A stretch of 50,150 nucleotides of DNA from Lawsonibacter sp. GTDB lineage: Bacteria > Bacillota > Clostridia > Oscillospirales > Oscillospiraceae. The notes under the pieces were generated by a model. That model did not search any database, was not told the DNA's origin, and worked only from the letters and a program-made list of their open reading frames with translations. Of this stretch, positions 1-50,150 are shown piece by piece (positions within the stretch are counted from its first letter, which is position 1; every line of letters starts with the position of its first letter). Location of the stretch: NCBI GenBank assembly GCA_022791995.1, contig JAAWAD010000013.1, forward strand, positions 1 to 50,150, given 5' to 3'. The position numbers and the translations under genes are program-made.

Positions 1-2
1 AG

Positions 3-182
3 ATTGTCCACGAGTTCATTGACAAAATCGTGGTATCCAAGCCGGAGAAGATAGACGGCAAGCGGCATCAGAGAGTGGACATTCACTACAACACCATTGG
101 TCTGTGGTGCGCTCCTTCCCCGGAGGAAATGGAGAAGTTGTTCCAGGAACATCTTGCAGACAAACGGAAAAAGACGGCGTAG
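3..182 (+). CDS. C-terminal end of a large serine recombinase (partial)
   Basis: The reading frame is open from the window edge to a TAG at 180-182, giving about 59 residues. The stretch with IDKIVVSKPEKIDGKR, then a YNxxGLW segment and a basic lysine-rich tail, looks like the C-terminal DUF4368-type end of large serine recombinases of Firmicutes conjugative and mobilizable elements. The catalytic domain lies outside the window, so the assignment rests on this tail alone. If correct, the recombinase probably marks the right side of an integrated element, since no other mobile-element gene follows it. It converges on the kinase gene, with a hairpin between them. Confidence 0.6.
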   Translation: MVHEFIDKIVVSKPEKIDGKRHQRVDIHYNTIGLWCAPSPEEMEKLFQEHLADKRKKTA

Positions 183-231
183 CCATAGCTATACCGCCCT
201 AATAGATAGAATTTCTTTACAGGTTTGCCGC

Positions 232-264
232 AAGGCCGACACTTCTTTACGGAGTGTCGGCCTT
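232..264. terminator. Perfect 12-bp hairpin between convergent genes
   Basis: AAGGCCGACACT at 232-243 is exactly complementary to AGTGTCGGCCTT at 253-264, with a 9-nt loop. It sits between the recombinase stop and the convergent kinase stop, so it can end transcription from either side. The run of T after the stem is weak on both strands. Confidence 0.6.
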
Positions 265-284
265 CCTGGCAACTCCTCTTTGTG

Positions 285-2855
285 TTATGCTTGCAGAATA
301 AACTTTTCCAACTGATGGGCGACTTCTTTCACGTCAATCGGCTTAGCCACATGGGCGTTCATACCGTAGTCCAGGCACCGCTGGATATCCTCCGAAAAGG
401 CGTCCGCTGTCATGGCAACAATCGGAATTCGCTTGGCATCAGGGTGGCCCGAGGCACGGATGGCCTGGGTCGCCTCATATCCGGTCATCACAGGCATCCG
501 AATGTCCATTAAAATGGCGTCATAGTACCCCTCGGAGGAGGTCTCGAATTTCTCCAGGCAGATCTTTCCGTTCTCCGCCCAATCCAACACCAAGCCCAGC
601 TCTGAAGTCAGCAACTCCTCGGCAATTTCCCAGTTCAGGTCGTTGTCCTCTGCCAGCAGAATCCGCCGGCCTTCCAACCTCTTGTTCAAGGCGCTTTCGT
701 TCTCCTGCCCTTCTTGGGTCAGATCAGACATAAAGGGCTTGAGGCCATAGAAGAGTGTGGATTTAAACAGGGGCTTGGGAATAAAGCCTGTTACCCCCGC
801 TGCCCGTGCCTCGTCCTCAATCTCGCTCCAATCATAGGCAGAAATCAACAAAATGGGAATATTGTCCCCATACAGCCGGCGAATTTCCCGTGCAGCGGTG
901 ATGCCATCCATATTGGGCAGCTTCCAGTCCAGCAGAATGATGTGGTAGTCCTGGTGGAGCTTGTGACGCTTGCCCACCATCTGAATCGCAGTCTCTGCGT
1001 CCAGACACCAGTCAGGATTCAGCCCAATGGCCTTGAGGGAAGCAACCACACTCTCGCACAGCTGCTCGTCGTCGTCCACTACCAGCATATCCCAGCTGGG
1101 GAGCACCATGTCCGCCTCCTGCACCTCTGCCTTCAGCAGGTCCAGGATGATGTGGAACTCACTGCCCTTCCCCAACTCGCTTTCCACCTGGATGGTGCCC
1201 CCCATGGCATCCACAATGTACTTGGTGATCGTCATACCCAGGCCCGTTCCCTCGGTCTTCTGTACCCGGGTGGTATCCTCCCGGCTGAAGGAGTCGAAAA
1301 TCTTCTCCTGATACTCCTTGGACATGCCGATTCCGGTATCCTTCACCACGATATGGGTACGGATATATTCCTCTCCCTTCTCCGAATCCTCCTCGTACAG
1401 GGAGACGTGGATCGCGCCGCCGTCCGGGGTAAATTTGACAGCGTTGCCCAGCAGATTAATCATCACCTGGTTCAGGCGCACACTGTCACAGCACACATTT
1501 TCAATGGAGATGTCATGGATAAAAATATTGAAGTGCTGGTGCTTTGCACGAATCTGGGGCTGGACAATGTTGACCATGCTGTCCATCACCTCGCGCAGAG
1601 AGACTTGGTCCACATTGAGGGTCATCTTTCCACTCTCGATTTTGGACATATCCAGCACATCATTAATCAGCCCCAACAAATGCTTGCTGGACAGCGCAAT
1701 TTTCCGCAGGCAGTTCTGTACCTGCTCCTTGCTGTCCACATTGGCAATGGCAATGGCAGTCATACCCACAATCGCGTTCATTGGGGTACGGATGTCGTGG
1801 CTCATGTTGGACAGGAACTCACTTTTTGCCTTATTGGCCTTCTCCGCCTCCTTACGGGCCCCATCCAGCGCTGCCATCTGCCGCTTGGTCAGGCTCAGAT
1901 ACTGCCAGAAAATAAAAATCAGAAGCAGCAGAATGACCATACAGCCCAAAAAGACCATATAAACCAGCTGATGGCTCAGCTCAGAGACCATCTGGTCCAG
2001 AATGCCATAGGGCATAACCATAATCAGGAACCACTCAGAGTAGGGCAGCTTGGTGCTGTACAGGTTGCGGCGCTCGCTGCCAATCTCCAACACAGCGGAG
2101 TAGTCCTCCCCCGCCTCCATCGCGTTCCGCAATCCTACAATATACTGCTCCACGCCAGAAATTTCAGCCTCATCAAAAATTGCCCGAATCCGATCAAAAT
2201 AGCTCTCTCGAAAGGCCTCGCCCCCTCGAATCACATAGCTGCCGTTCTTACGAATGATGTGGGAGTTTACCAGCGCATCCGAGCCCAGGGAAAGGGCCTC
2301 ACTCAGGTCATCCACAGGCAGCCCGGCCACCAGAGCAACTGACGCTTCTCCATCTGCTGTTGGATAGGCACTGGGAACTCCAATTAGAACGGTGCGTTCC
2401 TCTGCCTGATTGACGCCCACTGCCACCTTCTTTTCGCCATTGTGCATAGAGCGATAAAAGGACTCTGGATCCTCCAGTGTAATCGTATCGCCGTAAATCA
2501 TTTCCAACTGGCCATCCTGGGTATACAATGCCAGGTAGTTGAATCCCCGAGCCTCCGCGGTATACTGAAGCGTACTCCGCAGTTCCTCCTCACTGCGGCT
2601 CCCCTCCGGTGTAATGGTCTGTACAATCGCATCCAGCTGAGAGACCCGCAGATCAATAATACTCTGGAAGTGGAGTGTAATCTGTTCACTCATACTGGTC
2701 ATGTACACGCTGCCCACATGCTCAATTGTACCCTCAGTTTTCCGGTTCATGTAGACGGCCAGGAAGGCGAAGATACACAGGGTGAGCACACATACCCAAA
2801 TCAACCGGATAGCCAAAAAGCGGATTGGATTGACGGCTTCCCTGCTTCGATTCAT
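285..2855 (-). CDS. Hybrid sensor histidine kinase (dCache-like sensor, HisKA, HATPase, two REC domains)
   Basis: This 856-residue inner-membrane kinase has one TM segment near residues 10-32, a long extracytoplasmic dCache-like sensor to about 305, and a second TM near 310-335. The HisKA helix follows with H353 in FLSNMSHDIRTP, then an HATPase domain with the N box (NLLGNAVKF), DTGIGM and GTGLGM motifs. Two receiver domains come last, with predicted phospho-acceptors D643 (LLDWKLPNMDG) and D784 (LMDIRMPVMTG). The start is ATG at 2855, because AGGAGG lies 8 nt upstream and the ATG overlaps the Hpt stop as ATGA. A longer in-frame reading from 3020 would run through the Hpt gene. The ligand is unknown. 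Phosphate probably passes to the stand-alone Hpt and on to the HD-GYP/GGDEF regulator of the same operon. Confidence 0.93.
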   Translation of the reverse strand: MNRSREAVNPIRFLAIRLIWVCVLTLCIFAFLAVYMNRKTEGTIEHVGSVYMTSMSEQITLHFQSIIDLRVSQLDAIVQTITPEGSRSEEELRSTLQYTAEARGFNYLALYTQDGQLEMIYGDTITLEDPESFYRSMHNGEKKVAVGVNQAEERTVLIGVPSAYPTADGEASVALVAGLPVDDLSEALSLGSDALVNSHIIRKNGSYVIRGGEAFRESYFDRIRAIFDEAEISGVEQYIVGLRNAMEAGEDYSAVLEIGSERRNLYSTKLPYSEWFLIMVMPYGILDQMVSELSHQLVYMVFLGCMVILLLLIFIFWQYLSLTKRQMAALDGARKEAEKANKAKSEFLSNMSHDIRTPMNAIVGMTAIAIANVDSKEQVQNCLRKIALSSKHLLGLINDVLDMSKIESGKMTLNVDQVSLREVMDSMVNIVQPQIRAKHQHFNIFIHDISIENVCCDSVRLNQVMINLLGNAVKFTPDGGAIHVSLYEEDSEKGEEYIRTHIVVKDTGIGMSKEYQEKIFDSFSREDTTRVQKTEGTGLGMTITKYIVDAMGGTIQVESELGKGSEFHIILDLLKAEVQEADMVLPSWDMLVVDDDEQLCESVVASLKAIGLNPDWCLDAETAIQMVGKRHKLHQDYHIILLDWKLPNMDGITAAREIRRLYGDNIPILLISAYDWSEIEDEARAAGVTGFIPKPLFKSTLFYGLKPFMSDLTQEGQENESALNKRLEGRRILLAEDNDLNWEIAEELLTSELGLVLDWAENGKICLEKFETSSEGYYDAILMDIRMPVMTGYEATQAIRASGHPDAKRIPIVAMTADAFSEDIQRCLDYGMNAHVAKPIDVKEVAHQLEKFILQA

Positions 2856-3214
2856 CCCCCGGCCTCCTTTTGGAAGGCCTGGATTGCGCAGACTGTTATC
2901 TGGTAATCCTCCTTCACCTGTTGATACAGTGCAGGGGCCTGGGGAGTAAAGCCGCTCCGCAGAGCCTCGCTCAACTGGCTGCTGGAGTCGCCCAGAGCGG
3001 TGAAGCTCAGATTCTGGCACATCCCCTTGATGGTGTGGGCAGCCCGGAAGGCCTCCTGATAGTCCTCCGCCTCCATAGACTTACAGAGCAAGTCATAACT
3101 GCTGTCCGATAAAAATTTCAGAACAAATTTTTGGACCAGCCGCTCACTGCGCAGGCGTCCGACGACCTCCTCATAGCTGCCTCCTATGGCGGCATAGCAC
3201 TCCTGTAATGTCAT
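2852..3214 (-). CDS. Stand-alone Hpt phosphotransfer protein
   Basis: This 120-residue helical protein has the Hpt signature AAHTIKGMCQNLSF, with H60 as the predicted phosphorylated histidine. It has no other domain. The start ATG overlaps the stop of the upstream response-regulator gene, and its own stop overlaps the start of the kinase gene, both as 4-nt ATGA overlaps. Translation of all three proteins is therefore coupled. The natural reading is a phosphorelay intermediate between the hybrid kinase and the HD-GYP/GGDEF protein. Partner specificity is inferred from operon position only. Confidence 0.9.
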   Translation of the reverse strand: MTLQECYAAIGGSYEEVVGRLRSERLVQKFVLKFLSDSSYDLLCKSMEAEDYQEAFRAAHTIKGMCQNLSFTALGDSSSQLSEALRSGFTPQAPALYQQVKEDYQITVCAIQAFQKEAGG

Positions 3215-5304
3215 TTTGACTCTCCTCCTTGTTCGTTGGATCCGTTGTCGATGGGGGAAATCACAGACAATGTCTTCTCCATAGAGCTGTCAAAAAATCG
3301 ATAGTGACCCCGACCGCCCCGTTTCACTGTGTACAGCGCCTGGTCTGCTGCATGAAACAGTGTTTCGTATTCTGTCCCGACCTCGGCCGTCACTGCCACC
3401 CCCATGCTGATGGAGATGGGGAAGTTCTCATATTTTCCTCCAGCCAAGCTCTGATATACCCGCTGAATGGCCAATTCTGGGTCAGTTTTGTACTCCAGGA
3501 AGATCAGAAACTCGTCCCCGCCCACCCGGGCAGCGATATCTCCGCTACGCACGCTGTGACGCAGCCGCTCAGCGATGTACTTCAGAACCTCGTCTCCAAA
3601 CATATGTCCAAAGGTGTCGTTGGCCGACTTGAAATGGTCCAGATCCAAAATGGCCATGGCATACCGGCCGTCAGGGCGTTCCTTCAGCCGGGCCATGATC
3701 CGCTCCCGGGCATTGGCGTGGTTCAGCAGGTTGGTCATCGCGTCATGAGAGGCCATCTGTTCCAGGTTGTTCAGCTTGGTCCGGGACTCATGAACGTCGA
3801 TTGCCTTACCGATGGTGCCGGTGTACCGCGGCGGCTCGTCCGAGGACCACATGGCCCGAGCCGTAATACGGAACCACCGGGGGCCTGTGGGAAGCTGTAT
3901 CTGACAGTCGTAGGTCACAACCGGGTTGCCCGGGGTCGTACTGTGAAGCATGGCGGCCAGGCCCTGAAGGTCCTCCTCCTTCATCAGAGAGAGAACTTTT
4001 CGGTTCTGGCGGGGATCAATGGTGAACTCCTCCAGACCAAGCTTCTCCGCCCCCCAGGAGGTAAGCGTTACCATAGCGGGCTGGAGGGTATACTCAAACT
4101 GAATTTCCTCGGTGAGGGAGGCAAAGAAGTTGTATTTCATCCGCTCGTGCTCCAGAAGCTGTAACGTGCGCTCCGAGGCGGTCAGCTCCTCGTGCCGCTG
4201 CATCTCCTGCACAATATTCTGCATCGTCCGCTGGTCAGCCTTATCCTGATAGCCACTGTTCATGACGTCGGGAAGCTCAGGTGCGATGTCCTGAAGGCAC
4301 TCCAGCATCAGTGGGTTGAAGACGCCGCACTTTCCATCCAGAATCATTTGGACAGCTGTCTCGTGGGGGATAGGCGGTTTATAGACCCGTTCACTGGTGA
4401 GAGCGTCATATACGTCGGCCATAGCCACAATCTGGGCGGAAATGGGAATTTCGTCCCCCTTCAATCCATCGGGATAGCCCCGGCCATCGTAGCGCTCATG
4501 ATGCCAGCGGCAGATATCATAGGCAACCTTGACCAGGGGCTCCTGCTGGTGGAAGGGCAACTTGGACAGCATATCGGCGCCAATCATGGAGTGGGTCTTC
4601 ATCAGGGCAAACTCCTCATTGGTCAGCTTACCCGGCTTGTTCAGTACCTCATCGGGAATCGCAATTTTCCCAATATCATGCAGGGCAGAGGCTGTCCCTA
4701 TCATGGAGATATCCGCCTGCGTGATGTTGTAGCGGTCTGTCTTTTGCATCAGCGTCTTCAGCAGCAGCTCCGTTAATGTGCGGACATGGAGCACGTGCAT
4801 CCCGCTCTCTCCATTCCGAAACTCCACAATGTGGCTGAGGATATCAATCATCAGATTGTTATTTTGCTCTTTTTCATAGATCTGGTCGGCCACCATGTTG
4901 ACCAGCTTTTTCTGCTTGGCGTACAGCAGGATGGTATTCACCACCCGGCGGTGGACCACCAGGGCGTCAAAGGGGCGGCTGATAAAGTCCGTCACACCCA
5001 GACCATAAGCCCGCTCCACATGGGAGGCACTGCTCTCTGCCGAGATCATAATCACCGGGATATCCTCAATCCAGTGCTGCTGATTCATCCAGGTGAGAAC
5101 CCCAAAGCCGTCCATTTTGGGCATGACGATGTCCAGCAGGACCACAGACAATTCGCTGCCATACTTTTGAAGGGCAGCCACCGCCTGAACCCCGTCCTCT
5201 GCTTCCACGATCTCGTACTCGTCCCCCAGCATATCGGCCAGAATAGACCGATTCATTTCTGAGTCGTCCGCAATCAAGATATTCTGCCTGCGTTTCTGTC
5301 CCAT
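3211..5304 (-). CDS. Response regulator with REC, HD-GYP and GGDEF domains (c-di-GMP turnover)
   Basis: This 697-residue cytoplasmic protein begins with a receiver domain with D58 (VVLLDIVMPKMDG). Next is a complete HD-GYP phosphodiesterase domain with ALHDIGK and HHERYDGRGYP near residue 268. A PAS-like segment (about 400-520) follows, then a diguanylate cyclase domain with intact GGDEF at 595-599. RSGD lies five residues before GGDEF, which fits the RxxD inhibitory I-site. Both c-di-GMP synthesis and breakdown motifs are thus intact in one protein. I chose ATG 5304. An in-frame GTG at 5316 lies directly against the AGGAAG site, which is too close for it to serve. It is the first gene of a three-gene overlapping operon with Hpt and the hybrid kinase. 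Confidence 0.92.
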   Translation of the reverse strand: MGQKRRQNILIADDSEMNRSILADMLGDEYEIVEAEDGVQAVAALQKYGSELSVVLLDIVMPKMDGFGVLTWMNQQHWIEDIPVIMISAESSASHVERAYGLGVTDFISRPFDALVVHRRVVNTILLYAKQKKLVNMVADQIYEKEQNNNLMIDILSHIVEFRNGESGMHVLHVRTLTELLLKTLMQKTDRYNITQADISMIGTASALHDIGKIAIPDEVLNKPGKLTNEEFALMKTHSMIGADMLSKLPFHQQEPLVKVAYDICRWHHERYDGRGYPDGLKGDEIPISAQIVAMADVYDALTSERVYKPPIPHETAVQMILDGKCGVFNPLMLECLQDIAPELPDVMNSGYQDKADQRTMQNIVQEMQRHEELTASERTLQLLEHERMKYNFFASLTEEIQFEYTLQPAMVTLTSWGAEKLGLEEFTIDPRQNRKVLSLMKEEDLQGLAAMLHSTTPGNPVVTYDCQIQLPTGPRWFRITARAMWSSDEPPRYTGTIGKAIDVHESRTKLNNLEQMASHDAMTNLLNHANARERIMARLKERPDGRYAMAILDLDHFKSANDTFGHMFGDEVLKYIAERLRHSVRSGDIAARVGGDEFLIFLEYKTDPELAIQRVYQSLAGGKYENFPISISMGVAVTAEVGTEYETLFHAADQALYTVKRGGRGHYRFFDSSMEKTLSVISPIDNGSNEQGGESK

Positions 5305-5430
5305 TATGGAAATCACTTCCTATCCATGCTCGTTCTGGATCTACAGACACACAAGAGGCAATCAGGCGCCAGACTTGTTCTGATCAGACCTTCTTATCCT
5401 GCTGAGCTCCAGCGCAAATTTATTTTCCTT

Positions 5431-5459
5431 ATTATAACACCTTCCACCTGTCTCGGCAA
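5431..5459 (-). promoter_or_regulatory. Sigma-A promoter of the signalling operon
   Basis: On the minus strand TTGCCG (5459-5454) is followed after exactly 17 nt by TATAAT (5436-5431). The expected start site near 5424 leaves a leader of about 120 nt before the regulator ATG at 5304. Confidence 0.75.
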
Positions 5460-5610
5460 GATATTATTTCAGGCTTTTCGCTTTATCCCGCTCCTTTTTT
5501 CTTTTCCTTTTCCATCCATTTCCTCTTTTGCCTGGAAAAATACCCAGTTTCCCCCACATTTTTCCGCGTTTTCCGCTTGCTCTCTGTAGGAATCCTGCCC
5601 TAGACCGCAG
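5460..5610. other. Intergenic stretch without a gene
   Basis: Between the his terminator and the signalling promoter lies a T/C-rich, relatively AT-rich sequence. I find no plausible reading frame with a ribosome binding site and no further hairpin. It is probably spacer between two minus-strand operons. Confidence 0.5.
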
Positions 5611-5650
5611 AAAAAAGCGGCGCATCAGACAAATTGCCTGACACGCCGCC
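5611..5650 (-). terminator. Intrinsic terminator of the his operon
   Basis: The minus-strand transcript can form a 14-bp stem (arms 5650-5636 and 5630-5617), including three G-U pairs, followed at once by six U. It lies just past the hisB stop at 5660. Confidence 0.85.
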
Positions 5651-5659
5651 TCCAGAGCA

Positions 5660-6235
5660 CTACAGCACACCCTTGGTGGATACCACCCTGGCGCCCTCCA
5701 CCCGGACTGCCTCCTGGATCGAGACCCCCAGGGATTTAAACAAAGCCTCCGTTATATGATGGGCATTGGCCCCATAGCAGCACCGCTGATGGAGCGTGAG
5801 GCCGGCGTGCATCGCCAGGGCCCGCATAAACTCCACTGTGAGACAGGCGTCATATTCCCCGATCACCGTCTGGGGCATATCTGCATCAAAGACCAGAAAG
5901 GGCCGGTTGGAAAAATCCAGGGCGGTGAAGCACAGGGCCTCGTCCATGGGGATATAGGCCGAAGCAAAGCGCCGGATTCCTCTCCGGTCCCCCAGCGCCG
6001 CCTTCAACGCCTGCCCCAGGACAATGCCAGTGTCTTCCACTGTGTGATGGCCGTCCACCTCCAGGTCCCCTTTCACCGTCAGTTCCAAACCCCACCCGGC
6101 ATAGAAGGCCAGGGCGGTGAGCATGTGGTCAAAAAAACCGATGCCGGTGGCAATTTCCACCGCTCCTCCGTCCAGGGACAGCTTCAGTGTTATGTCACTC
6201 TCTTTTGTTTTCCGCGCAATCTCCGCACAGCGCAT
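5660..6235 (-). CDS. hisB: Imidazoleglycerol-phosphate dehydratase
   Basis: A 191-residue stand-alone IGP dehydratase, the sixth step of histidine synthesis, which converts imidazole glycerol phosphate to imidazole acetol phosphate. The paired metal-binding motifs are present: FFDHML and DGHHTVED in the first half, and FMRALAMHAG and GANAHHITEALFK in the second. There is no fused phosphatase domain, unlike the enterobacterial form. The start is ATG 6235 with GAGGAG about 7 nt upstream. A longer reading to 6286 would overlap the preceding gene and has no ribosome site. It is the last gene of the operon, 14 nt after the DUF4261-like gene and just before a strong terminator. Confidence 0.96.
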   Translation of the reverse strand: MRCAEIARKTKESDITLKLSLDGGAVEIATGIGFFDHMLTALAFYAGWGLELTVKGDLEVDGHHTVEDTGIVLGQALKAALGDRRGIRRFASAYIPMDEALCFTALDFSNRPFLVFDADMPQTVIGEYDACLTVEFMRALAMHAGLTLHQRCCYGANAHHITEALFKSLGVSIQEAVRVEGARVVSTKGVL

Positions 6236-6249
6236 GGTCTCTCTCCTCT

Positions 6250-7158
6250 CTACTGCCGCCCTCCGGCGGCATAGGGGCTGGGACACACGTCCATCAGCTC
6301 CCGCTTGGGGGCAACAATGGCGTCCTCATACTGACAGCGCCACTGGATGTCCCGGCTCAGCTGACCGTCCTCTGTAACCCCATCCACTGTCTCGCCGCTT
6401 TTTATGGGGGCGTTGTGGGCAAAGATATAGCTGCACAAATTATAGGTGTGCATCACAAGAACGTCAGGGTTCAGGGTGTGGAAGTGGAACTGGACATCGG
6501 GAAGGCCCATGGCGTACATGCCCAGGCTGTCAAGTATTTTGTCCTCGCTGCCCTGAATGTTGAAAAGCCGCACATTTACTCCGAAGTAGACAAAGCGGTC
6601 CTCCCGGGGAATCTTGTGGCTTCGGACCTGCTCCGCCGTGAACAGCTTCCAGGCGTGGGGGAACCAGACGCCCAGACAGTCGGGAAAAAGCTCCACCGCC
6701 GCTTCCAGGTAATCCATCAGCATCGCGCACCGCTGGGGATAGTCCATCACCGCCATCATGTCGGAAAGTAGTATCTTGTGGGTTGCTCTCTCCAGCAGCT
6801 TGTCCCCCTTGGGGACATTCCACAGCTGGCTGCGCTCCATGGAACCGATTTCCGCTTGGTCAAAGGGCTGGGGCGGAAACATCACCACCTGAGAGGGCAG
6901 CTTCCCGTCCTGAAACTGGGCCATGTGCTTGGGGACGGCAAAGGATCTGGCCTCACCGCCGCTTACCAAATCCACCTGGCCGTATTTCTTCTCCAGAACC
7001 TGCTGCATCCTTTCCAGCGCGGGCATCTGAGGGGTATGGTCAAAGAGAAGCCACATGAAGTAGACAGGTTGCTCCTTCCCCTCCAAATCCAGGGGCTCCT
7101 CCGGCTTAGCCTCCTGCGTTTTCTCCGGTTTCTTTCGGAATTTGTCCAAAAATCCCAT
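6250..7158 (-). CDS. DUF4261-like protein of unknown function inside the his operon
   Basis: This 302-residue protein begins with a short basic segment (MGFLDKFRKKPEK) resembling the N-termini of many membrane-associated cytoplasmic proteins, but it has no TM segment. From about residue 30 it matches my recollection of DUF4261: an opening strand with WLLFDHTPQMP, an LEKKYGQVD helix, a central VWFPHAW segment, and a late TLGMYAxGLPDVQ-type motif (here DSLGMYAMGLPDVQ). No catalytic residues can be named. It has its own good ribosome site (AAGGAGG) and lies between hisD and hisB in the same direction. It is therefore probably cotranscribed with histidine enzymes, but nothing in the sequence ties it to histidine synthesis. 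Confidence 0.65.
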   Translation of the reverse strand: MGFLDKFRKKPEKTQEAKPEEPLDLEGKEQPVYFMWLLFDHTPQMPALERMQQVLEKKYGQVDLVSGGEARSFAVPKHMAQFQDGKLPSQVVMFPPQPFDQAEIGSMERSQLWNVPKGDKLLERATHKILLSDMMAVMDYPQRCAMLMDYLEAAVELFPDCLGVWFPHAWKLFTAEQVRSHKIPREDRFVYFGVNVRLFNIQGSEDKILDSLGMYAMGLPDVQFHFHTLNPDVLVMHTYNLCSYIFAHNAPIKSGETVDGVTEDGQLSRDIQWRCQYEDAIVAPKRELMDVCPSPYAAGGRQ

Positions 7159-7250
7159 GAAAAATCCTCCTTATCGGGCAGCTTGGGCTTCACCCTGGAC
7201 CCACCACCCTTTGAAAAAGAGCGGCCCTAAATTTTAGCTGTTTTTTGAGA

Positions 7251-8546
7251 TCAGCTTGGTTCCGAGTGGCTTTCTTCCAAGCGCACCCGGATGGAGTTGG
7301 CATGGGCGGTGAGGCCCTCTGCCTCCGCTAGGGTGACAATCTCCTTCGCCAAGGGCTGTAGGGTCTCCCGGCTGAACTCCAGCACGCTCATGGATTTCAA
7401 AAAGGCATCTACACTGAGAGGAGAGAAGAACCGGGCGGTGCCGCTGGTGGGCAGAACGTGGTCCGGCCCAGCCAGATAGTCCCCCAGAGGTTCCGGGGTA
7501 TAGGCCCCCAGAAACACAGCCCCGGCGTTTTTCACCAGAGGCAGCAGGGCCCTGGGGTTTTTGGTGACGAGCTCCAAGTGCTCTGGGGCAATCTCGTTGG
7601 CCAGGGCAACGCAGTCCTCCAAACTCTGACAGACAATGGCACATCCGAAATCCCGCAGGGACGCCTTAATCGTCTCCTGGCGCTCCAGGCCGGCCAGCTG
7701 GCGTTCCACCTCCTCCGAAACCCGCTGGGCCAACTCCTGGCTATCCGTGAGGAGGACGGCGGAGGCCAGCCTGTCGTGCTCCGCCTGGGACAGCAGGTCG
7801 GCGGCCACATAGTGGGGCTGGGCAGACTGGTCGGCAATCACCAGCACCTCGGATGGTCCGGCTACCATGTCGATGTCCACCGCCCCATAGGCCAGCCGCT
7901 TGGCCGCGGCCACATAGGCGTTGCCCGGCCCCACCAGCTTATCCACCTTTGGGATAAACCCTGCACCATAGGTGAGCGCGGCGATGGCCTGGGCTCCGCC
8001 CACAGCAATCAGCCGATCCACCCCCGCAATCTTAGCGGCAGCCAGCACTGGCATACTGAGATTCCGGGTGGGCGGCGTCACCATAACCACCTCCCGCACC
8101 CCGGCCACCTTGGCGGGGACCACGTTCATCAGCACACTGCTGGGATAGGCGGCGGTACCTCCGGGGACATACACCCCCACCCGGTCCAGGGGACGGAGGA
8201 TGCGGCCCACCATCCCGCCATCCGGGGATGGCCACTCCGCCGATTTCTTTATCAGGCGCTGGTTGTAGTCCCGGATATTCCGGGCGGCGTGCTCCAGTGC
8301 GGCAACAAGGGCCGGCGGACAGGCGTCATAGGCCTCCGCCAAGGCTTCCGGGGGAATTTCGCAGGGGACGGCATGGTCAAATTGACGGGTATACCGCTCC
8401 ACAGCGGCAAATCCCTCTGCCTGTACAGCAGCCATCACAACCTGCACCGTCTGCACAATATCTTCACTCTGGGCCGCGGCCCGGGCGGCCATGGCCTTCA
8501 GCTGGGTCTGCTCTGCCGCTCCGTCCGCCGTAATAATGGAAATCAT
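7251..8546 (-). CDS. hisD: Histidinol dehydrogenase
   Basis: This 431-residue zinc enzyme performs the last two steps, oxidising L-histidinol to L-histidine with two NAD+. Family motifs are in place: GVYVPGGTAAYPSSVLMNVVPAKVAG (cited here as a region, residues about 123-148), VGPGNAYV, MVAGPSEVLV, the zinc-site SQAEHD, and the catalytic Glu-His pair in NEIAPEHLEL. The length is normal. The ATG overlaps the hisG stop by 4 nt (ATGA), so the two are translationally coupled. A 92-nt gap separates it from the downstream DUF4261-like gene. That gap contains no clear terminator. Confidence 0.97.
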   Translation of the reverse strand: MISIITADGAAEQTQLKAMAARAAAQSEDIVQTVQVVMAAVQAEGFAAVERYTRQFDHAVPCEIPPEALAEAYDACPPALVAALEHAARNIRDYNQRLIKKSAEWPSPDGGMVGRILRPLDRVGVYVPGGTAAYPSSVLMNVVPAKVAGVREVVMVTPPTRNLSMPVLAAAKIAGVDRLIAVGGAQAIAALTYGAGFIPKVDKLVGPGNAYVAAAKRLAYGAVDIDMVAGPSEVLVIADQSAQPHYVAADLLSQAEHDRLASAVLLTDSQELAQRVSEEVERQLAGLERQETIKASLRDFGCAIVCQSLEDCVALANEIAPEHLELVTKNPRALLPLVKNAGAVFLGAYTPEPLGDYLAGPDHVLPTSGTARFFSPLSVDAFLKSMSVLEFSRETLQPLAKEIVTLAEAEGLTAHANSIRVRLEESHSEPS

Positions 8547-9181
8547 GCCTGCTCCACCCCCTTTTCACACCGTTCAATGAAATCAAGAATCAGATCCTTG
8601 TACAGCTTCATGCTGGCCGTGTTCACAATCAGACGAGCGGACACTGTCTCCACCGTCTCAATCGGTATCAGACCGTTGGCCTTCAACGTGGCCCCCGTCT
8701 CCACAATATCCACAATGGCGTCGGCCAGCCCCAGAATAGGCGCCAGCTCCACACTGCCCTCAATCTGGATGACGTCCACATCCATCCCCTTCTGGGCAAA
8801 GTAGGCCCGGGTGAGGCACGGGTATTTGGATGCTACCCGCCGGGTCCTGTAACTGCCATAGAAGTCGCTGCCCTCCTTCACCGCCAGGGCAAAGCGACAG
8901 ACCCCAAGCTCCAGGTCCAGCACCTCGTAAAAGGTGCCCCCCTTCTCCAGAATGGTATCCCGTCCCACGATGCCCAAATCGCACACCCCATGCTCCACAT
9001 AGGTGATGACATCAGGGGCCTTGGCCAGCACCGCGTCCAGAGGGTAGTTGGGCAGGGCGTGGACCAGCCGCCGCCCTGGGCTGCGGATGGGGCCGCAGTT
9101 CAGGCCCACCCGCTCCAGCAGCTCTGCCGACTGCTCCAGCAGCCGGCCCTTGGTCAGTGCAATCCGCAGACGCTCTCTCAT
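8543..9181 (-). CDS. hisG: ATP phosphoribosyltransferase, short form
   Basis: At 212 residues this is the short HisG class, which lacks the C-terminal regulatory domain and needs HisZ as partner. It carries out the first committed step, joining ATP and PRPP. The N-terminus (RIALTKGRLLEQS), the D-x-G region GVCDLGIVGRD, and the PRPP-binding DAIVDIVETGATLKANGL segment are all intact. The start overlaps the hisZ stop and the stop overlaps the hisD start, each by 4 nt. This arrangement matches obligate HisG-HisZ complex formation. Confidence 0.97.
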   Translation of the reverse strand: MRERLRIALTKGRLLEQSAELLERVGLNCGPIRSPGRRLVHALPNYPLDAVLAKAPDVITYVEHGVCDLGIVGRDTILEKGGTFYEVLDLELGVCRFALAVKEGSDFYGSYRTRRVASKYPCLTRAYFAQKGMDVDVIQIEGSVELAPILGLADAIVDIVETGATLKANGLIPIETVETVSARLIVNTASMKLYKDLILDFIERCEKGVEQA

Positions 9182-10344
9182 ACCGGCACCATCCTCTCTC
9201 CAGCCTTATCCAGCACCAGCACCGTTTTCACGCCCTTATCCCGGGCCAAATTCCGGCTGGACTCCAGCGTGCGGCAGGGGGACAGCTCGCAGGTACCGGC
9301 GGGACGGCTGTCTATTACCTCCAGGGCCTGGGCCAGATACCCCGGCTCGTAATGAACCACCGTCCGCAGCTGGGGCAGCGAGGTTTCGGGCAGCGTGCGG
9401 GCCACTGCGTCGATGTCCACTCCAAACCCCGTAGCCTGGGTCTCCCGGCCAAAGTGCTCCACTAGGTGGTCGTACCGACCGCCGGACAGGACTGGCTCCC
9501 CCGCTCCTTCCGCAAAGCCCCGGAAAACAACCCCGGTGTAGTAATCCATCTGGTGGACCATACCCAGATCAAAGCGGACATAGGAGGCATATCCGGCAGC
9601 AGACAGCTCGTCATACAGCTGGCGCAGATAGTCCACCGCCCGGGTGGGACCGGCCAGCTCCTCCGCCTGGGAGAGCACCTCCTCCCCGCCGAAGAGGCGG
9701 GACAGTCGCTCCAATGCCTCACAGGCGGGCTTTCCCCAGTGGGGGGAGAGCCACCAATTATTCAGTGTGGCGAAGTTTTTGCCCTCGATCATCAACCGCA
9801 GGACCTCCACCTCGTCCGGGGCCATTTCCAGCTGGCTGGCCAGGTCCCGGAAAAAGCCGGCGTGGCCCAGCTCTACATGGAACTGGGCGGTCCCACAGGC
9901 ACGCAGGGCGTCGATGGCTGTAACAACAATCTCCAGGTCGGCCTTCAGCCCCGCAGCCCCGATGAGCTCCACGCCGCACTGCGGGACCTCCCGGCTGGCC
10001 CCGTTACCCGCCACCCGGTAGACGGTCTGGTCATAGTACAGCCGCTGGGGCAGAGACACCGTGCGCAGCTTTGTGGCCGCCACCCGGGCAATCGGGGTGG
10101 TAGAGTCGGGGCGCATCACGCAGAATTTACCGCTGGGATCGGCCACCTTAACCATCCGCTCCTGGTCAATGGCACAGCCTGACCGGGCGTACAGGTCATA
10201 AAATTCTGTATCAGGAGTCGATACCTCCTGAAATCCCCGCTGGCGGAACAACCGGGTCAGCCGGTCCCGGAGCTGGCGGCGCTCCAGGCACTCTGCAAAT
10301 AGCCGGTCCCGGGTCCCCTCGGGGGTGTTGATGGTCAGCTTCAA
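9178..10344 (-). CDS. hisZ: ATP phosphoribosyltransferase regulatory subunit
   Basis: This 388-residue class-II aminoacyl-tRNA-synthetase-like protein resembles HisRS but lacks the anticodon domain. It pairs with the short HisG and confers histidine feedback. Visible features are the PEGTRD start, VMRPDSTTPIARVAA, RLYYDQTVYR, and the late DLGMVHQMDYYTGVVFRGF region with GGRYDHLVE. The start codon is TTG at 10344, with GGGAG 10 nt upstream. No ATG sits in a better position. It is the first gene of the operon, about 50 nt downstream of the predicted transcription start. Confidence 0.94.
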   Translation of the reverse strand: MKLTINTPEGTRDRLFAECLERRQLRDRLTRLFRQRGFQEVSTPDTEFYDLYARSGCAIDQERMVKVADPSGKFCVMRPDSTTPIARVAATKLRTVSLPQRLYYDQTVYRVAGNGASREVPQCGVELIGAAGLKADLEIVVTAIDALRACGTAQFHVELGHAGFFRDLASQLEMAPDEVEVLRLMIEGKNFATLNNWWLSPHWGKPACEALERLSRLFGGEEVLSQAEELAGPTRAVDYLRQLYDELSAAGYASYVRFDLGMVHQMDYYTGVVFRGFAEGAGEPVLSGGRYDHLVEHFGRETQATGFGVDIDAVARTLPETSLPQLRTVVHYEPGYLAQALEVIDSRPAGTCELSPCRTLESSRNLARDKGVKTVLVLDKAGERMVPV

Positions 10345-10401
10345 AATGAAATCGCTCCCTGTCTTGGATTGGTACAGGCAAAGCCTGTTCTTTACTTCGC
10401 T

Positions 10402-10430
10402 AATATACTACTTTGAAAAAGTAATGTCAA
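10402..10430 (-). promoter_or_regulatory. his operon promoter with a dyad operator in the spacer
   Basis: On the minus strand a consensus TTGACA (10430-10425) and TATATT (10407-10402) are 17 nt apart. The spacer contains a perfect inverted repeat, TACTTT-TTC-AAAGTA (10423-10409). A repressor bound there would block RNA polymerase directly. I do not recognise the cognate regulator. Confidence 0.85.
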
Positions 10431-10443
10431 GCGCTTTTAGCGG

Positions 10444-10483
10444 AAACCGGGCGGCTGTCCAAACACGGATGGCCGCCCGGTTT
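10444..10483. terminator. Terminator hairpin after polC
   Basis: A perfect 12-bp GC-rich stem, AAACCGGGCGGC (10444-10455) against GCCGCCCGGTTT (10472-10483), immediately follows the polC stop at 10485. The T-run is longest on the plus strand, but minus-strand polC transcripts are the ones that reach it. Confidence 0.75.
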
Positions 10484-10484
10484 T

Positions 10485-13400
10485 TTATCCAAACATCGAA
10501 AATAAGTCCATCTGGCTGGTCTCCGGCATATTCCCGAAGGCTCCAGCGGCCTTCAGCAGTTCAATGTGGGTCTTCGAGACCTTGGGACAGGCGGTCGAGA
10601 CCTCCTCAATGGAGATAAATTCCCGACCCTCCCGCTGCTCCGCCAGGGACAGTGCCGCGGTCTCCCCCAGGCCGGCCACCGACACGAAGGGGGGGCGCAG
10701 GGCGCTTTTTGCCTCGTCCACCGTAAAGCGCAGCGCCTCTGATTTGTATAAATCCATGGCCTGGAAGGTAAAGCCCCGGAGGTAAAACTCATAACACACC
10801 TCCAGGGTGGTGAGCATATCCTGCTCTACAGCAGAGGCCTCTTTGTCCTTGGCTGCAATCTCCCGCATTTTTCTCTGGCATACATCCATCCCCCGGCACA
10901 TATATGCCTCGTCAAAGGCCTTGGCCCGGATGGAAAAGTAAGCGGCATAAAAGGCCAGCGGCCGGTGGACCTTGAACCAGGCAATGCGGAAGGCCATCAT
11001 CACATAGGCCACGGCGTGGGCCTTGGGGAACAGATAGGCGATCTTTTTGCAGGAGTCGATATACCAGTCGGGCACGCCGGCGGCCTTCATCTCCTCTTCC
11101 GCCCCGTCAGGCAGGCCCCGGCCCTTTCGGACGGCCTCCATAATCTTGAAGGAGCGCTTGGGAGGCATCCCCTTGGAAATCAGAAAGAGCATGATGTCGT
11201 CCCGGCAGCCGATGGCCTGACCGACAGGAATGCCCTGCTGGAGGATCAGGTCCCGGGCGTTGCCCAGCCACACATCGGTGCCGTGGGAAAAGCCAGACAG
11301 CCGCACCAGGATGTCAAACTGGTTGGGCTGCGTCTCCTCCAGCATCCCCCGGACAAAGGAGGTGCCGAACTCCGGGATGGCGGTGCCCCCGGTTGGACCC
11401 AGGATTTTGTCGTTCTCGTACCCAAGCGCCTTGGAGGAGGAAAATAGAGACATGGTGTCCGGATCATCCAAAGGAATCCCCCGGGCATTCACCCCGGTCA
11501 GGTCCTCCAGCATTCGGATCATGGTGGGGTCATCGTGTCCCAGCATGTCCAGCTTCAGAAGATTGGACTCCATGGAATGATATTCAAAGTGGGTAGTGAT
11601 AATGTCGCTGTTCGGGTCGTCGGCGGGGTGCTGCACAGGGCAGAAGTCGTAAATTTCCTTGTCCTGGGGAATTACCACCATGCCGCCCGGGTGCTGTCCA
11701 GTTGTGCGCTTCACGCCGGTACACCCGATGGCCAGCCGGTTCTCCTCCGCCTTGGAGGCGACCTCTCCCTTCTCCTCCAGATACTTCTTCACATAACCGA
11801 AGGCCGTCTTCTCCGCCACGGTGCCGATGGTTCCTGCCCGGAAGACGTGGGTCTGCCCAAAGAGCTCAAAGGTGTATTTGTGGGCGTTGGACTGGTACTC
11901 CCCGGAGAAGTTCAGGTCAATGTCGGGGACCTTGTCACCGCCAAAGCCCAAAAAGGTCTCAAAGGGAATGTTAAAGCCGTCCTTCACATACCTGGTTCCG
12001 CAGACCGGGCAGACCGCGTCGGGCATATCCGCCCCGCAGCCATAGGGGTGCTCCGGGTCCTGGGCATAGTCGAAGTCGGTGTGCTTGCATTTGGGGCAGC
12101 GGTAGTGGGCAGGGAGGGAGTTGACCTCGGTAATACCCGACATGAAGGCCACAAGAGAGGAGCCCACCGACCCCCGGGAGCCCACCAGGTAACCGTGCTC
12201 CAGAGAATTCTGCACCAGCTTCTGGGCCGACATGTAAATCACGTCGTACTTGCACCGGATGATGTCCCCCAGCTCGGCCTCAATGCGGTCCACTACAACC
12301 TGGGGCGGGTTCTCTCCATACAGCTCGTGAGCCTTTCCCCAAACCAGGCGCTTCAGCTCCCCGTCGGAGTCCTCCAGTTTCGGCGCAAAGAGCCCCTTGG
12401 GCAGGGGTTCGATGGGGTCACACCAGTCGGCAATCCGATTGGTGTTGGTGACCACTACCTCGAAAGCCTTCTCTTTCCCCAGGTAGGAAAATTCCTCCAG
12501 CATCTCCTCCGTGGTCTTAAAATAGATGGGCAGATCCTCGTCCCCATCCTCAAAGCCCTTGGAGGCCAACAGAATATGCCGGTAAACCTCATCCTCCGGG
12601 TCCAGGAAGTGGACATCTCCAGTGGCGCACACCGGCTTGCCCAGCTCCTCCCCCAACCTTACAATGGCCCGATTGAAGTCCCGCAGCTCCTCCTCACTGC
12701 GGACCATCCCCTTGCGGAGCATGAACATATTGTTGCAGACGGGCTGAATCTCCAGGTAATCGTACCAGGAGGCAATGCGCTTGAGCTCCTCCCAGCTCCG
12801 CCCGTCCGCCAAAGCCCGGAACAGCTCCCCCGCCTCGCAGGCAGAGCCGAGAATCAGCCCCTCCCGGTTGGCGTCAATGAGGGACTTGGGCATAATGGGA
12901 TAGCGCTTGAAGTGTTCCAGGTGGGCCAGAGAGATCAGCTTGTACAGGCTGCGCAGGCCGGTCTGGTTCTTTGCCAGGACAATCAGGTGCTTGGGCTGGC
13001 GGCGGACCTTCCCCTTCTGCCGCAGCTGCACCATGTAGGGGTTGATCTCGTCCAGGCGGCGCAGGCCTGCCTCCTCCAGCCTTCGGAAGAAGTGCGGCAG
13101 CATATAGGCCACCATAGCCGCGTCATCGTTGGCCCGGTGGTGGTGAAATTCCGGGAGATGGAGGTGCTCCGCCACAAGGTTCAGCTTGTGCTTGGAAAGC
13201 TCCGGCAGCAGATTCTGTGCCATAACCAGGCTGTCCACCGAGGCATTTTCAAAAGGGATTCCATACCGCTGGCAGCCCTCCGCCACAAAGCCCATGTCAA
13301 AGTCGGCATTGTGGGCGGCCAGAGGCCGATCCCCCGCAAACGCCAGGAAGGCCCGCAGAGCCTCCTCCTGGGAGGGCGCCCCCTTTAGCATCTCGTCTGT

Positions 13401-14621
13401 GATGCTGGTCAACTGAACGGTTTCCGGGGACAGAACCCGGCCCGGGTCCACAAAAATATCAAAGGTCTCGGTGATCTCTCCGTTTTTCAGCACCGCAGCC
13501 CCGATTTCAATGATCGCATCGTGCTTTTTGCTCAGGCCAGTGGTCTCCAGATCGAAGCAGACAATTTCATCGGAAAAGGCCGCCTGGGTCTGCCCATGGA
13601 CCACCACCCGGTCATCCACATTGTTGATGAAATAGGCCTCTACTCCATACAGAATTTTGATTTTCTTGGCGGAGTGCCAGGCGTCTGGGAAGGACTGCGC
13701 CACCCCATGGTCGGTGATGGCAATGGCCTGGTGTCCCCAGCTCTCGGCGCGCTTCACCACATTCTTGTCCGGCCCCAGCTTAGGCCCAACCGCAGTCAGG
13801 GCGTCCATCGTGGACATGGTTGTGTGGAGGTGGAGCTCCACCCGCTTCTCTGGAGCGCGGTCCTCCCGCACCGGCTTATCCGCTTTCATCACAGATATCG
13901 GCTCCAACACCATATCTCCATAAAACCGGTCCAGGTTCAGCCTCCCCTGAACCTTCAGGTGCATTCCCTTTTTAATGCTGTCCACCAGGGGTTTCCCCTC
14001 GTCTCCGGGAAAAAACTTGTTTACCCGGATCGAACCGGTGCAGTCGGTGAGATCAAAGGCTACCACCCAAGCCCCCCGTTTTTTCAGCTCCCGGTTGTCA
14101 ATGGCGAAGACATCCCCCTCTACCACTACTATTCCCATATCCAGCTGAAGGTCCCCCATAGGGAGAGGTCCCCTGGTGATAGGCTTTCCAAAGATGATCT
14201 GGCCTCCGGGCTTTTTCTCCCCACTGCCAGCGGCGGCAGGGCGGCTAATTTGACTCAGGGCAGCCCTGCGGATGGCCTCCGTTCTGGCAAAGGGATCCGC
14301 CTCCTCCAAAACAGGGGCTTCCGGTCTGGGAGCGGCCTTCTCGGACTCAGCAGCTTCTGCCGGCGCAGGAGGCACAGGGGGAACGGAGACCTCCACATCC
14401 AGCTTGACACTGCTCAGACTGTAGGCCTGGCACAGGGCCTCCTCCGCCTGCACAATCAGGTTGGCGCCCGCTCCGTCCGCCCCCTCCACAACGATTTTGG
14501 CGCTGCGGCTGGCCTTGTCAATGGCGGCGGAGATAATCAGCCAGCCCTCCACCGCGTTGGACAGCTCAGTCCAGCGGCGCAGGGCGGCAAACATTTGTAA
14601 AAATGGTATTTTTTTGGACAT
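10485..14621 (-). CDS. polC: DNA polymerase III alpha subunit, PolC type
   Basis: This 1378-residue replicative polymerase of low-GC Gram-positive type has an N-terminal domain and a proline/alanine-rich linker (about 90-125). An OB-fold segment (about 165-250) follows, then a PHP domain (HLHTTMSTMDAL, AITDHG) interrupted by a DEDD proofreading exonuclease (VCFDLETTGLSKKHDAIIEIG starts it, with HNADFDMGF and HHRANDDA). The catalytic palm contains PDIDLNFSGEYQ, and HHH/C-terminal elements end the protein. It is slightly shorter than Bacillus PolC (about 1437), mainly at the N-terminus. The start is ATG 14621 with AGGAG 11 nt upstream. It is last in the dxr-rseP-ispG-DUF-polC run and ends at a strong hairpin. 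Confidence 0.98.
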   Translation of the reverse strand: MSKKIPFLQMFAALRRWTELSNAVEGWLIISAAIDKASRSAKIVVEGADGAGANLIVQAEEALCQAYSLSSVKLDVEVSVPPVPPAPAEAAESEKAAPRPEAPVLEEADPFARTEAIRRAALSQISRPAAAGSGEKKPGGQIIFGKPITRGPLPMGDLQLDMGIVVVEGDVFAIDNRELKKRGAWVVAFDLTDCTGSIRVNKFFPGDEGKPLVDSIKKGMHLKVQGRLNLDRFYGDMVLEPISVMKADKPVREDRAPEKRVELHLHTTMSTMDALTAVGPKLGPDKNVVKRAESWGHQAIAITDHGVAQSFPDAWHSAKKIKILYGVEAYFINNVDDRVVVHGQTQAAFSDEIVCFDLETTGLSKKHDAIIEIGAAVLKNGEITETFDIFVDPGRVLSPETVQLTSITDEMLKGAPSQEEALRAFLAFAGDRPLAAHNADFDMGFVAEGCQRYGIPFENASVDSLVMAQNLLPELSKHKLNLVAEHLHLPEFHHHRANDDAAMVAYMLPHFFRRLEEAGLRRLDEINPYMVQLRQKGKVRRQPKHLIVLAKNQTGLRSLYKLISLAHLEHFKRYPIMPKSLIDANREGLILGSACEAGELFRALADGRSWEELKRIASWYDYLEIQPVCNNMFMLRKGMVRSEEELRDFNRAIVRLGEELGKPVCATGDVHFLDPEDEVYRHILLASKGFEDGDEDLPIYFKTTEEMLEEFSYLGKEKAFEVVVTNTNRIADWCDPIEPLPKGLFAPKLEDSDGELKRLVWGKAHELYGENPPQVVVDRIEAELGDIIRCKYDVIYMSAQKLVQNSLEHGYLVGSRGSVGSSLVAFMSGITEVNSLPAHYRCPKCKHTDFDYAQDPEHPYGCGADMPDAVCPVCGTRYVKDGFNIPFETFLGFGGDKVPDIDLNFSGEYQSNAHKYTFELFGQTHVFRAGTIGTVAEKTAFGYVKKYLEEKGEVASKAEENRLAIGCTGVKRTTGQHPGGMVVIPQDKEIYDFCPVQHPADDPNSDIITTHFEYHSMESNLLKLDMLGHDDPTMIRMLEDLTGVNARGIPLDDPDTMSLFSSSKALGYENDKILGPTGGTAIPEFGTSFVRGMLEETQPNQFDILVRLSGFSHGTDVWLGNARDLILQQGIPVGQAIGCRDDIMLFLISKGMPPKRSFKIMEAVRKGRGLPDGAEEEMKAAGVPDWYIDSCKKIAYLFPKAHAVAYVMMAFRIAWFKVHRPLAFYAAYFSIRAKAFDEAYMCRGMDVCQRKMREIAAKDKEASAVEQDMLTTLEVCYEFYLRGFTFQAMDLYKSEALRFTVDEAKSALRPPFVSVAGLGETAALSLAEQREGREFISIEEVSTACPKVSKTHIELLKAAGAFGNMPETSQMDLFSMFG

Positions 14622-14698
14622 TTCCTCTCAATTCTCCTTTGTCCAGGGGGTATCCGAAATAAAACGACCGGGTCGGAGTGCGCTTCCCTGCGGTGCCC

Positions 14699-15139
14699 CT
14701 ACAAACTCGCCGGCGGCCAATCCCAGTCATACAGGGTCCGGCCGTTTTTATGCCAGATGCGGATATCCCGGCGGCCCCAGCTCTTTTCAATGGACTGGGA
14801 GGCCAGCATCAGCGCCTCAGAAAAACAGGCAAAGGCGCCCCGCAGGACGGTCTCCTCATCCCCCAGGCGTTCCAAAATAGTGACCTCCACGATGTTGCGC
14901 ACGTCGCCGTCTCCGTTGGCGTACATGTCCTCGATAAAGTCGATGTACCGGCGGATTGTCTCCCGATCTCGGTTGGTCTCCAGCAGCTCAAAGAGGGCGC
15001 GGTTCAGCGTATCCCCAAACAAGACGTGGCCCACCAGCTCACCATATCCTCGCAGGTGGTCCTGATATTCCCTCTGAAACTCCGGGAACCGGCGCACCAG
15101 CCGCCGGGCGAAGGTCTCCTTGGGCAGTTCCCGCTTCAT
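14699..15139 (-). CDS. Small conserved protein between ispG and polC (DUF7674-like)
   Basis: This 146-residue acidic helical protein has no signal peptide or TM segment. The opening KETFARRLVRRFPEFQREYQDHLRGYGELVGHVLFGD-type arrangement (residues about 8-43) and the later RNIVEVTILERLGD resemble small immunity/SUKH-adjacent helical families now grouped as DUF7674. I rate that match as tentative. Its ATG overlaps the ispG stop by 4 nt, so it is translated together with ispG. A 77-nt gap leads to polC. No catalytic residues are evident. Confidence 0.6.
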   Translation of the reverse strand: MKRELPKETFARRLVRRFPEFQREYQDHLRGYGELVGHVLFGDTLNRALFELLETNRDRETIRRYIDFIEDMYANGDGDVRNIVEVTILERLGDEETVLRGAFACFSEALMLASQSIEKSWGRRDIRIWHKNGRTLYDWDWPPASL

Positions 15140-16173
15140 AGTGTCTCGATCAGGGCAAACAGCTCGTCCACCAGCCGGTCCTGGGGGACCTTTTTGACGA
15201 TCTGTCCCCGTTGGAAGAGCAAGCCCTCTCCCACGCCTCCGGCAATGCCGCAGTCGGCGGCGGCGGCCTCTCCAGGGCCGTTGACGGCGCAGCCCATCAC
15301 CGCCACGGTAATAGGCTTGTCTACTGTTTTCAGCCGCTCCTCCACTTGGTTCGCCAGGGCGATCAGATCAATTCTTGTCCGTCCGCAGGTGGGGCAGGAG
15401 ACCAGCTCCGGTCCCTCCCGCCGCACGCCAGCCGCCTTCAGAATATCCCGGGCCGCATATATCTCCTCCACCGGGTGGGCGGACAGAGAGACCCGCATGG
15501 TGTCTCCAATGCCCAGAGCCAGCAGGCCTCCAATGCCCACGGCGGACTTCAGCGTACCCATTTTCACGGTCCCCGCCTCCGTGACCCCGATATGTAAAGG
15601 GTAATCACTTTGCAGACTCATCAGGCGGTAAGCCTCCATGGTATCGGGGACGCTGGAGGATTTCAGCGAGATACAGATGTCGTCAAAGTCAAACCGGTTC
15701 AGCAGACGGACATGGCCAAAGGCGGAATCCACCATGGCCTGGGGACAGGGTCCGCCATACTTGGCCAGCAGGTTCTTCTCCAGAGATCCCCCATTCACCC
15801 CGACACGGATCGGAATATTCCTCTGGCGGCAGGCGTCCGCCACAGCCTTCACCCGGTCCTCTCCCCCAATGTTCCCCGGGTTGATGCGCACCTTATCCGC
15901 CCCAGCTGCGATGGCCTCCAGTGCAAGCTTGGAATCGAAGTGGATATCTGCCACAACAGGAATGGGGCTGCCCTCCTTAATCCGCCCAATGGTCCGGGCC
16001 GCTTCCATATCGGGAACAGCCACCCGAACAATGTCGCACCCGGCGGCGGCCAGGGCCCGGATCTGCTCCAGCGTGGCCTCCGCATCCTGGGTGGGGGTGT
16101 TGGTCATGGATTGAATGGAGACAGGGGCCCCTCCGCCAATCGGAACCCCTCCCACCAGGATTTGCTTAGTCAT
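15136..16173 (-). CDS. ispG: 4-hydroxy-3-methylbut-2-en-1-yl diphosphate synthase
   Basis: A 345-residue iron-sulphur enzyme of the MEP isoprenoid pathway that converts MEcPP to HMBPP. The TIM-barrel half holds SIQSMTNTPTQDAEATL, ADIHFDSKLA and KVRINPGNIG. The C-terminal half holds the [4Fe-4S] ligands in SCPTCGRTRID and the MGCAVNGPGE motif. I start it at ATG 16173. The in-frame ATG at 16191 would place the GGAGG ribosome site inside the gene, whereas that site is ideally 7 nt from 16173. The ribosome site overlaps the rseP stop, so ispG follows rseP directly. Confidence 0.97.
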   Translation of the reverse strand: MTKQILVGGVPIGGGAPVSIQSMTNTPTQDAEATLEQIRALAAAGCDIVRVAVPDMEAARTIGRIKEGSPIPVVADIHFDSKLALEAIAAGADKVRINPGNIGGEDRVKAVADACRQRNIPIRVGVNGGSLEKNLLAKYGGPCPQAMVDSAFGHVRLLNRFDFDDICISLKSSSVPDTMEAYRLMSLQSDYPLHIGVTEAGTVKMGTLKSAVGIGGLLALGIGDTMRVSLSAHPVEEIYAARDILKAAGVRREGPELVSCPTCGRTRIDLIALANQVEERLKTVDKPITVAVMGCAVNGPGEAAAADCGIAGGVGEGLLFQRGQIVKKVPQDRLVDELFALIETL

Positions 16174-16184
16174 ATGTGCCCTCC

Positions 16185-17291
16185 TTACCATCCGAAGAGC
16201 TTGCCCACGTCGCTGAGTGTGACCACCAACATCAGCACCATCAGGGCGGCCAGTCCGGCCATGTGGACATAGCCCTCATACCTTGGGCTGATTTTTTTCC
16301 GAAACAGGGCATACAGCAGGCCGTTGAGCAGCAGAAACAGCACCCGGCCTCCGTCCAGGGCTGGCAGGGGCAGCAGGTTCATCACAGCCAGATTCACCGC
16401 AATCAGGGCGGACAGAAAGGCCAGATCCTCCAGTGCGGCAGAGGGCGTGGGGGCCTGGCTTCCAATCTCTGTCATGGTGTCCACAATGCCCACCGGCCCG
16501 GACAAATCCCGGACCCCCACCTGACCGGACAAGAGGGTGCCCAAACTTCTCCAGACCACCTCCACCAGGTCCGCGGAGCCGTACCAGCTGTACAGCAGAC
16601 GGCGACCCACCGTGGCGGGCTGTTCCGCCAGCCCCACGCTCAGGCCCCGGTAACGGGTGACGTTTCCCTGTGCATCCACCCGCTCCTGCCGGGGCAGAAA
16701 GACGTCCTTCAGCACAATCCGCTCCCCGTTCCGGGAGACCACCCAGTCCGAGGTATCCCCCCGCTTGGACAGGAAATTGAGCAGGCGCTCCTGGCCAAAG
16801 AGGCTGTACATCCGCCGCCCGTCCACCGAGACAATCAGATCCCCCGGCTCCAGGCCGCAGTCCTCCAGGCCATAGCCCTCCATAAACCCGGACACGGCGG
16901 GGACCAGGAATACCTCTCCCTGGCTGTTCAGCACCAGGATGATGAGAAAGCCGGTGAGAAAGTTCATGGCCGCTCCGGCGCACATGATAATCAGCTTCTT
17001 CCACCCCGCAGCCCGGCCGAAGGAGCGGGGGTCGGCGGAGTCGCCGTCCTCCCCCTCCATGGCGCAGTAACCCCCGATGGGCAGCGCCCGGAGGCTGTAA
17101 AGGGTTTCCGCTTCCGTCCCCTCTCCAGTCTCCTCCTCCGTCTCCCGCCGGCTCTGCCAGATGGCCGGACCCATGCCGATGGAAAACTCGTTCACCTTCA
17201 CCCCCAGCACCTTGGCGCTGAGGAAGTGACCCAGCTCGTGGGTGGCAATCAGTACGCCGAAAATAAAAATCCCGATGATGATATAGAGCAT
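16185..17291 (-). CDS. rseP: Site-2 intramembrane zinc metalloprotease (RseP/RasP)
   Basis: This 368-residue membrane protease has the zinc motif ATHELGHF within TM1 (H-E-x-x-H about residue 18). It has a PDZ domain in the middle (GLEDCGLEPGDLIVSVDG) and the C-terminal LPLPALDGGRV motif supplying the third zinc ligand. Several further TM segments are seen, including two near the end. It cleaves TM substrates such as anti-sigma factors and signal-peptide remnants. ATG 17291 has GGAGG 6 nt upstream, and an upstream in-frame extension of 48 codons lacks a ribosome site. It sits between dxr and ispG, the common Clostridia order. Confidence 0.96.
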   Translation of the reverse strand: MLYIIIGIFIFGVLIATHELGHFLSAKVLGVKVNEFSIGMGPAIWQSRRETEEETGEGTEAETLYSLRALPIGGYCAMEGEDGDSADPRSFGRAAGWKKLIIMCAGAAMNFLTGFLIILVLNSQGEVFLVPAVSGFMEGYGLEDCGLEPGDLIVSVDGRRMYSLFGQERLLNFLSKRGDTSDWVVSRNGERIVLKDVFLPRQERVDAQGNVTRYRGLSVGLAEQPATVGRRLLYSWYGSADLVEVVWRSLGTLLSGQVGVRDLSGPVGIVDTMTEIGSQAPTPSAALEDLAFLSALIAVNLAVMNLLPLPALDGGRVLFLLLNGLLYALFRKKISPRYEGYVHMAGLAALMVLMLVVTLSDVGKLFGW

Positions 17292-17391
17292 TGTGCGCCT
17301 CCAGAATGGTTTGTCGTTATGCCTGCGCCGGGGCACCCCGCCCAACGTCCTCCCCGGTGGGGCGGCCCCTGGCCACCTACCCGCGATGAAG

Positions 17392-18528
17392 CTATCCCAC
17401 GGCCTCCCGTGCGGCCCGGTCGGCCTCCAAAACATCGGACAAAGCGGGATCCTGAACCACAGGCACCGAAGCCAGGGCCCTCTCCACCTTGGCGGGGATA
17501 TCCAGAAAGCCGATCTCCCCCGCCAGGAACCGGGACACAGCCGCCTCGTTGGCCCCGCTGAGGATGGCCCCGGCAGTGCCGCCGGTTCTGGCCGCCTCCA
17601 GGGCCAGGGCCAGACAGGGGAACGCTTCCAAATCAGGCTTCCCGAAGGTCATGGTCCCGCAGCTCCACAGATCCAGGGGGGCGGCAGGGCCAGGGATCCG
17701 CTTGGGGTAGGTAAGGGCATACTGGATGGGCAGGCGCATGTCCGGTGCCCCCAGCTGGGCTAACATGGCACCATCACAGTATTCCACCAGGGAGTGAATC
17801 ATACTCTCCCGGTGAATCAGAACAGAAATTTTTTCCACTGGCACCCGGAACAGGTGCAGGGCCTCGATGACCTCCAGGCCCTTGTTCATCAGGGTGGCCG
17901 AGTCGATGGTGATCTTGGCCCCCATGGACCAGCTGGGGTGCCGTAAAGCATCTTCCCTTGTCACTGTTTTCAGCTCCTGAAGCCCCCTGCCGTAGAAGGG
18001 ACCGCCGGAGCAAGTGAGGATGATGCGCTTGACCTCCCCCCGGTCCCGGTTTCCCTCCAGGCACTGGAGAATGGCCGAGTGCTCGGAATCCACAGGAAGC
18101 AGCTTTGCGCCATAATCCTTGGCCTCCTCCAGCACCAAGGGACCGGCGCACACCAAGGTCTCCTTGTTGGCCAGGCCTACCCGCTTGCCCCCCCGGATGG
18201 CCGTGAGGGTAGGCCGCAGCCCCGCGATGCCCACCAGTGCAGAGATGGCCGTATCCGCTTGGGGACAGGCTGCCGCCTCCAGCACCCCCTCCTCCCCGGA
18301 GAGGACCCGAACGTTGGTGTCCGCCAGCCGCACCCGCAGGTCCGCCGCCGCCTTTTCATCCGAAAGTGCCGCCAGGGCCGGCTTGAACCGCCGGGCCTGC
18401 TCCTCCAGCAGCGCCGCATTGGAGCGGGCCGCCAGAGCCGCCGCCTCCATACCGCAGGCGGCAATCACATCCAATGACTGCCGCCCGATGGAGCCGGTGG
18501 AACCTAATATTGTCACTTTTCTGCCCAT
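17392..18528 (-). CDS. dxr: 1-deoxy-D-xylulose-5-phosphate reductoisomerase
   Basis: A 378-residue NADPH enzyme that makes MEP from DXP, the second step of the non-mevalonate pathway. The N-terminal GSTGSIGRQSLDVI nucleotide fold, the LANKETLV loop, the metal-site PVDSEHSAI, and TIDSATLMNKGLEVIEA with HRESMIHSLVEY are all intact. Together with ispG four genes on, this shows the organism uses the MEP route. The gene starts 16 nt after the stop of the small XRE regulator, so the two are probably cotranscribed. About 100 nt separate it from rseP. Confidence 0.97.
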   Translation of the reverse strand: MGRKVTILGSTGSIGRQSLDVIAACGMEAAALAARSNAALLEEQARRFKPALAALSDEKAAADLRVRLADTNVRVLSGEEGVLEAAACPQADTAISALVGIAGLRPTLTAIRGGKRVGLANKETLVCAGPLVLEEAKDYGAKLLPVDSEHSAILQCLEGNRDRGEVKRIILTCSGGPFYGRGLQELKTVTREDALRHPSWSMGAKITIDSATLMNKGLEVIEALHLFRVPVEKISVLIHRESMIHSLVEYCDGAMLAQLGAPDMRLPIQYALTYPKRIPGPAAPLDLWSCGTMTFGKPDLEAFPCLALALEAARTGGTAGAILSGANEAAVSRFLAGEIGFLDIPAKVERALASVPVVQDPALSDVLEADRAAREAVG

Positions 18529-18544
18529 GCCGTGTTCCTTTCCA

Positions 18545-18757
18545 TCATTCCCGCGTATCCTTGCGGCCCATCAGGTAGTCCAAGCTGACCCCGAAGTAGT
18601 CCGCCAGGAAAAGCAGGCCGGGGACCTCTGGGTAACTGTCGCCGTGTTCATAACGCTGATAACTGCGCACTTTGACACCACAAATATCCGCCCTTTCTCT
18701 TTGCTTCAGTCCGCGTTCTTCTCTCAGTTCACGGACCCGCTCAGCAAAATCTGCCAT
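18545..18757 (-). CDS. Small XRE-family HTH regulator
   Basis: This 70-residue protein is almost entirely one Cro/C1-type HTH (LREERGLKQRERADICGVKVRSYQRYEHG, residues about 11-39), followed by the LLFLADYFGVSLDYLMGR tail typical of single-domain XRE repressors. The ribosome site GGAGG is 5 nt from ATG 18757. It lies immediately upstream of dxr in the same direction and divergent from an 87-residue gene, with an 83-nt shared control region. It probably regulates that divergent promoter and may also set transcription of dxr-rseP-ispG-polC. Confidence 0.9.
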   Translation of the reverse strand: MADFAERVRELREERGLKQRERADICGVKVRSYQRYEHGDSYPEVPGLLFLADYFGVSLDYLMGRKDTRE

Positions 18758-18773
18758 TTTTACCTCCAGGCTC

Positions 18774-18823
18774 TTGGCATGACATCAAATTACATCTATA
18801 ATAGAAGTGTCACTAAATTACAT
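18774..18823 (+). promoter_or_regulatory. Divergent promoter and repeat operator of the XRE pair
   Basis: A near-consensus plus-strand promoter, TTGGCA (18774-18779), 17 nt, TATAAT (18797-18802), drives the 87-residue gene. AAATTACAT occurs twice as a direct repeat, in the spacer at 18787-18795 and past the start site at 18815-18823. These are good candidates for XRE binding. I could not pick a minus-strand promoter with confidence. Confidence 0.75.
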
Positions 18824-18840
18824 GTTAGGAGCGGGATTAC

Positions 18841-19104
18841 ATGAACAACATCCTCAATACACTATTCCTTGACAATCCCTACATCCCCGAGCAGGTCTAC
18901 GCCTTCTGCCAACAGCTCCCGGAGTTCCAGGAGGCGGAGTTGGCCTATGAGACCGCCGCCGAACAGCTGAGAGCCCGGCTGGACCCCGCCGAAGCCGACG
19001 CCTTCGACGAGATTCTCTCCTGGTACCTTGCCCGCTACACCCACGCCTATTATCTCTTCGGATTGGGCCTGCGTCAAGAGGTCCTTTCCGCCTTACACGG
19101 GTGA
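18841..19104 (+). CDS. Small protein of unknown function (DUF6809-like)
   Basis: This 87-residue acidic, mostly helical protein has a good ribosome site (AGGAG about 9 nt before ATG 18841) and a strong promoter. The arrangement, with an N-terminal LFLDNPYIPEQ, two amphipathic helices and an AYYLFGLGLRQEV end, resembles the small DUF6809-type proteins often found next to phage-like XRE regulators. The match is tentative. It is the only plus-strand gene between 285 and 31.5 kb and converges on cdsA, ending 21 nt before the cdsA stop. Confidence 0.6.
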   Translation: MNNILNTLFLDNPYIPEQVYAFCQQLPEFQEAELAYETAAEQLRARLDPAEADAFDEILSWYLARYTHAYYLFGLGLRQEVLSALHG

Positions 19105-19125
19105 CGGCAGGACAGGAGAGCGCGC

Positions 19126-19944
19126 CTAAAACGCGGGCAGAATTTCCACCAGCAGCAGCAGCATGGGGGCGGCAAAGATGGTGGAGTCGAAGCGGTCCAG
19201 CATCCCGCCGTGTCCAGGGAGAAGGGTGCCGTAATCCTTCACGCCGCACTGCCGCTTGATGAGGGAAAAGGACAGATCCCCCATCTCTGCCACGGCACTG
19301 CCCAGCAGGCCATAGAGAGCCATGACTGGAAGCTTCACCGCAATTCCGCCAAAATTCTGCACCAGCAGACCATAGACCAGCATAAACAGACACCCGGAAA
19401 GGACGCCGCCTATGTAGCCCTCCAGGGACTTATTGGGGCTGACCTGGGTAATCCCCCGGTGCTTTCCCAGAAAGACCCCGGCGAAATAGGCGCCGATGTC
19501 GGTGGTAAAGGCGCAGATAATGGGGAGCAGCACATAGAGCTGCCCGTTTTCAAAGCGCTTCAGCTGAACCAGAGCGGACAAAAACAGAGGGATACCCACA
19601 CCGCCGAAGAGGCAGACAATGATATGCTCAAAGCGAATTTCGCTCGGAGTGGCGTACCGGCGCAATGCCGGGAGAAACAGCGCTGCCATCAGCAGGATGG
19701 ACACGGCCCGTGTCGTCCAGCTGCCATAGCCCAGGCTGTGTCCCAGGGGAATCACGGCGGCGGCCAGTGCGGTGTAGACATACATCCCATTGTGGTGGGC
19801 CACCTTTGTGGCCCGCAGCAGCTCGAAGGAGGCCATAGCGGCGATGGCAGCCGCCACCCCTCCCAGCCCCAGAGGAGGCAGAAGAAACAGCGCAAGCAGA
19901 AATGCCGGCCCCAGGGCCAACCCCACAACAATTCTTGTCGCCAT
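19126..19944 (-). CDS. cdsA: Phosphatidate cytidylyltransferase
   Basis: This 272-residue polytopic membrane enzyme makes CDP-diacylglycerol from phosphatidate and CTP. It has about seven TM segments and the C-terminal CdsA signature region with SFSLIKRQCGVKDYGTLLPGHGG and LDRFDS. The TM-flanking SPNKSLEGYIGG is also typical. ATG 19944 has GGAGG about 8 nt upstream that overlaps the end of uppS, with only 1 nt between the genes. An in-frame extension to 20034 would run into uppS and is unlikely. Confidence 0.96.
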   Translation of the reverse strand: MATRIVVGLALGPAFLLALFLLPPLGLGGVAAAIAAMASFELLRATKVAHHNGMYVYTALAAAVIPLGHSLGYGSWTTRAVSILLMAALFLPALRRYATPSEIRFEHIIVCLFGGVGIPLFLSALVQLKRFENGQLYVLLPIICAFTTDIGAYFAGVFLGKHRGITQVSPNKSLEGYIGGVLSGCLFMLVYGLLVQNFGGIAVKLPVMALYGLLGSAVAEMGDLSFSLIKRQCGVKDYGTLLPGHGGMLDRFDSTIFAAPMLLLLVEILPAF

Positions 19945-19945
19945 G

Positions 19946-20695
19946 TTACACACCTCCAAACCGGCGGTCCCGGCTTTGATAGGCCGCAATGGCCCGGTGG
20001 AGCTCCTCTCTGGAGAAATCCGGCCACAGCACATCGGTGATATAAAATTCGGAGTAGGCCGCCTGCCACAGCAGGAAGTTGGACAGGCGCAGCTCCCCGC
20101 TGGTGCGGATGACCAGATCCGGGTCGGGCACCCCCCGTGAGTAGAGGTATCCCCCCAGCTGCTCCTGGGTCAGGTGGTTGGGGTCCGCCCGGCCCTCCAC
20201 ACAGTCCAGAGCAAAGGCCCGGGCTGCCTGCACCAGCTCATCCCGGCCCCCATAGTTCAGACAGATATTCACCTGACAGCCCTCATAATGCCGGGAAATC
20301 TCCCGTGTGCGCTCGCAGAGCGCACGCAGTTCCGGGGTCAGCGGGGTCAAATCGCCGAAAAACTCCATTTTCACTCGGTCCCGCTCCATCCGGCCAATGG
20401 CCTCCAGCAGATATTTCTTCAGCAGGCCCATGATGGCGGAGATCTCCTCCTCCGGGCGCTTCCAGTTTTCCGAGGAGAAGGCGTACACCGTCAGATAGTC
20501 CAGGCCGATGTCCCGGCAGTAGGTGGCAATGGTACGAAAGGTCTCCGCCCCCGCGGCGTGGCCGGCTGTGCGGAGCAGCCCCCGCCTTTTCGCCCACCGG
20601 CCGTTGCCGTCCATAATGATGGCAATGTGCCGGGGCAGATGGGAAAAGTCCACCCTGGGCTCCGCCGGATTCTGTTTTTTGACAAAGAGGGCCAT
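19946..20695 (-). CDS. uppS: Isoprenyl (undecaprenyl) diphosphate synthase
   Basis: A 249-residue cis-prenyltransferase that elongates farnesyl diphosphate with IPP to the C55 carrier lipid of peptidoglycan synthesis. Motifs IIMDGNGRWAKRRG (catalytic Asp), AFSSENWKRP and LVIRTSGELRLSNFLLWQAAYSE are intact. The usual GEQR-type wording has become GELR, a small variation near the diphosphate-binding Arg residues. ATG 20695 has AAAGGAG 10 nt upstream. It follows a terminator hairpin, so it may be partly insulated from frr and pyrH. Confidence 0.96.
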   Translation of the reverse strand: MALFVKKQNPAEPRVDFSHLPRHIAIIMDGNGRWAKRRGLLRTAGHAAGAETFRTIATYCRDIGLDYLTVYAFSSENWKRPEEEISAIMGLLKKYLLEAIGRMERDRVKMEFFGDLTPLTPELRALCERTREISRHYEGCQVNICLNYGGRDELVQAARAFALDCVEGRADPNHLTQEQLGGYLYSRGVPDPDLVIRTSGELRLSNFLLWQAAYSEFYITDVLWPDFSREELHRAIAAYQSRDRRFGGV

Positions 20696-20739
20696 TGGCG
20701 GTCGCTCCTTTATACGCTTTCTCGCTGTGTGGAATCAAA

Positions 20740-20761
20740 GGCCCCCTTGCGAAAGGGGGCC
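20740..20761 (-). terminator. Hairpin terminator after the 57-residue gene
   Basis: A 9-bp perfect stem, GGCCCCCTT (20740-20748) with AAGGGGGCC (20753-20761), has a tetraloop-sized loop. On the minus strand it is followed by a short U-containing run. It may attenuate read-through from frr into uppS. Confidence 0.65.
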
Positions 20762-20767
20762 CGCTCT

Positions 20768-20941
20768 TTATTTATCCAGCTTTTCGGTTACAATACCGAG
20801 AGCTTCCAGCTTGGCCTTTGTAATTCTGATTTGATATTCGATTTCGCTGTCTCTGTCTGGAGCTGTCTTAATTCGTTGCAGATCGACATATTTATCCATC
20901 AACGCAGTTGCCTGCTCCTTTTCAGTTATAACCTCGCTCAT
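20768..20941 (-). CDS. Small 57-residue coiled protein between frr and uppS
   Basis: The minus strand between the frr stop and the hairpin contains a complete frame from ATG 20941 to TAA 20768-20770. The upstream sequence is purine-rich (GGGGGTGGAAAGGA). The product begins MSEVITEKEQATALMDKY, is rich in Lys, Glu, Ile and Gln, and is predicted to be one or two charged helices. It ends GIVTEKLDK. There is no signal peptide or TM segment. I do not recognise a family. Support comes from the ribosome-site-like stretch, the balanced composition and a terminator directly after the stop. Confidence 0.6.
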   Translation of the reverse strand: MSEVITEKEQATALMDKYVDLQRIKTAPDRDSEIEYQIRITKAKLEALGIVTEKLDK

Positions 20942-20969
20942 TCCTTTCCACCCCCTATCTGGAGCAGGA

Positions 20970-21524
20970 CTACACCGCCATGAGCTCCTTTTCCTTCTTG
21001 GCGGTCAGATCGTCAATCTCCTTGCACCGCTTGTCGGTCAGCTCCTGAAGCTCCTTTTCCAGCTTCTTCTGGTCGTCCTCGGTGAGCTCAGACTTCTTCG
21101 TCTTCTTCTTGACGTCGTCCATAGCGTCCCGGCGGATATTCCGCAGGGCCACCTTTCCCTCCTCGCCGTACTTGCGCACCTGCTTGGTCAGATCCTTGCG
21201 GCGCTCCTCGGTGAGCTGCGGGAACGCCAGTCGGATCACCCGGCCGTCGTTCTGGGGGTTAATGCCCAGGTCTGAGGTCTGAATCGCCTTTTCAATGGCC
21301 TTCATCAGCGACATGTCATAGGGCTGGATGGTCAGAGTCCGGGGGTCTGGAGAGCCGATGTTGGCCACCTGATTCAGAGGGGTGGGCGTGCCGTAATACT
21401 CCACCGTGATGCGGTCCAGCACACCGGCATTAGCCCGGCCTGCCCGCACGGAGGCGAAGTTGGCTTTTACCACCTCAATGGTTTTCAGCATTCTCTCGTC
21501 ATAGCTTTTGATCTCAGGGCTCAT
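20970..21524 (-). CDS. frr: Ribosome recycling factor
   Basis: A 184-residue tRNA-mimic protein that, with EF-G, splits the post-termination ribosome. The typical features are the FASVRAGRANAGVLDRITVEYYG region, PLNQVANIGSPDPRTLTIQPYD, and the long-helix PQLTEERRKDLTKQVRKYGEEGKVALRNIRRDA, with a KELQELTDKRCKEIDDL end. Length is as usual. It follows pyrH by 46 nt, the classic pyrH-frr pair. Confidence 0.98.
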   Translation of the reverse strand: MSPEIKSYDERMLKTIEVVKANFASVRAGRANAGVLDRITVEYYGTPTPLNQVANIGSPDPRTLTIQPYDMSLMKAIEKAIQTSDLGINPQNDGRVIRLAFPQLTEERRKDLTKQVRKYGEEGKVALRNIRRDAMDDVKKKTKKSELTEDDQKKLEKELQELTDKRCKEIDDLTAKKEKELMAV

Positions 21525-21570
21525 GGTCAGTCCTTCCTTTCCTCACATTGTTTTCTCTTGATCTTGTTCT

Positions 21571-22287
21571 TCAACAGTCCACAATCGTCCCGATCTTCTC
21601 TCCCATCACGGCCCGGAGGATATTCTCCGGGTCCTTCAGGGCAAAGAGAAGCACCGGGATTTTATTGTCCATGGACAGAGAGGTTGCGGTGGAGTCCATC
21701 ACCTTCAGATGCTGGGCCAGTACATCGTCATAGGTAATGGCATCATATTTCTTGGCATTCGGATCCTGCTTGGGATCTGCGGAGTACACCCCGTCGATGT
21801 TTTTGGCCAACAGGATGACGTCGGCATCAATCTCGGCGGCCCGGAGCACAGCGGCGGTATCCGTGGAGAAGAAGGGGTTGCCGGTGCCGCAGCCAAAGAT
21901 GACCACCCGTCCCTTCTCCAAATGCCGAATGGCCCGGGAGCGGATGTAGGGCTCGGCCACCGAACGCATCTCAATGGCGGTCTGCACCCGGACCTGGACC
22001 CCCTTCTGCTCCAGCACATCGGCCACCGCCAGGGCGTTGATGGCTGTGGCCAGCATCCCCATGTGGTCGGCCCGGACCCGGACCATCTGACCGCCGCCGT
22101 CCTTGACTCCCCGCCAGAAGTTGCCGCCGCCCACGACGACACCCACCTGAACTCCCAGCTCCACACAGCGGCGGATCACGTCGCACACCTGGCCGATCAC
22201 CTGGAAATCCAGACCCCGGGAGGCCTCCCCCGCCAGGGCCTCTCCGCTGATTTTCAAGAGAACGCGCTTATACTTTGGCTGCTCCAT
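21571..22287 (-). CDS. pyrH: Uridylate kinase
   Basis: A 238-residue amino-acid-kinase-fold enzyme that converts UMP to UDP with ATP. Signatures are [19 protein letters not shown], the [14 protein letters not shown] stretch, [13 protein letters not shown] and [17 protein letters not shown] 22287 has AGGAGG 9 nt upstream. It heads the pyrH-frr group. The AT-rich 90 nt before it contain TATATT/TAAAAT stretches, but I cannot choose a promoter with confidence. Confidence 0.98.
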
Positions 22288-22376
22288 TGCTGAACCCTCC
22301 TGTCCGATTTGTTTCCCCTATTTTAATATAATTCTTTCCATTTGCATAGAGGGAAAGACAAAATTTTTCAAAATCT

Positions 22377-23936
22377 CTATTTTGCTTCCAAAGCCAGGTC
22401 TCCTTCCCCACGGAGCCTGGAAAAAACAAACTGCCCTGACTCGCTCAGGTCCTCCTGCGTCCAGAGCACGTCTGAAGCGGTTCCGGGGCGGAGAGCGGCG
22501 GAGCTCTCTGCCTTATCACACAGGGACCAGTTGCACCAACTGATCCCGCGTTCCTCCAAAAAGTCCAGCCAATCCTCCGATTCTTTGACAAATACGCCGC
22601 CGCTGCCGTCCGCCTGGCTGGTCCCCCACTCGGAAACAAAGATGGGCAGACCAGCAGACAGCGCACTGTCCATCCGGTCCTGCAACCAACTCCCATGGGT
22701 TCCGGCATAGAAATGGAGGGTGTACATCAGATTCTCCCCCTCCAGGGGGGCCGCGGCAGCCAGGTGGATGTCCTGGCTCCAGGTGGGGCTACCAATCAGG
22801 ATGACCCCTTGGGAGTTAGCCCGGATGGCCGCCGCCACCCGCTGGGCGTAGGGCTTCACATCCTCGGCCCAGGATATATTCCCATTGGGCTCATTGCAGA
22901 TTTCATAAATCAAATTGGGACAGTCCCGATACAGCCAGGCTATCTCCCCAAAAAAGGATTCTGCCTCTGCCACACGGTCCATAGGATTGCCGTCGGACAG
23001 AATGTGCCAATCCAAAATGACATACATATCCCGGGAAATGGCCGCTTCAATCGCCTTTACCGCCCGCTGACGCATCTCTTCCGGCCGGCTGAGATATCCT
23101 CCTTCTTCGGTGTACATGGCGACCCGAAACAGGTTGGCCCCAAAATCTGCTGTGTTTCCAATGGCTTGGGCCTGAGCAAACTGGGAATACCACTGGAGAC
23201 CGTGGCTGCTCATCCCTCGCAGAACAACAGGCTCCCCCGCTTCATTACACAACTGGGTTCCCTTCACCTGTAGCCAACCGTTTTGCGAGACGCTCCCCGC
23301 AGCAGATACAGCCGGCTTTGAAATGGACTCAGGTCCAGGTACCGGCTGGGTTGTTTTTTTCGCCTTTGCCACAGCCTGCTGGAACATAACGCAGGCCTCC
23401 GCCCGAGTCAGACTGCTGTCCGGGCGGAAATTTCCCTCGGCGTCTCCCGAGATCACACCGCTGGCATAGGCGGCCAGCACCGCCGAATAATAGTGGCCAT
23501 CCAACTGGACAAAGTCCTGAATTTTCTGGGATTGGGTGACATAGTCCCCCTGGGCCTGGGGCAGCAGGGCCTTCATCAGGATTTTCACCGCCAGCTTTCG
23601 GGAAATGGGCTGATCGAACCGCTCCCCTGTGGGAGGAAGCTCATCCCAGTCGTACCATCCCGCTTGAAGCGCGGCCTCCAGGTCCCCTGCTGCCCAGTGT
23701 TCCGCCTGCCCCTGGACCGGATCTATCCCGGCACAGCGGGCTGTCAGGGTGACAAACTCAGCGGCGGACACGGTTCTGTTTGGACGGAAGGTCCCGTCCG
23801 AATAGCCAGAAACCCAGCCGGCTTGAGCCATTTCATCCACTGGCCTGGCGTACCAGCTGCCAGCCTCTACATCTGAAAACCCTGCCAGAAGCCCGCACAA
23901 AGACAGCAGAAACAGAAGCACTCCCAATTTTTTCAC
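22377..23936 (-). CDS. SLH-anchored family GH5 glycoside hydrolase (cellulase-like)
   Basis: This 519-residue secreted protein has a signal peptide (residues 1-19), then SLH repeats near 20-62 and 145-195 with a degenerate one between, a Pro/Ser linker, and a GH5 barrel from about 215. E349 in the ICNEPNG motif is the predicted acid/base and E436 in VSEWGTS the nucleophile. HILSDGNP and TLHFYAGTH fit GH5 (subfamily-2-like) endoglucanases. The start is GTG 23936, since the overlapping ATG is out of frame. GGGAGG lies 5 nt upstream. SLH domains would hold it on secondary cell-wall polymer, displaying a beta-glucan-cleaving enzyme. It has its own promoter, after the terminator of the preceding operon. 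The substrate is inferred from the family only. Confidence 0.9.
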   Translation of the reverse strand: MKKLGVLLFLLSLCGLLAGFSDVEAGSWYARPVDEMAQAGWVSGYSDGTFRPNRTVSAAEFVTLTARCAGIDPVQGQAEHWAAGDLEAALQAGWYDWDELPPTGERFDQPISRKLAVKILMKALLPQAQGDYVTQSQKIQDFVQLDGHYYSAVLAAYASGVISGDAEGNFRPDSSLTRAEACVMFQQAVAKAKKTTQPVPGPESISKPAVSAAGSVSQNGWLQVKGTQLCNEAGEPVVLRGMSSHGLQWYSQFAQAQAIGNTADFGANLFRVAMYTEEGGYLSRPEEMRQRAVKAIEAAISRDMYVILDWHILSDGNPMDRVAEAESFFGEIAWLYRDCPNLIYEICNEPNGNISWAEDVKPYAQRVAAAIRANSQGVILIGSPTWSQDIHLAAAAPLEGENLMYTLHFYAGTHGSWLQDRMDSALSAGLPIFVSEWGTSQADGSGGVFVKESEDWLDFLEERGISWCNWSLCDKAESSAALRPGTASDVLWTQEDLSESGQFVFSRLRGEGDLALEAK

Positions 23937-23959
23937 ACATATTCCTCCCTTGTGTCTAA

Positions 23960-23968
23960 ATTATACCA
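23960..23968 (-). promoter_or_regulatory. Extended -10 promoter of the GH5 gene
   Basis: TGGTATAAT on the minus strand (23968-23960) is an extended -10 element located 24 nt before the GTG start. No good -35 is present at the normal distance. Confidence 0.55.
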
Positions 23969-24000
23969 CAGCTCCTCCCGAAAATCCAGACCGTGAAAAA

Positions 24001-24025
24001 CCCCGGAGCGTCAAGCGCTCCGGGG
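24001..24025 (-). terminator. Intrinsic terminator of the protease/scaffold operon
   Basis: A 10-bp perfect stem, CCCCGGAGCG (24001-24010) with CGCTCCGGGG (24016-24025), is followed on the minus strand by five U. It lies 9 nt after the SLH-protein stop. Confidence 0.92.
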
Positions 24026-24033
24026 TCAATCTC

Positions 24034-25344
24034 TTATCCTGCAATTACGTTTTCACAAAAACCTTTAAGGATCACAGCCGCCTGGGCCCGAGTGGCCCTC
24101 CCGGCGGGGCTGAGGGTGTCGGGGCTGGTGCCGCTGATGAGACCCCGGGCCACCGCCCACTCCACTGCCTCCAGGGCGTAGGTGCTGATCTCCCCCCGGT
24201 CGGCAAAGGCGGACAGGTCGGCCTCTGCCGCCACGTCCTTCCCCTGGAGTCTGGCGTAGCCCCGCAGAATCAGGGCCAGCTGCTCCCGGGTGATGGGGTC
24301 GTTAGGGCCAAACCGGCCGTCTCCATAGCCGCTGACCACCCCGTTGGCGGCGGCCCAGGCCACCGCCTTGGCAAACCAGTCAGAGGAGGACACGTCGTCA
24401 AACCGGGCCGTTCCGGCAGCCGGCTTTCCCTCCAGGCTGTAGAGGATGGTAACAATCATCCCGCGGCTTGTCGTCTGGTCCGGGGTAAAGATATCCTCCC
24501 CGGAACCCGACATGATTCCCTTCTCATAGGCGTACCGCACAGCCTCGTAAAACCAGCTGTCCTGGGGCACATCGATGAAGGGCAGCGGGGCGCCGCCCCC
24601 CTCCTCCAGGGCGAAGGTCCCCTGGACCTTTACCCCGGCTGCCGGCATGGTGAAGGTGTAGGTCCCCTTCTCCTTTTCAGTGAGAGGAACCTCCTTCTTC
24701 CCGGCGGTAACGGTCAGGCCGGTGAGGGTCCAGCCTGCGTCCGGCTTCACGGTAAGGGTGACAGTCTCTCCCTTCTGCGCACTGGTGGGGGTGACCCGAA
24801 TGGTCCCGTGCCGCCCGGACTCAATTTGGATGGTATAGCCGGATTCTCCATTTCCCTCGCTGCCCGAGCCGCTGGAGGAGGACCCTCCAGGGCTTGGGTT
24901 GGATGTTGTACGACCGTCCAGAACGGCGGCGCTCTCCTGCGTTTTCCCGTCCTCTCCCCGCAGGTCGCGGTCCAGGAGCGTCACTTCCGCCTTTTGGGGC
25001 AGAGCACCATTTCCGATGCTCAGCTGGCCCAGAGCCACACTGCCCCCGCTGTTCAGATTTTGAGGGGAGTCCATATAGATGGTCATGGTGGTCTTACCGC
25101 CGCTGGTCTGGGCGGTACAGCAGCCGTAAGCCGTCCCCTGCCCAGCAGCGGTGAAGCTCTCCGCAGTATAGGTCCCATTCAGGGTAAGCTCCACCTGAAC
25201 GCCGTAGACCGGCTTATCCAGGTCCTGGAGGGTCAGCTGAGAGTTGGCGCTGTTTCCCTCCACCCGGAGGGAGACAGCACCCGTCGGCACAGCCGTCAGG
25301 GAAAGCGCCAGCAATACGGCCAGCAGTTGATTCCACTTTTTCAT
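24034..25344 (-). CDS. SLH surface protein with an N-terminal cohesin-like domain
   Basis: This 436-residue secreted protein has a signal peptide (1-23) and then a beta-rich domain (about 24-150). Its pattern, VYGVQVELTLNG followed later by TIYMDSPQNLNSGGSVALGQLSIG, resembles cohesins: an opening GxQFxLxYD-type strand and a late GxLATLTF strand. A Ser/Gly linker (150-165), a bacterial-repeat beta domain (168-245) and three well-formed SLH repeats (about 255-430) follow. Its ATG overlaps the stop of the dockerin-bearing protease gene by 4 nt. The SLH part is certain. The cohesin identity is inferred from pattern and from the dockerin next door. If right, this protein would be the cell-wall anchor for the protease. 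Confidence 0.8.
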   Translation of the reverse strand: MKKWNQLLAVLLALSLTAVPTGAVSLRVEGNSANSQLTLQDLDKPVYGVQVELTLNGTYTAESFTAAGQGTAYGCCTAQTSGGKTTMTIYMDSPQNLNSGGSVALGQLSIGNGALPQKAEVTLLDRDLRGEDGKTQESAAVLDGRTTSNPSPGGSSSSGSGSEGNGESGYTIQIESGRHGTIRVTPTSAQKGETVTLTVKPDAGWTLTGLTVTAGKKEVPLTEKEKGTYTFTMPAAGVKVQGTFALEEGGGAPLPFIDVPQDSWFYEAVRYAYEKGIMSGSGEDIFTPDQTTSRGMIVTILYSLEGKPAAGTARFDDVSSSDWFAKAVAWAAANGVVSGYGDGRFGPNDPITREQLALILRGYARLQGKDVAAEADLSAFADRGEISTYALEAVEWAVARGLISGTSPDTLSPAGRATRAQAAVILKGFCENVIAG

Positions 25345-28300
25345 GCTTCCTCTCCCTCCAGAACAATGGCAGGCAGATCAGCCCCTCCCGGGGTCTCAAT
25401 CCACATGGTCTCTGCCGTGGTCCGCTCCGCGTCCGCGCTGCCAGCCTGGCTGGTGCGCTTGAGCACCGCCTGCATCCGGCTGGGCAGCAGGTTCACGCCG
25501 TCGCATTTGCTGGTTTCTCCCTGAAGCTCCGCCTCTTTCTGAACGTTCGGAATGAAGAGGAACAGCCCGTCGCTGATGTCACTGACCAGGCCGTCGGCGT
25601 GGACCTCGGCAAAGACAAGGAGCTTGCCGTCCAGAGGCCGGATCTCCTCCGTCACCTCTCCCTCGTCCGTGGTCTCGGTGAAGCAACCCCGGAGCTCTAC
25701 GCTGGCAAAGACTGGGTTGCACCGATAGGTACCCGCAATGATCAAAGTGCCTGCCGGGATCACATCACCGGTCCCTTCGCCATAGCGGTACTCCTTTTCC
25801 AGCACGCCCACGGCCCCCTTCTCCAGGAATGCCACATCGTCTCCCGCATAGGAGATCAGCTGAATCTCGGTTCCGTCCGGCACACCGGTGACCGTAACCT
25901 TCTTCACGGTATAGGTCCAGATACGGGTGTCATCCGCCTGTGCGTTTTCTTTCTGGAAGTAGGCCAGCCTTCCGCCTCCGGCTCCCGGAATCAGATCGCC
26001 AAAGCTGCCTGTGCGGACACTGACTTCCTTGCTTTCCTCGTTATCCCCGCAGGTGACCTTCACCTCAAACATTCCTTCCGGCAAGCTCTCTGGGAATTTT
26101 ACACCGGAGACATCGGTAAGGCTGTTCAAAGTAAAGGTAACTGTGTTCCCATCCTGCACAACCGTGTACGCCTCCGCCGGAACGGTCTTGTCATAGGCGA
26201 TGCGGACATCTCCCGCCTCCGCTGTCTGGCCCACCTGGCCGCCCAGGGTGTCGTAGGCCTTCACCTGATAGGAGAAGACTCGATGGTTGGCAGAGCCGAT
26301 ATGGTCAGTGTAGGTAACCGGCTTCCCCTCCTCCGGGACCACAAAGGCGATGGGAACTCCGCCGCGCAGAATCTCATAGCCCTGAACCGCTCCGGTGATA
26401 CTGGGCGTGATGGTCACCACCACATCCTGCTCCCCGGACAGGGCCGCTTTCGCTGTCACTGTGCCGGCGGAGGCTGTTTTACCTGCCAGCCGGTCCCGGC
26501 GGCTTTGATCGCTGAGGTACCAGAGAGCCCGCTCCTCCGCGGGGTAGGTCTTCAGCTGGTCTGTCACCTGCTCGCTCAGGGTCATGCCCCAGCGGGTAAA
26601 GAACTCGGTCAGATCTTTCTTGGCCACACCGCAGGCGGTCAGGGCCACCTTTTCCTCGTAGGTATAGGCGCCGCCCTTGGTGTAGGTTCCCGCCTTCCAG
26701 TCCTTGAAGAACTGGTTGTAGAAGGCCATGGGAGACGCGCCGTTGTCATAGGCCAGATGGAGCTGCCAGTACATACCCAGCTGGACAAAGACATCGTTGG
26801 ACTCCCCGGGGTAACCCTGGGCAGTCTTGGTAAAGATGGCGGGGTATTTACCGCTCTTCTCCAGACGGGAGGCCAGGGTATTCTGCTTCCCGTCATAGGT
26901 CTGCACCATCAGAGAGTAGAGGTTGTTGGTGATCTCCGCCCGGCCCAGCTTGTCCATATTGTGGCCAATCTCGTGGGCGATGCCCCAGCCGAAGAGTTGG
27001 TTGGCGGTAGTGTTCGCCGGCAGACGGGAGATGGGCACACCTCCGGTCATGCCGCCGCAGGAGCGATAGCCGATGCCCACATGGTTCCCCGCCGCGTACA
27101 TGAAAGCTCCGGCAAACATCTGCATACACCGGATATTCTGGCGGGTGGTCATGTCGTTGTCTGCATAGGTCTTGTCGATGCCCTGAGTGGTCTTGCAAAT
27201 GTGCATCAGATCCTCCCAGGCCAGCACATTCTGGTAGAGGTTGTCCGCCAGGTTGGTCCCCTTCACGGTGCTGGCCGGGATGGACAGCAGCACAGTGGGC
27301 ATGGAAATCTCCGTCACATTCTTCCAGCTTGTGGTTGCGTTGGTGTTATTGATACCTTGTGCGGTTACATAAGCGCTCAGCTCATCCACATAGGCCTGAA
27401 TGACCTGTTTCCGGGCGGTCTCCTCCAGGCTGTACCAGTCGGACAGCTCCAGCACAGGAATTTTCACGGCCCGGCGGACATGGAAGGCCATATTCTCTGT
27501 CTTCGGTCCGCTGTAGGTAAAGTACAGGCTGCCCCCTCTGGGGGTGTTCTGGCTACCAATTTTGGGGATGGTCAAGATATTCCGGCCATTCTCCAGGACG
27601 CCCACCTGGGCCAACCAGGTGGAGGCCTCCGCGTTGTACTGAGAGGCATACACCGTCACCTTCCCCCCCTCGGGGATCTGCTGGACATAGATGGTAATTT
27701 CGTCGCCCGCTCCGGCTGCCACGCCCAGAGGCTGAAGCTCACTGCCCCCCTGGCCGTACTTCGTGCCGTCGGCAGCATTGCTTCGAGCAATGGGGTTGAA
27801 TCGGAGGGAGCCGTCCTCATACGGATACTCCACCTGACGCAGGACCGCGCCGCTGGACTTGCCGGCCAGCAGCTCCTGAGCCAGGGCCAGCTCGTCCTCC
27901 AGAACCTCCAGGTTCAGATAGTAATGCCGCTCGTCGCTGTCCAGCCGGGCCTTCAGCGCGTCAATCGCCGCCTGATCCACGCCAGTGTCCAGCGTGGTAT
28001 GCAGCTCGTCGGCAAAGAGGGCTGCAATGTTGTCCGGCAGGCTGCGGGACGGGTCGTATTCCATAAACATCAGTTCCGACAGGCTGATCTGGGTGTAATC
28101 CTGCTGCTCCACAGCCAAGCTGATCTTGGCAACATTCTTCACTGGCCCGAAGGGCAGAATGCCAAACCGCTGAACAGCCGCAGTGGAAAAATTGGGGATG
28201 TTGGGCCAGGTTCCCACCTCAGCATTGCTGGTACCGCCGTTATCAATTCCTCCCTTTTCCGGATCAGGAACCAGCAGCGTACCAGGGCCGTTCAGATCGT

Positions 28301-30314
28301 CCCCTTGATACCAGACCCGGACGCTATAGGCCCGCATGTTGGAGGGATAGCTCCCGTCCAGCCGCGGGACCCAGATGGCTGCGGACAGGTCCACTGGCTC
28401 TGTAAAGGTACAGATCACATGCTCGTTGCGCATAAAGTTGCTGGAGGCCGTCCAGTGGGTGTGGAAATCCCCATCGATCATATTTTCCGGCTTAAAGGGG
28501 GCGGCGGCAGTGTAAGACGCGCTGTCATAGTTCCCGGCATCCGCCAGACGAACGCTGGAAATTTTGCCGTTGTCCAGGATCCCCTCGGTAGGGATTCCCT
28601 CCGGACGGCTGTAATCGGTGGCCTCGGGGGTTCCCGACGAAATGCGGGAGGGGCTGCTCTTCCCAATCTCGTTCCCCGCTACCACATAGAGGTAGTATGT
28701 CGTGCCGTTGGTCAGACCGTCAATGGTCAGCGGAGCACTGGCCACCCGCCCCCCCGCCTGCCGGTAGGAGGCAATCGGGGCGTTTTCCTGGTCTGTATAG
28801 TACACCTCGTAATAGGTGGCCGTCTTACTGACCTTCCAGGAAACCCGGAGGCTGGCGTCCAGCTCGGCAACACTCACCATATCGGGAGCGTCAGGCGCTT
28901 TGGCGGGAAGGGGCGTGGCCTCTACCGCCTTACAGGTCTGCCCTGTCCAGTTCCCGTCCACCGGAGTCACCGTAAAGCAGTAGGTTTTCAGGTTCTCCAG
29001 ACCGGTAACCTGGGCTTTGGGCACATCCACTTGAAGGCGGCGGCGGGTGCTCTCCTTCTCCTTCTGCCAGTATTCCACCTGATAACCGGATACATTGGGC
29101 AGCTCCTTCCAGGTGAGAGCCGCCTGTGCGTCCCCTGCCTCGGCCCGCAGGCCAGTGACCTCCGTATTGGGCTCTGACAGATCCTCCGGTACAATATCCT
29201 TCAAAAACTGGACCGACTTTACCACGGCGTACCCCTGGTCATCTTCCGTTTTGGTCACAGTAATGGTAATGGTCTTCACCACCACCCGCTTCCCTAGGGA
29301 AATGGTAATCACGTTGCTGCCCGGGGTTGGATCCAAAGCATGGACTCCGGTGGGCACGGCCTTGCCTGTAGAGAAGTCAAAGGGACCATACACAGCCCCA
29401 CCGGCGTCCTCTACCGTAACGAAGCCAGCCAGAACCGCCCCTGCCCCAGTGTCTGGTGTGGCGACCTGCACCTCCTGGGCCTCTACGCCCTTCTCCAGCA
29501 CCAGTGGAATCACAATCTGATCCTTTTTCTCCGCATAGAAGGTTATGCTCTCCTCATTGTCCAGGAACAGATTGGAGAGGTCCCCCTGGAAGGTCGTACC
29601 ATCCATCTTCCCCACAGTCTTTTCCTGGTCCAGCGCCGGCGCAATGCAGACGGTCTCCTTCACCTCTGGCTGGGCCTGGGGAATCTGTAGATTCCGGTTG
29701 ACATATGCCAAATCGATAATATCAATTTTTCCGTCGCCGTTCAGATCGTATGTCTTTCGGTCCTCCGCTGTCTGGCTACCCAAGGCGGCGGACAGGGCGT
29801 TCCGATCTGTGGCATTCACAGTGCCGTCCCCGTTCAGGTCGCCCAGGGTGAAGGTGCCGTCTCCGGTTCCCACCTCCACATAGACATTGTAATCCTTTAC
29901 TGCAAAGCTGGTCTGACAGGTGCGGTAGCCCTGACCGGTAAACCGCAGTGTGTAGTTCCCCGGCTCCAGGCCATCCACCGTCAGGTCCAGAGCGCCTGGC
30001 GGAGTATTTCCGTTTAGCTCGCTGCCCTGCCAGTCCCGCTGGGTGACCTGTGCCGGACAGCCGCCCAAGCTCTTGCTGCCCGTCCGCGTCAGGTCCACCT
30101 TGCCCAGAAGCTTGCTCCCCTGAAACAGCTCCGCTTGAATCGTTCGATCCCGCAGCGTCTCAATGGTCTGGGCCCGGTCAATGCGCACGGTGGCTGACAG
30201 GCTGGCCCTGGCCGTGTCTGCCGTCTTGGATTCCGCCGCCAGAGAGGGGGGAAGCGCAGAAAACAGCATGGATGCCGCCAGCAAAACGGCAGGGATGCGT
30301 CTGTGTCTATACAT
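25341..30314 (-). CDS. Giant secreted M60-like metalloprotease with dockerin and FN3 domains
   Basis: This 1657-residue protein begins with a signal peptide (1-27), then a beta region and a complete type-I-like dockerin at about 157-210. The dockerin has two calcium loops, DLNGDGTVNATD and DLNGDGKIDIID, each with the following helix. Two fibronectin-III domains (about 384-468 and 474-563) and an F5/8C-like domain (about 585-770) come next. The M60/enhancin-type catalytic domain carries H1114-E-I-G-H1118, and E1127 gives HExxHx8E. Beta-sandwich domains complete the C-terminus. M60 proteases often act on mucin-type glycoproteins. ATG 30314 has AGGAG 9 nt upstream and a consensus promoter. Its stop overlaps the start of the SLH/cohesin-like gene. 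A host-mucin target is a family-level inference, not shown here. Confidence 0.9.
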   Translation of the reverse strand: MYRHRRIPAVLLAASMLFSALPPSLAAESKTADTARASLSATVRIDRAQTIETLRDRTIQAELFQGSKLLGKVDLTRTGSKSLGGCPAQVTQRDWQGSELNGNTPPGALDLTVDGLEPGNYTLRFTGQGYRTCQTSFAVKDYNVYVEVGTGDGTFTLGDLNGDGTVNATDRNALSAALGSQTAEDRKTYDLNGDGKIDIIDLAYVNRNLQIPQAQPEVKETVCIAPALDQEKTVGKMDGTTFQGDLSNLFLDNEESITFYAEKKDQIVIPLVLEKGVEAQEVQVATPDTGAGAVLAGFVTVEDAGGAVYGPFDFSTGKAVPTGVHALDPTPGSNVITISLGKRVVVKTITITVTKTEDDQGYAVVKSVQFLKDIVPEDLSEPNTEVTGLRAEAGDAQAALTWKELPNVSGYQVEYWQKEKESTRRRLQVDVPKAQVTGLENLKTYCFTVTPVDGNWTGQTCKAVEATPLPAKAPDAPDMVSVAELDASLRVSWKVSKTATYYEVYYTDQENAPIASYRQAGGRVASAPLTIDGLTNGTTYYLYVVAGNEIGKSSPSRISSGTPEATDYSRPEGIPTEGILDNGKISSVRLADAGNYDSASYTAAAPFKPENMIDGDFHTHWTASSNFMRNEHVICTFTEPVDLSAAIWVPRLDGSYPSNMRAYSVRVWYQGDDLNGPGTLLVPDPEKGGIDNGGTSNAEVGTWPNIPNFSTAAVQRFGILPFGPVKNVAKISLAVEQQDYTQISLSELMFMEYDPSRSLPDNIAALFADELHTTLDTGVDQAAIDALKARLDSDERHYYLNLEVLEDELALAQELLAGKSSGAVLRQVEYPYEDGSLRFNPIARSNAADGTKYGQGGSELQPLGVAAGAGDEITIYVQQIPEGGKVTVYASQYNAEASTWLAQVGVLENGRNILTIPKIGSQNTPRGGSLYFTYSGPKTENMAFHVRRAVKIPVLELSDWYSLEETARKQVIQAYVDELSAYVTAQGINNTNATTSWKNVTEISMPTVLLSIPASTVKGTNLADNLYQNVLAWEDLMHICKTTQGIDKTYADNDMTTRQNIRCMQMFAGAFMYAAGNHVGIGYRSCGGMTGGVPISRLPANTTANQLFGWGIAHEIGHNMDKLGRAEITNNLYSLMVQTYDGKQNTLASRLEKSGKYPAIFTKTAQGYPGESNDVFVQLGMYWQLHLAYDNGASPMAFYNQFFKDWKAGTYTKGGAYTYEEKVALTACGVAKKDLTEFFTRWGMTLSEQVTDQLKTYPAEERALWYLSDQSRRDRLAGKTASAGTVTAKAALSGEQDVVVTITPSITGAVQGYEILRGGVPIAFVVPEEGKPVTYTDHIGSANHRVFSYQVKAYDTLGGQVGQTAEAGDVRIAYDKTVPAEAYTVVQDGNTVTFTLNSLTDVSGVKFPESLPEGMFEVKVTCGDNEESKEVSVRTGSFGDLIPGAGGGRLAYFQKENAQADDTRIWTYTVKKVTVTGVPDGTEIQLISYAGDDVAFLEKGAVGVLEKEYRYGEGTGDVIPAGTLIIAGTYRCNPVFASVELRGCFTETTDEGEVTEEIRPLDGKLLVFAEVHADGLVSDISDGLFLFIPNVQKEAELQGETSKCDGVNLLPSRMQAVLKRTSQAGSADAERTTAETMWIETPGGADLPAIVLEGEEA
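29685..29846 (-). other. Dockerin domain within the M60 protease
   Basis: Two duplicated segments of about 24 residues each start with DLNGDG, the calcium-binding loop of dockerins. The first has TVNATDRNAL after the loop, the second KIDIIDLAYVNRNL. Asp at loop positions 1, 3, 5 and 12 is kept in both repeats apart from conservative change. It is N-terminal, which is less common than the usual C-terminal dockerin. Confidence 0.88.
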
Positions 30315-30365
30315 GGTTTGTCTCTCCTTCTCCGCCGCCTTCTATCCTGTGCGGCGATTTACATA

Positions 30366-30394
30366 ATTATAGCAATTTCCCGCATTCTTGGCAA
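30366..30394 (-). promoter_or_regulatory. Promoter of the M60 protease operon
   Basis: On the minus strand TTGCCA (30394-30389), a 17-nt spacer and a perfect TATAAT (30371-30366) lie about 50 nt before the ATG at 30314. Confidence 0.85.
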
Positions 30395-30418
30395 GGCCCG
30401 AAATTGGAAATCCCCATC

Positions 30419-30447
30419 TTGTCCTTTTGTGGAATATGTGGTATAAT
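30419..30447 (+). promoter_or_regulatory. Candidate plus-strand promoter with no gene downstream
   Basis: TTGTCC (30419-30424), 17 nt, TATAAT (30442-30447). The next plus-strand feature is a hairpin with four T at 30475-30512, so a transcript of about 60 nt is possible. It also lies within an inverted repeat GTCCTTT/AAAGGAC (30421-30427, 30451-30457). It may be coincidental. Confidence 0.4.
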
Positions 30448-30474
30448 CCGAAAGGACTGTCGTTTGGATACAGC

Positions 30475-30512
30475 AAAACCGCCACTGGCACGGACGGTCT
30501 GGCGGGGGTTTT
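30475..30512. terminator. Hairpin after the GntR gene
   Basis: AAAACCGCCA at 30475-30484 pairs with TGGCGG...TTTT at 30500-30512, with three extra G bulged out. It lies just past the GntR stop (30529) and can act on the minus strand. On the plus strand it could end the short transcript proposed above. Confidence 0.55.
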
Positions 30513-30528
30513 GGCTGGAAGCAATCTC

Positions 30529-31206
30529 TCAGCTCAGCCCCTCTTCCTCTGGCTCCTTCAGCGTTCCTCGCTTCAGCAGCAGGTCAAAGGTGGCATTCTT
30601 TGAAGCAGTCAGGTGCCGGTGCATCTCCTCCGCTGCCGCAGGCCAGTCCTGCTTCAGGCAGGCGGTGAGGATCTCCTTGTGTTCCCGGTAAGTCTCCCCC
30701 AGGCGATCCTGGCTGGCGTTGCCGCTCATCACACGGAAGCGCAGATTCTGGGTGCGAATCCACTCATAGCTCTGGTGAAGATAACGATTGGGCATGGCGT
30801 TCATGATAGCGCTGTGGAAAGCATCATCCGCCTCGTACTGGTCGGCCCAGCCAACCATCTGCTCCGGGTGAGAAAAGAGCTCCCAAAAGCACATCAAGGT
30901 CTCATAGGGTATTTGAGATCCATAGTGGAGCAGCGCATAGGGCTCATACATCTGCCGAACCTCAAACACCATATTGATGTCCTGAATGGAAAGATCCGAG
31001 ATCATGATGCCCTTTTTGGGAAGAATTGTGATCATCCCCTCCTGTTCCAGACGGCTCAGGGCATCCCGGATGGGTGTGCGGCTGACGTGAAGTTCCTCCC
31101 GCAGCAGCTCCTCGTTGAGGAGGGTTCGGGGGGCGTATTCGCAGGTGACAATTTTCTGCTTGATGGTGTGATAGGCCCGACTTTTCAAGCTCTCCTTACC
31201 CGGCAC
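30529..31206 (-). CDS. GntR-family (FadR/FCD) transcriptional regulator
   Basis: A 225-residue regulator with an N-terminal winged HTH (LREELHVSRTPIRDALSRLEQEG, about residues 35-57) and a C-terminal all-helical FCD ligand/metal domain with the D-x-x-FH (DDAFHSAI) and EHKEILTACL histidine positions. The start is GTG 31206 with AGGAGG 9 nt upstream. It is divergent from the dehydrogenase-TRAP operon and shares a 375-nt control region containing two TTGTATACA-type palindromes. It is most likely a sugar-acid-responsive repressor of that operon. The true effector is unknown. Confidence 0.93.
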   Translation of the reverse strand: MPGKESLKSRAYHTIKQKIVTCEYAPRTLLNEELLREELHVSRTPIRDALSRLEQEGMITILPKKGIMISDLSIQDINMVFEVRQMYEPYALLHYGSQIPYETLMCFWELFSHPEQMVGWADQYEADDAFHSAIMNAMPNRYLHQSYEWIRTQNLRFRVMSGNASQDRLGETYREHKEILTACLKQDWPAAAEEMHRHLTASKNATFDLLLKRGTLKEPEEEGLS

Positions 31207-31241
31207 GGCAGTTGTCCTCCTTTTCCAATCTGATTTTTAAT

Positions 31242-31270
31242 AGTATAGCCGCTGCTGACCCAATGTGCAA
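31242..31270 (-). promoter_or_regulatory. Promoter of the GntR gene
   Basis: Minus strand TTGCAC (31270-31265), a 17-nt spacer and TATACT (31247-31242), placed about 36 nt before the GTG start. Confidence 0.75.
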
Positions 31271-31311
31271 GAAAATTTTTCCGTGCGTCAACAGACACCT
31301 CTCACTTCCTG

Positions 31312-31321
31312 TTGTATACAA
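31312..31321. promoter_or_regulatory. GntR operator candidate 1
   Basis: A perfect palindrome, TTGTATACAA, lies upstream of the GntR promoter. The same core recurs at 31510. FCD-type GntR proteins commonly bind short TGTATACA-like dyads. Confidence 0.65.
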
Positions 31322-31467
31322 TAAGCCCCCACTCGCCCGCGCTGAACTTTACCCTTCCGTTTTCCTTGAAACATGTTCTCATCCTTCTTGCTTCGGTTTT
31401 TTGCCCTAATTTATATGGCGGTTTTTGTGTATAATATATAAATTTGAAGTAATTTGTGAACTAAGTA
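31322..31467. other. Spacer in the divergent control region
   Basis: An AT-rich stretch between the two operators. I see no reading frame with a ribosome site. A TATAATATATAA stretch near 31430 lacks a -35 at the right distance. Confidence 0.4.
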
Positions 31468-31519
31468 TTGACACCTCGCTTGAAAAGTTTTATGCTTGTC
31501 GCAGCTTAGTTGTATACAT
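31468..31519 (+). promoter_or_regulatory. Promoter and operator 2 of the dehydrogenase-TRAP operon
   Basis: TTGACA (31468-31473), 17 nt, TATGCT (31491-31496). TTGTATACAT (31510-31519) begins about 7 nt past the expected start site, an ideal place for a repressor. A purine-rich AGGAGG near 31566 precedes the ATG at 31582. Confidence 0.85.
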
Positions 31520-31581
31520 CATATGTCTGTCGCCGGACGGCGGCTCTACACAAACTTTGAAGATCAGGAGGTACCGCAACC

Positions 31582-32610
31582 ATGAAAACGATTCAAATGC
31601 CGGAGCCTGGAAAGGTCATCATCACAGAGATGGAGAAACCCGTTCCTAAGGAGGGCGAGGCCCTGCTGAAGCTGCTGTACGGCGGCATCTGTGGCAGTGA
31701 CCTGGGCTCCTATCGGGGAGGCAACGCCTATGTGGTCTACCCCTGCATCCCCGGACACGAGTTCTCCGCTGAGATTGTGGAGATCGGCGCCAATGACAAG
31801 GGACTCAAGCCCGGCATGATCGTCACCTGCAACCCCTACTTTAACTGCGGCAGCTGCTACTCCTGCCAGCGGGGCCTGGTAAACGCCTGCACCGACAACC
31901 AAACTATGGGCGTTCAGCGCCAGGGTGCTTTCTCTCAGTATATCACCATGCCCATCGAGCGCATCTACGACGGCAAGGGCCTGCCCCCCAAGACTTTGGC
32001 TTTGATCGAGCCCTTCTGCATCAGCTATCACGGGGTATCCCGGGGTCAGGTGAAGGCTGGGGACAAGGTCCTGGTAGTGGGCGCGGGCACCATCGGTGTG
32101 CTGGCTGCTGTGGCAGCCAAGGCCAAGGGCGGCGAGGTCACCATCTGCGATGTAGCGCCTGAAAAGCTGGATTACGCCTATCAGACCTTCGGTCTGGACC
32201 ACAAGCTGCTGAACAACTCTCCCGAGGCTCTGGAGAACGGTGTAAAGGAGTTCACCGGCGGCAACGGCTTTGATGTGACCATCGAGGCGGTGGGTATGCC
32301 GCAGACCTTCCAGAACTGCATTGATGCCGCCTGCTTCGGCGGCCGGGTGGTGCTCATCGGCGTATCCAAGCGGAACATTGACGACTTCTTCTTCACCATC
32401 ATCCAGAAAAAGGAGCTGAACATCTACGGCTCCCGCAACGCCCTGAAGCAGGACTTTGAGGAGCTGATCGACCTGGTGAAGGCAGGCGGCGTGGACTTGG
32501 AGAAGATTGTCACCAATACCTACGCCTGGACCGACGCCCCCAAGGCCTTTGAGGAGTTTGCGGCCAACGCCGGCAAGATGCTGAAGGTTGTGTTGGACTT
32601 CACCGTGTAA
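31582..32610 (+). CDS. Zinc-dependent alcohol dehydrogenase (L-galactonate/L-idonate dehydrogenase-like)
   Basis: A 342-residue medium-chain dehydrogenase. Catalytic zinc ligands are visible in GGICGSD and PGHEF with a later Glu. The structural zinc is held by the four Cys of NCGSCYSCQRGLVNAC. The Rossmann fold starts at VLVVGAGTIGVLAA, with an acidic D after the second strand (TICDVAPEK), suggesting NAD+ use. Among relatives it looks closest to sugar-acid and polyol dehydrogenases such as those acting on L-idonate or L-galactonate. That choice is supported only by the GntR and TRAP neighbours. It is the first gene of the operon. Confidence 0.85.
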   Translation: MKTIQMPEPGKVIITEMEKPVPKEGEALLKLLYGGICGSDLGSYRGGNAYVVYPCIPGHEFSAEIVEIGANDKGLKPGMIVTCNPYFNCGSCYSCQRGLVNACTDNQTMGVQRQGAFSQYITMPIERIYDGKGLPPKTLALIEPFCISYHGVSRGQVKAGDKVLVVGAGTIGVLAAVAAKAKGGEVTICDVAPEKLDYAYQTFGLDHKLLNNSPEALENGVKEFTGGNGFDVTIEAVGMPQTFQNCIDAACFGGRVVLIGVSKRNIDDFFFTIIQKKELNIYGSRNALKQDFEELIDLVKAGGVDLEKIVTNTYAWTDAPKAFEEFAANAGKMLKVVLDFTV

Positions 32611-32659
32611 CCTGCGGTGGTTCAAAGGATAGATCACACATATTTTGAAAGGGGAAAAA

Positions 32660-33748
32660 ATGAACATGAAAATGAAAAGACTGATTTCTCTCATGACTGC
32701 CAGCGTGCTGGCAGTCACCCTGACCGCCTGCGGCGGGGGCGGCAACACCTCTGGCGGAGGCGCCACCTCCGGGGGTTCCACAGGCGGCACCTCTGGAACC
32801 CCCACTCCTGCTCCCTCCGGGGACAAGGTTTCCCTCCAGCTCGGCTTTGAGAACAGCCTGAGCGAGCCGGTGGGCCAGGCCGCCCAGAAGTGGGCCGAGC
32901 TGCTGGATGAGAGATCCGGCGGCACCATGGAGATCGTCCTCTACCCCGACTCCCAGTTGGGTGACAAGTCTGAGCTCATCGACTCCATGCTCCTGGGCGA
33001 GAACGTCTCCACCCTGGCCGACGGCGCCTTCTACGCAGACTACGGCGTGCCTGATTTCGGCATCGTCTTTGGCCCCTTCCTGTTCGACAACTGGGAGCAG
33101 TGCTGGACCCTGATTGAATCCGACTGGTACAAGGAGCAGTGCGCGCAGCTGGAGGCCAAGGGCCTGAAGCTGCTGGCCTCCAACTGGGCCTATGGCGCCC
33201 GTCACACCCTGACCGTCGCCCCGGTGAACACTGTGGACGATCTGGCCGGCATGAAGATCCGCGTCCCGACCAACAAGATCCAGTCCCTGGGCTTTGACGT
33301 TCTGGGCGCCAGCTCCACCGGCATGGCCCTGGGCGATGTGTACCAGGCTCTTCAGACCAAGACCATCGACGGCGCGGAGAATCCCCTGTCCACCCTGTAC
33401 GGCCGCAAGCTTCACGAGGTGGCCAAGTACCTCATCCTGGACGGCCACGTGCTGAACTTCACCACTTGGGTCTGCTCCAACGACTGGTTCAACTCCCTCA
33501 CCGAGGAGCAGCAGGGCTGGCTGCTGGAGACTGGCAAGGAGGCCGGCGTTTATAACAACGAGGTCCAGGCCGAGGCGGAGCAGGAGTATCTCCAGCTGAT
33601 GAAGGACGAGGGCGTCACCGTGGTGGATCCCACCGAGGAGGTCCTGGAAGGCTTCCGTACCAAGGCGATGGCTTTCTATGAGAGAAGCAGCGAATTCGGC
33701 TGGAGCGACGGCCTGTACGACACCGTCCGTGCCGCTATGGGCGCCTGA
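32660..33748 (+). CDS. TRAP transporter solute-binding lipoprotein (DctP family)
   Basis: A 362-residue exported lipoprotein. The signal peptide ends in the lipobox LTAC, followed by a flexible Gly/Ser/Thr/Pro linker of about 30 residues, then the DctP fold. The SBP pattern GARHTLTVAPVN..DLAGMKIRVP contains the conserved Arg that binds the substrate carboxylate. Next are SSTGMALGDVYQALQTKTIDGAENP and the closing WVCSNDWFNSL segment. I start at ATG 32660 after AAAGGGG; an in-frame TTG at 32645 lies upstream of that site. The ligand is probably an organic or sugar acid. Confidence 0.93.
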   Translation: MNMKMKRLISLMTASVLAVTLTACGGGGNTSGGGATSGGSTGGTSGTPTPAPSGDKVSLQLGFENSLSEPVGQAAQKWAELLDERSGGTMEIVLYPDSQLGDKSELIDSMLLGENVSTLADGAFYADYGVPDFGIVFGPFLFDNWEQCWTLIESDWYKEQCAQLEAKGLKLLASNWAYGARHTLTVAPVNTVDDLAGMKIRVPTNKIQSLGFDVLGASSTGMALGDVYQALQTKTIDGAENPLSTLYGRKLHEVAKYLILDGHVLNFTTWVCSNDWFNSLTEEQQGWLLETGKEAGVYNNEVQAEAEQEYLQLMKDEGVTVVDPTEEVLEGFRTKAMAFYERSSEFGWSDGLYDTVRAAMGA

Positions 33749-33782
33749 TGACAGGCTCTTAGTCCTATCCTGTTTAGAAGCA

Positions 33783-33819
33783 GCACGGCGGGAGGCTCCG
33801 CCTTCCGCCGTGCCTTCGT
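33783..33819 (+). terminator. Stem-loop between dctP and dctQ
   Basis: GCACGGCGG (33783-33791) pairs with CCGCCGTGC (33805-33813), extended inward by GAGG/CCTT, and is followed by CTTCGTTTTT. It is probably a leaky terminator or mRNA-stabilising hairpin that keeps the binding protein in excess over the membrane subunits. Confidence 0.75.
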
Positions 33820-33840
33820 TTTTGCGAGAAAGGGAGATTT

Positions 33841-34341
33841 ATGAAGAAGGATAACAAAGCATTGACCCTGCTTTGCAATCTGGATATCGTGGTGGCCTGT
33901 ATCACGCTGGCCATTCTGATTATCCTGACGGTTGCGGGTGTGGCCTGGCGTTACATCTTCTCCCAGCCCTTCACCTGGCTGGAGGAGGTACAGCTGGCCT
34001 GTATGGTCTGGATTGTCTTCGCCGCCGGCGGTGCGGCTTTCCGCACGGGCAACCACGTGGCCATTGAGATGGTGGTGGACATGTTCCCCAAAAAGCTCCA
34101 GAAGCTGATCGACTGGCTCATCTCTGTGGTGGTGGTCCTGGTTCTGGCCTATCTGTTCATTCAGAGCTTGGGCTTTATTCAGATTTTCGTCAAGAGCGGA
34201 CGCTCTACCCCTATGCTGGACATCCCCTATGCCGTCATTTACGGTATTGCCCCTGTATCCTTCGTACTGATGATTGTCAGCTACTTCTATTCCATCATCA
34301 AGGGCGTCAAATCTGAGGCAAAGGAGGCGGCTGAACTGTGA
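33841..34341 (+). CDS. TRAP transporter small membrane subunit (DctQ)
   Basis: This 166-residue protein has four TM helices and the DctQ pattern: a VAWRYIFSQPFTWLEE segment after TM1, AAGGAAFRTGNHVAIE in the second helix region, and FVLMIVSYFYSII near the end. It pairs with DctM in an Na+-driven TRAP carrier. The ribosome site AAGGGAG is 8 nt before ATG 33841. Its stop overlaps the start of DctM. Confidence 0.93.
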   Translation: MKKDNKALTLLCNLDIVVACITLAILIILTVAGVAWRYIFSQPFTWLEEVQLACMVWIVFAAGGAAFRTGNHVAIEMVVDMFPKKLQKLIDWLISVVVVLVLAYLFIQSLGFIQIFVKSGRSTPMLDIPYAVIYGIAPVSFVLMIVSYFYSIIKGVKSEAKEAAEL

Positions 34342-35624
34342 ATAGTGTGCTAGGTCTGTCCGCTGCGGTCATGCTGATCCTGCTGTTTTTAAAGGTCCCC
34401 GTGTTCATCTCTATCTTGGGTGGCTCCGCCATCTACTTTGTGATGAACCCCAATGTCAACGCGGTGGTCTTTGCCCAGCAGGCCATCACTGGCACAGAGA
34501 GCATCTCTCTGTTGGCCGTGCCCTTCTTTGTCTGTGCCGGCGTGTTCATGAACTACACCGGCGTAACCAAACGCATCATGGATTTCTGCGCCATGATTAC
34601 CGGCCGGATGTCCGGCGGTCTGGCCCAGGTAAACGTGCTGCTGTCCACCCTGATGGGCGGCCTGTCCGGCTCCAACCTGGCTGACGCAGCTATGGAGGCC
34701 AAAATGCTGGTCCCCGAGATGGAGGCCAAGGGCTTCTCCCGGGAATTTTCCACGGTCGTCACAGCCGCCTCCTCCATGATTACCCCCCTGATTCCTCCTG
34801 GAATCGCCATGATCCTCTACGGCTGCATCGCCAACGTGTCAATCGGCAAGCTGTTCATCTCCGGCCTGGGTGTGGGCACTATCCTGTGTGCCTCCATGAT
34901 GATTCTGGTCCGATTTGTCTCCAAAAAGCGCGGCTACGCCCCCATGCGCACAGAAAAGATTACCGCCTCGGGCTTTATTAAGGCCACAAAGCCGGCTATT
35001 CTTCCCCTGTGCCTGCCCATTATCATCATTGGCGGTATCCGTATCGGCGTCTTCACCGCCACTGAGGCCGGAGCTGTAGCCATCATCTACGCCATGATCC
35101 TGGGCCTGTTCTACAAGGAAATGCGGATCAAGGACATGCTCCAGGGCCTGAAGGAGACCGTGTGTACCACCACCTCCATCATGCTCATCGTGTCGGCCGC
35201 CTGCGTCTTCTCCTGGATTTTGACCAAGGAGCGCATTCCCCAGCAGCTCACCGCGTATATTGTACAGGTTATTGACAACAAGTATGTCTTCCTGTTTATT
35301 ATCAACGTCTTCCTGCTTCTGGTGGGTATGTTCATCGAGGGCAACGCCTCCATGATTATCCTGGTGCCCCTGCTGGCCCCCATCGCCGCCAGCTATGGCA
35401 TCAACGAGATTCAGTTCGCCATGATTTATATCTTCAACAACGCCATTGGCGCTCTGTCTCCTCCCATGGGCACCTTGATGTTCGTCACCTGCTCCATCAC
35501 CAAGTGCAAAACCGGCTCATTTATCAAGGAGGCCGTCCCCTTCTATATCCTGCTGTTCGTTGATTTGATGCTTCTGACCTATGTCCCCTTCTTCACCACC
35601 TTCCTGGTGGACATCTTCTACTGA
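34338..35624 (+). CDS. TRAP transporter large membrane subunit (DctM)
   Basis: This 428-residue polytopic protein of the ion-transporter superfamily has about 12 TM segments. The DctM hallmarks are SISLLAVPFFVCAGVFM, the LSTLMGGLSGSNLADAAM loop and ITPLIPPGIAMILYG, mirrored in the second half by NAIGALSPPMGTLMFV. It starts with GTG 34338, overlapping the DctQ stop, with AAGGAGG 10 nt upstream. It is the last gene of the operon. Confidence 0.95.
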   Translation: MNSVLGLSAAVMLILLFLKVPVFISILGGSAIYFVMNPNVNAVVFAQQAITGTESISLLAVPFFVCAGVFMNYTGVTKRIMDFCAMITGRMSGGLAQVNVLLSTLMGGLSGSNLADAAMEAKMLVPEMEAKGFSREFSTVVTAASSMITPLIPPGIAMILYGCIANVSIGKLFISGLGVGTILCASMMILVRFVSKKRGYAPMRTEKITASGFIKATKPAILPLCLPIIIIGGIRIGVFTATEAGAVAIIYAMILGLFYKEMRIKDMLQGLKETVCTTTSIMLIVSAACVFSWILTKERIPQQLTAYIVQVIDNKYVFLFIINVFLLLVGMFIEGNASMIILVPLLAPIAASYGINEIQFAMIYIFNNAIGALSPPMGTLMFVTCSITKCKTGSFIKEAVPFYILLFVDLMLLTYVPFFTTFLVDIFY

Positions 35625-35633
35625 TTTCGACGC

Positions 35634-35671
35634 AAAAGCACTCGGTTCCCCACGGAACCGGGTGCTTTTTT
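35634..35671 (+). terminator. Intrinsic terminator of the TRAP operon
   Basis: AAAAGCACTCGGTTCC pairs with GGAACCGGGTGCTTTT (one G-U), with a 4-nt loop and six T, 10 nt after the DctM stop. Confidence 0.93.
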
Positions 35672-35755
35672 ACACGGATCAGCGCAATCGTTCTCCTCTT
35701 CCGATTTTCTTCATAAAGTTTTAAGAATTCTACCCCTGTCTTTTTAAGAAATCCC

Positions 35756-35764
35756 TGGTATACT
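35756..35764 (+). promoter_or_regulatory. Extended -10 promoter of the glycosyltransferase pair
   Basis: TGGTATACT at 35756-35764 is an extended -10 element about 32 nt before the start codon. The upstream region has only weak -35 matches. Confidence 0.55.
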
Positions 35765-35796
35765 AACTTCAAGAAAATCGCCGAGGAGGATGTACC

Positions 35797-36888
35797 GTGA
35801 ATATCCTGATTTTAACTGGCAAGTTTGGCATGGGCCACTGGTCCGCCTCCCAATCCCTGCGCCAGCAGCTGCTGCACAGCTTCCCCGGGGCGTCGGCAGA
35901 GGTTCTGGATCTCCCCGCCTACGCTATGCCCAACCTGTCTGAGGCCATGTACAAGTGCTTTAATCTGGTGGTCACCCATGGGACCCACCTGTTTAATACC
36001 TATTATAAGCTCACTGCCCTGGGCCACCCCGATGCCCGCCCTCCTATGGAGGACCTGTTTCTGGACAAGCTGACGCAGTTGCTTCAGGCGCGCCAGCCCG
36101 ACGCCGTCATCGCTACGCATCCTCTGTGCGCCCAGCTCATGTCCCGGCTGAAGGGAGAATCGGGGCTGGATCTGCCCTTGATTACCTGCGTCACCGACGT
36201 GACCTCTCACCCCGAGTGGATCAACCAGAACACCGACTGCTACCTGGTCCCCAGCCATGAGGTCCGTCGGGCCCTGGCAGAGAAGGGGGTAGACCCTGCG
36301 CTGGTGTGTGTCACCGGCATCCCGGTACGGGAGGAGTTCCGCACCCTCCCCCGCCGCCCGGCGGGCCGGGGTAAGAAAAGGGAGTTGCTGATTATGGGCG
36401 GCGGCCTGGGACTTTTGCCCCGGGATCTGTCCTTCTATCAAGCGTTGGACAGCATCCCCAACACCCATGTCACCATCATCACCGGTCGGAACCAAAAGCT
36501 GTTCCGCCGCCTTCAGGGCCGCTGGCCCAGCATTCAGGTGGTGGGCTACACCGACCGGGTGTGGGACTATATGGCTCGGGCCGACCTGATTGTCACCAAG
36601 CCCGGTGGCATCACCCTCTTCGAGACCATCTTTGCCCAGGTCCCCATTCTCACATGGCCCCCGGCTCTCCAGCAGGAGCGGAGCAACGCCCGCTGGCTGG
36701 CCCGTGCCGGTATCGGCTGGGTGGCCAGCCAGGAGAACTGCGCACAGGAGATTCGAGAGATTCTGCTGGACAGCCAAAGGCTGTCCGGCGCGGCGGCCCA
36801 GATGGGCCGCCTGCGGGAACAGCTGGAGGTTGAAAGTCTGAACGCTTTGATGGCGGTCATCGCCCAGAACAAGGAGGCGGCAGTATGA
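35797..36888 (+). CDS. GT28 glycosyltransferase, UgtP/MGDG-synthase-like (glycolipid synthesis)
   Basis: A 363-residue cytoplasmic, membrane-associated enzyme. The N-terminal LTGKFGMGHWSASQSL motif is the MGDG-synthase signature (G-x-GH). The C-terminal nucleotide-sugar domain carries VVGYTDRVWDYMARADLIVTKPGG with the GGxTxxE donor site (GGITLFETI) and a later QQERSNARW. The likely reaction is transfer of glucose or galactose from a UDP-sugar to diacylglycerol. The start is ATG- or GTG-type at 35797 after GAGGAGG. It overlaps the membrane-protein gene by 4 nt, which suggests synthesis coupled to export. Confidence 0.88.
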   Translation: MNILILTGKFGMGHWSASQSLRQQLLHSFPGASAEVLDLPAYAMPNLSEAMYKCFNLVVTHGTHLFNTYYKLTALGHPDARPPMEDLFLDKLTQLLQARQPDAVIATHPLCAQLMSRLKGESGLDLPLITCVTDVTSHPEWINQNTDCYLVPSHEVRRALAEKGVDPALVCVTGIPVREEFRTLPRRPAGRGKKRELLIMGGGLGLLPRDLSFYQALDSIPNTHVTIITGRNQKLFRRLQGRWPSIQVVGYTDRVWDYMARADLIVTKPGGITLFETIFAQVPILTWPPALQQERSNARWLARAGIGWVASQENCAQEIREILLDSQRLSGAAAQMGRLREQLEVESLNALMAVIAQNKEAAV

Positions 36889-37991
36889 TGGAACGAAAAA
36901 ACTGGCTGGGGCTGCTCTTCCTGGCCGTCATGATGGCGATCACCGGCTGTGTTCTGCTCCGGGGACAGTCCATGCCCCTTCTGTGGGCCGGCCTGCGGAA
37001 GCTGAATCCTGCCTTTGTTCTGCTGGGTCTGGCGCTGATGGTGGGCTATGTAAGCTGCGAGGCTCTGTGTACCCGGCAGATTTTGGGCCGCCTGGGCCAT
37101 CCGGTCCCCTACCGCCGCTGTCTGGGCTACTCCTTTGTGGGCTTCTATGTCAGCTCCATCACCCCCTCCGCCACTGGCGGCCAGCCCGCTCAGGTCTATT
37201 ACATGAGCCGAGACCAGATCCCTGCCGCCCATGGCGCCCTGAACATGATGCTGATCGCCTCCTGTTACCAGGTGGCCGCCCTGCTGTGGGGCGGCGCCAT
37301 GTGGTTGGTTCCCTCCGTGCGGGCGCTGGCCGGCAGCCAGCTCGGCCTGCTGCTGATCTATGGCGCGACGGTGATGACGCTGCTCACCCTGGGCATGATG
37401 GGGATCATGTTTCTCCCCGCCCCCGCCCGCCGCATCTGCCAGCGCATACTCCGCCTGCTTACCGCCACAGGGCTGGTAAAGAACCCCTCCTCTGCCCAGG
37501 AGAAGCTGGACCGCCAGTTGGCGGAATACGCCCGGGGCGCCGCCTGTGTACGGGCCAACCCTGGCCTGACTCTTCAGGTGCTTGGTCTTTGTATCCTTCA
37601 GCTGGGGCTGCTGTTCTCCGTTCCTTGGGTCGTCTATCTGGCCTTTGGCTTTTCCGGCCAGAGCTGGCTCCAGGTAGTGGGTGTGCAGGCCCTGGTCACA
37701 CTGGCAGTATGCAATCTGCCGCTGCCTGGGGCGGTAGGCCCCGCCGAGGGCAGTTTTGTCTCCGCCTTTGCCCCTGTCTTCGGGGCCTCTATGGTCACAC
37801 CGGCTATGCTGATTTCCCGGGGCATCAGCTTCTACGCCTTCCTGGTCATCAGCTGCGCCGTGGCTGTCTGCGTCCACCTGCGCACCAGCCGAGAAAGCCG
37901 GGTCCGCACCCTTCAGGCGCTGGCCGCCCACCAGAGAGGAGCTCGGGGACAGACCGTCCGCCGGTACCTGAGCACCCGGGCAACCGGATAA
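36885..37991 (+). CDS. Lysylphosphatidylglycerol-synthase-type flippase-like membrane protein (UPF0104)
   Basis: This 368-residue protein has eight or so TM segments and the family motif PSATGGQPAQVYYM, plus NLPLPGAVGPAEGSF near the end. It lacks the cytosolic aminoacyl-transferase domain of MprF and so corresponds to the stand-alone flippase-like half. Two adjacent ATG codons are possible (36885, 36888), both served by AAGGAGG. Coupled translation with the glycosyltransferase suggests it moves the glycolipid product. This is inferred from context. Confidence 0.85.
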   Translation: MMERKNWLGLLFLAVMMAITGCVLLRGQSMPLLWAGLRKLNPAFVLLGLALMVGYVSCEALCTRQILGRLGHPVPYRRCLGYSFVGFYVSSITPSATGGQPAQVYYMSRDQIPAAHGALNMMLIASCYQVAALLWGGAMWLVPSVRALAGSQLGLLLIYGATVMTLLTLGMMGIMFLPAPARRICQRILRLLTATGLVKNPSSAQEKLDRQLAEYARGAACVRANPGLTLQVLGLCILQLGLLFSVPWVVYLAFGFSGQSWLQVVGVQALVTLAVCNLPLPGAVGPAEGSFVSAFAPVFGASMVTPAMLISRGISFYAFLVISCAVAVCVHLRTSRESRVRTLQALAAHQRGARGQTVRRYLSTRATG

Positions 37992-38005
37992 CCTCCATTT
38001 TTTAG

Positions 38006-38042
38006 AACAGCCCCTCCCCATACGCAGCGGGGAGGGGCTGTT
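38006..38042. terminator. Bidirectional terminator between convergent genes
   Basis: A 14-bp perfect stem, AACAGCCCCTCCCC with GGGGAGGGGCTGTT, has T-rich sequence on the plus side and A-rich on the other. It lies between the flippase and reductase stops. Confidence 0.93.
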
Positions 38043-38057
38043 TTCCTGCTGGTTTTC

Positions 38058-39236
38058 TTACCAGATCCGAAACAACTGCACAGCAGCCTTGGCCGCCTTA
38101 TAGGGAACTGTCTCCAGCTCCCGGGCGGCCCGTTTCAGCTCCTGTCGAATGGAGATTTGCTGCGGGCACCGGCTCTCACAGGCCCCGCACTGGACACACT
38201 GAGAGGCGCCGCTGGTATCCTTGCGCAGGGCGGTACACTGGAGGTAGTCCCGGCGGCCGGAGGCCTTCCCTTCGGTGTACATGGCGTTGTAGCATCGGAA
38301 GGTACCAGGGATGTCCACCCCCTTCGGGCAGGGCATACAGTAACCACAGCCGGTGCAGCCCACCTTGACAGTCCGCGCAATCTCCTCCTTCACCCGGGCA
38401 ACCAGGGTCCGGTCACTGTCCGTCATACACCCGGGGCCAGCGCGGGAGGCGGTCTCCAGATTCTGGGCCACCATCTCCAGAGAGTTCATCCCCGACAGAA
38501 CACAGGTCACCTCCGGCTGGTCATAGAGCCACTTGAAGGCCAGCTCCGCCGGGGTTCGTCCCTCTGTATCCCGAACAAACAGCTCCTTGGCTGCTGGGGG
38601 CAGCAAATTCACCAGCCGCCCGCCCCGCAGAGGCTCCATGATAATAACCGGCAGGCCCCTGCTGTGGGCATACCGCAGGCCCTCCACCCCAGCCTGGGAG
38701 GTCTCATCCATATAATTATACTGAATCTGACAGAAATCCCAGGGATAGGCGTCCACCAGCCGTTTGAACATGTCCGCACTGCCGTGGTAGGAAAAGCCGA
38801 TGCTCTGAATTTCTCCAGTCTCCTTCTTCTTCTGAATCCAGTCCTCAATCCCCATGCGTTTCAGCTTTTCCCACACGGACAGGTCGGACAGCATGTGCAT
38901 CAGATAGTAGTCAATATGATCGGTCTGGAGCCGGCGCAGCTGCTCCCGAAAGGTCTTTTCTACCCCTTCCATCGATTTTATCAGGTAATGGGGCAGCTTG
39001 GTCGCCAAATAGACCCGGTTCCGACAACCTGTGCGGCGGAGGATCTCTCCCAGAGCCGCCTCGCTGCCTGGATAGATATAGGCTGTGTCCAGATAGTTCA
39101 CACCCCCATCTATGGCGGCTATCAGCTCCTTTTCCGCCTTGTCCAGGTCAATGCCTCCCCCTCTCCGGGTAAAACGCATACAGCCAAAGCCAAGCACAGA
39201 GAGGTTTACTCCACGTTTATCCTTTCGATACTGCAT
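38058..39236 (-). CDS. Aldo/keto reductase with C-terminal 4Fe-4S ferredoxin domain
   Basis: A 392-residue fusion. The AKR barrel (about 1-280) has the catalytic DTAYIY and the Lys/His positions LATKLP and YYLMH. The ferredoxin-like region (about 300-365) has GCTGCGYCMPCPKGVDIP and CVQCGACESRCPQQISI, giving two cluster-binding Cys sets. Such CPxxI proteins are common in Clostridia and probably move electrons to an unknown carbonyl substrate. I use ATG 39236 because AAGGAG is 7 nt upstream. An in-frame ATG at 39260 sits inside the preceding gene. It follows the histidine phosphatase by 10 nt. Confidence 0.93.
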   Translation of the reverse strand: MQYRKDKRGVNLSVLGFGCMRFTRRGGGIDLDKAEKELIAAIDGGVNYLDTAYIYPGSEAALGEILRRTGCRNRVYLATKLPHYLIKSMEGVEKTFREQLRRLQTDHIDYYLMHMLSDLSVWEKLKRMGIEDWIQKKKETGEIQSIGFSYHGSADMFKRLVDAYPWDFCQIQYNYMDETSQAGVEGLRYAHSRGLPVIIMEPLRGGRLVNLLPPAAKELFVRDTEGRTPAELAFKWLYDQPEVTCVLSGMNSLEMVAQNLETASRAGPGCMTDSDRTLVARVKEEIARTVKVGCTGCGYCMPCPKGVDIPGTFRCYNAMYTEGKASGRRDYLQCTALRKDTSGASQCVQCGACESRCPQQISIRQELKRAARELETVPYKAAKAAVQLFRIW

Positions 39237-39246
39237 CGAGTTCTCC

Positions 39247-39852
39247 TTACACATTTGCATCCTCCTTCCGGGTATACTGAACCTGTTCGATCACAAACAG
39301 CCGGCGCGCCTCCCGCCAGCGGGAGGCGTCCAGTACAAAGCCGCCCCCATTGGGCACCAGCCAGTCATGGTTGGCTCGCTGGGGCAGAGCGCAGCGGCTG
39401 AGCAGAGCCACCTGGGTACCGCCGTGGGCCACAATGACCAGACGCTCCTCCCCCCGCTCCAAAGCCTGGTCCACCAATGGGACAAAGGCTTCCCACACCC
39501 GCTGGAAAAAAGCCGCCCGACTCTCTCCCCCGGGGATATCCCCCTCCCAATCACTGTCCGCCCAGGCCCGATAGGCCGGGTCCTGCTCCATCTCCTGGGC
39601 ATTTCGGCCCTCGAAATCGCCGACGTTCATCTCCCGCAGACCGTCTACCGGAATCTGTTTTGCCCCAGGAAAAAGGATATCCGCCGTCTGCCATGTGCGC
39701 AGCAGCGACGTCACATACACCTGCTCCGGGGAAAAATCCGCCTGAATCAAGGCCACTCTCCCCTTCTCTGACAAGGGGAGGTCCAGCCAGCCCTGGTAGC
39801 GCTGCTGGGCGTTGTAGTCGGTCTCTCCGTGGCGCAAAAGATACACTTTCAC
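39247..39852 (-). CDS. Histidine phosphatase family protein (CobC/PGM-like)
   Basis: This 201-residue enzyme has the phospho-histidine motif LLRHGETDYN at the N-terminus, the acid region LREMNVGDFEG, and the late VAHGG. These define the phosphoglycerate-mutase-like phosphatases. The substrate cannot be read from sequence. Alpha-ribazole phosphate (CobC) is one candidate, but no cobalamin genes are nearby. It starts with GTG 39852 after GGGAGG and is probably cotranscribed with the aldo/keto reductase. Confidence 0.9.
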   Translation of the reverse strand: MKVYLLRHGETDYNAQQRYQGWLDLPLSEKGRVALIQADFSPEQVYVTSLLRTWQTADILFPGAKQIPVDGLREMNVGDFEGRNAQEMEQDPAYRAWADSDWEGDIPGGESRAAFFQRVWEAFVPLVDQALERGEERLVIVAHGGTQVALLSRCALPQRANHDWLVPNGGGFVLDASRWREARRLFVIEQVQYTRKEDANV

Positions 39853-40096
39853 CTCTAGGTACCTCCCTGTACTTCACTTTACAGAAAATGGAAACGCATA
39901 CAAGATGGATGTTTAATTATATCTCCTTTTCTGCAAAAACGAAAGGCTTTTTCTTGGATTTGTAAAAAAATGGTCCAGAGCAGCCTCATTGCTCTATGAA
40001 TATGGTGTCTGGGGTGTGCATGATAAAACGTGCATACTCACAACGGAGCACGCATGTTAGAATCGCTATCATAATTGCTCATTTTGCATCATGGGG

Positions 40097-40690
40097 CTAC
40101 CATTCCAGATTCTCCTTTGCAAAGTGCCTATACAGGTTTCCTGCAATCCTTCGATGCAGTGTATCTTCTAACAATTTTGCGGCCTTCAGCGCTTCAAAAT
40201 CCAAGGTTCCGGCAAAATCCGTCAAAAGACCCCTTGCCTGGTCTGGATCGTCTTCGTAGCGGGACGCCGCTTCTTGTTCCACAATGGCTTTCATGGAAAA
40301 CGCTTTTTTCTCCAATTTTTCCCACTCCGCTGTAACCACAGGAAAATACTGCGGTATATCTGTCATCGCCAGAGTTGTGAGCTTCCGTAAGCTCCAAAAA
40401 GCCGAACGATCCTCGCAGCTGTCGTTTCCCTCCAGGAATGCAGGCGCAATTTCAGTAATGCCATAGTGATGAGGCAAGAAGGGCGCCATAAGCGGCGAGC
40501 CCAGGCAGCTCCACAGAACACCGCCTATCTCCATAGGCGCACCTTGGTGCAATTCCACCACCGCCGAATGGATGCCCAATGGGCCGCACCTCGTTTGCCA
40601 CGCCTGTTTCCGGGAACGCACAAAAGTCGTGTTCACGATTGTAGTCCCGGAGCAGCCGCATAATACATTCGACCGAAAGGATGTCATCTG
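40097..40690 (-). pseudogene. C-terminal remnant of a C69-family dipeptidase
   Basis: From about 40690 to the TGA/TAA at 40097 the translation matches the last third of U34/C69 dipeptidases. One frame gives LSVECIMRLLRDYN...NEVRPIG, and another gives IHSAVVELHQGAPMEIGGVLW, HHYGITEIAPAF and AFWSLRKLTTLAM. The two frames join if one G is removed from the GGG at 40577-40575. About the first 300 residues, including the catalytic N-terminal Cys, are absent. The remnant is read as an in-frame tail of the permease remnant upstream. It is clearly non-functional as a peptidase. Confidence 0.75.
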
Positions 40691-41842
40691 GGAACCAATC
40701 AGAATGACCAGCGCCCAAACCTTCATGCTCAGACCAGTGGCTTCTACCAGCGGATGGAACACGGTGTCCATCATGACAGCCTGGGCCACAGCGGCGCCTT
40801 GGACGCCAAATGTACCAATCGCCGAGGCCAGCATAGCAAGTCCAATCTTACCGCCGCCTTCAATCAACGGCGTTCCAATCTCCATCAACGCGTCAAACGC
40901 ACCGCTCAGCTGGATAAAACTCAGAAACGGATCCATCAGAATAAACAGCATAAAGATCCAAAAATACTGTGCGCAGCCTTTCATAAACAGGTCAATGATT
41001 TTACTTGCCTTGAAACGTGCGCCAAATCCAACCGCCAGCACCGCTACTGTGATAACTGTAATCGCATGCGCAACACCCAGTTTAAACACGATCCCATAGG
41101 CCACCACCAGGAGCATAGCCACACTGAAAAAGCCGGTTGCTCGCTTTGCGTCAGGAGATGCCTGAAAATCGTCCACCGACAGGGCCGTTCCTTCGGGATA
41201 GTCATGTATGCCGGCGGTAAGCTTCTGCACCCGTTTTGCATTGAGATAGGTGATAATCCATAGGGGAACACATACCGGCAGGCTGGCATAGAGCAGAACC
41301 TGAGGGTATGTCATCCCAGTCAACTCCATGATTGTTACCATCGGCGGGGAGAAAGGGCTGATAAAAAGCCCCGTCACCCCCGCCGTCTGCATAATGACCG
41401 CCAAGGTGCTGGAGGTCATGCCCACAGAAGCCACCAGGAGAATGATGATCGGCGCAATCACGGCATTGTCCCCGTTCAGGGTACTCAGAACCAGAACCAT
41501 GAACATGGAGGTAAGCATAGAGGCCAGGATCGCCTTGTTCATCGAGTTGATACCTATTTTTCATACCATCAGGTAAACCAGATTTTCCGCCACGCCGGAT
41601 TCCTTCAAAAGCAGGCCAAGGCCAGAACCAATCATAATAATGAAACCGACCTGTCCCAAGAAAGAGCCCAAAGAAGATGTAAGGATAGAGCCAAATTGCA
41701 GCAGGTTTGTTCTGGTCAGAACCACACCGATCACAAGGCAGATGATCACATTCACCAGTGGATGGATCTCTTTGCGGAACGCCAGAATGATGTAGATAAT
41801 CAGCGGTGCCAGACCTAAAATAGGGGGCAAATCAAAAATCAT
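40690..41842 (-). pseudogene. Interrupted and truncated membrane permease (ion-transporter superfamily)
   Basis: The start is ATG 41842 with AGGAGG 7 nt upstream. The frame encodes hydrophobic helices (IFDLPPILGLAPLIIYIIL, GFIIMIGSGLGLLLKESG) until an in-frame TGA at 41563-41561. It then continues in the same frame (KIGINSMNKAILASML...). An Arg codon CGA at that position would restore it. The protein resembles NhaC/GntP-type 10-12 TM carriers. The C-terminus is lost at about 40690, where dipeptidase sequence begins. A shortened product starting at ATG 41542 could be made but would lack the first helices. Confidence 0.72.
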
Positions 41843-41885
41843 GCAAAAACCTCCTAACAAATTATGAACCTTGTACATTCCCTTT

Positions 41886-43086
41886 TTATTTCATGCCTTC
41901 CTCTTCTTTGCCATCCCTCCTCTCATAAAACCATCCTGTCTCCGGGTATACTATCTTGTATGGAATCAGCTCTTTTTGGCATATCGCCTCTCCTTCCGGT
42001 GTAATCATCAAGGTTCCGCCTCTGCCGACCACTTTGCCGTTCATCAAGATTGGCTGCCCCATGGCGAAAGACATAACCGTATCCGCTGTGGCCAAATCTA
42101 CAACCGCAAGATCCCCGCCAGCTCCGATCCCCAGGTACCCCTTGGATGACATGGAAATTTTGTGTCCCCCATTTCCAGTATTTCAGCGCCTCTTTTCGTT
42201 CCAGCAGGATATTTTCCGGCCCAACCTGTGCAATGACCTTTGCGACGCCCTCCTGAATGGCCTGTTCCAGGCCGTCCGTGCAGATAGAATATCCAAAGGT
42301 TCCTAAACAATTCTGCGTGATACAATCATGAACTGCATCACCGGAACAGGCGCCGCTGGTACCGTTATTCACCGCCATGTGAGAGTCGGAAATCAGATTG
42401 GGATTATCCCTCAGAAGCTGAAATGCATCACGAAGTTCTTCCATATAGTTGTAACAGCTGCCGCGGCAATAGGCGTTGACGTGCGCCAGCAAAAGGCGGT
42501 CCCCCTTGGAGCACTCCACAACCTCCCTCATGCCATAGATATTGCTGCGTGTTTCTGTGCTGCCAGCGTGCCGTGCAACGAAGACCTTGCGCCGGTTGCA
42601 TTCCTCTACACAAATCCGAGAGGCGTCAGGCGTAAGAGGGAAATGTCCACCCAAAATTTTGAGCCCCAATGCGCCCTTTTGCAAGGATTCCTCCAGAAAA
42701 CTGCGGACCTGACTGCGAGAGGGGGCCGTCCCAAGAACGGAGGCAGGGGCTGAGGGAAGGCACCCCACATTCATACCACAACCGCAGGGCATCACATGTT
42801 CCAAAATATCCTCCATCGGACCAGCATAGTCGACGATGGTGGATACACCGCTGGCAGCAGCCACATAATAGCCCACCTGACCGCCGAGATCCCTGGTGAC
42901 ATGAACGTGCATGTCAATCACACCCGGCAGAACAACCTTGCCCGTAATATCCCAAGTCATTTTATCGCTGAGGTTTTCACCCAGACCGGCAATCTTCCCG
43001 TCCCGAATGGCGATATCCGCAATCTTGCGGACGCCATTCAAGACGTCGAGGATCATTCCTCCTTTAAAAACAGTATCATATTTCAT
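41886..43086 (-). pseudogene. Frameshifted amidohydrolase (dihydroorotase/hydantoinase-like)
   Basis: The N-terminal part from ATG 43086 is a good metal-dependent amidohydrolase: the IRDGKIAGLGE beta-sandwich, PGVIDMHVHV with the HxH pair, a KILGGHFP Lys segment, FVARHAGST and LLAHVNAYC His positions. The frame is lost at the G5 run (42170-42166). Reading one base fewer links to a good C-terminal part (GHKISMSSKGYLGIGAGGDLAVVDL) that ends at 41886. It was probably an N-acyl amino acid or cyclic amide hydrolase working with the permease and dipeptidase downstream. Confidence 0.78.
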
Positions 43087-43177
43087 ACATGCCTCTCTTT
43101 CCATTTGTCATATGTCTGACTGTAAGAATTATTTATGGGCAAAACAGGACCGTGCTCATAAATCTCCAGCGATACCG

Positions 43178-43211
43178 CACAAAAAAGCCGCCCCATTTTC
43201 AAGGGCGGCTT
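43178..43211 (-). terminator. Terminator of the cation exchanger gene
   Basis: On the minus strand AAGCCGCCC (43211-43203) pairs with GGGCGGCTT (43093+92 to 43185, i.e. 43193-43185), followed by a run of U. It lies about 75 nt after the exchanger stop. Confidence 0.88.
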
Positions 43212-43285
43212 CCTGGTTGATATGATCGTTTTGCATGATTCTCTTACGGATTCGATATGTGTCTTGTATGTCCTTAGCTTGCTCG

Positions 43286-44221
43286 TTAGAGGAGGACAAG
43301 CACAAAATACGCCCCATAACCGGCCAGCAGGGCTCCGCCGCCCAGCCGTCCCAGCCGCCTGTTCCTGGCGCTGCATACCAACAGGAGCAGACCTGTCCCC
43401 ATCGCCACCCAGGCGTCCGTCTCAAAGGCTGGGGCAAAGGGCACCGGTGTAACCAGAGCGGAAGTCCCCACCACAAAAAGGATATTAAAGATATTGCTGC
43501 CCACAATGTTTCCAACCGCAATATCCGTGTTCCCCCTGGCAGCGGCAGAGACCGAGGTAAACAGCTCCGGCAGAGAGGTCCCCAACGCCACAATGGTCAA
43601 GCCTATCAGTCGTTCGCTCATTCCCAGAATGCGGGCCAGATCTGTGGCCCCATCCACCGCCACACTGCTCCCTGCCACAATAAGGGCCAGTCCCACCACG
43701 GTGCCCACCAGAGACTGCCACAGCGCCCGCTCCTTCCGGGATACAGCTGTTTCCATGCCTCTGCCCTTTTGGGCCATCCAGCACAGGTAAACAAAATATA
43801 TCCCAAACAGAAGCCACAGCACTACGCCCTCTCCAAATCCCACTGTGCCGCTCCGCCCCTGGATGAACAGCACCCCTGTCACAGCAATCAGAAAGGGGAG
43901 CTCCACTCTCATTGTGGACTTTTCAATCGACAAGGGCGCTACTGCTGCCGACAGACCCAGGATAACCAGAATATTCAAGATATTGCTGCCCAGTACGTTG
44001 CCGATAGTGATGTCGGCGCTCCCCCGCAGCGCGGCAGAGATGCTCACCGCCGCCTCGGGCGTACTGGTGCCCATGGCCACAATGGTCAGACCAATCACCA
44101 GCTGCGGAATCCCAAACCGGGCCGCGATGCTGGAGGCCCCCTCCACAAACCAGTCCGCTCCCTTTGCCAGCATTCCGAAGCCGAGAGCCAGCAGCGCCAG
44201 AGAAATTGCAATTTCTGTCAT
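43286..44221 (-). CDS. CaCA-family sodium/calcium-type cation exchanger under a Mn2+ riboswitch
   Basis: A 311-residue protein with ten or so TM helices and two inverted alpha-repeats: GTSTPEAAVSISAALRG with GNVLGSNILNIL, and GTSLPELFTSVSAAARG with GNIVGSNIFNIL. These are the ion-binding hallmarks of YrbG-like exchangers. ATG 44221 has GGAGG 9 nt away, while the in-frame ATG at 44230 abuts that site. The mRNA leader carries a yybP-ykoY-type riboswitch, so the exported ion is perhaps Mn2+ rather than, or as well as, Ca2+. That is inference from the regulator. Confidence 0.93.
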   Translation of the reverse strand: MTEIAISLALLALGFGMLAKGADWFVEGASSIAARFGIPQLVIGLTIVAMGTSTPEAAVSISAALRGSADITIGNVLGSNILNILVILGLSAAVAPLSIEKSTMRVELPFLIAVTGVLFIQGRSGTVGFGEGVVLWLLFGIYFVYLCWMAQKGRGMETAVSRKERALWQSLVGTVVGLALIVAGSSVAVDGATDLARILGMSERLIGLTIVALGTSLPELFTSVSAAARGNTDIAVGNIVGSNIFNILFVVGTSALVTPVPFAPAFETDAWVAMGTGLLLLVCSARNRRLGRLGGGALLAGYGAYFVLVLL

Positions 44222-44305
44222 ATTGAACATCCTCCTTGGCAGTGTCCGGTCTGTCCCACTCTCCAGCCTGCCCCTTTTCTGGAAGAAGCATCCCGCCGGA
44301 CAGAC

Positions 44306-44353
44306 AAAAAGGCGACAACCTCACTGCATTCTTACAGCAAAGTCTCGCCTTTT
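44306..44353 (-). terminator. Riboswitch expression-platform terminator
   Basis: On the minus strand AAAAGGCGA (44353-44345) can pair with TCGCCTTTTT (44315-44306), ending in a U run. The 5' arm is part of the closing strand of the aptamer, so aptamer folding and terminator are mutually exclusive. This fits an ON switch. Confidence 0.8.
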
Positions 44354-44428
44354 CCTTACGGGACCGGATTTTGAAATCGTACTGACGGCCCCGTAAACAT
44401 GGATTTCTCCATGCAAGCTACTCCCTTT
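44339..44428 (-). ncRNA. yybP-ykoY (Mn2+-sensing) riboswitch aptamer
   Basis: Reading the minus strand, AAAGGGAGTAGC (44428-44417) matches the conserved GGGGAGUAGC 5' part. A central CAUGGA stem, GCCGTCAGTACGA and CCGG.CCCGTAAGGA elements follow, then GGCGAGACTTT (44349-44339), the typical 3' closing strand. The family responds to Mn2+. It lies between a strong promoter and a terminator, ahead of the exchanger. Confidence 0.88.
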
Positions 44429-44438
44429 GTCGGAAACA

Positions 44439-44467
44439 AGCATACCATAGATTCCCCTGCTTGTCAA
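44439..44467 (-). promoter_or_regulatory. Promoter of the riboswitch-exchanger unit
   Basis: Minus strand TTGACA (44467-44462), a 17-nt spacer and TATGCT (44444-44439) with TG-G before it (extended -10). The expected start site is just before the aptamer. Confidence 0.88.
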
Positions 44468-44553
44468 CGAAAATTCCTTGGCATCCCGGCAAAGCGCTCA
44501 GAAACACCCAGGCAGGGGCAGCCCCAAGCAGAACCAGATTTCCGGCGGTTGAT

Positions 44554-45078
44554 TTATGGCAGGATTTCGATTTGACACATCTCCATGGTTTTCAGCGCCG
44601 CCTGATGGCTCTCTGGCGTCACGCCGGCACAGGCGGAGGCAATCACCCGAATGGGGGTTTCTGGAAGATATGCCTTCAGGAGTAGCGCGTTGGAGACGAC
44701 ACAAATGTCGGTGCAGAGACCCACAATCGTAATTTCCAAGTCGTCCGTTTTTGCCAAGGACGCCACTTTTTCCGCCAGCTTTTTGGAAGCGAACGTGGAT
44801 TTCCCCATCATCATCGCTCCATTCAGCGCCGCAGTAATTCTGGGGTGGAGGTTCCAGCCCAAAGTCCCCTTGATACAGTGCGGCACAGGCAGCTTTCGTC
44901 CCTCCTGGGTATCCAGATAGTCCTCCCCATGGGTGTCCCGCGTGGCGATAATGTCCTCCAAAGGGTACTTGTAAATCACCTGAACCACTTTATCCAGGAT
45001 AGCCTCTGCCTCCGGGGTGCCCAGAGGGCCATCAATAAAATCATTCTGCATATCAATCACCAACAGAATTTTCCGCAT
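44554..45078 (-). CDS. Cysteine hydrolase, nicotinamidase-like
   Basis: A 174-residue isochorismatase-fold protein. The catalytic Asp is in LVIDMQNDFIDG, the Lys in HCIKGT and the nucleophilic Cys in VGLCTDICV. The D-x-H...H metal pattern (TRDTHGEDY, VPHC) is that of nicotinamidases, which deamidate nicotinamide in NAD salvage. I use ATG 45078 (AAAGGAG 11 nt upstream). It starts inside the last 26 nt of the MmcQ/YjbR-like gene. Confidence 0.87.
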   Translation of the reverse strand: MRKILLVIDMQNDFIDGPLGTPEAEAILDKVVQVIYKYPLEDIIATRDTHGEDYLDTQEGRKLPVPHCIKGTLGWNLHPRITAALNGAMMMGKSTFASKKLAEKVASLAKTDDLEITIVGLCTDICVVSNALLLKAYLPETPIRVIASACAGVTPESHQAALKTMEMCQIEILP

Positions 45079-45475
45079 CACTTGCCAGCTCCTTTTTTCT
45101 TTTTCGTTTGGGGGCAACACTGCCATAGCTCAGCTCCAGCAGCGGGACAATTTGGTCGTCTGAAACCGCACCGTTGAGCAGAATGGAAACCCAGCTACTC
45201 TTGTTCATGTGGTAGGCAGGCAGAAAGCCCTTTTGCGGCAGAAGCGCATCCACCATGATGGTTCCGCACTTCACGTTCAGGATGTCCACCGGCTCCTCCC
45301 CCACAAGGCCAAGGCGGCTGGAGCGCACGGTCATCACAATGGCGTACCACTTTTTACTGGAAGGGTGGCGAAATACTGCACAGCCCGGCGTATCCGCCCA
45401 CAGATACTCCGCCTGCGTTCCGTACGTGTCCTGCATGTGCTGTATAAGGCGCGCACGCTGCAGCCTGTTCTCCAT
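45053..45475 (-). CDS. MmcQ/YjbR family protein
   Basis: A 140-residue protein with the CyaY-like fold family pattern: HMQDTYGTQAEYLW, the AVFRHPSSKKWYAIVM strands, LGL..VDILNVKCG, FLPAYHMNKSSWVSILL and the closing LLELSYGSVAPKRK. Members are small DNA-binding-like or ligand-binding proteins of unknown role. GAGG is 6 nt before ATG 45475. A lysine/arginine-rich tail (KRKRKKE) is present. Confidence 0.88.
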   Translation of the reverse strand: MENRLQRARLIQHMQDTYGTQAEYLWADTPGCAVFRHPSSKKWYAIVMTVRSSRLGLVGEEPVDILNVKCGTIMVDALLPQKGFLPAYHMNKSSWVSILLNGAVSDDQIVPLLELSYGSVAPKRKRKKELASDAENSVGD

Positions 45476-45535
45476 ACAAATCCTCTTTTCCTGTCAGCCC
45501 CTTCTCGCACAGTCCGGCAGCCTGGAGAGGCTCAT

Positions 45536-46198
45536 TCAAACTGAGTCTTTTAAATCATGCTGGATGGCCTGCCTCACGCTCTCCAAATCCGGATCGCAGA
45601 GCAACGGCAGAACAGCCGCCAGCCTCTCTGGGGGGAGGTTCCACCACTGCCACTTCAACAGCAGCTCTGTAAGCTCGTCATCGAAGCGCTGCTTGATCCA
45701 TGCGGCAGGGTTTCCGCCCACCACACTATATGGAGCAACCTCCCGTGTAACCACCGAATATGCGGCAATGATCGCGCCGTCGCCGATCCGCACGCCTGGC
45801 ATGATGACGCTCTCACGCCCGATCCATACATCATTGCCAACCACAATATCCCCCTTAAAGGGGAGCTGTGACATATGGGGCGGCGTCCTCTCCGCCCAGA
45901 GACCGCCGAACACATGGAACGGATAGGTTGTTACGCTGCTGATTCGATGATTTGCCGGCCCCATAATGAACTTGACGCCGGAGGCGATTGCGCAGAACTT
46001 CCCTACAATGAGCCGGTCGCCAAACTCCGGGTAGTTGAACAGGACATTGTTCTGCTCAAAGCCAGCCGGATCTGAGGGGTCGTCGTAGTAGGTATAATCG
46101 CCGATGATAATATTCGGCGCCTTGACAACATTTTTAATAAAGCACGAGGTCCCATATTCGTTCGGAACCATCACATCGGGATTCGGCATTGTGTTCAT
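45536..46198 (-). CDS. Vat/CatB-type xenobiotic acetyltransferase
   Basis: A 220-residue left-handed beta-helix (hexapeptide) acetyltransferase. The Vat hallmarks are present: IIIGDYTYYDDP, KFCAIASGVKFIMGPANHRISSVTTYPF with the catalytic His, FGGLW, GNDVWIGRESVIMPGVRIGDGAIIAAYSVVT and PYSVVGGNPA. Family members acetylate streptogramin A or chloramphenicol. Whether this chromosomal copy confers resistance is unknown. I use ATG 46198 with AGGAGG 10 nt upstream. A short leader peptide gene precedes it and its stop codon overlaps that AGGAGG. Confidence 0.88.
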   Translation of the reverse strand: MNTMPNPDVMVPNEYGTSCFIKNVVKAPNIIIGDYTYYDDPSDPAGFEQNNVLFNYPEFGDRLIVGKFCAIASGVKFIMGPANHRISSVTTYPFHVFGGLWAERTPPHMSQLPFKGDIVVGNDVWIGRESVIMPGVRIGDGAIIAAYSVVTREVAPYSVVGGNPAAWIKQRFDDELTELLLKWQWWNLPPERLAAVLPLLCDPDLESVRQAIQHDLKDSV

Positions 46199-46212
46199 AC
46201 AGTTTTTTCCTC

Positions 46213-46287
46213 CTATTTTATCGTGATCACATCCTTTCCCCGGCAAAGTATCACTGCGACTGCCCGTATTGCTCGAAGTGAACGCAT
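46213..46287 (-). CDS. 24-residue leader peptide before the acetyltransferase gene
   Basis: ATG 46287 with GGGAGG 8 nt upstream opens a 24-codon frame. The peptide is Arg-rich in its first half (MRSLRAIRAVAV) and ends at TAG 46215-46213. That stop overlaps the AGGAGG of the acetyltransferase gene. The layout is that of translational-attenuation leaders of antibiotic-inducible resistance genes. It is too short to identify by homology. Confidence 0.65.
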   Translation of the reverse strand: MRSLRAIRAVAVILCRGKDVITIK

Positions 46288-46316
46288 ACCCGGAACCTCC
46301 CTTGTGTTATAAAAAT

Positions 46317-46345
46317 ATTATAGCATAAATTACACAGTGCTGCAA
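46317..46345 (-). promoter_or_regulatory. Promoter of the leader/acetyltransferase unit
   Basis: Minus strand TTGCAG (46345-46340), a 17-nt spacer and a perfect TATAAT (46322-46317), giving a start near 46310, about 22 nt before the leader ATG. Confidence 0.85.
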
Positions 46346-46633
46346 GATACTGGCGGAACCGTCCCTTTTAAGGAACGTGTTGCCGGGATATAATTTCGGC
46401 GGTTTCCACAAAAGCACATTGAAATAGCAGGCGTCCTGTGCTATAATCGGCTCAACAAATTAGATATTTTAACGAGTGGCTTGACAAAGTGGCTTTCAGC
46501 AACATTAATCTGAAAAGGGATGCGGTGCCTGGTACGACGACAGAATTTTCAACCGGAATATTGTAAAATTCAGTCTATAGAATATTGATTGCTTTTCTCT
46601 CATCCATGTGATATACTTCTACTCCAATAGATA
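46346..46633 (+). other. Intergenic stretch with an unassigned promoter and a short frame
   Basis: No full gene is seen. A promoter-like TTGAAA (46419-46424), 17 nt, TATAAT (46442-46447) lies on the plus strand. A frame from 46453 to TAA 46564-46566 has no start codon and reads like a protein C-terminus (YFNEWLDKVAFSNINLKRD). It may be the worn end of a lost gene. Confidence 0.4.
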
Positions 46634-46684
46634 GAAACCGCTCTCTGGCCGGGCGGTTTCAAAGCCCGCGCCGGGTACCGGCGC
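46634..46684 (+). promoter_or_regulatory. Tandem hairpins in the leader of the CNNM/CorC gene
   Basis: GAAACCGC (46634-46641) pairs with GCGGTTTC (46653-46660). GCGCCGG (46668/70 region) pairs with CCGGCGC (46678-46684) around a 3-nt loop. Both lie between a TATACT-type -10 at about 46612 and the start at 46713. I do not recognise a known riboswitch. Confidence 0.5.
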
Positions 46685-46712
46685 AGTCTAAAATAGGAGT
46701 GACATTCCTTCT

Positions 46713-47963
46713 ATGGAGCTTGACCAAGAAAGCATCTCTATGCTTATTGCTCTGGCGGTGCTGGTTGCCTTGTCCGCCTACTTCTCCGCCACAGAGACCG
46801 CCTTTACCTCTCTGAACCGTATCCGAATGAAGAACCGGGCGGAGAACGGCAGCCGCCGGGCCGCCAAAACACTGGCCCTGGCCGAGGAGTATGACAAACT
46901 GCTGTCTACCATTCTCATCGGCAATAATATTGTCAACATTTCCGCCACCACCGTGGCCACTGTGCTGTGTACCAGGTGGTTCCACCAATACGGTCCCACT
47001 GTGGCTACCGCAGCGCTGACTGTTATCATTCTGATTTTCGGCGAGATCTCCCCCAAAAGCCTGGCCAAGGAATCGCCAGAGAGCTTTGCGATGTTCGCCG
47101 CTCCCCTGCTCCGCCTGCTGATGGTGGTGCTTACTCCGGCCAACTTCCTCTTTTCCCTGTGGAAAAAGCTGCTGAGTCGGGTATTCCGCCGTCGGGGAGA
47201 GGACGGTATTACAGAGGAGGAGCTGGTCGGCATGGTGGACCAGGCAGAGAACGAAGGCGGGCTGGATGCCCATGAGAGCGACCTGATCCGCAACGCCATC
47301 GAGTTCAACGATCTGGAGGTCTCGGAAATCCTCACACCTCGGGTGGACCTGTCCGCCGCCCCGGAGAACTGCTCCATGGAGGAGCTGGCCGCCCTCTTTG
47401 CCGGCAGTGGCTACTCCCGCCTGCCCATCTACCACGAGACCATCGACAATATTGTGGGCGTTATTCACGAAAAGGACTTCTACGCCGCCCGATACCGTGG
47501 AGAAACCGACATCTCCCGCCTGATTTCCCCCGTATTTTACACCACGGGAAACACCAAAATCTCAGAACTGCTGCGGATTCTTCAGAAGAATAAGGCCCAC
47601 ATGGCGGTGGTGGTGGACGAATATGGCGGCACCCAGGGCATCGCCACCCTGGAGGACATTCTGGAGGAGCTGGTGGGAGAAATCTGGGACGAACACGACG
47701 AGGTGATTGAGTCCTTTCGGAAGCAGGCCAATGGCAGCTACCTGATTGCCTGCTCCGCCAGCCTGGACGACATGTATGACCTGTTTCAGGTAAAGGGCTC
47801 CTGCGGTGCAGCTACCGTTTCCGGCTGGGTCATGGAGCAGGTGGGACGGGTCCCGGAGGAAGGAGACCAGTTCCAGGCTGAGGGTCTGGAGGTCCTTGTC
47901 ACCCGAGTGGAGCATCGCCGGGTGCTGGAAATTCAGGTCCGTGTTATAGAGGATGCCTCCTGA
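46713..47963 (+). CDS. Hemolysin C/CNNM-type membrane protein with CBS pair and CorC domain
   Basis: A 416-residue protein. An N-terminal DUF21/CNNM transmembrane domain (about 1-190) starts with [18 protein letters not shown] and includes [17 protein letters not shown] pair (about 205-330) has [35 protein letters not shown] and [26 protein letters not shown]. The C-terminal CorC/HlyC domain follows. The family is linked to Mg2+/Co2+ efflux. The true ion here is unknown. ATG 46713 has AGGAG 9 nt upstream. It is monocistronic, followed by a terminator. Confidence 0.95.
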
Positions 47964-47973
47964 CCCCCCATGA

Positions 47974-47993
47974 AGCCCCCTGAACAGGGGGCT
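47974..47993 (+). terminator. Terminator of the CNNM/CorC gene
   Basis: AGCCCCCT pairs with AGGGGGCT around GAAC, followed by GTTCTTCC, 11 nt past the stop. Confidence 0.8.
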
Positions 47994-48105
47994 GTTCTTC
48001 CGCCCAGAGGAGCTTCTCCCAAAATTCGGGCATCCTGTGCAAAAAACACCCAAGTCAGCCCTTTTTTTCTGCCAAATTCTATACGGATTGCTGCGGAAAA
48101 AGGAC

Positions 48106-48134
48106 TTGACGGCGGCAGGGAAAAATGATACAAT
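48106..48134 (+). promoter_or_regulatory. Promoter of the L7Ae-rpsL-rpsG-fusA operon
   Basis: TTGACG (48106-48111), 17 nt, TACAAT (48129-48134), giving a start near 48141 and a leader of about 78 nt to the first ATG. Confidence 0.85.
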
Positions 48135-48218
48135 TTCAAATCGTGATGGCAGGGATTTTGTGCCTCTTTGCCCGATGAAACACCCCCCCTGAACGCGGGG
48201 GCTGAGGAGGGTACCGAA

Positions 48219-48461
48219 ATGATTTCAGAGCTCAATACCTCCCGTAAGGTGGTGGGAGCCAAGCAGGTCAAGCGGGCCCTGCGGGACAGATGCGCCGCCC
48301 GGCTGTATATGGCCATAGACGCCGACCCCCGGCTGCTCCAGCCCCTGGTCCAGGAGGCGGTGCGCCAGCAGGTACCGGTGGAACAGGTCTCCTCCATGAA
48401 GGAGCTGGGCGCCGCCTGCGGCATCGCTGTAGGCGCCGCCGTGGCGATTTTATTGAAATGA
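48219..48461 (+). CDS. L7Ae-family ribosomal protein-like (YbxF-like)
   Basis: An 80-residue protein with the L7Ae RNA-binding fold: VVGAKQVKRALRDRCAARLYMAIDADP, then QQVPVEQVSSMKELGAACGIAVGAAVAILLK. Bacillus subtilis has the paralogue YbxF in the same place before rpsL, and such proteins bind K-turn RNA. ATG 48219 has GAGGAGGG about 9 nt upstream. It begins the translation operon. Confidence 0.93.
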   Translation: MISELNTSRKVVGAKQVKRALRDRCAARLYMAIDADPRLLQPLVQEAVRQQVPVEQVSSMKELGAACGIAVGAAVAILLK

Positions 48462-48585
48462 GCCAGCTCTGTAAGCCCTTCTGCATTCTCTTGATTTTAG
48501 CTAAAGAGGGATAAATTTTCCCACTTTTGTTAAAATATATATTACGCCTTACTCAAAAGGCAGAAACCAGGAAAGGAGGAACACT

Positions 48586-49008
48586 ATGCCTACGTTTAAT
48601 CAGCTGGTCCGCAAGGGACGTCAGCAGGTGACTGACAAGTCCACCTCTCCCGCCCTCCAGCACGGTCTGAACACCCTGAAGAACCGGTCCACCGACCTGT
48701 CCTCTCCCCAGAAGAGAGGTGTCTGCACCGCCGTGCGTACCTCCACCCCCAAGAAGCCCAACTCTGCGCTACGGAAAATCGCCCGTGTGCGTCTGACCAA
48801 CGGCTACGAGGTCACCGCTTATATCCCCGGTGTGGGCCACAACCTTCAGGAGCACTCTGTGGTCATGATCCGCGGCGGCCGTGTCAAGGACCTGCCCGGC
48901 GTGCGGTACCACATCATCCGCGGTCTGTTGGACACCCAGGGCGTCAGCGGCCGGATGCAAGCCCGCTCCAAGTACGGCGCCAAGCGGCCCAAGGCTGGTA
49001 AGAAATAA
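48586..49008 (+). CDS. rpsL: 30S ribosomal protein S12
   Basis: This 140-residue S12 is complete with [10 protein letters not shown], the [17 protein letters not shown] decoding loop, [29 protein letters not shown], and the basic [13 protein letters not shown] tail. The lysines corresponding to the classic streptomycin-resistance positions (in TPKKPNS and GGRVKDLPG) are wild type, so no such mutation is present. AAAGGAGG lies 8 nt before ATG 48586. A short AT-rich gap separates it from the L7Ae gene. Confidence 0.98.
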
Positions 49009-49261
49009 TTTTTATTTCGGCAAAATTATTTCTTGCAGGGGCTGCCGTTCCCCGGCTGCCCGGTCTCCCGCCAAGGGAGGCGAAACTCAACTTGCATTGT
49101 GCGCACAGCGCAAGGCAAAATCTGCCTTGTCGGGCGTTTATTCATATATTTTTGTATGGGTAGACCTCGGACAGGCATTGTACGGAGACCTTTGGCCCTC
49201 CCTTCCAAGAGAGCCAAACTTCGAGTACCTATGAATTCTATTTTAGAAGGAGGGAAGCAAA
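49009..49261 (+). other. 253-nt gap between rpsL and rpsG
   Basis: Unusually long for these neighbours. It includes a GC-rich first part and an AT-rich middle. A promoter-like TTGTCG near 49129 has no strong -10 at 17 nt. The gap ends with AGAAGGAGGGAAG, the rpsG ribosome site. No gene or clear riboswitch is seen. Confidence 0.45.
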
Positions 49262-49732
49262 GTGCCCAGAAGAGGAAACGTACCCAAGCGGGAAATTTTA
49301 CCTGACCCGCTTTACAACTCTGTTCTGGTTACCAAGCTCGTCAACAGCATCATGCTGGATGGCAAAAAGGGCGTGGCCCAGAAGGTTGTCTATGGCGCTT
49401 TCGACATCATCCGGGAAAAGACCGATAAGGAGCCGATGGAGGTCTATACCCAAGCTCTGGAGAACATCATGCCCTCCCTGGAGGTTAAGGCCCGCCGTGT
49501 GGGTGGCGCCACCTACCAGGTGCCTATCGAGGTGCGGGCAGAGCGCCGGCAGACTCTCGGTCTGCGGTGGCTGACCACCTATGCCCGGAACCGGGGCGAG
49601 AAGACCATGAAGGAGCGCCTGGCCGGCGAGATTATGGACGCCGCCAACAACACAGGTTCTGCCGTCAAAAAGCGGGAGGATACCCACAAGATGGCCGAAT
49701 CCAACAAGGCGTTCGCCCACTATCGCTGGTAA
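49262..49732 (+). CDS. rpsG: 30S ribosomal protein S7
   Basis: A 156-residue S7 with [42 protein letters not shown], the [21 protein letters not shown]-contact strand, and the closing [24 protein letters not shown] tail. The start codon is GTG 49262. It binds 16S rRNA at the head of the 30S subunit and organises its assembly. Confidence 0.98.
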
Positions 49733-49753
49733 AGCCAAAGGAGTTCACGACCT

Positions 49754-50150
49754 ATGCCTAGAAAAGTTTCCCTGGAGAACACTCGGAATATCGGCATCAT
49801 GGCCCACATTGACGCGGGCAAGACAACCACCACCGAGCGCATTCTCTACTATACCGGCGTCAACTACAAGATCGGCGAGACCCACGAGGGAACCGCTACC
49901 ATGGACTGGATGACCCAGGAGCAGGAGCGCGGCATCACCATCACCTCCGCTGCCACTACCTGCTATTGGAAGGGCACCAAGGAGCAGTTCCCCCAGACCC
50001 GGATCAACATCATTGACACCCCGGGCCACGTGGACTTCACCGTGGAGGTGGAGCGCTCTGTGCGTGTGCTGGACGGTTCCGTAACCGTTCTGTGCGCCAA
50101 GGGAGGCGTGGAGCCCCAGTCCGAGACCGTATGGCGTCAGGCGTACACCT
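49754..50150 (+). CDS. fusA: Elongation factor G (5' part)
   Basis: The first 132 codons of EF-G run from ATG 49754 (AAAGGAG upstream) to the window edge. The GTPase motifs are intact: the P-loop [15 protein letters not shown], switch [14 protein letters not shown], the DTPGHVDF switch II, and the start of the NKxD-side strand ([20 protein letters not shown], where CAKGG stands for the usual FCAVGG). It follows rpsG by 21 nt, so the operon order L7Ae-rpsL-rpsG-fusA is the standard one. Confidence 0.98.

Follow-up and report, generated by a model that had tools for sequence, protein, structure and literature searches.

In Clostridium thermocellum, the wall anchors OlpA and OlpC carry cohesin and SLH modules and can hold a dockerin enzyme directly (excerpts of PMC4045903 and PMC12811415), and non-cellulosomal dockerins that place single enzymes on the surface of this species have a single binding mode (excerpts of PMC5429695). 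In Ruminococcus flavefaciens, an X-dockerin cysteine peptidase is bound to the surface anchor ScaE (excerpts of PMC12484212). PMC12997984 describes five cohesin proteins in C. perfringens, each also harbouring a GH domain, as well as the Limousia mucinolysome, in which gut Firmicutes display mucin-active enzymes, dockerin peptidases among them, through cohesin–dockerin contacts. With regard to M60 proteins, the 2012 domain table for PF13402 (M60-like) includes Dockerin type 1, with counts of 2 and 2, and the passages seen of that article name no partner or anchor gene, unlike the pair described below (PMC3267712).

The locus described here lies in a stretch of 50,150 nucleotides from Lawsonibacter sp., hereafter the window, in which the gene of a dockerin-bearing M60 protease overlaps that of an SLH protein. 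We propose, with a probability of roughly 0.78, that the two products form a private enzyme–anchor pair, in which a cohesin-fold domain of the wall anchor grips the second repeat of the protease dockerin, one M60 protease per anchor. Like OlpA and OlpC, which combine type I cohesin and SLH modules, the window anchor is an SLH anchor with a cohesin-like module, and it would work as they do in anchoring; OlpA has one cohesin. The pair differs from them in the overlap between its dockerin and anchor genes, in having an M60 protease as its enzyme and in a receptor that the Pfam cohesin model misses. Furthermore, OlpA and OlpC belong to a genome with a full cellulosome and the dockerins of many enzymes, whereas the window genome has one dockerin. 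As small anchors with a cohesin and SLH repeats have these precedents, the window pair is to be seen as a variant and not as a new principle.

The cohesin (X82)/dockerin enzymes of C. perfringens offer a likeness of another kind, namely pairwise complexes of mucin-active enzymes without a scaffold, but their cohesins, in the excerpts cited, sit on GH proteins, whereas here the cohesin-like domain is part of a non-catalytic wall anchor. As with ScaE, a peptidase would be kept on the cell through a cohesin–dockerin contact, predicted in our case; the R. flavefaciens enzyme is papain-like and comes from a cellulosome-producing species, according to the same excerpts, while the window enzyme belongs to M60. 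The Limousia mucinolysome, with its multi-cohesin scaffoldins and sortase anchor found with Pfam models, is organised differently in the part of the article cited, the main text of which uses the words M60 and SLH 0 times; by the method stated there, genomes with only the present domain would be missed via their cohesin (PMC12997984). Among the literature matches listed, whose coverage leaves out most subscription papers and so does not show the pair to be unpublished, no title or start of an abstract describes this M60–anchor pair.

The window genome is a 2.18 Mb draft, 80% complete. At this completeness it holds one dockerin, that of the M60 protease, no Pfam cohesin match at E 1, and not the multi-cohesin scaffoldin and set of dockerin enzymes that define a cellulosome, which for this genome agrees with the absence of a large scaffold proposed in an earlier, sequence-only reading of the locus. 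By tree path, records of Oscillibacter, Flintibacter and Lawsonibacter are among the nearest M60 relatives, and no relative of the anchor was found in viral contigs.

The gene pair and its protein domains

Both genes are on the minus strand. The M60-type metalloprotease gene (25341..30314), delineated by ORF and Pfam analysis, codes for 1657 residues with an N-terminal signal peptide recognised by eye, and the anchor gene (24034..25344) for 436 residues, of which about the first 23 form a signal peptide, also by eye. According to the ORF coordinates, the protease stop and the anchor start share an ATGA at 25341..25344 (minus strand); the junction reads GGAAGCATGAAA, the M60 stop TGA lying inside the ATGA whose ATG starts the anchor gene. 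The sequence-only reading had pointed to this overlap and to a dockerin-bearing M60 protease beside a three-SLH protein, and both are confirmed by the ORFs and their Pfam domains. A GH5 cellulase-type gene with its own SLH repeats is located 97 bp past the anchor gene (22377-23936, minus strand), and the host cell seems to use such direct SLH fusion as well as the dockerin route. This gene was rejected as a member of the unit, no GH5 relative (E 1e-5) being present around the pair elsewhere among the ORFs of loci L052-L076, L107-L186 and L187-L209.

In the protease, a domain at residues 38-150 (29865..30203, minus strand) that matches no Pfam family over its cut-off, and co-occurs with the dockerin in relatives, precedes a type I dockerin at residues 157-209 (29688..29846, minus strand). 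The latter matches Dockerin_1 (PF00404) at 3.3e-11, with 43.7 bits against a cut-off of 22.9, and contains two duplicated calcium loops, DLNGDGTVNATD and DLNGDGKIDIID, with ligand positions conserved among 97 unique sequences, so that the clean two-loop dockerin of the earlier reading holds; its second repeat is the more conserved half. Next come two fibronectin type III domains at about residues 386-470 and 476-560 (28635..29159, minus strand), found as two stretches by Pfam fn3, the second being the better match and the first also emerging from comparison with a solved relative, and a possible F5/8 type C domain at residues 599-672 (28299..28520, minus strand), which at 20.7 bits stays below the Pfam cut-off of 28.2. 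The Peptidase_M60 catalytic domain spans residues 999-1243 (26586..27320, minus strand; PF13402, 5.2e-22, 79.1 bits against a cut-off of 25.8). Its zinc motif HEIGHNMDKLGRAE, composed of HEIGH, eight residues and E (26934..26975, minus strand; H1114, E1115, H1118 and E1127), is intact, invariant across 21 aligned proteins and in line with the M60 pattern HEXXHX(8,28)E (excerpts of PMC3267712). The best solved relatives by sequence are M60 structures, for example 7jfs (4.4e-27) and 6xsz, a 'ZmpC Glycopeptidase'. From its membership in the M60 family, the enzyme is a putative mucin-type protease, which may cleave host O-glycoproteins (mucins).

The anchor comprises a predicted cohesin-fold domain at residues 24-151 (24892..25275, minus strand), with conserved outward residues Q50, T88, Y90 and L124, a divergent InlB B-repeat (Flg_new_2 in Pfam) at residues 170-246 (24607..24837, minus strand), which is missing in some relatives, and three SLH repeats at about residues 254-430 (24055..24585, minus strand), a cell-wall anchor matched by Pfam (PF00395) in three stretches at E 4.9e-39. 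The cohesin-like strand pattern noticed by eye in residues 24-150 agrees with the predicted fold, which is of the cohesin type, the CBM2 and GH20 N-terminal domains scoring equally; the best cohesin matches of the domain model are the C. perfringens cohesins.

At the sequence level, residues 24-150 of the anchor match no Pfam family over its cut-off (Invasin_D3 alone appears, at E 0.38), and the domain is left outside Pfam Cohesin because it is not matched by that model (PF00963); of the 44 families matched by 77 members of the domain, the 25 listed do not include cohesin. Against 28 cohesins of the family, hhalign gives 7%. No other of the ten comparisons made with the domain scores higher, but cohesins paired with the B-repeat as a control reach 27%. 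With a local cohesin HMM, the window domain scores 9.1 bits, above 300 of 300 shuffles, and the 77 members have a median of 1.6 bits, exceeding five of eight control domain sets; the three others are not exceeded, two of them having higher medians (3.8 and 2.8). A profile search of PDB sequences with the domain returned nothing at E 10. Since some controls match or beat the domain and the PDB search was empty, homology to cohesins at the sequence level was rejected and membership is not claimed on that ground. From its modelled fold, the N-terminal domain of the anchor appears to be a sequence-divergent cohesin-fold domain and a so far unrecognised receptor.

Distribution of the pair and variation of the anchor

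When the window domain sequence served as query, 20 of the 299 other genomes of the family gave a match, 18 of them directly after an M60 gene (dockerin visible in 17, one cut by the contig end); the remaining two are weak and lie elsewhere (L070, E 0.005; L071, 0.007). A 77-member profile, for which the loci had been collected by searching with the protease, and which was run without regard to position, matched 36 of 300 family genomes, 33 of them strongly (E 1.7e-20 or better). All 33 strong matches are directly downstream of an M60 gene, and none was found away from one in this sample. A dockerin can be seen in 30 of them; of the three remaining M60 genes, two (G050, G282) are truncated by a contig end and one (G118) lacks its N-terminus, a distribution that goes against relatives keeping the anchor gene without a dockerin gene. 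Of the three weak family matches, G216 also comes after an M60 gene with a dockerin, and it terminates in a hydrophobic stretch; the two others do not follow such a gene. In 394 genomes of the order, 21 of 23 non-own matches follow an M60 gene, with a dockerin found by profile in 19, by eye in L207 and lost in L191; the two others (L208, L209) have E of about 0.002. These two, together with L070, L071 and L225 (0.0025), are not beside an M60 gene and stand outside the strong-match counts. The family and order samples overlap, and their counts are not additive.

Searches from the protease lead to the same association. Among the best 80 of 394 M60 relatives in a second collection, the domain gene is next in 76 (in three recognised only on re-inspection), more than expected by chance. 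Of the four others, L181 has an SLH protein in that place, with an N-terminus not matched by the profile, and in three the contig stops there. The dockerin is present in 78 of the 80; the two remaining sequences start downstream of it, at a contig end. The pair sought in related genomes is shared by many gut bacteria related to the window organism; a cultured relative that has it is Flintibacter muris DSM 110149 (L125). In 68 of the 76 loci, a possible start of the anchor gene is found -8 to +30 nt from the M60 stop, and in 25 exactly at -4. Among candidate starts separated from the domain by 16-42 residues, the one nearest the M60 stop was chosen, a choice that favours small distances. In five loci (L170, L182, L191, L196 and L135), the M60 gene is in two frames or its N-terminus is lost and the anchor gene stays; in L170 and L182, the dockerin and the catalytic part are in different open frames. 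Sequencing error, decay or phase variation may lie behind these forms.

PF13402 was found in 29 of the 394 order genomes, as 31 genes after merging two rows of one broken gene. The dockerin type accounts for 25, including G118, which has lost its dockerin and was placed by its sequence relatives, and for 22 of these the profile finds the domain gene next. Weak matches in the next gene were obtained for L210 (12.0 bits, reached by 0 of 200 shuffles) and L217 (6.4 bits, 1 of 200). L211 (29-6769, plus strand) is a natural fusion, a single 2246-aa protein with dockerin, M60 and C-terminal SLH parts, in which a weak, non-significant stretch between the M60 and SLH parts may be the domain; it retains the dockerin though the anchor is already attached. 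Six genes have no dockerin. One of them ends at the contig, and around the five others the same permissive test found nothing above 2.7 bits within 2.5 kb, that top value coming from a 111-aa frame 2.2 kb away. Three dockerin-less genes could be placed on the tree, on very long branches, so the contrast between genes with and without a dockerin is one between subfamilies and not between close kin.

Across the relatives, the anchor keeps its receptor domain, while its anchoring end varies. Among the 76 anchors of the second collection, 66 have SLH repeats (two cut), five a C-terminal membrane helix and two neither, three being cut off; membrane-helix anchors also occur in L205, L207, L210 and L224, the last three recognised by eye. 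A tree of 100 M60 domains was labelled with SLH, membrane helix or other (six rows, with the anchor cut off or not seen, bearing no label). The membrane-helix label requires three changes on it, at least two of which are made unavoidable by well supported branches; the SLH label likewise requires three, all unavoidable. The anchor of Robinsoniella peoriensis (L158, 15130-17172, plus strand) has no SLH repeat or membrane helix; it carries repeats with cysteines and terminates in an Ig-like part that by eye resembles Big_2.

Predicted contact and alternative explanations

In the mechanism that we propose, both proteins would be exported via their signal peptides and the three SLH repeats would fix the anchor to the cell wall. 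The sheet of strands 8-3-6-5 in its N-terminal domain would then grip the second dockerin repeat in one orientation, displaying one M60 protease per anchor at the surface. The interpretation as a scaffold-less pairing of a dockerin protease with a cohesin-like anchor, put forward in the sequence-only reading, gains support from the predicted fold and the recurrent adjacency to M60. Surface conservation would also fit such a contact, with faces assigned from strand order and hydrophobic alternation, not from coordinates. The most conserved outward residues are those of strands 3 and 6, namely Q50 (Q 0.89, E 0.11), T88 (0.78) and Y90 (0.90), and the 8-3-6-5 face averages 1.71 bits against 0.92 for the opposite face (p 0.005), strand 5 not being conserved. 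This sheet is the protein-binding face of cohesins (excerpts of PMC5429695). In the dockerin, calcium ligands are kept in both repeats (3.38 and 3.82 bits), and recognition-type positions are far more conserved in the second (2.38 versus 1.05 bits; I199, A203, Y204 and N206); in dockerins, loop positions 11 and 12 are contact sites. As the surface positions were chosen after viewing the profile, these statistics serve as guides. The asymmetry of the repeats leads us to predict a single binding orientation, as reported for the C. thermocellum single-enzyme surface dockerins and a C. perfringens pair (excerpts of PMC5429695).

The best surviving alternative, which we nevertheless regard as improbable, makes the N-terminal domain a CBM2-like carbohydrate-binding or spacer domain that brings the cell to mucin, with the neighbouring protease acting on the same substrate and the dockerin binding another partner that escaped detection. 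Against it, Pfam detects no cohesin in the window genome or in 28 of the 33 family genomes that carry the domain. The dockerin is retained, its recognition side being conserved, and the conserved patch of the domain is located on the contact sheet of cohesins, where it bears Q, T and E rather than aromatics, Y90 excepted. A considerably less probable explanation has the dockerin working within the protease, as a calcium-stabilised spacer or through an intramolecular contact, and the anchor holding the protease by another part. Other parts of the protease are indeed well conserved in the subfamily, and mutual information, computed for 97 unique pairs (38 effective), gives the dockerin no preference as partner, 110 of 154 windows scoring higher, or 86 of 154 when the face residues alone are used; the pair of protease N206 and anchor D92 is in the top 20, which is not evidence. 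Against this stand the fold match and the surface conservation, which fit a dockerin contact, and dockerins are known ligands of the cohesin fold. That the domain is a secretion chaperone or an inhibitor keeping the protease inactive at the wall until release would suit the overlapping genes, a feature also common for chaperone or inhibitor pairs, but is the least probable account, leaving the dockerin and the cohesin-type fold unexplained and giving no reason why most relatives keep an anchoring end while its kind changes.

Dockerins without recognised cohesins

In the 300-genome family sample, a dockerin (E 0.001) is present in 133 genomes and a Pfam cohesin match (E 0.01) in 95. A dockerin without a Pfam cohesin match occurs in 47, of which 24 carry the present domain. 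It is an even bet, in our judgement, that many 'orphan' dockerins of gut Clostridia are halves of private enzyme–anchor pairs, with a diverged cohesin on the adjacent anchor gene, and not cellulosome remnants. If private pairing holds, the cohesin–dockerin plug would be used without a scaffold in a group of gut bacteria, one enzyme per anchor, with anchor ends varying between wall and membrane and, in Oscillospiraceae, a mucin-type protease displayed on the surface. It would also provide a partner for about half of the sampled family genomes with a dockerin and no recognisable cohesin, and reveal a family of receptors that would escape cellulosome screens relying on Pfam.

Ten dockerin loci were taken from the other 23 genomes, chosen as those with listed positions; in L227, L232 and L233 the profile did not re-find the dockerin, and their neighbours were left out of the judging. 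In L230 (9137-10624, minus strand), a different, 495-aa protein with a HEMGH motif and a C-terminal dockerin is encoded in a genome without a Pfam cohesin match, and no SLH or similar anchor gene was noted directly beside it. At three of the ten loci, all in genomes lacking a Pfam cohesin match, the gene directly after the dockerin gene codes for an SLH protein with a possible cohesin-like region; as low scores of the local cohesin HMM are unspecific, L228 and perhaps L231 are the only convincing cases. The dockerin proteins concerned are an S8 subtilase in L229 (80-8791), with the SLH protein after 18 nt (cohesin HMM 13.6 bits), a metallophosphoesterase in L231 (6869-10690), with the SLH protein after 87 nt (21.9 bits), and a protein of unknown activity in L228 (351-9264), with the SLH protein next and the longest frames overlapping (36.6 bits). 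Each of these three anchor scores was reached by 0 of 300 shuffles.
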